DNA of 59,301 nucleotides from assembly GCA_028817405.1 (NCBI GenBank), contig JAPPPS010000102.1, forward strand, positions 1-59,301, read 5' to 3'. Below the pieces are notes generated by a model. The model worked only from the letters and a program-made list of their open reading frames with translations, ran no database searches and was not told the DNA's origin. Position numbers and translations under genes: made by a program. The DNA comes from Gammaproteobacteria bacterium (GTDB taxonomy: Bacteria > Pseudomonadota > Gammaproteobacteria > Arenicellales > Poriferihabitantaceae). Positions 1 through 59,301 of the stretch are shown one piece after another. Every line of letters starts with the position of its first letter. The first letter of the stretch is position 1.

Positions 1-70
1 GTGAAAGACGATGCTACCGCAACTCGCCCTCCCCCAGATTGAGGCGTTGCAGTTGCTTGTTGAATCCGCG
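1..70 (-). mobile_element. End of an IS30-like insertion sequence (partial)
   Basis: These 70 bases are the exact reverse complement of positions 37976-38045, which form the leader between the outer end of an IS30-type element and its transposase start. The element therefore points out of the window to the left, with its outer end at about position 70 and its transposase beyond position 1. Identity of the two copies is seen directly; the IS30 assignment comes from the transposase remnant at 38067. Confidence 0.75.
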
Positions 71-333
71 GAATATAGTCGCTGCGCTTCCTGTTTTTCT
101 ACCATCAGGAATTGCGAATTAGAGTCCATCGCCGGCTCGTCCGTCACCACCGCGTGGGCCGCTTCGCGCCGGTACCGTACTTAAAGACTCTGGACTCCGG
201 TTGCCACCAGAGTGGCAATGAGGGACTCCGGGTCGGGGCCCGGCGTGGCGATGGAGAATTCCCGCCATTTATTCGCCTCTCCTGCCGCGGCGTGGTCCGT
301 TAAGTTGGCGCCCGGCAACCCATGAAAGGGCAA
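71..333. other. Gene-free stretch with dispersed repeats
   Basis: No credible gene lies between the IS end and the first minus-strand gene. The stretch holds one arm of the dispersed hairpin repeat (about 181-200), a GGGTCGGGGCCCGG block near 230-243 that recurs at 39940 and 52363, and a degenerate copy of the inverted repeat found at 33710 and 39729 (about 295-318). It looks like accumulated repeat debris downstream of the three-gene operon. Confidence 0.6.
181..200 (+). repeat. Dispersed hairpin-repeat arm
   Basis: This copy contains GACTCTGGACTCCGG, the right arm of the intergenic repeat family found complete at 50672-50733 and 52307-52363. Here only one arm is intact. A second GGACTCCGGGTCGGGG block follows at about 223-238. 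Confidence 0.7.
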
Positions 334-1245
334 CTACTCCAATTCCCCGAAAAGCAGCGGCGTGCCAAATTCCTCCACAGTGGCGTTTCCATTCTCAAAA
401 TACCGTTGCCAGAATGTTTTCAGTCTGCTCACCCGGTCGGAATCCAAATAGCCCTTTGCTCCAAACCCGAGCCCGACAACATACACGCGAACATTTTCCC
501 CAAAATCACCAATCAACCCCTCGCTTTTCGCTTTTTCAATTTCCGTTTCCGGGTCAATTTTACGAACCCCGCCGGCCAGGTAAAAACTGGTCACGGAAGA
601 GTTCTCCAGCATGTCCGAGACCAGCAGGATAATCTTTTGCGGCGCTTTGTACTCTCTGATATGCGCGCTCAGCCGATGCATGTTAAACAAGATTTCAGAC
701 TTCGGGATGCTGGTGCTGTATGCGTTAAACACTTTCCGAATCGCTTTGGCGGTCTGCGCTTTCGCCGCATGCGCCTGCCTTTTGTGCAGGCGGTAAAATT
801 TTACGCGCGCGCTTCGTTTTATGTTGTCGATAAAATCATCCGAGGGTTCATGGTCAAGCAGCCCGCCGGTTACGATTTCGGCGCTCCGCCCCGGCACATA
901 TGCCGAAAACCGAATCACTTGCACCGCCCGCCCCGGCGACAACCAATTCACCGCCAATTCCTGCACCGAGCGCGGTACTTTCGGATGTTCATTCAAACTT
1001 GTGGTTTCATCCATCAGCACAAACAAAACCCCGCGCGGCTCGCCCGGCAACCCGGCCTTTCCGCCAACCGCTTGATACGACGATTTTGGAAAAGGCACTT
1101 CAAATGCGGCCGCGGACCATGCCGGAAGCAGCAGTCCTAAACCGGCAACCAGCGATGTCTTGAGTGCGTTCAAGGCGTTTTTGCGCGCGCCGGCGGCGCG
1201 GCGCGCATGCCGCGGATGATGTTTCAGCGACGCCGGAGAATTCAT
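334..1245 (-). CDS. Exported VWA-like protein of unknown function
   Basis: A 303-residue protein, last of three coupled genes. The start at 1245 overlaps the upstream stop as ATGA; an earlier in-frame start at 1284 is possible. A basic N-terminus followed by a hydrophobic stretch (ALKTSLVAGLGLLLPAWSAA) looks like a signal peptide. After it, a beta strand with DETTSL resembles the DxSxS metal-site motif of von Willebrand factor A domains, and a later strand ILLVSDML fits the core of such a fold. The fit is by pattern only, and the third metal-site position cannot be pinned down. It may act in the periplasm with the lipoprotein and membrane protein encoded upstream. Function is unknown. Confidence 0.6.
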   Translation of the reverse strand: MNSPASLKHHPRHARRAAGARKNALNALKTSLVAGLGLLLPAWSAAAFEVPFPKSSYQAVGGKAGLPGEPRGVLFVLMDETTSLNEHPKVPRSVQELAVNWLSPGRAVQVIRFSAYVPGRSAEIVTGGLLDHEPSDDFIDNIKRSARVKFYRLHKRQAHAAKAQTAKAIRKVFNAYSTSIPKSEILFNMHRLSAHIREYKAPQKIILLVSDMLENSSVTSFYLAGGVRKIDPETEIEKAKSEGLIGDFGENVRVYVVGLGFGAKGYLDSDRVSRLKTFWQRYFENGNATVEEFGTPLLFGELE

Positions 1246-2636
1246 TCGCCTGAGGAAAGCGCCTTGTGCTTTTCCACGCTCCACTCCCCGCGCTTTTCCA
1301 GTTTGGCGTGCAGATTGGTATGCGCGCTGACTTTGTTCGCGGCTTTCACAAGATTGTCGAAGTATTTGCTCAGCGCGCCGTCGGCTTTGGCATGCAATCT
1401 CTCTTTGTCCGCCTTTCGGGCGAGTTCAAACTCTTCCTGCGAGCCTTTCCATTTCGAATATGTGCGTATATCCCGGTATGACTTTTCGCTCTTGTCGCAG
1501 TACAGGCTGTACCGGTATCCAAGGTAACCGCCGAAAAAATTCACCAGAATAAAAATCATGCTGAGCAGCGTCAAAGCGGCAAGCAACCCCCTCTTTTGCC
1601 GCTCGACGGCGCGCGAAGCGACCGCCAGTTGGTTGTCGTCCTCGAGTTCCTGGACTTCATCGGGGATGTCATCATCAAACAAGTCGCCTCTTGTCGCCTC
1701 GATAAACTCGCCCTCAATAATGTCGATGTTCAGGTTGTAGCGCTGCGTAAACGCCAGCAAAACCAGCCCCAGCACAACGATGACGGACACCGCCAAATAC
1801 CAGGGCTTGTGCCGGTCGGAAAAATTGACGCTGGAGTCGATGCGCGTAATTTGGCTCTTGCTTTCCTTTGGCAGCCGTTCGTCCATGCTCTTTATCTTTT
1901 TCATGCGGTACAGTTGTTTGCCCGCATGGTGCACCAGCCAGCCGAGTACGCTGGCGCATACGATTCCGACAAAAACACCGACCCAGCGCTCGGCCGCGCG
2001 CGTGAAGTCGGCGACGAACGCGGACGCAATCAGCGTGATGGCGGCGGCCTCAAGCAGCAAAAACAGCAGCAGCACTAAAAACAACCACCACGGCGTCAGT
2101 TCGCGCGAATCCTCGTGCAGCAACTCCAGCCATTTTTTGCCCTTCTCGAAATCGTCTTTCGTCACTTTCTCGCCTTTGCCGCGCCTGATTTCATACACCG
2201 TTACCGCGGTCACAAACAACAGGATTAACCCCATCAAAAACAGCAGCGGCACATTGGAAAACCGCTCCACATAGATGCTGAGGCAATCCCAAAACCCGCT
2301 GTCCGGCGGGCAATCGACGCCGCGATTTTCGACATACTCGCCCGGCGCGCCCACCGCATGCCAAAGGCCGTAGCCAATCGCGCAGAGAATGGCGAGCGAC
2401 CAGAAATAGTTGTTCATTCTTCGGATTTGCCCGAAGTCGCCCTCGAACGTCAGGTAATTTCCGGCCAGCGCCTTTTCGTACTTGGTCGGCTTTTTGCCCT
2501 CAAAATCCCGCTCTTGGGCGCCGACCTTCTCCGGCGAGTTCGGGTCCGCAATGTCGTTGCGGACCTTTCGCCGCAACAACAGCACGAAAGCCGAGCGAAT
2601 ATTCAGCCAGTGCCAACTGAGCCAGTTGCCGATCAT
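1242..2636 (-). CDS. Six-TM membrane protein of unknown function
   Basis: A 464-residue protein. The start at 2636 is chosen because GGAGGT lies seven bases upstream and the start overlaps the preceding stop as TGATG; a start at 2651 is less likely. About six hydrophobic segments are visible: FWSLAILCAIGYGLW, LLFLMGLILLFVTAVTV, WLFLVLLLFLLLEAAA, VFVGIVCASVLGWLV, LAVSVIVVLGLVLLAF and a last pair near GLLAALTLLSMIFILVNFF. Hydrophilic stretches between them include a basic N-terminus and a charged C-terminal tail of about 90 residues, probably helical. I do not recognise the family. Translational coupling on both sides implies that the three products act together at the inner membrane. Confidence 0.7.
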   Translation of the reverse strand: MIGNWLSWHWLNIRSAFVLLLRRKVRNDIADPNSPEKVGAQERDFEGKKPTKYEKALAGNYLTFEGDFGQIRRMNNYFWSLAILCAIGYGLWHAVGAPGEYVENRGVDCPPDSGFWDCLSIYVERFSNVPLLFLMGLILLFVTAVTVYEIRRGKGEKVTKDDFEKGKKWLELLHEDSRELTPWWLFLVLLLFLLLEAAAITLIASAFVADFTRAAERWVGVFVGIVCASVLGWLVHHAGKQLYRMKKIKSMDERLPKESKSQITRIDSSVNFSDRHKPWYLAVSVIVVLGLVLLAFTQRYNLNIDIIEGEFIEATRGDLFDDDIPDEVQELEDDNQLAVASRAVERQKRGLLAALTLLSMIFILVNFFGGYLGYRYSLYCDKSEKSYRDIRTYSKWKGSQEEFELARKADKERLHAKADGALSKYFDNLVKAANKVSAHTNLHAKLEKRGEWSVEKHKALSSGE

Positions 2637-3679
2637 CAGAAAAACCTCCATTGAGGGTTAATGTCGTTGGGAAGTTTTATGGAAAAGTGGGTTTTCCATG
2701 TATGAATCTCTCCCCGCTCCAGATAAAAAACCCGCCCCGGGAAATCGTGCAACTTGCCGAAATCCCGCTTTGTGAATTGACGCACCAAAACATCCACCCC
2801 TAAAATTCCGCCGCGCTTGACCGCGTCTTCGTTCGCTTTCCAGCGAAACAACGCCAGCGATTTGTCATGCGCGGCCGGATACGAGACCGACATGCCGTCC
2901 AGCGTTTCTTGCGCCACCCACTTTCCGCCCGCCTTTTGGTAAACCATGACGGTGGAATCGGAGGTCGCCACGCGTCGATTATGCAAAATCGACACCGGAG
3001 CAATCGCCAGAAAATGTTTTCCGGCGCGCATGCGCATAACCGCGTTTTTGTAGCCCGGCAGATAATCCTTCAAGTCATGGCGGTGACTCTCGGCGTCGCC
3101 ATCTTGACCGGCGGCCGGAAAATCATCTTTCATAAACGTCGGTATGTCCCGCGCCGCGGATGCAAACACCTTGGAAATAAAAAACGACGATGATTCCGAT
3201 GCGATGGTTTGCATGTCCGGCAACAAGTCGGCGGAGAGTTTGTCGTCATAACGCCGGCCGTCAAAAGTGATGATGCAACTCACCGTACCGTAACGCGCAT
3301 CCGCCATGGTTTTCGGTTCCGGCTTCGAATCAATTTGGCGCGCGGATTCATCCTGTTCCGGCGCAGGTTGCGGTTCACGCTCGATTTTCGTGATGTTGAT
3401 GACAACCGCGCCCGGTTTTGTCTCGCCGCCGGCGTTTAATTCGGCATCAAGAACCGGGTCCGCTTCATCGGACTCATCATTCCATGCGTCGGCAGCATGC
3501 GGGGAAACCGCCAACGCCTCGCCGATAACATCATCGTTATACGGATAAGTCGAGACGGTCTCTTGCGGTGCGGCGGCCGATTGTTTGTCGTCCGGGAGCG
3601 ATGCGCAGCCGCCGAGGACAACCATCATGCCCGGCAGCAAAACGCCGCCGCGCCAATCCAAATCGTTGAAATGATTCAT
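2636..3679 (-). CDS. Lipoprotein of unknown function
   Basis: A 347-residue protein opening the three-gene operon. The N-terminus ends in a lipobox, VVLGGC, at about residue 25, so the mature protein is expected to be lipid-anchored. Residues 30-110 are acidic and low-complexity, a likely linker. The rest has alternating strands, with phrases such as GTVSCIITFDGRRY and KHFLAIAPVSI, but no motif I recognise. The start at 3679 has a GGGGA element a few bases upstream; a start at 3694 is also open. Its stop overlaps the start of the six-TM gene. It could be the surface partner of that membrane protein; this is inference from the coupling. Confidence 0.65.
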   Translation of the reverse strand: MNHFNDLDWRGGVLLPGMMVVLGGCASLPDDKQSAAAPQETVSTYPYNDDVIGEALAVSPHAADAWNDESDEADPVLDAELNAGGETKPGAVVINITKIEREPQPAPEQDESARQIDSKPEPKTMADARYGTVSCIITFDGRRYDDKLSADLLPDMQTIASESSSFFISKVFASAARDIPTFMKDDFPAAGQDGDAESHRHDLKDYLPGYKNAVMRMRAGKHFLAIAPVSILHNRRVATSDSTVMVYQKAGGKWVAQETLDGMSVSYPAAHDKSLALFRWKANEDAVKRGGILGVDVLVRQFTKRDFGKLHDFPGRVFYLERGEIHTWKTHFSIKLPNDINPQWRFF

Positions 3680-4089
3680 CTCATTCCCCGTCAAAATCGA
3701 ACCGTTGCTCGGTCGCCGCCGAACCGGCCGTCCAGCGGCCGGCCGCGGTGCGCCCCCAAGGCGAAAGCCATGGGCAAGGCGGCGGCATATTCCAGAACGG
3801 ATAACGGCGCGGTTGTGGACATGTTTGCTCCGGTTGACGGTCGAATCATCCGGCGCAACGGCGCCGGGCCGTTGTCACAATCGCAGAAAACATTGAAAGC
3901 CCCGCCTATTCGCGCGGCGGGTAATTAGTCCGCCGGGTTTGGTGCTGTGGTATTCGGCAGGCAACCCGGCTAACGCGGGTTTTCTGCAATTGTGACAAGC
4001 GGGTTTATCGCACAGCCCGGCCGCGGTGTCAAGCGTGGCCGCGGGGCGGGGAAAATTTTTCGCTGAACCACCGCGGCGGCGCGGCCGCG
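3680..4089. other. Gene-free stretch between hemY and the lipoprotein operon
   Basis: About 400 bases without a credible gene. Two short inverted repeats are visible: CCCGCC/GGCGGG at about 3901-3922, and AACCCG/CGGGTT at 3963-3981. Either could end minus-strand transcription from hemY, but neither has a clear T-run on that strand. The promoter of the lipoprotein operon should lie here; I cannot place it. Confidence 0.45.
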
Positions 4090-5388
4090 TTAGCGCACTG
4101 CCGGCATGACGGTCGGGGTGTCGGTGTCGGTGGTTGCGGGCGGTGTCGGCGGGGGGTCGGGCTCGGGTGGCGGGGGCGGCGGGAGCGCGGCGGAGATGGG
4201 CGGCGGCGGGGCGGTGAGGCCTTGGCGGTAGCATCGCAGCGCGGCGTCTTTGTCGCCCATTTCCTCCAGCAACGCGCCGAGTTCGGCGCGCGCGGGGTTG
4301 GGCGCGCCGTTCGCCACCGCGCGCATGAACAGGCCGCGCGCTTGCTCGGGCCGGCGCGCGCGGCGGTGCAGCCGCGCCTGCGCCAGGGTCAGTTCCGGGC
4401 GCTCGCCGTATTTTTTTGCCCACGCTTCCGCGGCCTGGATTTGCGCGTCCGCGTCGGCCTCGGCTTGGCCGTACAACGCCGCCAACTGCGCGTTCCAGTC
4501 GCGGTTCAACGCCTTGCGCAGGGCCGTCTCGGCCGCCAAGTGCGCGCCGTCTTTGATGAGTTGCGCGCAGTAGTTGGCGACGACCGCCGGGTCTTTGCGC
4601 GCCGCGCGCGGCAGGGATTGGAACGCTTGGGTGGCGCGCACCGCGGCGCCGGGCGCGCCCCCGGACTTCCCCGGCAACGCCAAATAACGCGCATACGCCT
4701 CGCGCCGGCGCGCTTCCAACTCCGCGGCCGGGAACGCCTGCAGCCGCGTCAGCGCCGGCAGTATCTTCGCCAACGCCGCCCAATCCTGCTGCGCGCGGTA
4801 GATGTCGGCGAGCAAGCGCGCGGCCGCGGCGCTCTTCGGCGCGTTCGGCCGCAGCGCCTCCAAGGCCGCGCGCGCCGGCGCCATCTCCCCGGCCTGGCAG
4901 TGCAGCCGCGCGCGCGTCAGCGTAATCGCCAAGCGTTGCTTCGGATGCTGCGCCAGCGCCTCGTCGAGATAACGGTCGCGGCGGCGCAAGTGGCCCTGCT
5001 GCTGCGCCGAATACGCCGCGCCGAGATAGTTCAACAGCGGCGATTGGTTGTATTGCATTTTGCTCAAAAGTTGCCGCTCGGCCTCGGCCCAGTCGCCTTC
5101 AATCAGTCCCGCGTAGCCCTGCGCGGTGTGCGCCTGCGCGCGCGCGCGGCCGCGCCGTTCCCGCCACGCGCGCCACCGCCCGGGCGCGCGCACCGCGCCG
5201 GCGATGAAGTTCAGCGACAGATACAGCGCGGCGAACAGCGCCACCGTTGCCAGCACGAAAAACGCCAGCGGCATGCGCACCACATGCGGCGCGCGCGCCA
5301 CCACCACATAGCCGGGGTCTTGCACCGCCAACAAGACGAAGCCGACCGCCGCGCCCAAGGTGATGAGGGTGGTGATGACGAGTTTCAC
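4090..5388 (-). CDS. hemY: HemY-type inner-membrane TPR protein
   Basis: A 432-residue protein. Two N-terminal membrane helices (about residues 3-22 and 41-63) are followed by a long run of TPR-like helix pairs, for example LADIYRAQQDWAALAKILPAL, the layout of the gammaproteobacterial HemY family. HemY is encoded with hemX after hemC and hemD and is not the oxygen-dependent protoporphyrinogen oxidase of the same name. Its role in haem metabolism is unsettled. The last 45 residues are proline-rich (PPPPPPEPDPPPTPP) and go beyond the usual family end. It is separated from hemX by 185 bases of short repeats rather than the tight spacing of enteric genomes. Confidence 0.85.
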   Translation of the reverse strand: MKLVITTLITLGAAVGFVLLAVQDPGYVVVARAPHVVRMPLAFFVLATVALFAALYLSLNFIAGAVRAPGRWRAWRERRGRARAQAHTAQGYAGLIEGDWAEAERQLLSKMQYNQSPLLNYLGAAYSAQQQGHLRRRDRYLDEALAQHPKQRLAITLTRARLHCQAGEMAPARAALEALRPNAPKSAAAARLLADIYRAQQDWAALAKILPALTRLQAFPAAELEARRREAYARYLALPGKSGGAPGAAVRATQAFQSLPRAARKDPAVVANYCAQLIKDGAHLAAETALRKALNRDWNAQLAALYGQAEADADAQIQAAEAWAKKYGERPELTLAQARLHRRARRPEQARGLFMRAVANGAPNPARAELGALLEEMGDKDAALRCYRQGLTAPPPPISAALPPPPPPEPDPPPTPPATTDTDTPTVMPAVR

Positions 5389-5573
5389 GGGGTGGGCGGC
5401 GGCGATGGCGGCGGTGAAGACGGCGAAATTAGCGGCGGCGGAATCGGCGACGGGGAAGCGGCGGGCGTGGCGGCGAAGAATCAGCAGCGGGGAATCGGCG
5501 ACGGGGAATTAGCGGGTGCGGCGGGAATTTTGCGCGGCGGCGGCGAACAATCAGCGGCGCGAATCGGCGCGAC
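5389..5573. repeat. Short-repeat spacer between hemX and hemY
   Basis: The spacer is built of imperfect GGCGGCGATGGCGG and GGGGAATCGGCGACGGGGAA units; the second occurs at about 5447 and 5491. It seems non-coding and resembles the G-rich repeats inside several proteins of this window. Confidence 0.6.
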
Positions 5574-6785
5574 TCAGCGGCCAGTCGCCGCGCGCAACGC
5601 CTGCAGCGAGCCGGAAATATCCGGCAACTGCGGCGACGGCGACACCCGCGCCAGTTCGTCCAACCCCGCCAACCACGCGCGCGCAGCAGTCGACTCAGCG
5701 GCGAAATGCGCGGTGACCCACGCCGCGGCCGCGCCCATGCGCTCGGCGTACACCGCCTCATCGCCGCGCAAAAACGCCAGTTGCGCGGCCTCCAAAATCA
5801 ACCGCGCGTTGGCGTAAATCGCGGCGCGCAACTCCGCGGACAGCACCGGCCGGGCTTCCGCGTCGATGGTCTCAACCTGCACCAACGCGCCCAAGTCGGA
5901 GAGTAGATTTTTGCCGGCCGCCAACCAGCCGGTGGATGGGTTCTCGGATTCGCCGGCACCGGTTTCCGGCACCGTCGCGGCGCCGGTTTCCAGCACCGTC
6001 GCGGCCGAATCGAAGCCGGCCAGCGCATCGCCGGCCAGCGGCAATTCTTCCACCGCGGCCGCCAACGCCGCCAACCGGCGCAGCACCTCGGCCGCATCGG
6101 CCGGCGCCGCTTGGTCGAGGGCGGTGATTTCCTCGGCGAGGCGCGCGCGCACCGTCGCCAGCGCCGGGTCCGCCGCCTGCCGCAGAATATCGTCCGCTAA
6201 CCACAACGCCCGCCGCGCCAACGCCGCATCGCCGCCCAAGCGCAGGCGCTGATTGGCGATGACCAACAGATGCTCGGCTTCCGCCAGTCGCCACGCCTCC
6301 GCGTTGCCCAAGCGCGCGGCCTCGGCCCGCACCGCGGCCACCGTAACGGCCAACTCCCGCAGCGCGCGTTCGCGCTGCGCGTCCGCGGTTTGCAGCGCCT
6401 GCAGCCGCGCGTCGAGCGCCGCCACCGTCGCATCGGCCGCATCCAACCGGCCGCGTTGCGCCGCGACGGCATCCAGCCGGGCGTCGACCCGGGCCGCGGC
6501 ATCGGCGTGCGCGCGCAGGCGTTTTTCTATCGTCTCGAGTCGCGCGTCGACGGTGTCGCCGCCACCGTCGATGTCGGCGCCGCCGCCGTCGATGATGCCG
6601 GCGGCGGCGAGTCGCGGCTTAATTTCGCTCTCATAAACGATGTAGCCGCTGGCAAGCACCGCCAGCACCGCCAACCCGGCCGCGGCCCATGCCAACCCGC
6701 GGCCGGCCGGCGCCGGCCGGCCGCGCCGCCGGCGGCGTCTGGATTGCGGCGCGCGCGGCCCCGCTTGGGAAGAATCTTGAGTCAC
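5574..6785 (-). CDS. hemX: HemX family protein
   Basis: A 403-residue protein with a basic, Arg-rich N-terminus, one membrane helix (about residues 30-50), a coiled-coil-like stretch of repeated RLDA/ARL phrases (residues 75-150), and a helical C-terminal domain. In the family, HemX is a predicted membrane-anchored protein annotated as a uroporphyrinogen-III methyltransferase homologue, although it lacks the catalytic core. It lies between hemD and hemY as in other gammaproteobacteria, except that a DNA methyltransferase gene separates it from hemD. A short repeated phrase (TVLETGAATVPETGAG, about residues 260-276) reflects a local DNA duplication. Confidence 0.85.
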   Translation of the reverse strand: MTQDSSQAGPRAPQSRRRRRRGRPAPAGRGLAWAAAGLAVLAVLASGYIVYESEIKPRLAAAGIIDGGGADIDGGGDTVDARLETIEKRLRAHADAAARVDARLDAVAAQRGRLDAADATVAALDARLQALQTADAQRERALRELAVTVAAVRAEAARLGNAEAWRLAEAEHLLVIANQRLRLGGDAALARRALWLADDILRQAADPALATVRARLAEEITALDQAAPADAAEVLRRLAALAAAVEELPLAGDALAGFDSAATVLETGAATVPETGAGESENPSTGWLAAGKNLLSDLGALVQVETIDAEARPVLSAELRAAIYANARLILEAAQLAFLRGDEAVYAERMGAAAAWVTAHFAAESTAARAWLAGLDELARVSPSPQLPDISGSLQALRAATGR

Positions 6786-6840
6786 GGTAAAGGAATAATA
6801 GCCAATTCTAAGCGCCGCGATGCTGCGGTCAATCGCGCCG

Positions 6841-7611
6841 TTATTGGTTCAAGTCGCAGCCGATGAAGTTGCGCCCGCGCTGCATCGCCGCTTCCAACAC
6901 GGTGAAATCGCCGGCCGCGGGGTCGAGCACGGTGTCGCCGGCGTTGCTGACCGCGGCGATGAGTTCAGCCTGCAGGGCGACCGGTTTTTTATGCGGGTGA
7001 CCGTTGCCGCGGTTGCCGGCCGCCTTTTCCAGCCAGGTGTCGGGGATGGTGTGAATCTTCCAAACGCCTTTCGCTTTGCGCGGTTGTTTTTGCAGCACGA
7101 TGCAATATTCGGTGGTGCGGCGGCTGCGGTAACCCATGCCGATGCGGCCCTTGTTCCAGTTGATTAAGTCGACCACATCCAACGCGGTGCCGTCGAGCCA
7201 GGCGCGGAAACCGTTGCACAAGTGAAATTTGTCCAGCCACAAAAACAAATGGCCGCTTGGCATGAGCGTGGCGTCGATGCCTTTTACAAAGTCGGCGATG
7301 GTCGCCTCGCTCATCTGCTGCAACGCGCAGCGGCGTTGACTGCGCGACTGGCCTTCGTTGCCGTACGCCATCTTGTCGAGAATGCCGCGGTATTGCGGGT
7401 CAAAAAACGCCACCGGAATCGACTCCGCCGGCAATTTGGCAAGCAGTTTCAGCCCGTCCATTTTCAACCGCGTGTTGAGTCTCAAACCGCGCGGCATGGC
7501 GATGCGCGGCGATTGCACGCTGCGGATGCCGGAGAACACGCTCGGCGCCACGGCGGTGGGCGCGGCCGCGGCCGGCGCCGGCTCGACTCGCTTGGTCGCT
7601 GTTCGTGGCAT
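6841..7611 (-). CDS. Beta-class site-specific DNA methyltransferase
   Basis: A 256-residue protein that should transfer a methyl group from S-adenosylmethionine to an exocyclic amine of adenine or cytosine (N6/N4 class). The catalytic motif IV appears as DPQY (residue ~72), a variant of DPPY. It is followed by HPHKKP and, near the C-terminus, the SAM-binding motif in VLDPAAGDFT and the FIGCDLN strand. This order, catalytic before SAM-binding, is the beta class. No restriction endonuclease lies beside it, so it is an orphan enzyme. Residues 1-30 are Ala/Pro-rich and the start could be later. It sits between hemD and hemX, splitting a conserved cluster. Its target sequence cannot be read from the protein. 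Confidence 0.85.
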   Translation of the reverse strand: MPRTATKRVEPAPAAAAPTAVAPSVFSGIRSVQSPRIAMPRGLRLNTRLKMDGLKLLAKLPAESIPVAFFDPQYRGILDKMAYGNEGQSRSQRRCALQQMSEATIADFVKGIDATLMPSGHLFLWLDKFHLCNGFRAWLDGTALDVVDLINWNKGRIGMGYRSRRTTEYCIVLQKQPRKAKGVWKIHTIPDTWLEKAAGNRGNGHPHKKPVALQAELIAAVSNAGDTVLDPAAGDFTVLEAAMQRGRNFIGCDLNQ

Positions 7612-7673
7612 GCGGTTTCCCCGTGGTGAGCGCGTTGTGGTTCAAAGCGGTGGACGCGCAAACGCCGATAATA

Positions 7674-8534
7674 TCACGCCCGCGCCCAGGCAATGAGCGC
7701 GTCGACGGCCGATTCGTCGAGCGGTTGCGCGGCCGCGGTGACCGTGGTCGCGCCGCGCGCCCGGCAATGCGCGGCGACGCGCCGGCTGTATGCGAACACC
7801 GGGGTGGCCGCCGGCAAGTCGCGGCCGCCGGGCACGCCGCCGAGCAATTCCAGCAGCGCGTCCCACACCGCGGCGCTGCTGACCAGCGCCGCGTCGATGC
7901 CGCCGCCGCGCCACCGTTCGACTAACGGCGCGACCGGGCGGGCGGTGATGCGGCGGCGGTACGCGGCGACATGGCGGACCGATGCGCCGCGCGCGCGCAG
8001 GCCGCGCGCCAACGCTTCGCGCCCGGCCTGGCCGCGGAAAATCAGCGCGCGTTTGCCGGTCAGGTCGACGGCGCGCAACGCGTCCAACAGCCCCTCGCTG
8101 TCGATGCGCGCGGCCGGGCCGGCATCGACGCGGATGCCGGCCGCGGCGCAGGCGGCCGCGGTTTTTGGCCCCACCGCCGCGACTTGCGTGGTGGCGGGGA
8201 TGTCCAGGCCGAGGGCTTTCAACCGCGTCGCCACCGCATGCGCGGCGTGGACGCTGACAAAAATCGCCAGGTCGACCGCGGCCCGGTCGGCGTCCGCCAA
8301 GTCGCGCAGCGCGTTTCGCAATCGGGTTTCATCGGCCGGCGGTTCGATGTCGATGACCGGAAACAGCACCGCCTCGCCGCCGTGTTGTTCGATGCGCCGG
8401 GCAAGGGATTCGCCGGCCGCGCCCGGCCGCGTGACCAACACCCGCAGGCCGGCCAACGCGGCGGTTTGCGGCGCGGTTTGCGGCGTGGTTTCCGTGGGCG
8501 CGGTTTTTGGGCCCGGCCGGCCGCGCTCACGCAT
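7674..8534 (-). CDS. hemD: Uroporphyrinogen-III synthase
   Basis: A 286-residue protein that closes and isomerises hydroxymethylbilane to uroporphyrinogen III. The start at 8534 is preferred because it overlaps the hemC stop by eight bases and removes an unnatural Arg-rich stretch from the longer reading. The domain begins at about residue 30 with LRVLVTRP and includes [35 protein letters not shown] and [17 protein letters not shown]. These match the two-lobed HemD family, which is poorly conserved in sequence. It is translationally coupled to hemC, the preceding step. Confidence 0.9.
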
Positions 8535-9474
8535 CGCCGGTTTTCGCGGCCGCGATGAGAGCGGCCGCGCCGTTTGCGAGGAGGTCTTCGGCGGCCGCCT
8601 GGCCGATGGCTGCCGCTTCGTCGCGCGGCCCGCGTTTTTCGCTGTGCAGCAACCGCGCGCCGTCCGCCGAGATGACCCGCGCGCGCAGCGTGATTTCCCC
8701 GTCACCGCCGCCATCATGTAGTTCCGCGAACGCCGCTAACGGCAGGCGGCAGTCGCCGCCGAGTCCGGCCGTCACCGCGCGCTCGGCGGCCACGCACACC
8801 GCGGTGTCGGCGTGGTTCAACGCCGCGGCCCAATTAAGTACACGGTGGTCACCGTCGCGGCATTCGACGCCGATGGCCCCCTGGCCCGCGGCCGGCAGGC
8901 AGATGGCGGGCCGGATAATTTCGCGGATGCGCGCCTCCAATCCCAGCCGCTTCAGCCCCGCGGCCGCCAACACCATGGCGTCGCAATCACCGGCGTCGAG
9001 TTTGGCGAGGCGGCTGCCGACATTGCCGCGCAGGCCGGCGACGCGCAAGCGCGGGAATCTCGCGCGCAGTTGGCTCTGGCGGCGCAAACTGCCGGTGCCG
9101 AGCACCGCGTCCGGCGGCAAATCGGCGAGGGAAGCGGAGCGGTTGGAGATGAAGGCATCGCGCGGGTCGGCGCGCTCGCACACCGCCGCCAACACCAATC
9201 CCCGCGGCAACGCGGCCGGCATGTCTTTGAGCGAATGCACCGCCAAGTCGGCGTCGCCGCGCAGCAACGCGTGTTCCAACTCCTTCAAAAACACGCCCTT
9301 GCCGCCGACTTCCGCCAGCGGCCGGTCGCTGCGGTCGCCGGTGGTGGTGATTTCGCGCAACGCGATTTCGAGGCCCGGCGCGCGCCCGCGCAGCAAGTCG
9401 CGCACATATCGCGCCTGCCACAACGCCAGCGGACTGGCGCGGGTGGCGATGACGAGGCGCTCGCGGCCGGACAT
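8527..9474 (-). CDS. hemC: Porphobilinogen deaminase (hydroxymethylbilane synthase)
   Basis: A 315-residue cytoplasmic enzyme that joins four porphobilinogens into hydroxymethylbilane. Family landmarks are all present: [10 protein letters not shown] at the N-terminus, [37 protein letters not shown] and [10 protein letters not shown]. The cysteine that holds the dipyrromethane cofactor is in [12 protein letters not shown] near residue 242. Length matches the family. It follows the SPOR gene by 27 bases and overlaps hemD, so it is likely co-transcribed with argS. Confidence 0.96.
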
Positions 9475-9501
9475 GCGCGCGGGAGACGGTGCGCCGCGGA
9501 T

Positions 9502-10245
9502 TTATCCGCCGGATTCGCCGGGTTCGCCGGAATTGCCGGCGTTGCCGGATTTCATTTTCAAGCGCAACGCTTTGATGCCGGCGCGGCTCAATTGCCGGTC
9601 GATGTCCACCATCGCCTGATAGGTCGGGAACGGGCCGAGGCGGACGCGGTAGAAATCGCCGCGCCCTTGGATGGTGACTTTTTGAATCGACGACAGCATG
9701 CCGTTCAACGCCAGGGTGGCTTTCAATCGGTCGGCGTCGGCGACGCTGCGGTATGAGCCGGCTTGCAGCATGAATCGGCCGGCGACGGTTTCGGCCGGCG
9801 CGGCCGCGGCGGTGGCGCTGGAACTGGACGGGGATTCGCCGGAGGATTCGCCGGTCGATTCGCCGGTCGATTCGGTCGCGGCCGGGGACTCCGGCGGCGG
9901 CGCGGACGGCGCGAGAACTTCGAGGTCCGGCAGCACCGTGAAGAAGGTGAAGTCGGTGGCCGGTTTGGCGGCCGGGTCATCCGCGGCGGCACCGGCCGGG
10001 GCATCGCCGGCCGGGGTTTCCCCGCCAGCCGAACCACCGCCAGCCGAATCGGGCGCGCTGAACCGCGGGAAGTCGAATACCTGCCGCAAGCCCGCGCCGC
10101 CGCCGTGCCAGAGTTGCATCGCCAGCGCGCCGCTCACCGCGCCGGCCAGCAGCAGGCCGATGCCGGACCAGCCGTTGCCGCCGGCCCAGCCGCCGCCGAT
10201 GCTGCGCCGCCGCGCTCTCGACGGTTTGCGCCGCGCCTGCGCCAT
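9502..10245 (-). CDS. SPOR-domain cell-division-type protein (FtsN-like)
   Basis: A 247-residue protein: basic cytoplasmic N-terminus, one membrane helix (about residues 30-46), a periplasmic linker rich in Pro, Ala and Ser with repeated GES/SGES phrases, and a C-terminal SPOR domain (about residues 160-235, RFMLQAGSYRSVADADRL to YRVRLGPF). SPOR domains bind denuded septal peptidoglycan. A SPOR gene directly after argS is the arrangement of ftsN in pseudomonads, so an FtsN role is plausible but not proved. The ATG at 10245 overlaps the argS stop as TGATG; a GTG at 10248 is the alternative. A Gly/Asn tail (GNAGNSGEPGESGG) follows the domain. Confidence 0.85.
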   Translation of the reverse strand: MAQARRKPSRARRRSIGGGWAGGNGWSGIGLLLAGAVSGALAMQLWHGGGAGLRQVFDFPRFSAPDSAGGGSAGGETPAGDAPAGAAADDPAAKPATDFTFFTVLPDLEVLAPSAPPPESPAATESTGESTGESSGESPSSSSATAAAAPAETVAGRFMLQAGSYRSVADADRLKATLALNGMLSSIQKVTIQGRGDFYRVRLGPFPTYQAMVDIDRQLSRAGIKALRLKMKSGNAGNSGEPGESGG

Positions 10246-12056
10246 CACATTTTCTTCGGCGCGCTCACGCCGAGCAGCGCCAGGCCGTTGGCGATGACTT
10301 GGCGGACCGCGCCGATGAGTTGCAACCGCGCGCGGCGCACCCCCGGCGGCGCCGACAAAAACGGATGCGCGTTGTAGTAGGCGTGAAAATCGCGCGCCAA
10401 ATCGCGCAGATAATACGCCACCAGATGCGGCTCAAACGCGGCCGCCGCGGCCTCCACCACTTCCGGAAATCGCGACAGTGTTTGCAGCAACTCAAATTCC
10501 CCCGGCTCAGTCAGCGCGGCCGGCGCCCCCGCATCCGCCGCCCCCGACTCCATCTCGCGCCGAAACACGCTGCAGATTCGGGCGTGCGCGTATTGAATAT
10601 AATAGACCGGATTGTCGGCCGATTGCGCGCGCGCCAGCGCCAAATCAAAGTCCATGTGTTGGTCGTTTTTGCGCGACACATAGAAAAACCGCGCCGCATC
10701 GACGCCGACTTCCTCGCACAACGCGCGCAAGGTGACGAACTGGCCGCCGCGCGTCGACATCTGCACTTTCTTGTTGCCGCGCCATAATGTGGCGAATTGT
10801 ACCAAGCGCGTTTGCAAACGCTCGCGCTCGAATCCAAACGCTTCGAACGCGGCCAGGACGCGCCCGGCGTAACCGTGGTGGTCGGCGCCGAAGACATTCA
10901 GCAGGAGGTCAAAACCGCGCCCGGCTTTGTTGAAGTGGTAGGCGATGTCGGAGGCGAAATAGGTGTGCGAGCCGTCGGCGCGCCGCACCGCGCGGTCTTT
11001 TTCGTCGCCGAACGCGGAGGCGCGGAACCAAGTCGCGCCGTCTTGTTCGTAGATGTGGCCGCGCGCGTCCAACGCCGCGACCGCGCGCTCGATGTCGCCG
11101 CCGTCCAACAACGCGCGCTCGGAGAACCAGGTGTCGAACGCGACCCCGAATTGCAACAAGTCGTCGCGGATTTGCCCGACCAACGCATCGCAAGCGTGAG
11201 CGAAGAGGCGACGGTAACCGTCACCCAACGCGGACTTGCACCGCGCAATCAACGCGTCGATGCGCGCCTCACTGTCGTCCGGCAACGCGGCGAATAGGGT
11301 GTCGACGGTGGTGTCGACGGTGGTGGCGTCGGCGGCATCGGCGGCATCGCCGGCATCATTTGCGCCGCCGGGCATAAACGCGTCGCCGTGTTGCTCGCGC
11401 GCCGCGGCCGCCAAGTCGCGCACATAACCGCCTTGGTAAGCGTTGACGGGGAAGTGGCGCGCGACGGTTTTGCCGAGGCCGCCGTCGCCGCCCTGCAAAT
11501 ACCGCAGCCACACCGACAACGCCAAGATGTCCATCTGGCGGCCGCCGTCGTTGATGTAATACTCGCGCCGCGCATCGAAGCCGGCCGCGCTCAAGATGCG
11601 CGCCACCGCATCGCCGTACGCCGCGCCGCGGCCATGCCCGACATGCAGCGGCCCGGTCGGATTGGCGGAGACGAACTCCACCAGCGCGCGCCGGCCGGCG
11701 CCGCGGTCGCTGCGGCCGTACGATTCACCGGCCGAGTCGATGGCGTCGATGACGCGCAGCCAGGCGTCGCGTTTGATGTGGAAGTTAATGAAGCCGGGGC
11801 CGGCGATGTCCACTTTTTCCACCGCGTCCGACGCCGGCAGCGCGTCGACCAACTTGGCTGCCAAGTCGCGCGGATTCGCCGCGGCCGGTTTGGCAAGCGC
11901 CAGCGCCAAGTTGGAAGCAAAATCGCCATGCCGCGCATCGCGCGTCCGCTGCACCCGCGCGCCCGCCGCCGCATCCACCGCCGCGTCCGACAACTCCCCG
12001 CGCCCCCGCAAGTCGGCCACCGCTTGCTCCAGCAAATTTTCGATTTCTTGTTTCAT
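10245..12056 (-). CDS. argS: Arginyl-tRNA synthetase
   Basis: A 603-residue class I synthetase that charges tRNA-Arg. Visible are the N-terminal Add1 domain, the signature ANPTGPLHVGHGRGAAYGD with the HIGH variant HVGH, the KMSKS-region variant KVQMSTRGG, and the C-terminal anticodon-binding helices with VYYIQYAHAR. The start at 12056 (MKQEIENLL) is the family start; a start ten codons earlier adds only low-complexity residues. At about 25 residues longer than the E. coli enzyme, the excess is mostly an Ala-Asp-Thr repeat (DAADAADATTVDTTVDT) at residues ~232-253. Confidence 0.97.
   Translation of the reverse strand: MKQEIENLLEQAVADLRGRGELSDAAVDAAAGARVQRTRDARHGDFASNLALALAKPAAANPRDLAAKLVDALPASDAVEKVDIAGPGFINFHIKRDAWLRVIDAIDSAGESYGRSDRGAGRRALVEFVSANPTGPLHVGHGRGAAYGDAVARILSAAGFDARREYYINDGGRQMDILALSVWLRYLQGGDGGLGKTVARHFPVNAYQGGYVRDLAAAAREQHGDAFMPGGANDAGDAADAADATTVDTTVDTLFAALPDDSEARIDALIARCKSALGDGYRRLFAHACDALVGQIRDDLLQFGVAFDTWFSERALLDGGDIERAVAALDARGHIYEQDGATWFRASAFGDEKDRAVRRADGSHTYFASDIAYHFNKAGRGFDLLLNVFGADHHGYAGRVLAAFEAFGFERERLQTRLVQFATLWRGNKKVQMSTRGGQFVTLRALCEEVGVDAARFFYVSRKNDQHMDFDLALARAQSADNPVYYIQYAHARICSVFRREMESGAADAGAPAALTEPGEFELLQTLSRFPEVVEAAAAAFEPHLVAYYLRDLARDFHAYYNAHPFLSAPPGVRRARLQLIGAVRQVIANGLALLGVSAPKKM
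11300..11358 (-). repeat. In-frame short tandem repeat inside argS
   Basis: Two adjoining short repeats, GTCGACGGTG units and GGCGGCATC units on the plus strand, encode the DAADAADA and TTVDTTVDT stretch of ArgS. The family has no such segment, so this is a local in-frame expansion. Confidence 0.7.
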
Positions 12057-12249
12057 GGAAAACTGCGGCGACGGTGGCGGTGACAATTCAGCAACGGGCG
12101 GCGGCGCGATTTTACCTTGCGCATCGGCACTGGCGGCGGAAAATTTTGGCGAGATGGGTTAGCGTCGGCGGTTTATTCCGGGGTCGAATCGATACCGGAT
12201 TCCAGGTCCGCCAATCTCGCTTGGCAACTTAAATACATCATCCACAAAC

Positions 12250-12279
12250 AAAAAACCCCGCCACCGCCCACGAGCGGGG
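12250..12279 (-). terminator. Rho-independent terminator after gyrB
   Basis: On the minus strand CCCCGC and GCGGGG (plus positions 12274-12279 and 12256-12261) pair across a 12-base loop, followed by six T. It lies 65 bases past the gyrB stop and separates gyrB from argS. The loop CGTGGGCGG recalls the dispersed repeat near 39805 and 59125. Confidence 0.7.
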
Positions 12280-12343
12280 AGCGCCGGACTCCGATTGTCG
12301 CGGCAACGGTTTGGTTAAACCACGCCGCGGTTATGTGTTCCGA

Positions 12344-14824
<2,481 letters not shown>

Positions 14825-15030
14825 TTAATGAAGGCGGAATTCTACCATGTCCGGGCCCGGAAAACCCCGTTGGACGCGAAGTTTTATTCCAATAAAATCA
14901 ACAACTTATAATGTGTTTTGCGCGGGCGGGCGGCGGCGGTTGCGGCGCTGGCGAGTTTGCGCGGAAACGCGGCGCAGTGGACGGGGAATTTGCGCGCCCA
15001 CCGGTCGCCGTTTCGCCGACGATTGGCTGA

Positions 15031-15046
15031 TGTTTCACGGGAAACA
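15031..15046. promoter_or_regulatory. parS site 1
   Basis: TGTTTCACGGGAAACA differs from the bacterial parS consensus TGTTTCACGTGAAACA at one central position. ParB binds such sites near the origin and loads SMC during chromosome segregation. parA and parB are not in the window. Confidence 0.9.
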
Positions 15047-15201
15047 TCTCGCGCTGATCGAAAAATCGGGCGGATGACTCGCGCCATCCGCCCGGTTTTT
15101 GGTGCCGGCCGCTGGTTATTGTCGCCCGCCGAAAAGACACGCTGTACACCCGCGCCGCCGTGGGATTCCGGCCGCAACCGCCCCCCAAGAAAAAGCGGCG
15201 A

Positions 15202-15217
15202 TGTTTCCCGTGAAACA
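15202..15217. promoter_or_regulatory. parS site 2
   Basis: TGTTTCCCGTGAAACA is the exact reverse complement of site 1, so the two sites are inverted and 155 bases apart. Both carry the same single departure from consensus, which suggests duplication or a lineage-specific ParB preference. Confidence 0.9.
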
Positions 15218-15275
15218 TCGCCGCTAGTTATGGTTGCCACTTGCGCCGTCACGCCACCGCGCGGCGCGTCGCCAA

Positions 15276-16439
15276 TTACAAGCGCATCGGCATGACCAGC
15301 CAAATCGTGCGCTCGTCGCCGGGCTGTTTGAGGATGCAAATCCCCTCGCTTTCCTGCAGATGCAACTCGATGGTGTCGCCGCGGCAGGCGCGCGCGACAT
15401 CGATGAGATAATCCACATTGTAGCCGTTTTCGACCGTCTTACCGCTGTATTTCACCTCCATCTGGTCTTCGGCCTCCTCCTGCTCCTGATTGCTGGTGGT
15501 GATTTTCATCTCGTTTTTGCCGAGATGGATTTTGACCCCGCGGTGATTCTTGGAGGTCAAAACCGCCACCCGGCTCAAAGTGTCGATGAGATTCTGGCGC
15601 GCGGCGCCGACGATAAGTTCGAATTTGTGCTCCAGAACGCCCTTGTACTCCGGGAACTTGCCGTCGATAAGTTTGGTAATCAGGACGGTGTTGTCGCGGG
15701 TCAGTTTGAGGTGATTCTGGTTCATCTCCAAAGTCAACTCGGCGTCATCGTCCGCGGCCGCAGCGCTGTCATCGCCATCGTCGTCACCGTCCTCGCCGGT
15801 GTCCCCGCCGCCGATGAAGCGGTTGATTTCCTGCACCGCCTTGCGCGGGATAATCAACTCGCGCATTTCCTTCACATCCAAATCGGTGTCCATATCCGAC
15901 TGCGCCAGGCGGTGGCCGTCGGTGGCGATGGAGCGCAGTTGCTTGGAGGTGAATTGGAACAGCACCCCGTTCAGGTAATACCGCACATCCGAGACCGCCA
16001 TCGCAAACGCGGTTTTTTCCAGCAACTCGACCAGCGCCGACTGGCGGATTTTCAGGCGTTCCTCCCAGTTCGCCGCGACGATGCGGGGGAATTCCTTGGC
16101 CGGCAGCGTCCGCAGCACATAACGACTCCGCCCGGCGGTGATGACCACCCGGTCGTTTTTGTCCTGTTTGATGGAGATAGACGCATTTTCCGGCAAGATG
16201 CGCACAATATCGTGGAATTTCTTCGTCGATACCGTGAATTCGCCGTTGTCGCCTTGGACCCCGCTGACGGCCTGCGAAATCTCCATTTCCATGTCGGTGC
16301 CGACCACATCCAGCACGCCGTCTTTCAGGTTGAAGTACAGGTTGGACAGCATCGGCAGCGTCCCCTCTTTGCCTTCGACCACGCTGCTGACCAGATTCAG
16401 CGTGGGAAGAATCATCTTTCGGTCTACGGTGATTTTCAT
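15276..16439 (-). CDS. dnaN: DNA polymerase III beta sliding clamp
   Basis: A 387-residue ring subunit that tethers polymerase III to DNA. The family start MKITVDRKMIL is at 16439; the reading frame runs on upstream but without homology. Landmarks include LPMLSNLYF, VVGTDMEMEI, FQFTSKQLRSIATDGHRLA, and the C-terminal YLIDVARACRGD and MPMRL. About 20 residues more than E. coli come from an acidic insert (GGGDTGEDGDDDGDDSAAAA, residues ~207-226) between the second and third clamp domains. Upstream lies the dnaA-dnaN gap with DnaA boxes. Confidence 0.97.
   Translation of the reverse strand: MKITVDRKMILPTLNLVSSVVEGKEGTLPMLSNLYFNLKDGVLDVVGTDMEMEISQAVSGVQGDNGEFTVSTKKFHDIVRILPENASISIKQDKNDRVVITAGRSRYVLRTLPAKEFPRIVAANWEERLKIRQSALVELLEKTAFAMAVSDVRYYLNGVLFQFTSKQLRSIATDGHRLAQSDMDTDLDVKEMRELIIPRKAVQEINRFIGGGDTGEDGDDDGDDSAAAADDDAELTLEMNQNHLKLTRDNTVLITKLIDGKFPEYKGVLEHKFELIVGAARQNLIDTLSRVAVLTSKNHRGVKIHLGKNEMKITTSNQEQEEAEDQMEVKYSGKTVENGYNVDYLIDVARACRGDTIELHLQESEGICILKQPGDERTIWLVMPMRL
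15751..15822 (-). repeat. Acidic repeat insert inside dnaN
   Basis: Degenerate GAC/GGT codon repeats encode an Asp-rich insert in the sliding clamp at about residues 207-228, where E. coli DnaN has none. The position is close to an inter-domain linker. Confidence 0.6.
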
Positions 16440-16480
16440 CTGATTAAGTACGGTAGTTGTGGCTGTTACGCCTGTGGATT

Positions 16481-16489
16481 TGTGGATAA
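16481..16489 (-). promoter_or_regulatory. DnaA box
   Basis: TGTGGATAA is the reverse complement of the perfect DnaA box TTATCCACA. A second TGTGGAT-type half-match lies directly before it at 16473-16480. Confidence 0.8.
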
Positions 16490-16625
16490 ACGCCGGTTTC
16501 GCCGTGTTTTCAACGAAATAGCGTCTCCGCCGGTGCGCATAACGCGGTGCGCGGGGATTGTAAAACGAATTAACCGTCTGTGGGCGAATTGTTGCACAAA
16601 ATAATCTTTCCCGCATCCGCCGCCG

Positions 16626-16634
16626 TTATCCACA
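16626..16634 (+). promoter_or_regulatory. DnaA box
   Basis: A perfect TTATCCACA, facing the box at 16481 across 136 bases. Confidence 0.8.
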
Positions 16635-16659
16635 GGTTGTCGACCGATTGTCGACAACC
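16635..16659. repeat. Perfect inverted repeat beside a DnaA box
   Basis: GGTTGTCGAC and GTCGACAACC pair perfectly over ten bases around CGATT, directly after the DnaA box. It has no T-run. It may be a protein-binding site in the origin or an end to dnaA transcription. Confidence 0.7.
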
Positions 16660-16690
16660 GGCCAATCGCCGGCGGGCCGCGCGATGCGGA

Positions 16691-18025
16691 TTATACCCCG
16701 AACAGGCGTTGCAAGTTACGGTGGTCTTCCTGAATCGCGGCGTCGGTTTGCAACAGTTCCTCCACCTTGCGGCAGGCATGCAGCACCGTGGTGTGGTCGC
16801 GGCCGCCGAAGTGGTCGCCGATTTGCGGCAGACTGAGATGCGTGCATTGCTTGGCGAAATACATCGCCAGTTGGCGCGGGCGGGCGATGTGGCGGGCGCG
16901 CTTTTTCGACAGGAGGTCGGTCACGCGCAGTTTGTAATACTCGGCCACGGTGTGCTGAATGTTGTCGATACTCACCCGCTTCAACTGGTGCGCCAGCAAA
17001 TCGCGCAGCGCATGCCGCGCCAACTGCATGTCGATGGGCCGGCCGGCCAGCCCGGCGTCGGCGCGGATACGGTGCAGCGCGCCGGTCAACTCGCGCACAT
17101 TGGAGCGAATCGCGTTGGCCACAAAGAACGCCACTTCGTTCGGCAGCGCCACCCCGAGTTGCAGCGCTTTCTTCTCCAAAATCGCCACCCGGGTTTCCAA
17201 CTCCGGCGGCTCGATGCCCACCGCCAGGCCGCTGCTGAAGCGCGAAATCAGCCGCGCATCCACGCCGGTAATCGCGTTGGGGATGCGGTCCGAGGTGATG
17301 ATGATTTGCCGCTGGCCCTCCAGCAAGGTGTTGAATGTGTGGAAGAATTCTTCCTGCGACTGGGTTTTTTTGGTGAAGAATTGAATGTCGTCAATCAGCA
17401 GCGCGCCCAACGAGCGGTAGTGCCGCTTGAAGTCGTGCATCGCGTTGTTTTTCAAGGCGTTTACCATGTCGTTGACGAAGTTCTCGGAGCGCACATACAT
17501 GACCCGCGCGGCGCGGTCGGTTTGCTGCATCAAGTGGCCGGCGGCCTGCATCAGGTGGGTTTTGCCGAGGCCGACGCCGCCGTAGATAAACAGCGGGTTG
17601 TAGGCGCGCCCGGCGTTGGCGCCGACCTGCAGGGCCGCGGCGCGCGCTAATTGGTTGGAGTTGCCCTCGACATGGTTGTCGAAAGTGAAGTTGCCGTTCA
17701 TCGCGCCGCCGGAATAGGGCGCGGGCGGCGCGCCCGGCGTGGTTGGCTGCGCCGCGGCGTTGCGGTTGGTGGCGCGCCCGGCCGCGCCATGCCCGCCGAT
17801 TTCCACCTGCACCAGGCGCACCCCGCGGTTGCTCGCCAGGACGATGTCCTCGATGATGCGCAGGAGGTTTTTCTTCACATAATCCAGCACATAGCGGTTC
17901 GGGGCAAGCAGTTTCAGCGTGCTGTCGCGGTGCACCGGGTGCAGCGGCGCGACCCAGTTATTGATGTCGGCGGCCGGAATGCGCTGTTTGAGTTGCGCGA
18001 CGCACGCGTTCCAAGTTTGACACAT
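16691..18025 (-). CDS. dnaA: Chromosomal replication initiator DnaA
   Basis: A 444-residue initiator that binds and opens oriC. The start at 18025 (MCQTWNACVAQLKQ) has GAGGAAA eight bases upstream; the longer frame reads through the 8-bp repeats. Domain I covers ~1-80, domain II is a short Ala/Pro-rich linker, the AAA+ domain starts at ~110 with FDNHVEGNSNQLA, Walker A is GGVGLGKTH, Walker B is ALLIDDIQFF, and domain IV ends with the DNA-binding GGRDHTTVLHACRKV. A DnaA box at 18148 suggests autoregulation. It is transcribed away from the origin toward dnaN and gyrB. Confidence 0.97.
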   Translation of the reverse strand: MCQTWNACVAQLKQRIPAADINNWVAPLHPVHRDSTLKLLAPNRYVLDYVKKNLLRIIEDIVLASNRGVRLVQVEIGGHGAAGRATNRNAAAQPTTPGAPPAPYSGGAMNGNFTFDNHVEGNSNQLARAAALQVGANAGRAYNPLFIYGGVGLGKTHLMQAAGHLMQQTDRAARVMYVRSENFVNDMVNALKNNAMHDFKRHYRSLGALLIDDIQFFTKKTQSQEEFFHTFNTLLEGQRQIIITSDRIPNAITGVDARLISRFSSGLAVGIEPPELETRVAILEKKALQLGVALPNEVAFFVANAIRSNVRELTGALHRIRADAGLAGRPIDMQLARHALRDLLAHQLKRVSIDNIQHTVAEYYKLRVTDLLSKKRARHIARPRQLAMYFAKQCTHLSLPQIGDHFGGRDHTTVLHACRKVEELLQTDAAIQEDHRNLQRLFGV

Positions 18026-18046
18026 GGCGGTTTCCTCATGGTGGCG

Positions 18047-18094
18047 GTGAAATGGTGAACTGGCGAATTGGTGAAATGGTGAATCGGTGAATTG
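18047..18094 (+). repeat. Six 8-bp tandem repeats in the dnaA leader
   Basis: Six abutting octamers: GTGAAATG, GTGAACTG, GCGAATTG, GTGAAATG, GTGAATCG, GTGAATTG. All share G-GAA at fixed spacing. They lie 22 bases upstream of the dnaA start, so in the leader or promoter. Such phased repeats are expected of a protein-binding iteron or an origin-opening element. Confidence 0.85.
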
Positions 18095-18147
18095 GCAAAA
18101 GCAACGGTTGTTATCAATGTTTGCGAGTTTAATCGCATCGCCGGCGT

Positions 18148-18156
18148 TTATCCACA
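18148..18156 (+). promoter_or_regulatory. DnaA box upstream of dnaA
   Basis: A perfect TTATCCACA 123 bases upstream of the dnaA start, suited to autoregulation or origin binding. Confidence 0.8.
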
Positions 18157-18370
18157 CCCGCATGGCCGATTAGCATAAATCATACTGATATTTTCCGCAT
18201 GTCTCCGCACCACGTTCGCCGGCTCAGGGGTCGCTGCCGGTTTCGCCGGCGCGGCACCGGCCCCCAGCCCCAGCCCCCGGCCGCGTCGCCACCCGCCCCC
18301 GGCGTTAAAGCCGCGGCAAAATGGCGGTAAAATCGCCGCATCGATTCCAAACCCAGCGCGGGAACCCAGC

Positions 18371-20917
18371 ATGAAATCTCAAACCAAAGTGGTGGTCATC
18401 GGCGGCGGCGTGGTCGGCGTCAGCACGCTGTACCACCTGGCAAAAAAGGGCTGGCGCGATGTCGCGCTGGTGGAGCGCAAGGAGTTGACCTCCGGCTCCA
18501 CCTGGCATGCGGCCGGGCTGCTGCCGTTGTTCAACATGAGTTACTCGGTCGGCAAACTGCACCAATATTCGGTCGCGTTCTACCAACAACTGCAGGCCGA
18601 GACCGGCTTGTCGGTCGGCTTTCGCCAGGTGAGCAACATCCGCTTGGCATGCACCGCGGACCGCATGGACGAATACCGTTACTACGCCGGCGTCGGCAAA
18701 ACCGTCGGCGTGCAAATCAATTTTCTTACCCCCGAACAAGTCGGCGAAGCGTGGCCGTTGTGCAACACCGACGGCTTGGTCGGCGCCATCCAGCATCCCG
18801 AGGACGGCTACATCCAGCCCGGCGACTTGACCACCGCCCTGGCGCGCGGCGCGCGCAACTTAGGCGCGGAGATTTACCGTCACACCACCGTCACCGCCAT
18901 CGAACCGCGCGGCAACGCCCGCAACGGTCGCAACGGTGAAAACGGTTGGCGCGTCATCACTGACCAAGGCAGCATCGAATGCGAACACATCGTCTCCTGC
19001 ACCGGCAACTTCGCCCGCGCCACCGGGGCCATGGTCGGCTTGGATATTCCGGTCATCCCGGTCGAACACCAGTACCTGGTCACCGAACCGCATCCGGATA
19101 TTCTCGCGCGCAAAAAGGCCGGCTTGCCGGAGCAGGGCGTGCTGCGCGAGTCGGACGCCGGCTATTATTTGCGCGAGGAAGCCGGCGGCATGATCCTCGG
19201 CATTTATGAACGCGGCGCGCCGTGCTGCTATGTCGACGGCCCCGCGGCCGCGGCCGAGAACGAGTTATTTGAGCCCGACTTGGAGCGTCTCGAGCCGCAC
19301 ATCGAGGCATGCATCAAGCGCGTGCCGGCGTTCGGCGAAGTCGGCATTAAGCAAATCTACAACGGCGCCATCGCGTACACCCCGGACGGCAACCCCATCG
19401 TCGGGCCGGCCTGGGGCCTGCGCAATTTCTGGCTGAACGAGGGCCATAGTTTCGGCGTCACCGCGGCCGGCGGGGCCGGCTGGCAGTTGGCGGAATGGAT
19501 GGTCGACGGTGAGCCGACCGTGGACATGCTCGGCGTCGACCCGCGCCGCTTCGGGCCATACGCCGCGCGCGGCTACCTGCGCGAGAAAAACGAAGAGGCA
19601 TACCGCAATGTTTTCACCACCCACTTCCCGGACGAAGAGCGCGCCGCCGCATCACCGTTGAAAACCGCGCCGTGCTACGAGCGCATGAAAAACTTAGGTG
19701 CGGTGTTCGGCCGCGTCTACGGTTGGGAGCGGCCGAACTGGTTTGCGCCCGCGGATTATGAACTGCCGGCCGAAGAAATCGGTAGCGGCGAAGTGCTGCT
19801 CGGCGCCAACACCTCGCCGCCGCTGGCTGATGGCCGCGTCGTGGAGAAAAATTCGTTTCGCCGCTCCAACTATTTCGCGTTTGTCGGCGACGAATGCCGG
19901 CATGTGATGAAGCATGTCGGCATCCTCGACATGTCGGCGTTCGCCAAGTGTTACATCGGCGGCGCCGGCGCGGCCGCGTGGCTGGAATCATTATTCGCCA
20001 ACACCATCCCCAAAACCCCCGGCCGCATCGGTTTGTGCCACTTGTTGTCGGCAAACGGCGGCGTGCGCGCCGAGTTCACGGTGTATCAAAGCGGCGACGG
20101 TTACTACTTGGTCTCGGCCGGCGCGTTCGAGCGCCACGACCACGACTGCCTGCAAAAGGCGTTGCCGGCCGACGGCAGCGTAACTTTTTATCCGGTCACC
20201 ACCCAATACGGCGTGTTAGTCGTCGCCGGCCCGCAAGCGCGCGCGGTGATGCAAAAACTCACCGACTTCGATTTGTCCAACGAAAGTTTGCCGTGGCTCA
20301 GCGGGCGGTTCATCGATATCGGCGCAGCGCAAGCGCATGTGATGCGGGTTAATTTTGTCGGCGAGTTGGGGTATGAATTGCATCATCCCATCGAGATGCA
20401 AAACTACATTTTCGATAAGTTAATCGACGCCGGCGCCGAATTCGACATCAAACCGTTCGGCATCCGCGCCATGGACTCCATGCGTTTGGAAAAATCGTAC
20501 CGTTTAATTCCGCGCGAGTTGTCGATTGAATACGCGGCGTTGGAATCCGGCCTGGGGCGTTTCGTCAAACTCAACGATGCGCGCGACTTCCCCGGCAAAA
20601 AAGCATTGCTGGACTGGCGCGACCGCGGACTCAAAAACGCGTTCGTCACCTTGGAAGTCCACGACACCACCGACGCCGATGCGCGCGGCTCCGAGGCGAT
20701 TTATGCCGGCGACGGCGCCGGCGATGAATTAGTCGGGCGCGCCACCTCCGGCGGTTACGGTTTCCGCGTCGACAAATCGCTGGCATTGGGTTTGGTGCGC
20801 GCCGAGTTGGCGGCGGTCGGTACCGAGTTGGCAATCGAAATCTTGGGCCGCCGTCACGCGGCCACGGTCATCGCCGAGTCGCCGTACGACCCGGACAACC
20901 GGCAACTCCGCAGTTGA
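18371..20917 (+). CDS. FAD-dependent dimethylglycine/sarcosine dehydrogenase-type enzyme with GcvT domain
   Basis: An 848-residue protein that should oxidatively demethylate an N-methylated amino acid and pass the methyl group to tetrahydrofolate. Residues 7-35 form the FAD-binding Rossmann motif (VVVIGGGVVGVSTLYHLAK). SGSTWHAAG at ~52 carries the histidine that binds FAD covalently in dimethylglycine dehydrogenase. The FAD domain ends near 400 (the AYTPDGNPIVGP region is typical), followed by the middle domain, and a GcvT-like folate-binding half begins at ~495 with RSNYFAFVGDECRHVMKHVGILDMS. Substrate cannot be told: dimethylglycine, sarcosine or a related amine. A paralogue lies at 54704. 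Start chosen at the family N-terminus. Confidence 0.88.
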   Translation: MKSQTKVVVIGGGVVGVSTLYHLAKKGWRDVALVERKELTSGSTWHAAGLLPLFNMSYSVGKLHQYSVAFYQQLQAETGLSVGFRQVSNIRLACTADRMDEYRYYAGVGKTVGVQINFLTPEQVGEAWPLCNTDGLVGAIQHPEDGYIQPGDLTTALARGARNLGAEIYRHTTVTAIEPRGNARNGRNGENGWRVITDQGSIECEHIVSCTGNFARATGAMVGLDIPVIPVEHQYLVTEPHPDILARKKAGLPEQGVLRESDAGYYLREEAGGMILGIYERGAPCCYVDGPAAAAENELFEPDLERLEPHIEACIKRVPAFGEVGIKQIYNGAIAYTPDGNPIVGPAWGLRNFWLNEGHSFGVTAAGGAGWQLAEWMVDGEPTVDMLGVDPRRFGPYAARGYLREKNEEAYRNVFTTHFPDEERAAASPLKTAPCYERMKNLGAVFGRVYGWERPNWFAPADYELPAEEIGSGEVLLGANTSPPLADGRVVEKNSFRRSNYFAFVGDECRHVMKHVGILDMSAFAKCYIGGAGAAAWLESLFANTIPKTPGRIGLCHLLSANGGVRAEFTVYQSGDGYYLVSAGAFERHDHDCLQKALPADGSVTFYPVTTQYGVLVVAGPQARAVMQKLTDFDLSNESLPWLSGRFIDIGAAQAHVMRVNFVGELGYELHHPIEMQNYIFDKLIDAGAEFDIKPFGIRAMDSMRLEKSYRLIPRELSIEYAALESGLGRFVKLNDARDFPGKKALLDWRDRGLKNAFVTLEVHDTTDADARGSEAIYAGDGAGDELVGRATSGGYGFRVDKSLALGLVRAELAAVGTELAIEILGRRHAATVIAESPYDPDNRQLRS

Positions 20918-20927
20918 CCGTCCGCCG

Positions 20928-21842
20928 ATGCCGCAGCGCCGGTTGGCGGCTTGGGTGATGTGGGCCGCGGGCGCGTTGGCGGTCGCGGCCGCGGCGTATG
21001 CGGCGTTCGGCGTCGGGCTGTATGTCAACCAGCGGCGCATGATGTATTTCCCCACCGTTGAGACGCCGGCCGCGTTGGTTCCCGGCGCGACGGTTGAATG
21101 GTTGCCGGTTGCGGCCGGCGACACCGTCGCAGATGCCGGCGCCGGCGAATCCACGCCCGCCAGATTAAAAATCTGGCGCATCGGCGCGCCGGATGCCGCG
21201 CAAGCGGTGTTGTATTTCGGCGGCAACGCGGAGGATGTCTCATGGAATGTGCCGGCTTTCGCCGCGGCCTTCCCGGGCCGCGCCGTGTACTTGCCCAACT
21301 ACCGCGGCTACGGCGGCAGCGGCGGCGCGCCGAGCCAGGCCGCGCTGTTCGCCGATGCGCTGGCGCTGTATGACCGCGCGCGCGCCCGCCACGCAAGCGT
21401 CGCGCTCATCGGCCGCAGCCTCGGCAGCGCGGTGGCGGCGCATGTCGCGGCCGAGCGCGCCGCCGAAAAACTCGCGCTCATCACGCCGTTCGACAGCGCG
21501 CTGAATGTCGCGCGCGGCATGTTCCCGCTGTTCCCGGTGGCGTTGTTGTTGAAAGACCGATACGACACCTTGGCCCGCGTCGCCGACATCAAAGCGCCGG
21601 TGTTGGTGGTCATCGCCGGGCGCGACCGCGTCATCCCGCGCCGCCGCAGTGAAGCGCTGGCGCGCGCCTTCCCCGCGCCGCAGGTGCAAGTGCGCGAATT
21701 CCCCGCCGCCAACCACCACGACATCAGCGAGGCGGCCGGCTACGCGCCGGCGCTGGCTGGGTTTATCGGCGGCAGCGTCACCGTCGATTCCGGCGATTCC
21801 ACCGTCACCGGCGATTCCGGCGATTCCACCGTCGCCGACTGA
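20928..21842 (+). CDS. Membrane-anchored alpha/beta hydrolase
   Basis: A 304-residue protein with an N-terminal membrane helix (about residues 7-30), then an alpha/beta-hydrolase domain of the BEM46/YfhR-like group. The expected triad is visible: nucleophile serine in GRSLGS, aspartate in AGRDRVIP and histidine in NHHD near the C-terminus; YRGYGGSGG supports the fold. Substrate is unknown. The last 24 residues are a repeat (VDSGDSTVTGDSGDSTV) encoded by short DNA repeats that also overlap the 3' end of thiQ on the other strand. It follows the dehydrogenase by ten bases and is probably co-transcribed with it. Confidence 0.85.
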   Translation: MPQRRLAAWVMWAAGALAVAAAAYAAFGVGLYVNQRRMMYFPTVETPAALVPGATVEWLPVAAGDTVADAGAGESTPARLKIWRIGAPDAAQAVLYFGGNAEDVSWNVPAFAAAFPGRAVYLPNYRGYGGSGGAPSQAALFADALALYDRARARHASVALIGRSLGSAVAAHVAAERAAEKLALITPFDSALNVARGMFPLFPVALLLKDRYDTLARVADIKAPVLVVIAGRDRVIPRRRSEALARAFPAPQVQVREFPAANHHDISEAAGYAPALAGFIGGSVTVDSGDSTVTGDSGDSTVAD

Positions 21843-22507
21843 GCCCGCCGGCCGCGCACCCGAATCACCTCGGCCCGCAACGCTTCGGCGTCGGCAAGAC
21901 GGTGCGTGGCGCACAGTACAGTGGTACCGCGCTCAGCCTGCAACCCGCGGATCAACGCCAGCATGTCGGCGCGCAAGTCGTCGTCGAGACCGCTGAACGG
22001 CTCATCCAGCAGCAGCAGCGGGCGGTCGCGCGCCAAGCACCGTGCCAGCGCCACGCGCTGCCGCTGGCCGCCGGACAAACTCGGCGGTTTGCGCGCGCCG
22101 AGGCCGGTCAGCGACACCCAATCCAATGCGGCGTCGATGGCGCGCCGCCCGGCCGCATCCACGCGCAGGCCCGGGTGCAGGCCGATGGCGATGTTCTGCC
22201 ACACGGTGAGATGCGCGAACAGGTTGCCGGTTTGCAGCAGGCAGGTCAGCGGCCGGTCGGCCGGGGTTGCGCCGAGCAAACCGCGACCGGCGAAGCGCAT
22301 GTCGCCGCGCGCCGGGGTGAGAAGACCGGCGATGAGGTGGATGACGGTGGATTTGCCCGCGCCGCTCGCCCCCATCAGCGCCGCCGCGCGCCCGGCCGCG
22401 ACGCAAAAATCGGCGTGGATTTCGGCGTGGATTTCAGCGCCGGCGGCCTCGGCCGCCGCGCCGCCGCCCCGCGGATAAGCAAACCGCACCCCGTCGACTT
22501 CAAGCAT
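21740..22507 (-). CDS. thiQ: Thiamine ABC transporter ATP-binding protein
   Basis: A 255-residue ATPase that powers thiamine or thiamine-phosphate uptake. Walker A is GASGAGKST, the ABC signature is LSGGQRQRVALARCLA, Walker B is LLLLDEPFSGLD and the switch histidine is in ATHRLADA. The start at 22507 (MLEVDGVRFAYP) overlaps the thiP stop by eight bases. The last ~25 residues (SPESPVTVESPESTVTL) come from short repeats and overlap the convergent hydrolase gene by 103 bases. It is part of thiBPQ under the TPP riboswitch. Confidence 0.93.
   Translation of the reverse strand: MLEVDGVRFAYPRGGGAAAEAAGAEIHAEIHADFCVAAGRAAALMGASGAGKSTVIHLIAGLLTPARGDMRFAGRGLLGATPADRPLTCLLQTGNLFAHLTVWQNIAIGLHPGLRVDAAGRRAIDAALDWVSLTGLGARKPPSLSGGQRQRVALARCLARDRPLLLLDEPFSGLDDDLRADMLALIRGLQAERGTTVLCATHRLADAEALRAEVIRVRGRRAQSATVESPESPVTVESPESTVTLPPINPASAGA
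21776..21837. repeat. Short repeat shared by two convergent gene ends
   Basis: GATTCCGGCGATTCCACCGT occurs twice in tandem with small changes. It encodes the SGDSTV tail of the hydrolase on the plus strand and the ESPEST tail of ThiQ on the minus strand. Confidence 0.8.
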
Positions 22508-24116
22508 GCGCGAGTTCCCCGTCGCCCGCGTCGCCGCCCACCCGGCCGAGGCGCTCGATGACCCAGAAAAACCCCGCGCACACTGTACACAGTAACGCCG
22601 CGGCCACCGCCGCCTGCTCGACTCGGTACGCGCCAAGCAAACGGTAAATCAGCAGCGGCAGCGTGCTCAATTCCTCGGTGCCGAACAGCGCGATGACGCC
22701 CATGTCGCCGGCCGCCAGCGTGGTGGCGACCGCCAGCGCGTACGCCAGCGGCGCGCGCATGCCGGGCCACAAAATCCACCGCCACTTGTTCCAGCCGCGC
22801 ACGCCGAGGCCGGCGCACAACGCATCGGCGCGCCCGCGCTGCGCCTGCAGCGCCGGGGTGAGAATGCGCACCGCAAACGCCAGCGCCAGCAGCGCGTTCA
22901 AGCCGACCACTAACGCCGGCCCCAGCGACAGCGCGTCGGTGAATCTCCGAAACAACAAAAACAACCCCGCGCCCAAGGCAATCGGCGGCGCCAGCAGCGT
23001 GAGCACGCTGACCATCTCGGCGCCGAGCGCCAGGCCGCGCCACCGACTCGGCCGCGCGCGCAAGGTGACGGTCAGGTCCGCCAGCGCCAGCGCGAACAAG
23101 CACGCCAGCGCGCCGGCGCTGAGCGCGATAACCACCGTCCATTTGAGCGCGCGCCAAAACTCGGCGTCGGCCAACAACGCCCAGCCGCCCGGCGCGGCCG
23201 CGCGCGCCACCGCCGCGGCCAACGGCGACAACAAAAAAACCGCGGCCGCGGTGATGACCACGGCGTCAATGAATCGCGCGCCAAAAACACCGGCATCCGG
23301 GCGCGCCACTCCCGGCGCATCGCCGGCGCGCAGCGGAAACCGCGCGCCGCCGCCGAGGGCAAAAAACCCGGCCGCCAACGCGCCGCACAGTACCAATTGA
23401 ATCAGCGACAACGCCGCGGCCTTGGATAAATCGAAGTCGAATCGTACCGCTTGATAAACCGCGACTTCCAGCGTCGCCGATTGCGGCCCGCCGCCCAAGG
23501 TGAGCACGACCGCGAACGAGGTGAAGCAGAGGAGGAAAATCATGCCGGCCGCGCCGGGAATCAAACCGCGCAGCAGCGGCCACTCGATGCGCCGGAAAAT
23601 GTGGCGCGGGCGCATGCCGCACAGCGCCGCCTGCCGCCAGCCGGCCTGCGGCAGGGTCAGCAATTCGTTCAAGAAAATGCGCGTCGCCAGCGGCAGGTTG
23701 AAGAACACATGCGCGAACAAAATGCCGGTCAAACCGTACAGATAATCCACGCGCGCCAAACCGAGCGCGGCGCGCAAGTCATTGACCCAGCCGCTGCGGC
23801 CATGCACCGCGACCATGCCGAGCGCCGCGACCATGGACGGAATGACCAATGACACGCTGCTCAAGCGAATGAGTGCGCCGCGCCCGCGGAAGTCGCGTCG
23901 CGCCAAGGCCCGCGCCAGCGGAATCGCCAACGCGACACTCAGCAGCGTCGACAACGCCGCCTGCCACAGCGTGAAGCGGATGAGGGAAAGGGTCAGCGGG
24001 TTGGCGAGTTCCGCCAGCAACGCCGTCCATGGGTCGCGCCCGGCCGCGGCTACCAGCGCGCCGAGCGCGCCGGCCACCACCGTCAACACCACCACCGCCG
24101 CGGCTACGCCGAACAT
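22500..24116 (-). CDS. thiP: Thiamine ABC transporter permease
   Basis: A 538-residue inner-membrane permease with about twelve hydrophobic segments arranged as two homologous halves, as in ThiP. The first half has the EAA-type loop ELLTLPQAGWRQAALCGMRP; the second half has QAQRGRADALCAGLGVRGWN at the matching place. It forms the channel for thiamine delivered by ThiB. It follows thiB after a 103-base spacer rich in GCCGCCG and GCCATCAAC repeats, and overlaps thiQ. The start was taken at the first segment, and a slightly different start is possible. Confidence 0.93.
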   Translation of the reverse strand: MFGVAAAVVVLTVVAGALGALVAAAGRDPWTALLAELANPLTLSLIRFTLWQAALSTLLSVALAIPLARALARRDFRGRGALIRLSSVSLVIPSMVAALGMVAVHGRSGWVNDLRAALGLARVDYLYGLTGILFAHVFFNLPLATRIFLNELLTLPQAGWRQAALCGMRPRHIFRRIEWPLLRGLIPGAAGMIFLLCFTSFAVVLTLGGGPQSATLEVAVYQAVRFDFDLSKAAALSLIQLVLCGALAAGFFALGGGARFPLRAGDAPGVARPDAGVFGARFIDAVVITAAAVFLLSPLAAAVARAAAPGGWALLADAEFWRALKWTVVIALSAGALACLFALALADLTVTLRARPSRWRGLALGAEMVSVLTLLAPPIALGAGLFLLFRRFTDALSLGPALVVGLNALLALAFAVRILTPALQAQRGRADALCAGLGVRGWNKWRWILWPGMRAPLAYALAVATTLAAGDMGVIALFGTEELSTLPLLIYRLLGAYRVEQAAVAAALLCTVCAGFFWVIERLGRVGGDAGDGELAHA

Positions 24117-24219
24117 CGCGCGCGCCGGTCGGTTGATGTCGATGCCGTCGCCGCGGCTGCTTTCGCCGCCGCTCGCCGCGCCATCAACGCCACCCGCGCC
24201 ATCAACACAACCAAGGCCA

Positions 24220-25257
24220 TTAACGACTCAGCGCGCGGCTGAATTCCTCCACCCACGCCGCCTTGTTCTCGGCCACGAGATGCGGGTCGAGTTGCAGGCG
24301 CGCGGCCGGCTGCACCAACTCGGCGTACGCCGCGGGCAAACCGCCGGGCAAATCCACCACCGGATACATCCACTGACTCTCCGGAATCACCGACTGAAAC
24401 GCGCGCGAGACGATGAAATGCATAAACCGTTGCGCCAACACCGGCTGGCGCGCGCTTGCCAACTGCGCCGCGACTTCGATTTGCATCGCGTGGCCCTCGG
24501 CGAACGCCGCGGCGCGGTATTTGTGCTCGCCGTCGACCGCGATGTGATACGCCGGCGAGGTGGTGTAACTCAGCACCATGTCGGCCTCGCCGTCGAGGAA
24601 CAAACCATACGCCTCGGACCAACCGCGGGTGACGGTGACGATGTTGTCGGCCAATTGCCGCCACGCATCGAACGCGTCGTCGCCATAAACCGCCTTGACC
24701 CACAGCAGCAGACCCAGCCCCGGCGTGGAACTGCGCGGGTCTTGAATCAGGATTTTTAACCCATCGCCGGCGGTCACCAACTCATGCAAACTGGCCGGCG
24801 GGCGCGGCAACTTTTCGCGGTCATAAATGAACGCGAAGTAGCCGTAGTCGAACGGCAGGAACACCGGGTCGTCCCACGCGAACGGCGCATCGAGGCGTGA
24901 CAAATCGACATGATGCGCCGCCAGCAAGCCGGTTTTTTTCGCCTCCACCATGAGGTTGTTGTCGAGGCCGAGCACGATGTCGGCGCGCGTCGCCGCGCCC
25001 TCCAACTGCACCCGGCTCAAGATGCCGGTGGAACTGTCGGCCGCGACATAATTCAAAACGCAATCGCACTGCGCTTCAAACGCGGCCTTAATTTTCGGCC
25101 CCGGCCCCCACTTCGATTCGAACGAATCGTAGGTGTAGATGTTGAGCGCCGGCGGCGCGGCGTGGACCGCGCCGGCGGCCGTGGCGAGCGTGGCGGCCGC
25201 GATGGCCGCGACGACCGCGACCGTGGACAACAAAAACGACGGCAAGAACTTGCGCAT
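24220..25257 (-). CDS. thiB: Thiamine-binding periplasmic protein
   Basis: A 345-residue solute-binding protein. A signal peptide (about residues 1-33, LSTVAVVAAIAAATLATAAGAVHAA) precedes the mature domain beginning LNIYTYDSFESKWGPGPKIK, typical of ThiB/TbpA. Further family phrases are DIVLGLDNNL, PFDYGYFAFIYD and QDPRSSTPGLGLLLW. It captures thiamine and its phosphates for ThiPQ. The start at 25257 has GGGGGGAG seven bases upstream, and that element can be masked by a hairpin downstream of the TPP aptamer. Confidence 0.95.
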   Translation of the reverse strand: MRKFLPSFLLSTVAVVAAIAAATLATAAGAVHAAPPALNIYTYDSFESKWGPGPKIKAAFEAQCDCVLNYVAADSSTGILSRVQLEGAATRADIVLGLDNNLMVEAKKTGLLAAHHVDLSRLDAPFAWDDPVFLPFDYGYFAFIYDREKLPRPPASLHELVTAGDGLKILIQDPRSSTPGLGLLLWVKAVYGDDAFDAWRQLADNIVTVTRGWSEAYGLFLDGEADMVLSYTTSPAYHIAVDGEHKYRAAAFAEGHAMQIEVAAQLASARQPVLAQRFMHFIVSRAFQSVIPESQWMYPVVDLPGGLPAAYAELVQPAARLQLDPHLVAENKAAWVEEFSRALSR

Positions 25258-25263
25258 GATTCA

Positions 25264-25293
25264 CTCCCCCCTTGCGGGAACGGCGGCGGGGAG
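25264..25293 (-). promoter_or_regulatory. Hairpin masking the thiB ribosome-binding site
   Basis: On the minus strand CTCCCC (25293-25288) can pair with GGGGAG (25269-25264), covering the thiB Shine-Dalgarno element. It lies between the TPP aptamer and the start codon, so it is the likely expression platform, acting on translation. Pairing alternatives were not computed. Confidence 0.6.
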
Positions 25294-25324
25294 CGAGTCG
25301 CGGGTCGGCGGTCCGGCCCGTGGT

Positions 25325-25416
25325 CCCAATCCCTCCGCCAGCATGACCTGGTTCAGGTTCGACGGGTCGGCCGGCGCAATCCATAACCGCCGGCGCTCTC
25401 AGCACGTGCGCCCCGT
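25325..25416 (-). ncRNA. TPP riboswitch (THI element)
   Basis: On the minus strand the conserved blocks appear in order: GGGGCGCACGTGCTGAGAG, a variable arm, then ACCCGTCGAACCTGAACC, GGTCATGCTGGCGGAGGGA. These are the thiamine pyrophosphate-binding aptamer landmarks (CTGAGA, and GAACCTGA to GCGGAGGGA). It precedes thiB by about 70 bases and should repress thiBPQ when TPP is abundant. Confidence 0.95.
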
Positions 25417-25443
25417 TGAGACTCGTTGCAAAGCAACCCCGCC

Positions 25444-25449
25444 ATTATA
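25444..25449 (-). promoter_or_regulatory. -10 element of the thiBPQ promoter
   Basis: A perfect TATAAT on the minus strand, 28 bases upstream of the riboswitch core. No clear -35 is seen at 16-18 bases spacing. Confidence 0.6.
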
Positions 25450-25494
25450 CCCCGCCCCCGGCAAAAGCAACCCAAACCGCGGCCGGGGTTGGGT

Positions 25495-25500
25495 TATATT
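25495..25500 (+). promoter_or_regulatory. -10-like element just before pgeF
   Basis: TATATT lies six bases upstream of the pgeF ATG at 25507, and no Shine-Dalgarno sequence intervenes. If used, the transcript would begin at or very near the ATG and be leaderless. Confidence 0.4.
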
Positions 25501-25506
25501 GTGGGT

Positions 25507-26363
25507 ATGTCCGTGCCGCGAGTTTTTTGTGTTGGCAGCGCGTTGTTGAGCGCGGTGGAGGGGGTTGAGCATGGGTTTTTTGGGCGGCCGGGCGGGGGGT
25601 TTGGGGGGTTGGAATGCCGGCGGGAATGTCGGCGGGGCCGGTTTTTGTTTGCCGGCAGGCGCATGGTTGTCGGGTGCGGCGGGTTGAGGCCGGCGCTGAT
25701 GCGAGCGCGGTGTTTGCCGGGGATGCGCAAGTTACGCGCGCGGCCGGCGTTGCCCTTGGGGTGCTGAGCGCGGATTGCGCGCCGCTGTTGTTTGCCGACC
25801 CGGTGGCGCGCGTTGTCGGCGCGGCGCATGCCGGGTGGCGCGGCGCGCTGGCCGGGGTGACCGATGCGGTGGTGGCGGAGATGGCGCGGTTGGGCGCGCG
25901 GCCGGAGCGGATGGTTTGCGCGGTGGGGCCGGCGATTCAAGTCGATTCATACCCGGTCGGCGCGGACTGGGCAAGGCGGTTTCGCGCCGCCTCGCCGGTG
26001 GCGTGCGCGGATTGTTTTCGGGGCGACGGCGACTCCGGCGACGGTGATTCCAGCGGTGGCGGCGACCGTCACAGTCACAGTGACAGTGGCGACGGCCGCG
26101 GCAATGATGGCGACGGTGGCCGCGACGGTTCCGGCGGCCGCAGTGACGACGGCGACTGTTCCGGCAACGGTTCCGGCGACCCCAACCCCATCCATTTCGA
26201 CCTGCCAAATTATTTGCGCCGGCGGCTGGCGCGCGCCGGCGTGGGCGCGGTGGAGAAGTTGGCGCACGACACTTTCGCCGATGCGCGGTTTTTCAGCCAC
26301 CGCCGCAGTCAGGCGCGCGGCGGAACTTGCGGCCGCCAACTCAGCGTCATCATGCTGCGCTGA
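25507..26363 (+). pseudogene. pgeF: PgeF/YfiH-type multicopper-fold enzyme, apparently frameshifted
   Basis: The YfiH family removes wrongly incorporated amino acids from peptidoglycan precursors and was formerly called laccase-domain protein. The N-terminal signature VEHGFFGRPGG reads in the frame of 25507. The rest, from VFVCRQAHG through LSADCAPLL and AHAGWRG, reads in another frame from about 25610. The switch falls in a G-rich stretch at about 25590-25612, and the linking region is shorter than in the family. The metal/catalytic residues (His in QAHG, Cys in ADC, His in AHAG) are kept. A Gly-Asp-Ser repeat (26022-26189) is inserted before the last domain segment. Either a true frameshift or an assembly error. 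Confidence 0.75.
26022..26189 (+). repeat. GD/GS-coding repeat insert inside pgeF
   Basis: About 56 residues of Gly, Asp and Ser are encoded by degenerate GGCGACGGT/GACTCCGG units, between VACADCF and PIHFDLPNYL. The family runs from one to the other without such a segment. Confidence 0.85.
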
Positions 26364-26373
26364 GCGGCGGCGG

Positions 26374-26480
26374 AGGGAATTGGAATCGCCGCGGCGCGGG
26401 GAATTGGAATCGCGGGCCGGCAAGCGGTTAAATGCGGCGGGGAATTGGAATCGCGGCCGGAAAGCGGTTAAACTCCGCCG
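26374..26480 (+). repeat. Imperfect repeats upstream of bamA
   Basis: GGAATTGGAATCGC occurs three times (about 26376, 26400 and 26440). The last two copies belong to a unit of about 40 bases that also includes AAGCGGTTAAA. They fill the gap between pgeF and bamA. Confidence 0.8.
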
Positions 26481-26497
26481 CCGCAAGGAACAATAAA

Positions 26498-28975
26498 TTG
26501 ACCGCCCACGCCATGACCGAACATGCGCCGGCCGCTCGCCCGCGGCCGAATCCGCGCGCGCCCATCGCGCGACCGTCCGCGCGGCTGAAAAACACCGTGC
26601 TGGCGCTGGCGTTGCTCGCGACCCAAGCCGCGTTTGCCATCACGCCGTTCATCATCACCGACATCCGCGTCGAGGGCTTGGAGCGCCTCGAGGCCGGCAC
26701 CGTGTTCAACTACCTGCCGCTGAAAGTCGGCGACGAGTTGGACGACGAAGAAGCGCGGCTCGGCATCAAGGAGTTGTTCGCCACCGGCTTCTTCAAGGAA
26801 GTCGAGTTGGAGCAGGACGGCACGGTGTTGGTGGTGAAAGTGGTCGAGCGCCCGTCCATCTCGGAGATTAAAATCACCGGCAACCGCACGCTGCAGACCG
26901 AAGTTTTAACCCGCGGCATGGAAGAGGCCGGCTTGGTGGAAGGGCGCATCTTCAACGCCGCCAGCCTGGACCGCGTCAAGCAGGAAATCGCCAACACTTA
27001 TTTGTCCGCGGGCCGCTACTCGGCCACGGTCGAATCGACGGTCGAAGAGTTGGAGCGCAACCGCGTCGCCATCACCCTGGACATCGACGAAGGGCGCGTG
27101 GCGACGATTAAAAAAATCAACATCATCGGCGCCAACGCGGTCGCGCAGGAGACCTTGATTAAAGAGATGTCGCTGCGCGACAAACGCGGCCTCAATCCGT
27201 TCTCGCGCCGCAACCAATACTCCAAGCAAAAGTTGGAAGCCGACATCGAGACCATCCGCAGTTATTACCTGGACCGCGGCTTCCACGACTTCGAAATCGT
27301 CTCGCGCAGCGTGGAAATCAGCCCCAACAAACAAAACATCTTCATCAGCATCAGCATCGACGAAGGCGCGCAGTATGTTTTCGGCGACACCGTGTTTGAA
27401 GTCGCGGACAGCGCGGAAGGCGAATACGATGTCGCGGGGCTGCGGCGGCGCGTGGCGATTCAACGCGGCGCGCCGTTCTCGCGCAAGTTGGTGAACGAGA
27501 GCCGCGCCGCCGTCGCCGAGCATTTCGCCGACGCCGGCTACGCGTTCGTGGAAGTGCGCCCGATTTACGACACCGACCGCGACAACGGCATCGTCACCAC
27601 CGTGTTCGCCATCGAGCCCAAGCAGCGCGTGTATGTCCGCCGCATCAACATCACCGGCAATGTCAACACCCGCGACCAAGTCATCCGCCGCGAGTTGCGG
27701 CAGTTCGAGGGCGGGTGGTATTCGGCGGCGGCGATTAAACGCTCCAGACAACGCTTAATTAACTTGGGTTACTTCAACGATGTGACCATCGAGACGCCGC
27801 CGGTGCCGGGCGTCTCCGACCAAGTCGACCTGCATGTTGCGGTGAGCGAAACCAGCACCGGCTCGGTTGCATTTTCAGTCGGCTACTCGGACGCCGACGG
27901 CACCATCTTCGGCGTCGAGTATGCGCAGCGCAACTTGCTCGGCACCGGGCGCGAACTGCGGGTCAAGTTGGACACCAAGAAAGACGCCGACTCCGCGGAA
28001 ATCGCATATGTCAATCCGTATCACACACCGGACGGCGTCAGCAGGGAATTGATTTTGACCAGTCAGGAAATCGATACCAGCAAATCCAAAACCACGGAGT
28101 ATGAAGTCGATGCCGCCGGCGGCGGGGTGAGATACAAAATCCCCATCGCCGAAACCAACCACCTCAGTTTAGGTTTTGAATTGGAAAACCTTACACTGAA
28201 GAGCACAGCCAAAACCCCGGAAGAAATCCAGTTGGTCATCGATGAACGCCCGGATGGCTACAACCTGGTGACCTCGGCCGGCGTCTCCAGATATACGCTC
28301 GACCATCCGGCTTTCCCCACCCGCGGCTTGAGTCGCTCGGTGTCGCTGGAAGTGGCGGCGCCGGGCAGCGAATACGAATACTACAAACTCAGTCTCCACA
28401 ACGCCGTTTACTTGCCGTTGTCCGAGCGTTTCACCGCCAAGGCTTCATTGGATTTGGGTTTCGGCGGCGGCTACGGCGATTCCAACGAGGAGTTGACGCG
28501 CACGACCACGACCGGCACCGGCGACGACGCGGTCACGACCACCACCACCTACCGCGACGGCCTGCCGTTCTTCAAACACTACTTCGCCGGCGGCACCAAC
28601 TCGGTGCGCGGCTACGACAGTCGTTCGCTCGGCCCGCTCGACACCAGCACCGACCGTAACCCGATTGGCGGCGACAAGCGTTTACTCTTGGGCGCGGAAC
28701 TGCTGTTCCCGCCGTTCGGCGGCGAGGGCGGCAACGACAAAAGATTCGGCTTGTTTCTCGACGGCGGCATGGTATTCGGCCAGGGCAAAACCCGGGACAA
28801 CAAGGATTTTCCCGAATCCATCGACCTCGCCGAACTGCGCTACTCGGCCGGCCTCCAGTTCTACTGGGTTTCGCCGATTGGCCCATTTTGCCTGAGTTAC
28901 GCCGAGCCGCTGAACGACAAAAGCGGCGACAAAACCGACAGTTTCCAAATCACCGTCGGGTCTGTTTGTCAGTGA
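26498..28975 (+). CDS. bamA: Outer-membrane protein assembly factor BamA
   Basis: An 825-residue Omp85 protein that inserts beta-barrel proteins in the outer membrane. After a signal peptide (NTVLALALLATQAAFA) come five POTRA domains (first: FIITDIRVEGLERLEAGTVF), then a 16-stranded barrel from about residue 450 with the conserved lid motif VRGY in GGTNSVRGYDSRSLGP. A TTG at 26498 is preferred as start because AAGGAA lies seven bases upstream; the ATG at 26513 is too far from it. The protein ends in ITVGSVCQ rather than an aromatic residue, which is unusual for an outer-membrane barrel. In related genomes skp follows at once; here a 12.8-kb island intervenes. Confidence 0.95.
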   Translation: MTAHAMTEHAPAARPRPNPRAPIARPSARLKNTVLALALLATQAAFAITPFIITDIRVEGLERLEAGTVFNYLPLKVGDELDDEEARLGIKELFATGFFKEVELEQDGTVLVVKVVERPSISEIKITGNRTLQTEVLTRGMEEAGLVEGRIFNAASLDRVKQEIANTYLSAGRYSATVESTVEELERNRVAITLDIDEGRVATIKKINIIGANAVAQETLIKEMSLRDKRGLNPFSRRNQYSKQKLEADIETIRSYYLDRGFHDFEIVSRSVEISPNKQNIFISISIDEGAQYVFGDTVFEVADSAEGEYDVAGLRRRVAIQRGAPFSRKLVNESRAAVAEHFADAGYAFVEVRPIYDTDRDNGIVTTVFAIEPKQRVYVRRINITGNVNTRDQVIRRELRQFEGGWYSAAAIKRSRQRLINLGYFNDVTIETPPVPGVSDQVDLHVAVSETSTGSVAFSVGYSDADGTIFGVEYAQRNLLGTGRELRVKLDTKKDADSAEIAYVNPYHTPDGVSRELILTSQEIDTSKSKTTEYEVDAAGGGVRYKIPIAETNHLSLGFELENLTLKSTAKTPEEIQLVIDERPDGYNLVTSAGVSRYTLDHPAFPTRGLSRSVSLEVAAPGSEYEYYKLSLHNAVYLPLSERFTAKASLDLGFGGGYGDSNEELTRTTTTGTGDDAVTTTTTYRDGLPFFKHYFAGGTNSVRGYDSRSLGPLDTSTDRNPIGGDKRLLLGAELLFPPFGGEGGNDKRFGLFLDGGMVFGQGKTRDNKDFPESIDLAELRYSAGLQFYWVSPIGPFCLSYAEPLNDKSGDKTDSFQITVGSVCQ

Positions 28976-29027
28976 GTGCGCCAGACTCTAAATGCGTTGG
29001 CCGCCCACGCGAATAACGCCACGGTCT

Positions 29028-29777
29028 TTACTCCCGCAGAGTGGAGCGCGACATGCACGCCGGGCAATGGCACTGCTCATCGCGCGGTTTGTAGTGCACC
29101 AAGCCGTGAATCACGCCGCCTTCCGAATCGAAACGCGAAACGATGCGTTTAAAATAGGCGTTATCATCCAGTTCATAATGTCGCCAAGTGGCCCATGCCA
29201 CAAGATCCGCGAGTTGAACGATGCGCGACATTCTGGAATCGACGAACAACGGCACTTCGGCGAGGTTGCGGAGTTTTCCCCAGCGCGTTCCGCTCTCGCG
29301 GAATCCCTGCGCGAGATTCTGCAGTGTGTTCTCGTAGTGGGATTTATCCATGACAACCAAGCCTCGTTGATTTTCATCCGCTCTCGTTCTTCTCAGTTTT
29401 AAGTCAAAGCGGTTGCAGATTTGTTCAAAAGCGTATTCCACCGGGTCGTGAGGGGCGATGGCATGTTTATGTACGGCAACGGCGAACAAGCGGGCACTCT
29501 TGCGCTTGTCGGAGAGAATATCAAGCGCACTTTTAATGATTTCAAGACGGCGACTTCGCCGCGCCGCTTTCCATGGCCGGGTTTTTCCGCTCGCCATCTC
29601 GGAAGCATGCAATTCGGCATTTTCCGAATCCTCCAAGCCAAGGTCGCGGACAAACTCATCGACTTCTTTAATGATGTGGTATATCTGTCGCTCAAACACG
29701 GCGACACCAGCAAGAACGAAATAAGTATCGTTGGGGTTTTTGACGGTTCCGGCACCGTCAATGTAGAGTAAATGCAT
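29028..29777 (-). CDS. DUF3800 domain protein
   Basis: A 249-residue protein. The N-terminus LLYIDGAG corresponds to the YIDESG start of the DUF3800 family, with Glu-Ser replaced by Gly-Ala. The middle strand VVMDKS and the C-terminal SRIVQLADLVAWATWRH match the family, which is thought to have an RNase H-like fold and is common in mobile and defence regions. The C-terminus has a Cys pair (CHCPAC) with a nearby His that could bind zinc. Biochemical function is unknown. It is divergent to the GmrSD-like gene. It is the first gene of the island after bamA. Confidence 0.8.
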   Translation of the reverse strand: MHLLYIDGAGTVKNPNDTYFVLAGVAVFERQIYHIIKEVDEFVRDLGLEDSENAELHASEMASGKTRPWKAARRSRRLEIIKSALDILSDKRKSARLFAVAVHKHAIAPHDPVEYAFEQICNRFDLKLRRTRADENQRGLVVMDKSHYENTLQNLAQGFRESGTRWGKLRNLAEVPLFVDSRMSRIVQLADLVAWATWRHYELDDNAYFKRIVSRFDSEGGVIHGLVHYKPRDEQCHCPACMSRSTLRE

Positions 29778-30296
29778 TGTTCGCTTCCTTGCGGGGGGTT
29801 GATGGGGAGATTAAAAAAGATGTAGCCGGGTGGGGACCACGCCCCAACGAACCGTGAAAACCGACAGCCCTCCCGACCACGAATGCAATATATGGCACTT
29901 CCTCCCCCGATGTCAAAGGGTTTTTTGAAAAAATGTTAAATAATTTTCCTCCCCGAAAAAACATCGTAACGCTTTGAAAATCAAGAATTTATTCCAAAAT
30001 TCCTGCCGACAGCCAAGAAACCTCGGTGTTCATGCGCAACTTAATTGCCGACATCGCCGGCGAAAGCGCAGCGCTTGCCATCACCGTGCGCCCACAACCA
30101 CCGCCACTTCCGCAGCATGTTGAGCGGACATCCAGCATATTTTTGCTGCTGATTGTGTGGTGGTCGTGGAAAAACGCCGCTGTTTTCCCGTCCGGGGAGC
30201 GAAATCTCGCTATGGCAGTTGGAATTTCGCCGATTTTCCGCCGCATGCTTTCTGTGCTACAATACCCGGACATTCACCAGCCACCGCGATGCCACC
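29778..30296. other. Divergent gap in the island
   Basis: About 520 bases between DUF3800 and the GmrSD-like gene. The left half is strikingly A+T-rich (about 29920-29960, with TTTTTTGAAAAAATG) against its G+C-rich surroundings, and should hold the DUF3800 promoter. A 94-codon minus-strand frame at 29989-30273 lacks any family feature. Confidence 0.5.
30258..30263 (+). promoter_or_regulatory. Extended -10 upstream of the GmrSD-like gene
   Basis: TACAAT preceded by TGC at the extended -10 position, 33 bases before the start at 30297. A -35 is weak. Confidence 0.45.
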
Positions 30297-31973
30297 ATGA
30301 AAGCCGAAGTCCAGAATTTGGAGCGCGTTTTTGCCAAAGAGGGGGATAAGCAATTTATTGTTCCCGCATATCAGCGTCCGTATCGATGGGATGCGGACGA
30401 TGCCGTGCAATTGTTGCGGGATGTTCACGAAAGTTGCGATGCTGATGAGACGGAATATTTTATCGGCAGCATGATATGCATCAAGAAAGACAACAAATAT
30501 GAAGTGGTTGACGGTCAACAGCGCCTCATCACGCTCACCATTATCCTGTCTTGCTTAAGCGAATGCATCCGGAATCCCGGCATTAAAAAGGAACTCAAAG
30601 AACGCATTCTGCGTTCCGACCCGTTTTCAAAAAACACAACTCCTCGCGCGACATTGGTGGTGCATGAGCGGGAGCACGATTTTTACTTCAACCATGTTCT
30701 CCACAGAGAGCATGTTGAGGAAGGCCGTTCAGTCACCGAAAAGGTATACGAGCATAATCGCAAAGATGTTGGCGAATACCTGAAAAATATGGAGCAATCC
30801 GGATTGGAGCGCCTTGCGAAACATCTTTCTCGCAGCGTGTCCGTTGTGTTTGTGGAAGTGGATGATTTTACATCCGCATTTCGCTTGTTTAATGTCCTGA
30901 ACAATCGTGGCATGCGGTTGAACGATGCGGATTTGGTTAAAAATTTGCTGCTTGAAGCGGTGGCAAACGATGAAGAAGGATCTCGCCTGGTGGACAATTC
31001 GTGGAAAGTTATGGAAGAGCAAGTTGGCGAAGATGAACTTCACCAATTCATCCGAATGCACATTATTTCCGAAAAAAAGAATCGCGACAGAGTAATCAAG
31101 ATTGCGAGCAAGAAAGCATCTCCGTATGAATATTACAGGCATCAGTTGAAGAATGAGTTCGACGGGAAGTCGACCAAAATGGTCCAGATGCTGAGAACTT
31201 CGGCAGTCAACTATCGAGATATTCTCGATGGTAAATGGGGCGCCGACAAGACGATTCGTCTCTTGAATAACCTTAATAAGCCTTTCGAGTGGATGCCGGC
31301 GTTTTTGGCGTTTGCCAACAAATGGCCGGGGCGAGAAGGGTTCGCGGATTTCGCCTGGATGTTTGAGAAAATCTATATGCAAGGTTGGCTTACAACCGGG
31401 AAGCGCGATGACGCGTGCTACAGAGCAATCGAGGCCATCAACAAAGGCAAATCTGTTGATGCGGTGATTGATGTCCTCAGGCAACGCGCTGAAGACAAGA
31501 AGCTCGAAGAGTCATTGGACTCGAGCGAATTTTATGATGTCACCCGTCGCCAAATCATCAATTTTGTCAAGGCGGTTTTGATTCGCGTCAATGACGAACG
31601 CCATGATGAGAGCGCAAAAATTGATGTTTCCGATAAGGTTCATGTTGAACACATTCTGCCCCAAAACATGAGCGCAAACGCCTATTGGCGCGAGAGGTTT
31701 TCTGATGATGAGCATGCCAAGTGGGTCAACAAACTCGGCAATTTGACGCTACTGAGTGGGCGCAAAAACTCGGTCGCAAGAAATAGCGCTTTCCCTGAAA
31801 AGAAGAAAGCATACAAAAAGGATGGGAAGATTCCAGCGCTTTCCATCACCCAGGAAATATTGAACTACGACGAGTGGAACGCGGACAGTTTACGCGCGCG
31901 TCACGAGAAACTGAAAAAGGAAATTCTGGCGTTGTGGTTGGTGCGGGATAAAACCGACATTTTCGGCGGGTAA
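30297..31973 (+). CDS. GmrSD-like DUF262/DUF1524 protein
   Basis: A 558-residue protein with the layout of a fused type IV, modification-dependent restriction enzyme. The N-terminal DUF262 (GmrS-like, ParB/sulfiredoxin fold) shows VPAYQRPYRWD at ~19-30 and VDGQQRLITLT at ~67-77, the NTP-handling motifs. The C-terminal DUF1524 (GmrD-like HNH nuclease) shows HVEHILPQN at ~450 and LGNLTLLSGRKNSVARNSAF. GmrSD cleaves DNA with glucosylated hydroxymethylcytosine, but relatives differ in target. Codons here are richer in A and T than in the flanking core genes, consistent with transfer. A defence role is inference from the family and neighbours. It is nearly the full family length and looks intact. 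Confidence 0.9.
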   Translation: MKAEVQNLERVFAKEGDKQFIVPAYQRPYRWDADDAVQLLRDVHESCDADETEYFIGSMICIKKDNKYEVVDGQQRLITLTIILSCLSECIRNPGIKKELKERILRSDPFSKNTTPRATLVVHEREHDFYFNHVLHREHVEEGRSVTEKVYEHNRKDVGEYLKNMEQSGLERLAKHLSRSVSVVFVEVDDFTSAFRLFNVLNNRGMRLNDADLVKNLLLEAVANDEEGSRLVDNSWKVMEEQVGEDELHQFIRMHIISEKKNRDRVIKIASKKASPYEYYRHQLKNEFDGKSTKMVQMLRTSAVNYRDILDGKWGADKTIRLLNNLNKPFEWMPAFLAFANKWPGREGFADFAWMFEKIYMQGWLTTGKRDDACYRAIEAINKGKSVDAVIDVLRQRAEDKKLEESLDSSEFYDVTRRQIINFVKAVLIRVNDERHDESAKIDVSDKVHVEHILPQNMSANAYWRERFSDDEHAKWVNKLGNLTLLSGRKNSVARNSAFPEKKKAYKKDGKIPALSITQEILNYDEWNADSLRARHEKLKKEILALWLVRDKTDIFGG

Positions 31974-32337
31974 TTGCCGAGGAGGTTGAGCGCCAATTTG
32001 GCGTTTCGTGCGGGAACACGGATGCCAGGGATGGCGGGTTAGGTGAGTCCTGCATCGCTGGACGGAATCGAGAGGCGGTCGCGCTGTCGCCATGGACGCG
32101 AGCAAGCGAACGGCGAAGGCGAAACGGGATAGACCGCGGCGAGTTGCAGAAGGTGAAGGAAGTGTTGGTGAAGCATTTGTAGAGCGCGAAATACATTTGC
32201 GCACATTGGGCTTGACAAAGAAAATCCAACCGTTAAAACAACCGCCATGTTCAATACAGAGCAAGTCAAAATTCCCGAATCCGCCCCGAATGTGGGGGCG
32301 GCGCTTTCGGGATTTCACCAATACCGAGGACTAAACA
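31974..32337. other. Gap upstream of the capsid-like gene
   Basis: About 360 bases without a convincing gene. It includes TTGACA at 32212-32217 with TTAAAA 15 bases downstream, a weak promoter for the capsid-like gene, and a nested inverted repeat at about 32275-32313 (CCGCCCC/GGGGGCGG inside CCCGAA/TTCGGG). The latter could act as an attenuator just before the start at 32338. Confidence 0.45.
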
Positions 32338-33597
32338 ATGAACGCCAAAAGTTTGAATGATGCGGAAAGCGAACTTTCCGCGCCCGACATCCTTACGAAT
32401 GAAATTCTGCAAGAATTGGATTCGCATCTGTTTCTTCCGCGATTGACATCGTGGGGCGATAGATACGACTTCCCGACCCGAATCGACGGCACCATCAATG
32501 TCAGGCGGGTGTTCAGGGCGGTAACCCACGAAGGACGCACGATTAACCGACAACACATGATGAACAACCGCGTCGAGATGAAAGTCAATATCGGATGCAA
32601 ACGCGGCATCGATTTTGGCCATAAAGACCCGATTATAGGCGGCCGGGAATTGGCGTTGTTGTATGACATTGCCGGCGGCGAGGAGTTTCACAATGGAACG
32701 CATTTTCTGGTTGGCATTCCCGGAAGCGCTTTGACGGTTGATTCGATTGACAAAATCGAATTCTACATCCGCCAGCAGCGCATGGATTTCCCGACACCGG
32801 CTTTGTTCCCGTCCGATGATTTGACCGCCATCGCGAGCGATATCGAGCAACATGGCGCGCTGCCGATTGCCGGTGAAGTTGTTCGTGAACGCTATCGCGG
32901 TCATTGCCGCGGAGTTTATTTGTATGAATCGGACGACTTGCCGTATTACGAGATTGCGGACTACGGCGATTCGACTCCGTTGGTTGATTCGCCCGGTGGC
33001 TGTCGTGGTTCGAAACTGCCAACCGATGGCTGGCAGGCATCCACCAAGGTGTTGAACAAAGGGCAACTCATCACTATCGCCGGTGTGTATGATGTCAAAC
33101 CGCGCGACGACTACCGGCCGCTCACTGAACAGAAGACTTTCGTAGTCACCGACGATGTAACCACGAGCCCAACCGGCACGGCGGAAATTCCGATTTCCCC
33201 GGCAATCAACGACGGTAAACTGACCGACAATGCCGGCGATGGCTCGACCGAATCCGGCAAGTCGACACATCAGACTTGCTCCAACGAAGCCGACGACAAT
33301 GCCATCATTACGGTGGTTGGCGCAGGAGATGTCGGCGAGAACAAAGGCAAGCGTTTCCGTCAGGGATTCATCTTTGACAGTAGAGCGATGCAGTATGTCA
33401 ATGTCCAGATGGAAAAAAGCACGCTACCTGGTGTCTATCAAGAGCATGCAACTGACCAGCATGTTGGTCTTGATGTGCTTTATGCGGCGTGGACAGACGG
33501 TCGAAACCTTAAAGAGTCGCATCGTCTGGATGTCAGCGGCGCGGTCAAGGTCGTCCACCCCGAATTGGTTGTTCGCATCATTACAGGCATGGCGTAG
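32338..33597 (+). CDS. P22-type major capsid protein, orphan
   Basis: A 419-residue protein resembling the phage P22 coat-protein family. The N-terminus APDILTNEILQELDSHLFLP, then GTINVRRVFRAV and VNIGCKRGIDFG, follow the family opening. Later LNKGQLITIAGVYDVKP, FVVTDDVT and IPISPAI match the insertion domain, and the end RQGFIFDSRAMQYVNVQM to LDVLYAAW and LVVRIIT matches the family C-terminus. Its length is close to that of family members. No portal, terminase or scaffold gene lies nearby, so this is a lone capsid gene. It could be a prophage relic, a satellite part, or a domesticated shell protein. The assignment is by recalled pattern. Confidence 0.8.
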   Translation: MNAKSLNDAESELSAPDILTNEILQELDSHLFLPRLTSWGDRYDFPTRIDGTINVRRVFRAVTHEGRTINRQHMMNNRVEMKVNIGCKRGIDFGHKDPIIGGRELALLYDIAGGEEFHNGTHFLVGIPGSALTVDSIDKIEFYIRQQRMDFPTPALFPSDDLTAIASDIEQHGALPIAGEVVRERYRGHCRGVYLYESDDLPYYEIADYGDSTPLVDSPGGCRGSKLPTDGWQASTKVLNKGQLITIAGVYDVKPRDDYRPLTEQKTFVVTDDVTTSPTGTAEIPISPAINDGKLTDNAGDGSTESGKSTHQTCSNEADDNAIITVVGAGDVGENKGKRFRQGFIFDSRAMQYVNVQMEKSTLPGVYQEHATDQHVGLDVLYAAWTDGRNLKESHRLDVSGAVKVVHPELVVRIITGMA

Positions 33598-33823
33598 TCA
33601 TGATTTCTCCCAGGTCTCGCGCGAACCGCAACGCTTCTGTGGCGCGTTTAGCCGCCAAGCGGCGGCACCCGTCCGCAAACTTAGGCAAGGAGTCCAATGC
33701 GCCCATGTTCGCCACGCCTACAGTCCGTTAAGCGGGCGCCCGGCAGATTTTTGTTTACTTTTCCCGCCTTTTTGCGGTAGGGTGGCTCATCGTCAAACTA
33801 CTATCTGGAGACGGAAAATCGCC
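33598..33823. other. Gap between capsid-like and MORN genes
   Basis: It contains the left copy of a 31-base inverted repeat (33710-33740) followed by a T-rich stretch. The promoter of the MORN gene is probably at about 33745-33790. GGAG sits 14 bases before the MORN start. Confidence 0.4.
33710..33740 (+). repeat. Left copy of a 31-base inverted repeat
   Basis: This matches the reverse complement of 39729-39759 at 29 of 31 positions; the core is CAGTCCGTTAAGCGGGCGCC. A shorter degenerate copy is at about 295-318. The two copies enclose 6 kb with the MORN, Sel1, coiled-coil, IS30 and HNH genes. Confidence 0.85.
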
Positions 33824-34780
33824 ATGAAAACCCGAACCGCCGTCATCGCCTTCGCCGCCGCGCTTTTTGCCGCCTCCGCTTTTGCCGACCATAACCGCAC
33901 CGATGAGCAGGGGCGGAAACAGGGGCATTGGACGGAATTTCCCGAGCAAGAAGATTTGCTGTCGATGGAGGGCAATTATGTCGACGGCAGGGAGGACGGT
34001 AATTGGATTTGGCAGTGGGCGAGCGGCAAAGTGTCAGAAGGCCCCATGATGAACGGCAAACGGCACGGTCATTGGGTTTTGCGGTTTGCCGGCGGCCAAG
34101 TGCAGAAAGGCCCCTATGTCAACGGTAAACAGCACGGTGAGTGGGTTACACGATTTGCTGATGGCGATGTGCATGAAGGCCCCATGGTGGCTGGCAAACG
34201 ACACGGCAAGTGGGTTGGACGGTCTCCCGCTGGTGATGTGCGTGAAATCCCATATGTGAACGGCAAGATGCACGGCAAAGAAATTTGGCGGTTTCCCAAT
34301 GGCTTTGTGTGGGAAATTCCATATAAGCATGGCAAGGAGCATGGTAAGTCAATTATGCGGGATGCCGCTGGCGATGTGCGTGAAACTTCATACAAGGAGG
34401 GCGAGATACACGGCAAGGAAATCGTGCGGTTTGACGATGGCGATGTGCATGAAACCTCATACAAAGATGGTGTGCGTCAGGAGGAAATTCGGTGGTATGC
34501 AAGTGGTGGCGCGGTAAAAACCATATATAATCGAGAAGCCATGCCGGATACAGACGATGAGAAATATTCTGGCGAGGACGGATTTGATAAGTGGTTTGCT
34601 GACCAAAAGGCGTGGGAGAAGCGGAATGTCCTGGTTATCGCTGTCGGGCCCGAGCCGGTTATCGCCGACTTTGACGATGTGGATGAGTGGCGGAAAGTGC
34701 ACGAAGAGTGGACTGAGCGCAAAGAGACCTGGGAAAAGCAGCAAAACACGGCATCGGCAAGCGGCGATGCCGGTAACTGA
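33824..34780 (+). CDS. Exported MORN-repeat protein
   Basis: A 318-residue protein with a signal peptide (RTAVIAFAAALFAASAFA). From residue ~54 on, about seven and a half repeats of 23 residues follow the MORN-like pattern (NGKRHGHWVLRFAGGQVQKG, AGKRHGKWVGRSPAGDVREI and so on), with HG-W and G-V at fixed places. In other proteins such repeats build an elongated beta sheet. The C-terminal ~90 residues are acidic and helical, ending in a Lys/Glu stretch. It begins a run of plus-strand genes up to 37971. A role at the envelope or in binding a partner is possible; no enzyme motif is seen. Confidence 0.8.
   Translation: MKTRTAVIAFAAALFAASAFADHNRTDEQGRKQGHWTEFPEQEDLLSMEGNYVDGREDGNWIWQWASGKVSEGPMMNGKRHGHWVLRFAGGQVQKGPYVNGKQHGEWVTRFADGDVHEGPMVAGKRHGKWVGRSPAGDVREIPYVNGKMHGKEIWRFPNGFVWEIPYKHGKEHGKSIMRDAAGDVRETSYKEGEIHGKEIVRFDDGDVHETSYKDGVRQEEIRWYASGGAVKTIYNREAMPDTDDEKYSGEDGFDKWFADQKAWEKRNVLVIAVGPEPVIADFDDVDEWRKVHEEWTERKETWEKQQNTASASGDAGN
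33983..34510 (+). repeat. 69-bp tandem repeats in the MORN gene
   Basis: About seven and a half diverged copies of a 69-base unit, coding for 23-residue MORN-like repeats. Copies differ at many silent and replaced positions, so the array is old rather than freshly expanded. Confidence 0.8.
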
Positions 34781-34821
34781 CAACCGCTTGCCGTTTTGGC
34801 AGGCATTCGCGGAGAAACGAC

Positions 34822-35313
34822 ATGATCAGCAAACAAACTATTTCAGACCTGATAAGTTTTGCCGAACAGGGCAATTCGGCGGCGCAATTTGCTTTTGCTA
34901 TGATGTGCTATAAGGGCAAAGATGCGCTAAAGAATGATGAACTGGCAGTGCACTGGTGGAGAAAGGCCGCTGAACAAGGAGAGCCGCTGTCGCAGTATTG
35001 TCTCGGCATGATGTATTGCGAGGGTGAAGGTGTGCCAAAAGATTACACGAAAGCCGCGTACTGGTGCCGCAAATCCGCCGAACAGGGCTTTGTGGATGCG
35101 CAGTTCATTCTCGGCGCGATGTATAGACTTGGCGACGGTGTAGCGAAAGATGAAGTAGAGGCATATAAATGGTTTAATCTCGCCGGCGCACAAGGACATA
35201 AAGAGGCGGCAAGGCATTTGGAATTGCTGGAAGCGCAGATGTCATCTGAGGATGTCGCCGAGGCGCAAAAACAAGCCAGCGAATGGGATGAGCGTGAAAA
35301 CGCCGCCGAATAA
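34822..35313 (+). CDS. Sel1-repeat protein
   Basis: A 163-residue protein of three Sel1-like repeats (AAQFAFAMMCYKG, SQYCLGMMYCEGEGVPKDYT, AQFILGAMYRLGDGVAKDEV), each 36 residues with the A-x-x-LG-Y-GxGV-KD pattern. Sel1 repeats mediate protein binding. No signal peptide is evident. It follows the MORN gene after 41 bases, likely in one transcript. The MORN and Sel1 pair could act together, but neither shows a catalytic motif. Confidence 0.85.
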   Translation: MISKQTISDLISFAEQGNSAAQFAFAMMCYKGKDALKNDELAVHWWRKAAEQGEPLSQYCLGMMYCEGEGVPKDYTKAAYWCRKSAEQGFVDAQFILGAMYRLGDGVAKDEVEAYKWFNLAGAQGHKEAARHLELLEAQMSSEDVAEAQKQASEWDERENAAE

Positions 35314-35380
35314 ACTCAACTTCGCCTGCCTCTATCCCGTCCGCCCAATTCAACCAAGGTTACACAAACGAGGTAGCAAG

Positions 35381-35923
35381 ATGAATCAACTTTCTGCCAT
35401 AGATGCACCAACAACATTTCTTACCGCTTGGGGAGATGTGTTGTTGTCGACCGTCGCCATCATATTGTCGAGCATCGCTATCGGTTGGAATATTTATCGT
35501 GATTTGACAGACAAGGGGAGACTCCAAGTGTCGTGCTACTTAAGCAAGATGGTTGTCCCGGGTGTAGGCATCGACCCAAAAGAATACTTGGTGTGGAGCA
35601 TCGTAAATAATGGTCGCCAACCAATTTTACTGACAACAATCGGAGGGCTCTGCAGAAACAAAGAAGCGTTTTTGTTGCCAAATCCCACTTGCCAACTACC
35701 CATAATGCTTCGACCGGGCGAGTTTGTGTTGGAATATCAAGAAGCCAGCGAGTTTGGCAAGTTGATTGACAGTGATTTGGTGGCATTGACAGCTATCGAT
35801 TCCCTAAATCGCACCTACAAATCCCCCCGAAAACAAATAAGGAAAATAAAGAAAGATTTCGCGGCCGAAAAGACAGAAAAATATAGCCACGAATCCAACG
35901 AAAACAAGGACAATATCGATTGA
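35381..35923 (+). CDS. Small membrane-anchored protein of unknown function
   Basis: A 180-residue protein. The start at 35381 has GAGGT about seven bases upstream; the frame runs on upstream into the end of the Sel1 gene but without support. One membrane helix (about residues 18-38, VLLSTVAIILSSIAIGWNIY) is followed by a soluble domain with several beta strands and a Lys/Asn-rich tail. I do not recognise the family. It could be a sensor or accessory protein of this gene run. Confidence 0.6.
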   Translation: MNQLSAIDAPTTFLTAWGDVLLSTVAIILSSIAIGWNIYRDLTDKGRLQVSCYLSKMVVPGVGIDPKEYLVWSIVNNGRQPILLTTIGGLCRNKEAFLLPNPTCQLPIMLRPGEFVLEYQEASEFGKLIDSDLVALTAIDSLNRTYKSPRKQIRKIKKDFAAEKTEKYSHESNENKDNID

Positions 35924-35979
35924 ACGCGACTATTATGTTGCGCATTTTTCACGACCACATTGTCGCCGCCAATATCCGC

Positions 35980-35985
35980 TATAAT
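35980..35985 (+). promoter_or_regulatory. -10 element upstream of the exported protein gene
   Basis: A perfect TATAAT 44 bases before the start at 36030. No matching -35 at the usual spacing. It suggests that the gene at 36030 has its own promoter. Confidence 0.5.
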
Positions 35986-36029
35986 CGGTTCCGATTTTCC
36001 ACCCACCCATCACAGCGAGAGAACATCCC

Positions 36030-36674
36030 ATGAAAATCCGTCCAATTTTATTCGCAGTGCTCGCCATTGCTGTTGTTTCCGCTTTGGTGTTAAATGACAG
36101 CGATAACGCTTCGTTGGCATCCAATCGCGCCGCTGATTTGCTCGGCGAAATACGGTCGGGGAATGTTGCGCTCACTTCCACTCACGGTGTCGACGCATCA
36201 ACCGGCGCATCTGTGCTTGGGCATTTGGTTAACAACACCAGCAAGAATATTCGCGTTGCGGTTAATCTTGACCGGCCGCTGTTTATGCGAAATTCCAATC
36301 GCCGGTCGCAGAATATGCTTGCCACGCAAGTATTTAATCGTGATGGAACATACCTGCGAGATGGCAAGCGATCTTTTATCACGCTTAAAGCAAACAAACG
36401 AATACCGGTGACCTTTATTGCCTACTGCGTGGATTTTGAGAAGGATAATCCGACCAACATCGATTCGTTTTCCATCAGCGATGTGCCTGCCGAACTGGTC
36501 GGAATTAGCGGCAAGATTCAGCGATACGAGCGCGAGAATCCGGACGCCGATTCCGGTGCCGCATTGCAACTCGCCCTTTGGCTGGCGCAGGGCGAAAGCA
36601 TCCGAGAAATTCGTGAGAAATTTGTATTCACTCCGCAGGACGAACAAACGGCGCGCAGACTAATTAATCAATGA
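36030..36674 (+). CDS. Exported protein of unknown function
   Basis: A 214-residue protein with an N-terminal hydrophobic segment (PILFAVLAIAVVSALVL) that may be a signal peptide or anchor. The middle, GHLVNNTSKNIRVAVNLDRPLF through KRIPVTFIAYCVDFEKDNP, looks like an immunoglobulin-type beta domain. The C-terminal part is helical (ALQLALWLAQGESIREIREKF). No family is recognised. It has its own TATAAT upstream and a strong terminator directly after its stop, so it is probably a single-gene transcript. Confidence 0.65.
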   Translation: MKIRPILFAVLAIAVVSALVLNDSDNASLASNRAADLLGEIRSGNVALTSTHGVDASTGASVLGHLVNNTSKNIRVAVNLDRPLFMRNSNRRSQNMLATQVFNRDGTYLRDGKRSFITLKANKRIPVTFIAYCVDFEKDNPTNIDSFSISDVPAELVGISGKIQRYERENPDADSGAALQLALWLAQGESIREIREKFVFTPQDEQTARRLINQ

Positions 36675-36705
36675 AAAAACTGCCCGGCGGGCCGGGCGGT
36701 TTTTA
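36675..36705 (+). terminator. Rho-independent terminator
   Basis: GCCCGGC (36682-36688) and GCCGGGC (36691-36697) pair around GG, followed by GGTTTTTA. An A-run before the stem lets it work on both strands. It ends the transcript of the gene at 36030. Confidence 0.85.
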
Positions 36706-36966
36706 TTCTCCCGGCCCGGTTATTTTTTCCGGGCGCACGACAATGGCCTACAACCCGCCCCGGCAGCGCATCTTCGCCTTAATTATCGCACCACCTATCG
36801 CATCACGATGCGTTTCGGTTTCGGTTATTCGCCGACACGCGGGAAGTGGGCGATATGTTCCGAAAGTGCGCCCGGACAGAAATTGTGGTATGGTGACATC
36901 GGTGTGGCAAGATAGCGCCCCGCCAGAGATCGCCAGAGATTTAACGAAAATCGCCGAGGCATCACC

Positions 36967-37971
36967 ATGAACGAGCAAGAAATTTCCGCACTCGTTGAAC
37001 AACGAGTGCGTGACGAACTGGACAATAGAGCCGGTGAAATAGTGGAGTTAATAAAGCGCACCGCCGAAGCCAAAGATATAGCGGACAAAGCGCTTACGCA
37101 TGCTAATGATGCCAAAAGCAAGGCTGAAGGTGTCGAATTTTTTGCTGACGAAACCCAAGGCAAAATCGATGCGGTCAACGCGCGCTCAGATGAGGCGCAA
37201 AGTAAAGTCGATGCGGCCAGCGCTAACGCTGATGAAGCCCAAAGAAAAGCCGGTGCCGCCGGTGCGCTCGCCGATGAATCCCGAAGCAAAGCCGAAAACG
37301 CCAGTTCAGGTGCCAATGATGCTCAAAATAAAGCCGATGCCGCCAGCGCGGTTGCCAACGATGCTCAAAGCAAAGTCGACACCGCCAATGCGCGTGTCGA
37401 TGAGGTTATTCGTAAGACTGACGAGTTAAACGAGCGCACCAATGAGGTTCTTGGAAATGCTGAAAGCGCCCTCGATATGACTGAAAAAGCCCTCAGCAAT
37501 GCTGCTGCAGTCGGTGTAAGCGGGGCTATTCATGAGCGATATGAGGAAGAGAAAAAGAAGGGCAAAATAAATTTGTGTTGGCTGGCTGCGGCTGCAGGCA
37601 CCGCTGGAGTTGCCGTGTGGATAGGTCATCTAACGATAGCCGGCCAAGAGCAAACTACCATAGGCGCGGTTGTGGCGAGAATCGCCATGATGTCAGTGGC
37701 GATTTCAGCGGCATGGTTCTGCGCGTCTCAATATGTTCGGTATAGAAATACTCTGGATGACTACGGCTACAAATCAGTCTTGGCAATGTCTATCATTGCT
37801 TTTCTCGACCAGTTCAAGGAAAACCCCAAGGAAAGAGAAAACTACTTGAGCATGGTCCTCGGTGAAATACACCGAGACCCTTTGCGCAAAAATCATGATG
37901 TCGATTCTCCAACTACTCGGCTTTTCCGGTGGTTTGGAAAAAGCAAAAATGAAACCGATGCCTCATCGTAA
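36967..37971 (+). CDS. Coiled-coil protein with two C-terminal TM helices
   Basis: A 334-residue protein. Residues ~30-180 are built of 14-residue units, two heptads each (ADEAQRKAGAAGAL, ADESRSKAENASSG, ANDAQNKADAASAV, ANDAQSKVDTANAR), which should form a long coiled coil. Two hydrophobic helices follow (LCWLAAAAGTAGVAVWIGHL and ARIAMMSVAISAAWFCASQY). A cytoplasmic-type tail of about 80 residues ends in a basic patch. The architecture suggests a membrane-tethered oligomer. No catalytic domain is seen. It ends four bases before the IS30 remnant, so insertion may have removed a downstream partner. Confidence 0.7.
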   Translation: MNEQEISALVEQRVRDELDNRAGEIVELIKRTAEAKDIADKALTHANDAKSKAEGVEFFADETQGKIDAVNARSDEAQSKVDAASANADEAQRKAGAAGALADESRSKAENASSGANDAQNKADAASAVANDAQSKVDTANARVDEVIRKTDELNERTNEVLGNAESALDMTEKALSNAAAVGVSGAIHERYEEEKKKGKINLCWLAAAAGTAGVAVWIGHLTIAGQEQTTIGAVVARIAMMSVAISAAWFCASQYVRYRNTLDDYGYKSVLAMSIIAFLDQFKENPKERENYLSMVLGEIHRDPLRKNHDVDSPTTRLFRWFGKSKNETDASS

Positions 37972-37975
37972 AAAA

Positions 37976-38391
37976 CGCGGATTCAACAAGCAACTGCAAC
38001 GCCTCAATCTGGGGGAGGGCGAGTTGCGGTAGCATCGTCTTTCACCCTACCACTGAGGAAAGACCGATGTCGTACTACACGCAACTCACCCTGGTGCAAC
38101 GATACATGATTTACCGCTTGCTGAAGTTCGGTTGCAGCCAGACCGTCATCGCCGCGGTTGTCGGCGTGTGCAAGTCCACGATTAGCCGCGAGGTGCGTCG
38201 CAACACCGGCGGCAACGGTTATCGCTGGCGGTAGGCGCATGGGTTTGCGCTGGCGCGCCGACAGGGCGGTGTCGATTGGGCAGATGACAACCCTCTCCGA
38301 AAAACGCTCCTACATCGGCGATTGCCGCGGCGAAGACCAAAATAGAGCGGTTGCGCGATGCCCGCACGCCGCAAAACCAAGCGTTTCGTTT
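37976..38391 (+). mobile_element. Decayed IS30-family element
   Basis: The left end (37976-38045) is identical to the inverted sequence at positions 1-70. It is followed by a transposase fragment. The right boundary is not clear; it is placed where similarity to an IS30 transposase seems to stop, just before the HNH gene end at 38412. No target duplication could be identified. Confidence 0.75.
38067..38391 (+). pseudogene. IS30-family transposase, broken
   Basis: The N-terminal helix-turn-helix is clear: SYYTQLTLVQRYMIYRLLKF, then SQTVIAAVVGVCKSTISREV and RRNTGGNGYRW. A TAG follows at 38232 where IS30 transposases continue as KQA, and AHGFALARRQ resumes after it in frame. Soon afterwards similarity is lost, and a later phrase, SYIGDCRGE (in another frame), recalls the SRIGDWEGD segment that begins the catalytic domain. 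So most of the gene is deleted and the rest is broken by a stop and a shift. It cannot be active. Confidence 0.8.
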
Positions 38392-38411
38392 GGGAGTTGG
38401 ATTCGGTCTTT

Positions 38412-39599
38412 TTAGTCGACATTTGACTCGGTCACGATTTGCCCGGTCCTGATGTGTTCTCTCATTACATCTTCGAAATGCTCCGCGACCCTGTTCGCGA
38501 TGAATTCGAAGTCATTTTTGTCCCGCTCTTCGATAGTTTCCGAGACGAGATTTTTTACAGGGACTCGGTCCTCGTTGAGCAGGTTTTCGAAGAATTCTCG
38601 CGCTTCTTCCAGGCCGTCTCGAATGTTTCTTTGGGCCGCAATTTTCATGTAGTAGAGATTTGCGATGCCCTCCTTTGTTTCAGGACGGTCGGGCCTTTCG
38701 CTTCTTTTGGCTGCCCGGTCGCAAATCGCCTCGGCTTTTTCCCACTCCCCGATGATGAGATTTCGCTCAGCATATGCTTGCGCTTTATTGTACCACATGG
38801 CCACGGAGCGCTCTTTGGCTTCTTGGAGTTGCACGTCTTTGACGGAAGCGATGCCGCTATTCACTCGAGCGGTATGTGGCCCGATAAGGTTCTGGAGTTT
38901 CTGATCTTCGAGTATGTAGGCCCAGAGGAGAATTGAAGCCAGGGAGTCGACACCATGTTTCTCCTTTTGGAAGGTTGCCCCTTGGTCCAAATCTATCTGT
39001 TTGCAGATGGTCTCGACCTCATTGGCCAGTTTTGACCACTGCTCTGTCCTGCAGAACTCTCCGGCATTGAATAGAAGACGGTAGTAGAATTCGAGTTCTA
39101 CGAACCCGTGTCCTCTGCCTTCGATGTTGAAAGTAAGGCCGATTTTCTCACCCTTCTCGTTGCGCATTGTTACCAGCATCGCTTGCATGCACATGAGATG
39201 CCCTTCGGGTTTGCCACCGGGGATGTGTCCATATGCGGGCGGGGATTTCCAGTTCATGTATTTGACTCTTTCCCATCCGCTTGGGGTCTTGTACATCATC
39301 CAGCGGTTTTGCCGTTCGTCCACATAGGACCCATGGCAGTTGCATTCGAACCCGATAACTCCCAGCACCTGCCCCATCCGGGCGTTGTTGCACCCCGCGT
39401 GCATGGGCTGCAGATTCCAGTCTTTGTGTGTCACGAGGTCGGGCGCTCGCCTATTGGCGAATCTTCTCGGTACCAAGTGGTCCTCGGTAGCCTTTTCGGT
39501 GCCGTCTGCGTTCTCGGAAATCGGTCGGAGGCATCCTCCGGAGTGGATACCGCACCGGTTGTTGTCCCGCTTCATGATTCGTTGCAATCTCGGTTTCAT
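38412..39599 (-). CDS. HNH-nuclease-like protein with helical C-terminus
   Basis: A 395-residue protein with a very strong ribosome-binding site, AAGGAGG, just before the start. Residues 12-71 look like an HNH endonuclease: RDNNRC with Cys16 and Cys23, EDHLVPRR with the His41 expected to be catalytic, then NLQPMHAGCNNAR with His67 and Cys70 as further zinc ligands. Residues ~75-170 hold strands and several His/Cys; residues ~180-395 are mostly helical, with TPR-like stretches. I know no named family with this architecture. A DNA-cleaving defence or mobile-element role is plausible. Confidence 0.7.
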   Translation of the reverse strand: MKPRLQRIMKRDNNRCGIHSGGCLRPISENADGTEKATEDHLVPRRFANRRAPDLVTHKDWNLQPMHAGCNNARMGQVLGVIGFECNCHGSYVDERQNRWMMYKTPSGWERVKYMNWKSPPAYGHIPGGKPEGHLMCMQAMLVTMRNEKGEKIGLTFNIEGRGHGFVELEFYYRLLFNAGEFCRTEQWSKLANEVETICKQIDLDQGATFQKEKHGVDSLASILLWAYILEDQKLQNLIGPHTARVNSGIASVKDVQLQEAKERSVAMWYNKAQAYAERNLIIGEWEKAEAICDRAAKRSERPDRPETKEGIANLYYMKIAAQRNIRDGLEEAREFFENLLNEDRVPVKNLVSETIEERDKNDFEFIANRVAEHFEDVMREHIRTGQIVTESNVD

Positions 39600-40266
39600 G
39601 TCTCCTCCTTCGGTTGGAAAGTAATGAATTTAGCATGCGCGAGAGCGAAGCGCGCCGGCATCAGCCGCCATTTCGGACGATGTAGGGGAATAGGGAATAT
39701 TTTTCGCCTACACGGTATCTCTCACCTCGGCGCCCGCTTAACGGACTGCGGGCGTGGCGGGGGTGGGGGGCTACGGGCGCGGCGAGAAATCGAGCGAAAG
39801 CCTGCCCCCGCCCCGAGCGGGGGATTCTGGACTCCGGCTGTTGCCGGAGTGGCAAGAGGGGCCGCGCCGTCGATTCAAACGCGGCATTGTCGCGCCGATA
39901 TCGGTACTTAAGCCGGTATCGGTACTTAAGACTCTGGACTCCGGGTCGGGGCCCTTCGTTGCGATTGAGAGTTCCCGCGGTTCAACTCATCCCCGCCGCC
40001 CTGCCGATTGCCGTCCTTGCTCGGGGCGGCGGGGGTGTCGAGTCAAATGAAAGGGTTGCGCGGCGGCTGGTTTGCCATCTGTGGTGTCTGGACTCCGGCG
40101 TCCAAGCCGGAAAAATCCGCCGGGAGCGGATTTTCGCGCGAGATAAAGGGTTTGGAGCGGGGGCGTTCCAAACGATTGCGCCGCGCCACCCTTCGCGCCG
40201 TGTAATTGGATGCGGCGGCATCCGGCCCTCATTTTCCGCGCGTGAACTTCGGCCGATTTTGGGCAG
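39600..40266. other. Repeat-filled gap between HNH and protease genes
   Basis: About 670 bases with no credible gene. In order: the HNH promoter side, the right copy of the 31-base inverted repeat (39729-39759), a GCCCCGAGCGGGG hairpin at about 39810-39823, and several arms of the dispersed repeat (TCTGGACTCCGG at about 39826, 39930 and 40085). GGTACTTAAG units lie near 39901-39930. It seems to be a repeat landing site. Confidence 0.7.
39729..39759 (-). repeat. Right copy of the 31-base inverted repeat
   Basis: Reverse complement of 33710-33740 with two mismatches, both in the middle of the left third. It closes the 6-kb segment that includes the IS30 remnant. Confidence 0.85.
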
Positions 40267-41202
40267 TCATTCAGCCGTTCTCATCGGAGGGGATGTCTGC
40301 TCAATATGATTTTTCACCCACTTTTTCCCCTGATGGTTGCAGATGACTTTAATGGTGGCGCTATGTTCAAAGATGACGGTGGCGAAATGGTATGCGGTTA
40401 AGATTGCATCCTGAATCTCCTGATTTTCTTCCATTTCTTCGACAACCAGTCCCCATTCTCTTACGCTGTCGATGTCTATCCTCTGGCCGTGCACAAATAT
40501 GCCTTCGCCCATGGCATTAAATTTTTCCGCGACTTCCTCCGCATTGACTCTTCCGTCCGCCAACATCCTCTTGCTCAGCCAAGTTTCCACCAAGTGTTCG
40601 CTGTAGGACAAAGCCTCGCTTGCTTCCACCAACAACGAAGGCCCCATGCTCTGTAAAATCGGCGCCCACAAATGCGCCAATTTCGTATCCCTTTCGATAT
40701 CTGATTCAGCCCGGCCAAATCCGTCAATAATCGCTCTTGCGGACACCGTCCTGTTCTGGAAAGGCATTTGCGGGTCAATCGGCCCCAGTTGACTCTGCTT
40801 GCCCATAACGATTTTATTGGATGCCAGCGCAATCATCGTCCCTCCGGACATGGCGTAGACCGGAACAACGGCGGTTATATCTTGAAATTTCTTGTGCAGG
40901 TAACCGACAATGGTTTCCACCGCTGTTACCACGCCCCCGGGGGTGTGGAGAAGTAACACCAGTCCTTTGCTCGTGTCCATTTGGTGGACAACGGTCATAA
41001 AACCGTTGATGTCGTCAGCCATTATTTGACATGCTGTATGGGGTTTCTGCAAAAAAGCGGATGAATAACAAATCACATTGGCTCCGCCATACAAGTCGCT
41101 GATACGGCCAAGCGAACTCTGCAGTTGCCGGTCCAGCCACTGCATCGCCTCTTGCGGATTTTGCCGGCCAAGGCTGTCTATGATGTCCGTCCAAGCAGGC
41201 AT
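40267..41202 (-). CDS. ClpP-fold serine protease (SDH/SppA-like)
   Basis: A 311-residue protein of the ClpP/crotonase fold, closest by memory to the serine dehydrogenase proteinase group. LLLHTPGGVVTAVETIVGYL at ~82-101 forms the oxyanion turn, YAMSGGTMIALAS at ~116 carries the likely nucleophile serine, and LGPIDPQMP follows as in SppA-type proteases. No signal peptide or membrane helix is seen, so it is probably cytoplasmic. GGGGGG lies eight bases before the start. It follows a 59-codon gene by nine bases, an obvious pair. Target unknown. Confidence 0.82.
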   Translation of the reverse strand: MPAWTDIIDSLGRQNPQEAMQWLDRQLQSSLGRISDLYGGANVICYSSAFLQKPHTACQIMADDINGFMTVVHQMDTSKGLVLLLHTPGGVVTAVETIVGYLHKKFQDITAVVPVYAMSGGTMIALASNKIVMGKQSQLGPIDPQMPFQNRTVSARAIIDGFGRAESDIERDTKLAHLWAPILQSMGPSLLVEASEALSYSEHLVETWLSKRMLADGRVNAEEVAEKFNAMGEGIFVHGQRIDIDSVREWGLVVEEMEENQEIQDAILTAYHFATVIFEHSATIKVICNHQGKKWVKNHIEQTSPPMRTAE

Positions 41203-41211
41203 AGCGCCCCC

Positions 41212-41391
41212 CTAAAATGCGTTTTTAGTCAGTGGCTGGTCGAGAGAAGGAATTCGAATTTCAGTATCCGCTTCTGTGACCGCGAGAACTTCCAGAGTAT
41301 CCGCTATTTTCAGATACTCTTCGTAGTCCTTTTTCGCTTTCTCCAGCAACGACAAATAGTCGGCGGAGAATTTCTTTTCTTGGGTTTTCAT
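41212..41391 (-). CDS. Small protein paired with the ClpP-fold protease
   Basis: A 59-residue protein directly upstream of, and surely co-transcribed with, the ClpP-fold protease. Residues 5-40 form an amphipathic helix (FSADYLSLLEKAKKDYEEYL). The tail IRIPSLDQPLTKNAF is extended. The longer frame to 41439 adds residues without support. No family is recognised. It may be a regulator, adaptor or substrate of the protease. Confidence 0.6.
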   Translation of the reverse strand: MKTQEKKFSADYLSLLEKAKKDYEEYLKIADTLEVLAVTEADTEIRIPSLDQPLTKNAF

Positions 41392-41755
41392 AGGTTTGCC
41401 CCCGTGGGTTGGTGATTGGATATTATATCCCGGCATCAAAAATAAATGTCAACGCTAAATCTCGCCCCCAATCCCGGACTCTTGGGGGCATTTTTGTGCC
41501 TGAAAGTAGGCATCCGGCCCCCATTTTCCGCGCGTAAACTGGCATCGGGTTGTGGTATCCTCCGCCTTTCCCGGCATCCCGCCGGGCGTTTAACGCCAGA
41601 CCCGCCAAGATTCAGCATGAAAACCCCAGCCGCCGCTGACGATGCGTTCCGCTTGAAAAATGCCGCGCGCTGGGCGGCGTGCTGTTCATGGCGTTCAGTC
41701 TGATTGGCGACTGACGCCGTTGTCTATCCCGTTAATTATCCCCTCCGGATGCATC
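41392..41755. other. Gap at the right junction of the island
   Basis: It contains a hairpin at 41463-41500, then a 28-codon frame at 41617-41703 (MKTPAAADD start) with no recognisable family. An overlapping frame reads ALGGVLFMAFSLIGD before a stop, which looks like the end of a membrane segment. It may be debris of a gene lost when the island formed. skp begins at 41756. Confidence 0.4.
41463..41500 (+). terminator. Hairpin with T-run
   Basis: GCCCCCAA and TTGGGGGC pair around a ten-base loop, followed by ATTTTTG on the plus strand. No plus-strand gene reads into it today, so it may belong to a lost gene or to a repeat. Confidence 0.5.
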
Positions 41756-42304
41756 ATGAAACTGAATTTTTTACCCCGAGTTTTTCCCGCGCCGGCGGCC
41801 GTGGTTGCCATGGCCGTCGCGGTCGTCGTCACCGTCGTCGCCGTTTTGCCGGCGCCGGCGCATGCGCAGAGCATGGGTTATGTCGACGCGCGGCGGCTCA
41901 TCGAGCAGGCGCCGCAGGGCCAAGAGCAGAACCGCGAACTGGAGGCCGAGTTCGCCGAGCGCAACCGTGAGTTAAAGGTGCGCTTCGAGTTGTTCAAGGA
42001 GCAGGAGGATGAGTTGGAAAAAAACCGCCTGGCGCTGAGCGAGGCGGAGTTGCTCGAGCGCGCCGCCGACTTGCGCGAGCAGGAGCGCAAACTGCGGCGC
42101 GCGCAGCGCGAATACAACGAGGACTACGCGCGCCGCCGCAGCCACCACTTGGGCAAGTTGGAAAAGTTGATTACCGAAGTCATCCGCGATGTCGCCAAGC
42201 GCGAGGGCTTGGATGTGGTTTTCCAGCAGGTGGTCTACGCCAGCGAGGACATCGACTTGACCGACACGGTGCTGGAAGAATTGAAAAAACGCCACCAACC
42301 ATGA
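41756..42304 (+). CDS. skp: Periplasmic chaperone Skp/OmpH
   Basis: A 182-residue protein with a signal peptide ending at AHA (about residue 37). The mature part starts with MGYVDARRLIEQAPQ and continues as a long charged coiled coil (about 60-135), the tentacle of the Skp trimer. It ends with VFQQVVYASEDIDLTDTVLEEL, typical of OmpH. Skp shields unfolded outer-membrane proteins on the way to BamA. It normally follows bamA directly; here it is first after the island. The start at 41756 gives a proper signal peptide. Confidence 0.92.
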   Translation: MKLNFLPRVFPAPAAVVAMAVAVVVTVVAVLPAPAHAQSMGYVDARRLIEQAPQGQEQNRELEAEFAERNRELKVRFELFKEQEDELEKNRLALSEAELLERAADLREQERKLRRAQREYNEDYARRRSHHLGKLEKLITEVIRDVAKREGLDVVFQQVVYASEDIDLTDTVLEELKKRHQP

Positions 42305-42477
42305 CCGCGCCGGCGCATGCGATGAATTCGTTGTCGACCGGCGCGGCGGCCCGGGGCGCGGCGGTCACGGTGATGTCGACCGTGCGGGGCGATGGGCGCG
42401 CAAGTGACGGTGGCGGCGAGTCCGGCGATGTTTGCGCGGCCGATGACACCGGCGCGGTCGGTGATGCCGGCGATTCC

Positions 42478-43545
42478 ATGTCAGTACCAATTACCTTAGC
42501 GCGCATCGCCGAAGTCACCGGCGGGCGGGTGGATGGCGACGCCGGCTTCACGGTCGCGGCGTTGAAAAGTTTGGATTCGGCGCGCGCCGACTCGCTGTCG
42601 TTCTGCGCCGGCGGCCGGCATGCCGCGGCGCTCAAAACCACCGCGGCCGGCGCGCTGCTGCTGCGCGCCGAAGACGCCGCCTATTTTCCCCGCCACAAAA
42701 TCTTGGTCGCCGACCCGTATCTCGCCTACGCCCGCGCCAGCGCGTTGTTCGCGCCGCCGGCGCCGCCGCCGGGCGTTCACCCAACCGCGGTCGTCGCGGC
42801 CGATGCGGCGGTGCACCCGGGCGCGACGGTCGGCGCATACAGCGTCATCGGCGCCGGCGCGGTCATCGCGCGCGGCGCGGTCGTCGGCGCGCATGTTTTC
42901 ATCGGCGACGCTTGCGTCATCGGCGAACACACCGTCATCGATGCCGGCGCGCGCATTTATGCCGGGGTCAGCATCGGCCGCGGTTGCCGCATCGCCTCCG
43001 GCGCGGTCATCGGCGCGCCGGGTTTCGGTTATGCGGCGGCGGGCGAAAATATCGACACCGCCGCCGGCGAAAATAGCGGCGACGGTGGCGGCGACGGGGA
43101 TGGCGGCGGCGGCGAAACCATCGACCGTACATGTACATGGGCCCGCATCGAACAACTCGGCGGCGTGGTCATCGGCGATGAAGTCGACATCGGCGCGCAC
43201 ACCGCCATCGACCGCGGCGCGCTGGACGACACCGTCATCGGCGACCGCGTCAAACTCGACAACCACATCCAAATCGCGCACAACGTGCGCATCGGCGACG
43301 ACACCATCATGGCCGGCTGCGTGGCCGTGGCCGGCAGCGCCGTCATCGGCAAGCGATGCCAATTCGGCGGGCGCGCGTCGGTGTTAGGTCACCTCAGCAT
43401 CGCCGATGATGTGCGCGTCCACGCCGGCGGTTTTGTCGCCAAGTCCATCGCGCAAGTTGGCGATTATTCGTCGCTGCTGCCGGCCATGCCGGCCGCGCGT
43501 TGGCGGCGCATCGTCGCCGGTTTGCGCCGCGGAGGTGCCGGATGA
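42478..43545 (+). CDS. lpxD: UDP-3-O-acyl-glucosamine N-acyltransferase
   Basis: A 355-residue acyltransferase adding the second hydroxyacyl chain in lipid A synthesis. The family start ITLARIAEVTGGRVDGD fits an ATG at 42478. An in-frame ATG at 42301, coupled to the skp stop, would add 59 low-complexity residues. The left-handed beta helix is built of hexapeptide repeats (VIGAGAVIARGAVVGAHVFI and later). The catalytic histidine is in NHIQIAHNV. A Gly-Asp-rich insert (residues ~188-214, [17 protein letters not shown]) interrupts the helix after GFGYA. It is coupled to fabZ by ATGA. Confidence 0.94.
   Translation: MSVPITLARIAEVTGGRVDGDAGFTVAALKSLDSARADSLSFCAGGRHAAALKTTAAGALLLRAEDAAYFPRHKILVADPYLAYARASALFAPPAPPPGVHPTAVVAADAAVHPGATVGAYSVIGAGAVIARGAVVGAHVFIGDACVIGEHTVIDAGARIYAGVSIGRGCRIASGAVIGAPGFGYAAAGENIDTAAGENSGDGGGDGDGGGGETIDRTCTWARIEQLGGVVIGDEVDIGAHTAIDRGALDDTVIGDRVKLDNHIQIAHNVRIGDDTIMAGCVAVAGSAVIGKRCQFGGRASVLGHLSIADDVRVHAGGFVAKSIAQVGDYSSLLPAMPAARWRRIVAGLRRGGAG
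43041..43120 (+). repeat. GD-coding repeat insert inside lpxD
   Basis: GGCGACGGTGGCGGCGACGG-type repeats, preceded by a doubled GGCGAAAATA, add about 27 residues to LpxD at a loop of the beta helix. Confidence 0.8.
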
Positions 43546-44045
43546 CCGAATCCGCCGACGCCAAAACCGCCGCGGCCGCCGCCGACACCCGCATCGACAT
43601 CCACCGCATCCGCGAAATTCTGCCGCACCGTTATCCGTTCCTGCTCATCGACCGGGTGCTGGACTACGAACTGCACACCCGCCTGCGCGCAATCAAAAAT
43701 GTGTCGGTGAACGAACCGTTTTTCCAGGGGCATTTCCCGGCCTATCCGGTGTTCCCCGGGGTGCTGATTTTGGAAGCCATCGCCCAGGCCTCGGCGATTC
43801 TCGCCAGCCGCGGTCTCAGTGAGGGCGAGGGCGGCGGCGAACACCCCGGCGACAACATCCTGTTCCTGTTCGCCGGCATCGACCGCGCCAGGTTCAAGCA
43901 GCCGGTCGAACCCGGCGACCAGTTGCTGCTGGAAGTCGAGCAACTGCAGCGCAAAAGTCGCATCTGGAAATACGCCGGGCGCGCCTCGGTCGACGGCCGC
44001 CTGGCCGCCGCCGCCGACATCCTGTTCACCTACCGCGCGCTGTAA
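43542..44045 (+). CDS. fabZ: 3-hydroxyacyl-[acyl-carrier-protein] dehydratase
   Basis: A 167-residue hot-dog-fold dehydratase of fatty acid elongation. The catalytic histidine is in LPHRYPFLLIDRV and the glutamate in FPGVLILEAIAQ, both conserved in FabZ. The start at 43542 overlaps the lpxD stop and is preceded by GGAGGTG. The N-terminal ~25 residues are an Ala-rich extension. A short Gly/Glu stretch (SEGEGGGEHPGD) sits in a loop at ~100. It shares hydroxyacyl-ACP substrates with LpxD and LpxA. Confidence 0.96.
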   Translation: MTESADAKTAAAAADTRIDIHRIREILPHRYPFLLIDRVLDYELHTRLRAIKNVSVNEPFFQGHFPAYPVFPGVLILEAIAQASAILASRGLSEGEGGGEHPGDNILFLFAGIDRARFKQPVEPGDQLLLEVEQLQRKSRIWKYAGRASVDGRLAAAADILFTYRAL

Positions 44046-44047
44046 CC

Positions 44048-44890
44048 ATGCCGCGCATTCACCCCACGGCCCTCATCGCGCCCGGCGCAGAGTTGGGCGA
44101 GGGCGTGACGGTCGGCGCGTTTTCGGTCATCGAGGAAGGCGTGGTCATCGGCGATAACGCGCGCATCGGCGAGCATGTCATCGTGCGCGGCGGCAGCGCC
44201 ATCGGCGCGCACACCCGCATCTTCCAGTTCTGCTCCATCGGCGACGAACCGCAGCATCAGGACTACGCCGGCGAACCGACCCGCCTCATCATCGGCGCGC
44301 ACAACACCATCCGCGAATACTGCACGCTGAACCGCGGCACCGCGGCCGGCTTGGGCGTCACCCGCATCGGCGCTCACAATCTCATCATGGCGTACGCGCA
44401 CATCGCGCACGATTGCACGCTCGGCGATAACATCATCTTCGCCAACGGCGCGAGTCTGGCCGGGCATGTCGAAGTCGGCGACCACGCGATTCTCGGCGGC
44501 TTCACGCTGGTGCACCAGCACTGCAACATCGGCGCGCACTGCATCACCGGCATCGGCGCGGTGTGCCTGCAGGATGTGCCGCCGTACATCATCGCCGCCG
44601 GCAACACCGCCGCGCCGTTCGGCATCAATGTCAAGGGCTTGCGGCGGCGGCAGTTCAGCGAGGCCGCGATTGCGCGGTTGCGGCGCGCGTACCGGTTGCT
44701 GTACCGCAGCAACCTGGATTTTCAGTCGGCCATCGAGGCCATCGACGGCATCGGCGACGCGGAGGCCGCGGCCGTCACCGGCGTCGCCGATGCCGGCCCC
44801 GGCGCGGCTTCCGGCGGCGAGACCGGCGGCGCGGAAATCACCGTGCTGTGCGACTTCCTGCGCCGCTCGACGCGCGGCATCATTCGCTGA
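44048..44890 (+). CDS. lpxA: UDP-N-acetylglucosamine acyltransferase
   Basis: A 280-residue enzyme for the first step of lipid A synthesis. The hexapeptide-repeat beta helix runs from IHPTALIAPGAELGEGVTVG to about residue 190. The catalytic histidine is in YAHIAHDC. The end of the helix shows NVKGLRRRQFS, then the helical C-terminal part, in which SGGETGG and preceding Ala/Gly residues (about 245-262) form an extra loop. It starts two bases after fabZ. Confidence 0.96.
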   Translation: MPRIHPTALIAPGAELGEGVTVGAFSVIEEGVVIGDNARIGEHVIVRGGSAIGAHTRIFQFCSIGDEPQHQDYAGEPTRLIIGAHNTIREYCTLNRGTAAGLGVTRIGAHNLIMAYAHIAHDCTLGDNIIFANGASLAGHVEVGDHAILGGFTLVHQHCNIGAHCITGIGAVCLQDVPPYIIAAGNTAAPFGINVKGLRRRQFSEAAIARLRRAYRLLYRSNLDFQSAIEAIDGIGDAEAAAVTGVADAGPGAASGGETGGAEITVLCDFLRRSTRGIIR

Positions 44891-44960
44891 CACGGGTCGG
44901 CGGCGATGCGCGGTGGCGGGCGATGGTGACGGTAGCGGCGACGGTGACGGTGGCGGCGGC
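44891..44960 (+). repeat. Repeat spacer between lpxA and lpxB
   Basis: The 70-base spacer includes GGTGACGGTAGCGGCGACGG followed by GTGACGGTGGCGGCGGC, the same short repeat that is inserted in several genes here. In most relatives lpxA and lpxB nearly touch. Confidence 0.7.
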
Positions 44961-46166
44961 ATGACCGGGTTGCGGGTGGCGTTGGTGGCCGGCGAATCTT
45001 CCGGCGACCAGTTGGCAGCCGGCCTCATCGAGGCGTTGCGCGCGCGCCGCCCGGCCTGCGTTTTCAGCGGCGTCGGCGGGCCGCGGATGGCCGCGGCCGG
45101 CTGCGAAATTCTGTTCGACATGGAGCGCATCGGCGTCATCGGATTGGACGGCCTGGCAACCAAACTGCCCGGCATTCTCAGCATTCGCCGCCGCTTGTTC
45201 GCGCGTTTCGCCGGCGCCGGCCGCCCGGATGTATTCGTCGGCGTCGATGCGCCGGACTTCAACCTCGCGCTGGAAGGCAGACTGCGGCGCGCCGGCATCG
45301 CTTGCGCGCACTATGTCAGTCCGACGGTGTGGGCGTGGCGGGCGTACCGCCTGCGCAAAATCCGCCGCAGCGTCGACCACATGCTGACCCTGTTTCCGTT
45401 CGAGGCGGCGTTCTACCGCGCGCGCGGCGTGCCGGTCACCTGCGTCGGGCATCCGTTGGCGGACCGCATCGAGGCGCCGCAGCGCGCCGCGGCCCGGCGC
45501 GCGTTGGGCCTCGGCGACGACGGCGACGGCGACGGCGACGGTTTATACATCGCGCTTCTGCCCGGCAGTCGCCGCAGCGAAATCACGCGCTTGGCGCGGG
45601 TGTTCATGGACGCGGCGCGGCGGATTGTGGCGCGCCACCGGCACGCCCGGTTTATTCTGCCGTTCGCCAACGCGGCCGCGGCCGAGTCGTTCGCTACGGC
45701 CGCGGGGCCGGTGCATGACTTGCCGCTGCGCACCTTGCCCGCGGATTTCCGCCCGGTGGATTCCGATGCCGGCGCGCGCGGCCGCACACCGTCGCAACTG
45801 GCGTTGGAGGCCTGCGATGTCGGCATCGTCGCGTCCGGCACCGCGGCGCTGGAGGCCGCGCTGCTGCGGCGCGCGCACTTGGTGGCGTACAAATTAGCCG
45901 CGCCGAGTTACCACTTGATGCGCCGCCTGCGGCGGGTGGATTACTACTCGATGCCGAACCAGTTGCTGCCGCGGCCGCTGGTGCCGGAGTTGATTCAGGG
46001 GCGCGCGACCGCCGCCAACATCGCGGCCGAGGCGCTGGCGTTGTTGGATGACCCGGCGCGGGTGGCGGCGTTGGAGCGGCATTTCGCCGCCATGCATCAG
46101 TCGTTGAAGTTGGGCGCGAATGAGCGCGCCGCGGACGCGGTGCTGCGATTGGCGGAGGCGGCATGA
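44961..46166 (+). CDS. lpxB: Lipid-A-disaccharide synthase
   Basis: A 401-residue glycosyltransferase joining UDP-diacylglucosamine and lipid X. The family start [20 protein letters not shown] is at 44961. Further landmarks are [40 protein letters not shown] and [13 protein letters not shown] short Gly-Asp run ([10 protein letters not shown], residues ~185-194) precedes [10 protein letters not shown], at the junction of the two Rossmann lobes. It overlaps rnhB by four bases. Confidence 0.96.
45512..45541 (+). repeat. GD-coding microsatellite inside lpxB
   Basis: GGCGAC repeated in tandem gives Gly-Asp pairs just before the second lobe of LpxB. Confidence 0.8.
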
Positions 46167-46890
46167 ACGCGGATGCCGGCGCCGTCACCGCCGCGGCCGA
46201 GGTGGAATTGGTCGCGGGCGTGGATGAAGCCGGGCGCGGGCCATTGGCCGGCCCGGTGGTGGCGGCCGCGGTGCTGCTGGACCCGCGCCGGCCGATTGCG
46301 GGCCTGGCCGATTCCAAAACCTTGTCCGCGGCGCGGCGGGCGGCGTTGGAAGCGGAAATTAAAAACCGCGCGCGCGCCTGGGCGGTGGCGGCCGCGGCGG
46401 TCGAGGAAATCGACCAACTGAACATTTTGCGCGCGACATTGCTGGCGATGCGGCGCGCGGTGACGGCGCTGCGGCCGCGCCCGCAGCGCGCGTTGGTGGA
46501 CGGCAACCGTCTGCCGGACTTGCCTTGCCCGGCGCAGGCCATCGTCGGCGGCGATGCGCTGCATCCGGTCATCTCCGCGGCCTCGATTCTCGCCAAACAA
46601 TCGCGCGACCGCCGCATGCGGGCGTTGGCGCGCGCCTGCCCGCAATACGGATTCGAGCGCCACAAGGGCTACCCCACGCGCGCCCACCTCGAGGCGCTGC
46701 GGCGGCACGGCGCGAGCATCCACCACCGTCGCAGTTTCGCGCCGGTCAAACGCGTGCTGGAAATCGGCGTCGACATTGTCGGCGGCGTCGATGGCGGCGT
46801 CGATGCGCATGCCGCGGCCGCCGAGACCACCGTCACCGAGACCACCGTCGCCATCGCCACCGCCACCGTCGCCACCGAGGGCCGCCCCCG

Positions 46891-46894
<4 letters not shown>
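46163..46894 (+). CDS. rnhB: Ribonuclease HII
   Basis: A 243-residue nuclease that removes ribonucleotides from DNA. The catalytic acidic residues sit in [16 protein letters not shown] and in [34 protein letters not shown] completes the family signature. It overlaps lpxB and dnaE, each as ATGA. The last ~45 residues ([21 protein letters not shown] and on) are encoded by the same kind of DNA repeat, in an orientation that yields Thr, Val and Ala instead of Gly-Asp. Confidence 0.95.
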
Positions 46895-50583
<3,689 letters not shown>

Positions 50584-50846
50584 CCCTCGAATACCGCATC
50601 ACCCCCACCGCCGCGCGGACCGCCGCACTTAATCCCGCGGCGCGTAGCGCCGCAACTCCCGCCGTAGAGCGGGAGTCCAGAGTCTTTAATTTATGTTGCT
50701 CCGCGCCAAGGTTCATTAAAGACTCTGGACTCCGGTTGCCGCCTTCGTTGCGGCTAAAGCCGCCATACTAATTCCGCGGCGTAGCGCAACTCCCGTCGAA
50801 GAACGGGAGACCAGCGTCTTGGCTTTTTGTCGCTTCCGTTGCCGCG
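50584..50846. repeat. Gap between dnaE and ffh filled by dispersed repeats
   Basis: No gene. It holds two GCGCAACTCCCG blocks (about 50649 and 50779), a complete long hairpin (50672-50733) and a second GAACGGGAGACCAG arm near 50803. dnaE and ffh converge here, so the hairpin may stop transcription from both sides. Confidence 0.75.
50672..50733. repeat. Long-hairpin repeat, complete copy
   Basis: A perfect 19-base inverted repeat (50672-50690 and 50715-50733, core GGAGTCCAGAGTC) around a 24-base loop. The stem contains T-runs on both strands, so it could act as a bidirectional terminator. It is the type copy of the family. Confidence 0.9.
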
Positions 50847-52229
50847 TTACATCCGGCCGCGTTGCATTTGCGTTAGCAGTTGTTTCATTCCGCCTTTTTT
50901 GTTTATTTGCTTCATCATCTTTTGCGTTTGCATGAATTGTTTTAACAGTTGATTGACCTCTTGCACCGGGCGGCCGGCGCCTTGCGCGATGCGGCGTTTG
51001 CGGGAGGCGCGGAGGATGGCGGGGAATTTGCGCTCGTGCGGGGTCATGGCGTTGATGATGGCGATGGCGCGGACGGTTTTTTTGTCGTCGCCTTGGATGC
51101 GCGCGGCCGCGGCGGCCGGCAAGCGGTCCAAGCCCGGCAACTTCTCCAACAACGCCGGCATGCCGCCCATTTTTTCCATCTGCAATAACTGCGCGCGGAA
51201 ATCTTCCAAGTCGAAGGCGCGGCCGCGGGCGATTTTCGCCGCCATCTTTTCGGCCTGCTGTTTGTCGACTTGGCGCTCGGCTTCTTCGACCAAGGTCAGC
51301 ACATCGCCCATGCCGAGGATGCGCGATGCGACGCGCTCGGGGTGGAACGCCTCCAGCGCGTCGATGCCTTCGCCGACGCCGAGAAACTTGATGGGCTTGC
51401 CGGTGGCGGCGCGGATGGACAGCGCCGCGCCGCCGCGCGCATCGCCGTCGGTTTTGGTCAGCACCACGCCGGTGAGCGCCAGCGCATCGTCAAACGCGCG
51501 GGCGCTGTTGACCGCGTCCTGGCCGCTCAAACTGTCGGCCACGAACAGGGTTTCATGCGGCTTCACGGCCGCGTGGATGCGGCGGATTTCGTCCATCAAT
51601 TCCGCGTCGATATGCTGGCGGCCGGCCGAGTCGATGAGCAGCACATCGGCGGCGCTCTTGCGCGCCTCGGTCAGCGCGGCCGCGGCGACGGTTGCCGCGT
51701 CTTTCGGGTCGCCGCCACCGTCGCCGCTGCCGCCACCGTCATCCCCGTCAAAAAACCGCGCGCCGGCCGCATCGCACAACAATCGCAACTGCCGGGCCGC
51801 GGCCGGTCGGTGGACATCGACGCTCGCCACCAGCACGGTTTTGCGCCGGCGTTGAATCACATGTCGCGCCAACTTGCCGGCGGTGGTGGTTTTGCCCGCG
51901 CCCTGCAAGCCCGCCAGGAGGACCACCACCGGCGGCGGAGATGCCAGGTCGAGCGCGTCGTTGGCGTCGCCCATGAGCGCGACCAATTCCTCCTTGACCA
52001 CGCCGATGACCGCCTGGCCCGGCGATAAACTGGCCGACACTTCGCGGCCCAGCGCGCGCGCCTTGACCTTGTCGACGAATTCGCGCGCGACCGCCAGCGC
52101 GACATCGGCCTCCAGCAGCGCGACCCGCACCTCGCGCATGGCGTGCGCGATGTTGTCCTCCGACAACCGCCCGCGCCCGCGCAGGTGGCGGAAGGTCAGT
52201 TTTAGTCGGTCGCCGAGTTGGTTGAACAT
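50847..52229 (-). CDS. ffh: Signal recognition particle protein Ffh
   Basis: A 460-residue GTPase that targets nascent membrane proteins with 4.5S RNA. The N domain begins MFNQLGDRLKLTFRHLRG. The G domain shows GLQGAGKTT, DVHRPAA, LLIDSAGR and LTKTDGDARGG. The C-terminal M domain is Met-rich (FMQTQKMMKQINKKGGMKQL). A Gly-Asp insert, FDGDDGGGSGDGGGDP, lies in the G domain at residues ~160-175. It is divergent from ypjD, as in E. coli. Confidence 0.97.
   Translation of the reverse strand: MFNQLGDRLKLTFRHLRGRGRLSEDNIAHAMREVRVALLEADVALAVAREFVDKVKARALGREVSASLSPGQAVIGVVKEELVALMGDANDALDLASPPPVVVLLAGLQGAGKTTTAGKLARHVIQRRRKTVLVASVDVHRPAAARQLRLLCDAAGARFFDGDDGGGSGDGGGDPKDAATVAAAALTEARKSAADVLLIDSAGRQHIDAELMDEIRRIHAAVKPHETLFVADSLSGQDAVNSARAFDDALALTGVVLTKTDGDARGGAALSIRAATGKPIKFLGVGEGIDALEAFHPERVASRILGMGDVLTLVEEAERQVDKQQAEKMAAKIARGRAFDLEDFRAQLLQMEKMGGMPALLEKLPGLDRLPAAAAARIQGDDKKTVRAIAIINAMTPHERKFPAILRASRKRRIAQGAGRPVQEVNQLLKQFMQTQKMMKQINKKGGMKQLLTQMQRGRM
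51709..51752 (-). repeat. GD-coding repeat insert inside ffh
   Basis: CCGCCACCGTCG-type repeats on the plus strand give GDDGGGSGDGGGD in the Ffh G domain, close to where relatives have only a short surface loop. Confidence 0.8.
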
Positions 52230-52306
52230 GTTAATGCGGTGGTGGATTTGACGGCGGAGCGCAATTAAAAACGCGGAAACGCTCAGTCGCCACTCCGGCG
52301 ACAGTC

Positions 52307-52363
52307 GGAGTCCAGAGTCTGTTGTTCGATTCCTCGCCGGACCAATTAAAGACTCTGGACTCC
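52307..52363. repeat. Long-hairpin repeat between ffh and ypjD
   Basis: GGAGTCCAGAGTC (52307-52319) and GACTCTGGACTCC (52351-52363) pair perfectly over 13 bases around a 31-base loop. It is followed by GGGTCGGGGCCCGG, also seen after the copies near 200 and 39940. It lies in the divergent gap 52230-52481, which must also hold two promoters. Confidence 0.88.
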
Positions 52364-52481
52364 GGGTCGGGGCCCGGAGTGGCGGTGAGGGCGCAGATGG
52401 ATGCGTTTGTGAGTCGAGTCCGCTGTGTATAATCGCCGCGGGTTTCAGTTTGCGCCACCGTCACGCCGGCACCGTCACGAC

Positions 52482-53339
52482 ATGCTCCCGACCATCGCCG
52501 CCTGTTTATACCTCGCCGCCAGCGGGTTGCTGTGGCGGCATGCGAACTGCGCGTCGACACTTGCCGGCGCCGGCGCGGCGAAAACCATCGCCGACAAACT
52601 CGCGACGCCGGCCGTCATTCTCGCGACGCCGGCCGTCATTCGCCTCGTCATCGCCGCGGCCGTGGTCCTGCACGCGCTGCATCTGTACGCGCAATTATAT
52701 CCGAGCGGGCGCGGCGCCGCCAACCTCGCGCTCGGCCATGTGGCGTCGCTGGTGGCGTGGATGTCGGTGGCGCTGCTGCTGCTCGCTTCAACCCTCAAGC
52801 AAACCTTAAACCTCGGCTTGGTGGTTTTGCCGCTGGGTTTGCTGGGACTCGTCATCGGCGCGGCGTTGCCGGGCGCGGCGTTTTATTTAAGCGACGGGCC
52901 GGCCGGGGCCGGCCGTCACATCGCCATCGCGGTGCCGGCGTACGGCGTGCTCAGCATCGCGTTCGCCCAGGCGCTGCTGCTGTGGCTGCAGGAAAAACAA
53001 CTGCGCAAAGTGGAACGCGGACGGTTTTTCCCGGCCCTGCCGGCGCTGGAGACCATGGAATCCAACCTCGCGCATCTCATCGTCATCGGTTTTGTACTGC
53101 TGACCATAAACCTCGTCACCGGCATGCACAGCGCCCGCCAAGCGCACGGCGCGTGGTTGGTTTTCAACCATCACATTCTGCTTAGTTTGTTGGCGTGGGC
53201 CGGCTTCGGCGCGCTGTTAGTCGGGCGCGCCTGGTTCGGCTGGCGCGGACGGCTGGCGGCGCAGTGGACGGTGGCCGCGTTCGCGCTGCTGGCGCTGGCG
53301 TATTTCGGCACGCGCTTTGTCAACGATGTGATTTTGTAA
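52482..53339 (+). CDS. ypjD: YpjD-like inner-membrane protein (CcsA/CcmC-related)
   Basis: A 285-residue membrane protein with about eight helices, starting LPTIAACLYLAASGLLWRH. It matches the YpjD/CcsA-related group encoded next to ffh in gammaproteobacteria. IAVPAYGVLSIAFAQALLLW, KQLRKVERGRFFPALPALETME and WLVFNHHILLSLLAW are family-like. The tryptophan-rich haem motif of true CcsA is not seen. A duplicated phrase (LATPAVILATPAVI, residues ~41-54) comes from a 21-base tandem repeat at about 52602-52643. Function is unproved. The start at 52482 fits the family length. Confidence 0.85.
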   Translation: MLPTIAACLYLAASGLLWRHANCASTLAGAGAAKTIADKLATPAVILATPAVIRLVIAAAVVLHALHLYAQLYPSGRGAANLALGHVASLVAWMSVALLLLASTLKQTLNLGLVVLPLGLLGLVIGAALPGAAFYLSDGPAGAGRHIAIAVPAYGVLSIAFAQALLLWLQEKQLRKVERGRFFPALPALETMESNLAHLIVIGFVLLTINLVTGMHSARQAHGAWLVFNHHILLSLLAWAGFGALLVGRAWFGWRGRLAAQWTVAAFALLALAYFGTRFVNDVIL

Positions 53340-53426
53340 CTTGCGTTGTTCATGCCCGTCGCCGCCACCGCCGCCGCATCGAAACCACCGTCGCATCCAA
53401 CCACCGCCGCATCAAAACACCGTCGC

Positions 53427-54707
53427 ATGAAATTTTCCTCGCTTACCCATCGCATCGGCGGCGACGGCGTCGATGCCTGGCAGGTGCATTACGATGCGCT
53501 GGCGCGGCTGGAGGCCGGCGAGGACATCATCGTGCTCAGCATCGGCCAGGAAACCGAAGAGCAAACCCCGGCCCGCATCGTCGCGGCCGCGGTCGACAGT
53601 CTGCGCGCCGGCCGCCACCACTACACCCCGGTCAGCGGCAACGCCGACTTGCGCCGGGCCGTGGCCGCGCATCATGCGCGGCGCAGCGGCCGGCAAGTTG
53701 CGGCCGACAACTGCGCGATTTTTGCCGGCGCGCAGAACGCGTTGTTTGCGGTGGCGCAGTGCATCTTGGAAGCCGGCGACGAAGTCATCGTCATCGCGCC
53801 GTATTACACCACCTACCCGGCCACCTTCACCGCCGCCGGCGCGCGGTTGGTCAGCGTGGCGGCGCGCGCCGACGACGAATTCCAACTCGACCCGGACGCG
53901 GTCATCAAAGCCATGACCGCGCGCACCCGGGCCGTGGTCATCAACTCGCCGAACAACCCGTTGGGCGTGGTGTATGCGCGCGCGCGCGTCGAGGCGATTG
54001 CGCGCGCCTGCGTCGAGCGCGACATCTGGCTGGTTTGCGATGATGTGTATCAGGAACTTCTCACCGACCAAGAACTTGCCGCGCGCGGCGACCCGGCGGC
54101 GGTGCCCGGCGCGGCCGCGGTGTGCATCAGCGTGTCGAGTTTGTCGAAGTCGCACCGCATGACCGGCTGGCGGTTGGGCTGGGTCATCGGCCCCGAAGAA
54201 TTAATGCGGCACTTGGAAAACCTCTCCATGTGCATGTCGTACGGTTTGCCGGCGTTCATTCAAGACGCGGCGGTAGCGGCGTTGGCCGGCGGCGACGCCA
54301 TGGCGCGCACCATCCGGCGCAACCTCGACCGTCGCCGCGACCTCGTGCGGCGTTGCTTAAACGATGCGCCGGGGTTGAAATTGTTTAACGCGGCCGGCGG
54401 TATGTTCGTGGTGCTCGACTTAAGCGGCATGAAAACCGCCGCGACAACCGCCGCGACAACCGGCGCAACCGCCGCAACAACCGGCGCAACCGCCGCAACA
54501 ACCGCCGCAACCCTTTCGGCGCGCCAATTCGCCCGCGGTTTGTTGGACAATCACCGCGTCGCGGTACTGCCGTGCGACGGTTTCGGCGCCGGCGGCGAGC
54601 GGTTGCTGCGCCTGAGTTTATGCGTTGACGACGCGCGCCTCGCCGACGCCTGCGCGCGCATCAAAGCGCATGCCCAATCCCTGCAAGCATCGAGCATCGA
54701 AGCATGA
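53427..54707 (+). CDS. Class I/II PLP-dependent aminotransferase
   Basis: A 426-residue fold-type I enzyme. The PLP-binding lysine is in SLSKSHRMTGWRLGW at ~240. NSPNNPLGVVY is the conserved Asn/Pro motif, and LVCDDVYQELL holds the aspartate that pairs with the pyridine nitrogen. The amino donor and acceptor cannot be read. It overlaps the FAD/GcvT dehydrogenase start by ATGA, so both probably act on related amino acids. A Thr-Ala repeat (AATTAATTGATAATTGATAA, about 335-362) is inserted before SARQFARGLLD. The start at 53427 is family-like; an earlier one would cover a CCGTCGCATC-type repeat. Confidence 0.88.
   Translation: MKFSSLTHRIGGDGVDAWQVHYDALARLEAGEDIIVLSIGQETEEQTPARIVAAAVDSLRAGRHHYTPVSGNADLRRAVAAHHARRSGRQVAADNCAIFAGAQNALFAVAQCILEAGDEVIVIAPYYTTYPATFTAAGARLVSVAARADDEFQLDPDAVIKAMTARTRAVVINSPNNPLGVVYARARVEAIARACVERDIWLVCDDVYQELLTDQELAARGDPAAVPGAAAVCISVSSLSKSHRMTGWRLGWVIGPEELMRHLENLSMCMSYGLPAFIQDAAVAALAGGDAMARTIRRNLDRRRDLVRRCLNDAPGLKLFNAAGGMFVVLDLSGMKTAATTAATTGATAATTGATAATTAATLSARQFARGLLDNHRVAVLPCDGFGAGGERLLRLSLCVDDARLADACARIKAHAQSLQASSIEA
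54429..54512 (+). repeat. Thr-Ala-coding tandem repeat in the aminotransferase
   Basis: ACAACCGGCGCAACCGCCGC units in near-perfect tandem encode AATTGATAATTGATAATT. It is a different unit from the Gly-Asp repeats but has the same in-frame, loop-placed character. Confidence 0.85.
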
Positions 54708-57265
54708 AACAACACGCGCAAGTGGCGGTCATCGGCGGCGGGCTGGTCGGCTGCAGCATTCTCTACCACCTCGCCAAACTCGGCTGGCGCGATGTCATCC
54801 TGCTGGAGCGCGACGAGTTGACTTCCGGCTCGACCTGGCACGCCGCGGCCGGCACGCACGGCTTGCACGACAACAACAACATCTCGCGCATGCAGTATTA
54901 CACGATGAAGTTATACGCCGAGTTGGAGCGCGAGACCGGCCAGTCATGCGGCATTCACCAACCCGGCGCGGTCTACCTGGCGTGCAACAAAGAGCGCGTG
55001 CATCAGTTGCGCATTCAAGCATCCAAGGCCGCGGCCTTCGACGCCGAGTTTTATGAGATTCCGCCCGGCGACATTCGCGACTTGCATCCGCTACTGGAAA
55101 CCGGCGATGTGTTGTGCGCGATGTATGAGCCGTTGGCCGGGCATGTCGACCCGTCCGGCGTGACCCATGCGTATGCGCACGGCGCGCGCGCGTTGGGAGC
55201 CGAGATTGTGCGCTTCGCGACGGTGCTGGAGACCAATGCGTTGCCGGGGCGCAAAGGCGGCGGCTGGGAGGTGGTCACGAGCAAGGGTACAGTGCGCGCC
55301 GAGTTTGTCGTCAACGCCGCGGGTTTGTGGGCGCGCGAAGTGGCGGCGATGGCCGGCCTCACCTTGCCGCTGGCGGCCATGGAACACCAGTATTTCGTCA
55401 CCGAATCCATCCCCGCGATTGCGGCGTTGCAGCGCGAATTGCCGGCGGTCGCCGACCGCGACAAGGAATATTACATGCGCCAGGAAGGCGACGGTTTGTT
55501 GGTCGGCGCGTATGAGGCGGACGGACGGTTTTGGAGCGAAGCCGGCACCCCCATGGACTTCGGTCACGAGTTGTTGCAGCCGGACTTGGAGCGCATCGAA
55601 GAGAATGTCATGCGCGCCTGCGAGCGGGTGCCGGTACTGGCCGAGGCCGGCATCAAGCGCGTCATCAACGGTCCGATGATTTGGTCGCCGGACTCGGCGG
55701 CGCTGCTCGGCCCCGCCCCGGGCTTGCGCAATTATTTCGTCTGCTGCGGCATCATTCCGGGCTTCAGTCAGAGCGCCGGTTTGGGTTTGACGGTGGCGCA
55801 GTGGCTGGTCGAAGGCGAGCCGGAGTTGGACATGTTCGCGTGGGATGTAACGCGTTTCGGCGCTTGGGCGACGCCGGCGTTCACCCGCGCGCGCGCGCTG
55901 GACACCTATAGTTCGCGGTTTCGGATTCACTTCCCCTTTGATGAACGCGACGCCGGGCGGCCGGTGCATACGCGCCCGGTGTTCGAGATGCAGCGCGACT
56001 TGGGCGCGGTGTTCGGCTTGTCGTACGGCTGGGAACATCCGCAGTGGTTCGCGCGCGACGGTGTTGCGCAGCGCGACGATTTCGGCTTCGAGCGGCCCGC
56101 GTGGTTCGACAGCGTCGGCGCGGAATGTCGCGCGCTTCGGGCGGCGGTCGGCGTCATCGACACCTCCAACTTCGCCAAATACGAAATCACCGGGCGCGGC
56201 GCGCATGCGTGGCTGGAGCGCCTCATCGCCAACCATGTACCGTCGCACGACGGCCGCACTTGCTTGACGCCGCTGCTCAGCCAACGCGGCGGTTTGGCCG
56301 GCGACTTCACCGTCGCCCGCATCGAAGCCGAGCGGTTGCTGATGATTGGCTCCGGCATCGCCGAGGATTATCACCGTCGCATCTTCGAGCAACACCTGCC
56401 GGCCAAAGGCGTGGCGTTTCGCTCGGTTACCAAAGCGCTGGCCGGCTTCAACATCGCGGGCCCGAACGCGCGCGAGTTGCTGCAGCGACTCGCGGGCCGG
56501 CCATTCAGCAACGACGAATTGCCGTTTATGCGCAACCGCTTGGCGATGCTCGACGGCGTCGCCGACATCGACGCGCCCGCGGTGCTGCTCCGCGTCTCTT
56601 TCACCGGCGACTTGGGGTATGAAATTTATGTCGAGGAAAAATTCCAGTTGGCGTTGTATCAGGCGATTTTTGCGCATGGCGCGGACCTCGGCGTTGACGG
56701 TGGCGGCGCTTCCGGTGTGACGCCGGTCGGCTCGCGCGCGCTCGGCTCATTGCGAATCGAAAAGGGCTACGGCAGTTGGGGGCGGGAATATTCGCCGGAG
56801 TGGTGGCCGCACGAGAGCGGTTTGGCGGGGTTGGTAAAAACCGACAAGCCGGCCTTCCTCGGCCGCGATGCGTGGTTGGACATCAAGCGCCGGCCGCCGC
56901 GCCAGTTGTTGCGCTGCTTCAGCGTCGACACCGAAGACGCCAACGCCGACGCCTGGGGCGGCGAGACCATTTACCGCGGCGGCGAATATGCCGGGCGGGT
57001 CACCTCCGGCGCGTTCGGCTTCAGCGTCGGGCAGTCGGTGGCGTTGGGTTATGTCGATGCCGGTGGGGTTGGCGACGGTGGCGGTGGCGCGGCCGGCGAC
57101 GGTGACGGTGACGGTGACGGTGGCGGCGACGGTAACAACGCCGGCGACGGTGACGGTAACAACACCGGCGACGGTTACGAAATCGCGGTCCTCGGCCGCC
57201 CATGCCGCGCCACCATGCTCTCCGCGCCGCCGTTTGACCCGCAAGGCTTGCGCCTGCGCGGTTAA
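54704..57265 (+). CDS. FAD-dependent dimethylglycine/sarcosine dehydrogenase-type enzyme with GcvT domain, second copy
   Basis: An 853-residue paralogue of the protein at 18371. It has the Rossmann start VAVIGGGLVGCSILYHLAK and SGSTWHAAAG with the histidine expected to bind FAD covalently. The FAD domain reaches the GPMIWSPDSAALLGP region, and the GcvT-like part begins with FGFERPAWFDSVGAECRALR and includes FTGDLGYEIYV and GSRALGSLRIEKGYGSWGRE. Residues ~785-825 are a Gly-Asp-Asn repeat inserted just before the C-terminal EIAVLGRPCRA strand. It is coupled to the aminotransferase. Substrate likely differs from the first copy; N-methylated amino acids are expected. Confidence 0.88.
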   Translation: MKQHAQVAVIGGGLVGCSILYHLAKLGWRDVILLERDELTSGSTWHAAAGTHGLHDNNNISRMQYYTMKLYAELERETGQSCGIHQPGAVYLACNKERVHQLRIQASKAAAFDAEFYEIPPGDIRDLHPLLETGDVLCAMYEPLAGHVDPSGVTHAYAHGARALGAEIVRFATVLETNALPGRKGGGWEVVTSKGTVRAEFVVNAAGLWAREVAAMAGLTLPLAAMEHQYFVTESIPAIAALQRELPAVADRDKEYYMRQEGDGLLVGAYEADGRFWSEAGTPMDFGHELLQPDLERIEENVMRACERVPVLAEAGIKRVINGPMIWSPDSAALLGPAPGLRNYFVCCGIIPGFSQSAGLGLTVAQWLVEGEPELDMFAWDVTRFGAWATPAFTRARALDTYSSRFRIHFPFDERDAGRPVHTRPVFEMQRDLGAVFGLSYGWEHPQWFARDGVAQRDDFGFERPAWFDSVGAECRALRAAVGVIDTSNFAKYEITGRGAHAWLERLIANHVPSHDGRTCLTPLLSQRGGLAGDFTVARIEAERLLMIGSGIAEDYHRRIFEQHLPAKGVAFRSVTKALAGFNIAGPNARELLQRLAGRPFSNDELPFMRNRLAMLDGVADIDAPAVLLRVSFTGDLGYEIYVEEKFQLALYQAIFAHGADLGVDGGGASGVTPVGSRALGSLRIEKGYGSWGREYSPEWWPHESGLAGLVKTDKPAFLGRDAWLDIKRRPPRQLLRCFSVDTEDANADAWGGETIYRGGEYAGRVTSGAFGFSVGQSVALGYVDAGGVGDGGGGAAGDGDGDGDGGGDGNNAGDGDGNNTGDGYEIAVLGRPCRATMLSAPPFDPQGLRLRG
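57062..57176 (+). repeat. GD/GN-coding repeat insert in the second dehydrogenase
   Basis: GGCGACGGTGACGGTGACGG and GGTAACAACGCCGGCGACGG units encode about 38 residues near the C-terminus. The copy at 18371 lacks this segment, which dates the expansion after the paralogues split. Confidence 0.88.
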
Positions 57266-57350
57266 CTTGCAGCGGCCGGGCGGCGAAAACGCGCTATAAT
57301 CCCCGCGCCGGCAACTGGACACCCGGCAGGACACCCGGCAACCGGACACC

Positions 57351-57683
57351 ATGATGCTCGATGAAACCGAATCCACCCGGCCGCGAGAGGCGCGGCGCGC
57401 GACTTGGATGCGCCTGCTGTTTGTGCTGCTGTTCGCGCTGTTTTACATGGTCGCGGAAGTCGTGGCGTTGGTCATCGTCGCGGTGCAGTTCGGCTGCGTT
57501 CTCATCGGCGGCGCGCGCAACCCCAACCTGCTGGCGTTCAGCGCAAACTTAAGCGAATACATGTACCGCATTCTGCGCTTCGTTATGTTCAACTCGGAGC
57601 AAAAACCGTTCCCGTTCGCCGACTGGCCCGCGGCCGAGGGCGACGCCTGGGACGACGACGCGCATCCCGGAGACCCCGCATGA
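57351..57683 (+). CDS. DUF4389 small membrane protein
   Basis: A 110-residue protein of the DUF4389 group: a membrane helix (LLFVLLFALFYMVAEVVALV) continuing in a second one (VIVAVQFGCVLIGGA), then NPNLLAFSANLSEYMYRILRF and the family ending PFPFADWP. Function is unknown. The start ATG may be either of two in tandem (57351 or 57354). It overlaps the next gene by four bases. Confidence 0.85.
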   Translation: MMLDETESTRPREARRATWMRLLFVLLFALFYMVAEVVALVIVAVQFGCVLIGGARNPNLLAFSANLSEYMYRILRFVMFNSEQKPFPFADWPAAEGDAWDDDAHPGDPA

Positions 57684-57949
57684 AAGACACCGACCTGACC
57701 CGCGTCGCCAACCAAGCGGCCATCGACGCCGGCCAAGCCATCGGCGCCTCCATGAGCCGCGCCGAGGCCGACCGCGTCACCGCGATTATCGCCAAAGCGA
57801 TGGAAACCGCGGTGCTGGAAGCCAGTTCCCAGCATTCCGATGCGTGCGCCGACTGCGTCGACCACGACGCCGACCTCGCGCACAAAATTCGCGCCGAAAT
57901 CGAGCGCAAGAAAATCGGCTTGATTGCCAACTTGTCGAGTTTGCGTTAA
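57680..57949 (+). CDS. Conserved-looking small protein of unknown function
   Basis: An 89-residue protein starting MKDTDLTRVANQAAID, translationally coupled to the DUF4389 gene as ATGA. It is mostly helical with a Cys/His cluster, HSDACADCVDHDAD (two Cys, two His), that might bind a metal, and a basic C-terminus. I do not recognise the family. Confidence 0.65.
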   Translation: MKDTDLTRVANQAAIDAGQAIGASMSRAEADRVTAIIAKAMETAVLEASSQHSDACADCVDHDADLAHKIRAEIERKKIGLIANLSSLR

Positions 57950-58114
57950 GTGACGAATTCAACCGACAAACGCCGGCGAACCTTTGCCGTCATTCCGGAC
58001 GATAGAAAAATTGGGAGCGATAGCGACCATATTTTTCATCGATCCGGAATCCAGTGTCTTTTGCGGGCCTTGCGCGGTCGTGACGGTGGGAATGTCTCTG
58101 CGTTGTGGCGAGCG

Positions 58115-58927
58115 ATGGTGTGCGCCGCATTAGCGGCTTGCTTGACCGTGACGGCCGCGCCGGCGCAAGAAGTCGACGACGCGCGCATCCGCGAAATCGT
58201 GCGCGAGGAACTCCAGCGGTTGCTGAGCGCCGACGGCGACGGTGACGGTGCAGTGGACGGCGCATTGGATTCGGCATTGGACTCGGCAATTGAGCGCGGC
58301 ATTTCCAACTTCATCGACAAACAGCGCGCCGCCACCGAATCGGCGCGCGCCGAACGCCAGCAAGCGCGCGTGCGCAACCTGCGCCCGGTCGACTCCCGCG
58401 ACCACATCCTTGGCGACTTCGACGCGCCGCTGACGCTGGTCGAATACTCGGATTTTGAATGCCCGTATTGCAAGCGTTTCCACCCCGTTGTGGCGCGCTT
58501 GATGGCGAACAACCCGCGCCAAATCCGCTGGGTGTACCGTCACTTTCCGCTCGGCTTTCACAACCCCGGCGCGCACCGTCAGGCCGAGGCCTCGGAGTGC
58601 GCGGCCGAGGCCGGCGGCAACGACGCGTTCTGGCGATACACCGACTTAATCTACGCGCGCACCCACTCCGGCGGCGACGGTTTTCCGCTGGCCGGCCTGC
58701 GCCCGCTGGCCGAGGAAATCGGCCTCGATGGCCGCGCCTTCGACGAATGCATGGCAAGCGGGCGCATGCGCGCGCGCGTCGACCGCGACTACCAAGACGC
58801 CCAATCCGCCGGCGTCACCGGCACCCCGGCCGGCTTCCTGCTGAACCGCCACGGCGACCTGCGCTTCATCGCCGGCGCCCTGCCGCTCAAAGAACTACAA
58901 AAATTCGTGGACGAACTGCTGCAATAA
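58115..58927 (+). CDS. DsbA-family thiol-disulfide protein
   Basis: A 270-residue periplasmic thioredoxin-fold protein. The start at 58115 gives a clean signal peptide (VCAALAACLTVTAAPA); the frame is open from a GTG at 57950, but that part overlaps repeat-like sequence. Residues ~25-80 are helical with a short Asp/Gly run (ADGDGDGAVDG), perhaps a dimerisation stalk. The DsbA-like domain follows, with the active site FECPYC and the cis-proline in VTGTPAGFLL. This layout matches the Thioredoxin_4 group that oxidises or isomerises exported proteins. Partner DsbB or DsbD is not in the window. Confidence 0.88.
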   Translation: MVCAALAACLTVTAAPAQEVDDARIREIVREELQRLLSADGDGDGAVDGALDSALDSAIERGISNFIDKQRAATESARAERQQARVRNLRPVDSRDHILGDFDAPLTLVEYSDFECPYCKRFHPVVARLMANNPRQIRWVYRHFPLGFHNPGAHRQAEASECAAEAGGNDAFWRYTDLIYARTHSGGDGFPLAGLRPLAEEIGLDGRAFDECMASGRMRARVDRDYQDAQSAGVTGTPAGFLLNRHGDLRFIAGALPLKELQKFVDELLQ

Positions 58928-59175
58928 CAACGCAAGCCCCGGCAACCCCGCAATTCCGGCGCTTCACACCGATACTTAATTGCGCGGCGCACAGCGCAAC
59001 TCCCGCGTTTCGCATCGGTACTTGTCGGTACTTAATTCCGCGGCGCGAAGCGCCGCAACTCCCGCCGTAGAGCGGGAGTCCAGAGTCTTTTTTCGAGTTC
59101 GTGCCAAGTTAATTAAAGCCTGCCCCCGCCCACGAGTGGGACTCCGGGTCGGTGCCCGGAGTGGCGGTGGCCGCA
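58928..59175. repeat. Gap with dispersed repeats
   Basis: It holds two GCGCAACTCCCG blocks (about 58990 and 59051), GGAGTCCAGAGTC at 59075-59087 followed by a T-run, and a block with CCTGCCCCCGCCC and ACTCCGGGTCGG at about 59119-59150. The right arm of the hairpin is degenerate. The T-run after GAGTC could end transcription of the DsbA-like gene. Confidence 0.75.
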
Positions 59176-59301
59176 TCAGGCGACACGGTATTTTTCGAGG
59201 AATGCCGGGTCTGGTTGGACGCCGATGCCGGGGGTTTCGGGGGCGCGGGCGTGGCCTTGGGTGGCGCGGATTTGGGCGGGGAGGTCGAGCGGGGCGGTTG
59301 C
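59176..59301 (-). CDS. C-terminal end of a probable mandelate racemase/muconate-type enzyme (partial)
   Basis: The last 41 residues of a minus-strand gene that extends past the window. The end GHARAPETPGIGVQPDP and FLEKYRVA resembles the closing strand of enolase-superfamily enzymes (mandelate racemase/muconate lactonising type), which commonly end in a PTGPGLGVELD-like phrase. Too little is present for a firm call. Confidence 0.5.
   Translation of the reverse strand, partial: ATAPLDLPAQIRATQGHARAPETPGIGVQPDPAFLEKYRVA

Follow-up and report, generated by a model that had tools for sequence, protein, structure and literature searches.

An orphan, divergent P22-type coat-protein gene in a species-specific island between bamA and skp

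The locus and its island

The window, the whole 59,301-nucleotide stretch of gammaproteobacterial DNA analysed here, carries a lone gene of the P22 coat-protein family in an island that separates bamA from skp. The features on which our argument draws are given below; domain names follow those of P22 gp5 and the HK97 fold by analogy.

28976-41755, no strand: species-specific 12.8-kb island between the bamA stop (28975) and the skp ATG (41756), from comparison with relatives
30297-31973, + strand: GmrSD-type (type IV) restriction gene, upstream neighbour of the coat gene (family match; PADLOC hits)
31974-32337, no strand: 364 bp upstream of the coat gene, with no similarity to phage scaffold and no second copy in the genome; GC hairpin near 32273-32311
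32323-32337, + strand: ribosome-binding-like sequence GAGGA, spaced 7 nt from the coat ATG (by eye)
32338-33597, + strand: orphan P22-type coat-protein gene, 419 aa (open reading frame, family matches, predicted fold)
32638-32949, + strand: codons 101-204 (spine helix, A-domain region), with in-frame deletions of 11 and 4 residues; 48% of hydrophobic columns kept
32950-33372, + strand: codons 205-345, the part that is preserved best and mostly I-domain (205-330), which is about 40% identical to viral relatives
33824-34780, + strand: MORN-repeat protein with a signal-like N-terminus (by eye), downstream of the coat gene; multi-copy family in the genome
34822-35313, + strand: Sel1-repeat protein, downstream of the coat gene

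Between the stop codon of bamA and the first codon of skp lie 12,780 bp here; the closest congener, whose BamA is 79% identical, has 31 bp in this place. The insert is missing at the same site in five relatives, this congener and four others. In those five bamA is joined to skp-lpxD in an operon, which the insert splits. Scored island genes have a GC content of 0.45-0.54, against 0.61-0.70 for core genes, and no integrase was found among the island proteins scanned. A DUF3800 protein (29028-29777, - strand) directly follows bamA and marks the left border; besides it the island holds the GmrSD-type gene, the coat gene, the MORN and Sel1 repeat proteins, two family-less proteins, a coiled-coil membrane-like protein, a ClpP/SDH-like protease and, by eye, an IS30-like fragment and an HNH-like protein. 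This arrangement, with the coat gene after a restriction-type gene and before repeat proteins, agrees with an earlier note made from the sequence alone.

Several neighbours deserve mention in their own right. The MORN family has 13 matches in the genome, some in arrays (contig C86), and is rare elsewhere in the order. A 334-aa protein (36967-37971) matches an alanine-zipper coiled coil, after which two hydrophobic stretches are visible by eye. The DNA at 38067-38400, again by eye, looks like the beginning of an IS30-type transposase gene (N-terminus of the protein) and runs into an early stop.

Family membership, fold and divergence of the coat gene

The coat frame (32338-33597) is open from its ATG over 419 codons, and its composition by codon position is coding-like (GC1 0.58, GC2 0.41, GC3 0.61). 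Against PHROG 283, "major head protein," the product gives an E value of 2e-17, and against the Pfam family P22_CoatProtein (PF11651) one of 7e-5, the latter in its C-terminal half only and with a score of 22.2 bits, just below the curated cut-off of 24. With the protein as query, tblastn matched 25 phage records, best among them the coat of Vibrio phage VvAW1 (28% identity over 95%, 1e-31), and a profile built from 22 viral coats matches residues 9-417 with an E value of 4.2e-51. Other reading frames add nothing to the profile match, and compensated frameshifts are rejected as a cause of the divergence, as frameshift-aware alignment found none at penalties down to -10; the approximately 13 indels that separate the gene from the viral profile are whole-codon and all preserve the frame. 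By full-length sequence and by predicted fold, the gene belongs to the P22-type coat proteins (PHROG 283 / PF11651), and the earlier description of a full-length, open relative of the P22 coat is borne out.

The predicted structure has a P22/HK97 fold with an I-domain (pLDDT 79.9), and its best match in the PDB is the P22 procapsid (8i1v; VIA Z 29.6 over 365 residues at 3.1 Å). The structure prediction proposed earlier as a check did find the HK97 fold, although an alignment of the family was supplied to the prediction, so that the fold agrees with homology and is not independent proof of it. Folding into a subunit of HK97 type, I-domain intact, is probably still within the protein's reach. 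It resembles VvAW1-type coats in its 419-aa length, its collinearity over residues 9-417 and its predicted fold; it differs from them in its low identity, in its lack of a head operon and in a predicted spine helix of 19 residues, compared with 30 in the model of a VvAW1-type coat built from almost the same alignment. P22 gp5, the closest structural match, shares 13% identity with it and, unlike the window copy, has scaffold and portal partner genes.

Identity to any full-length relative is at most 31%, and no closer full-length relative (above about 31%) was found among the viral contigs, phages, plasmids and genomes searched. In a tree of 70 coats, where placement of the window coat is unsure, its end branch measures 2.5 changes per column, whereas the median is 0.24 and the second-longest branch 1.26; it is the most divergent coat among those found. 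Of the 75 columns with conservation of 80% or more across the family it keeps 39 and has lost 36, which puts its retention 3.8 residual SD under what the trend predicts from its identity.

This divergence is uneven. The fraction of hydrophobic columns retained is 0.84 for residues 16-100, 0.48 for 101-204, 0.88 for 205-345 (20 of 21 in the I-domain) and 0.79 for 346-419. For residues 101-204 the lowest retention in 146 other coats is 0.80, and loss of the hydrophobic core there is unique to the window copy among the coats compared, although misalignment of the region possibly exaggerates it. Constraints of shell building on the gene look relaxed: the eroded spine and A-domain core, as read from the sequence, suggests that the product would not assemble into a P22-like shell or procapsid, and together with the short spine helix it speaks against a working shell.

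The open frame itself carries information about the gene's history. In simulations of neutral genes the frame was kept in 3 of 200 runs at 20% amino-acid change and in none of 200 at 46% identity. Because simulated neutral genes so rarely keep their frame, the divergence is read as having accumulated under selection, which may have acted in a phage; neutral decay as its main cause is rejected. We conclude that the frame has long been under selection, and that most of the divergence arose in a protein that was still of use, be it to an unsampled phage lineage prior to capture or to the host afterwards. The earlier argument that a relic would usually be broken stands in so far as fewer than 2% of neutral frames survive even 20% change; it loses force as an argument against a relic, as the selection may predate a recent capture and belong to the donor phage. 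Our search for sister strains or congeners with the gene found none.

Isolation from other phage head genes

HMMs for the portal, scaffold, terminase, gp4-like and head-closure proteins of VvAW1-type phages, which were positive in 58 to 122 fetched loci, found nothing credible within the window. Their best match there, to the scaffold (E 0.018-0.028), was rejected: it falls on 36 residues of low-complexity sequence within the MORN protein. This profile search for missing phage genes upholds the earlier observation that terminase, portal and scaffold do not accompany the coat gene in the window. Across the genome, which is 93% complete, a P22-type portal is absent both by the Pfam model, which in a control detects the VvAW1 portal, and by search with the VvAW1 portal protein, so a remnant P22-type prophage elsewhere in the genome is rejected; a terminase search of the genome, run without a positive control, gave no match. 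A scaffold remnant was sought in the 364 bp upstream of the coat gene and none was detected, nor does this DNA have a second copy that would mark a mobile repeat carrying the gene. The coat gene likewise has no second copy that we could find, and no other piece of a donor phage is detectable beside it.

This isolation is unusual, because nearly all relatives with enough flanking sequence adjoin a scaffold or portal gene. In VvAW1, FGH, BA3, 1.184.A and X14 the coat gene directly follows the portal gene and the scaffold gene, or an unnamed gene in the scaffold's place. Every listed genomic relative except L127, which lies at a contig end, has a scaffold or portal match near the coat, as do 67 of 69 further loci with flanking sequence. 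As the adjacent scaffold and portal are missing, we file the gene as an orphan, divergent member of its family and not as a functional phage coat gene.

Its distribution is equally narrow. The order's 108 other genomes yielded no relative of the coat, and samples of 369 genomes from the class and 398 from the phylum yielded no close one, confining the gene to one species among the genomes searched. Because MORN relatives occur elsewhere without a coat gene, as do sporadic GmrSD relatives, the gene belongs to no conserved module, and no gene pair or conserved neighbour including it was found in the searched genomes. In a limited literature search we met no report of a solitary P22-type coat gene whose frame is maintained in a host island.

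Capture, domestication and other readings

We tentatively favour, at close to even probability, the capture of a single gene from an unsampled P22-type phage lineage, with capsids no longer made, because scaffold and portal are missing, the spine and A-domain are altered, the gene is limited to one species and no partner gene was found. One coat gene of a divergent phage would have entered the accretion island that this species carries between bamA and skp, while the remainder of the head operon did not follow. Capsids would no longer be made, the spine helix having been shortened, the A-domain region rebuilt and the scaffold and portal left behind, and the gene would now be carried as an orphan whose frame has so far escaped disruption. 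Several points weigh against this reading. The end branch of 2.5, compared with at most 1.26 in sampled phage coats, and the confinement of the erosion to one region exceed what is expected of a coat that was until recently in use by a phage; some 13 indels all keep the frame, and no further donor-phage piece is detectable nearby. If the gene is such a relic, it documents an unsampled lineage of P22-type coats with an unusually short spine helix.

The main rival, distinctly less probable, is that the product is a domesticated protein that interferes with capsids, co-assembling with the coats of infecting P22-type phages, or binding them through its I-domain, and so poisoning procapsid assembly. 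The frame that stayed open through very large divergence, with coding-type codon structure, is consistent with such a role, as are the retained I-domain beside a spine and A-domain released from constraint and the adjoining restriction-type gene. Interference with virion assembly by a prophage-encoded protein is a known defence in the case of tails (Tab, PMC10884400), an analogy limited to the possible mode of action; the target of Tab is the tape measure protein, and Tab has not been described as related to coats. A search for literature on dominant-negative coat proteins found nothing. Against this reading, the gene is a single copy in one species with neither conservation nor a close relative, and the host has no known phage with a coat of this type. 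Moreover, retention of the I-domain over the core is a general trend of the family: other distant coats show it in a control comparison, and a Janthinobacterium prophage coat has nearly the same ratio as the window coat (0.47 versus 0.49). I-domain-specific selection is therefore weakened as proof of domestication, since distant functional coats share the trend.

A retroviral parallel exists in Fv1, an endogenous capsid that acts as a restriction factor. That this P22-type coat was similarly domesticated, keeping its I-domain and rebuilding its core so as to form no capsids of its own and disturb the assembly of infecting phages instead, is in our estimate unlikely. If it were so, the gene would be a capsid-derived restriction factor in bacteria.

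The earlier note also raised a decoy, a sensed trigger, a satellite shell and a domesticated compartment, none of which is specifically favoured by a gene with no relatives in the order, no conserved neighbour, no recognisable cargo gene and an eroded core. Bacterial immunity is known to be triggered by major capsid proteins, from which encapsulins, too, are likely to have arisen. A coat mimic that serves as bait, sensed or guarded by a neighbouring defence protein, draws on the direct demonstration that a major capsid protein activates CapRel (PMC9712102) and on the nearby GmrSD and DUF3800 genes. It is very improbable: a constitutive trigger would be toxic, PADLOC run on nine island proteins gave no CapRel- or Lit-like sensor, and among its defence models the coat protein matched none and the neighbouring GmrSD-type protein did match. 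Nor is there the conserved pairing that a defence gene might show, as no relative of the coat stands near MORN or GmrSD genes, or alone, in the searched genomes.

Domestication of standalone HK97-fold genes has a precedent in encapsulins (PMC8987985), and the lone coat gene resembles them in being such a gene in a bacterial genome, with encapsulin shells among the fold matches of its model. A nanocompartment of this kind is nonetheless hardly to be expected, given a fold with an I-domain that is far nearer the P22 coat (Z 29.6 versus about 15), an eroded shell core, and a Pfam scan of neighbouring genes that turned up no cargo gene of ferritin-, peroxidase- or desulfurase-like kind. Equally improbable is that the coat belongs to an active phage or satellite, its other genes being located elsewhere or beyond recognition. 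Several family-less island proteins and a phage-type protease-like gene might suggest this, but the missing portal in the genome, the lack of an integrase among scanned island proteins and the adjacent scaffold and portal of known relatives speak against it.

That protease-like protein, of ClpP/SDH type (40267-41202, - strand), has a strong full-length match to the phage family phrog_11747 (1.4e-68), whose label gives no function. Short intergenic repeats of 30-40 bp, 88-94% alike, recur at 33710-33740, 39729-39759, 39936-39978 and 223-265, one copy lying just downstream of the coat gene.
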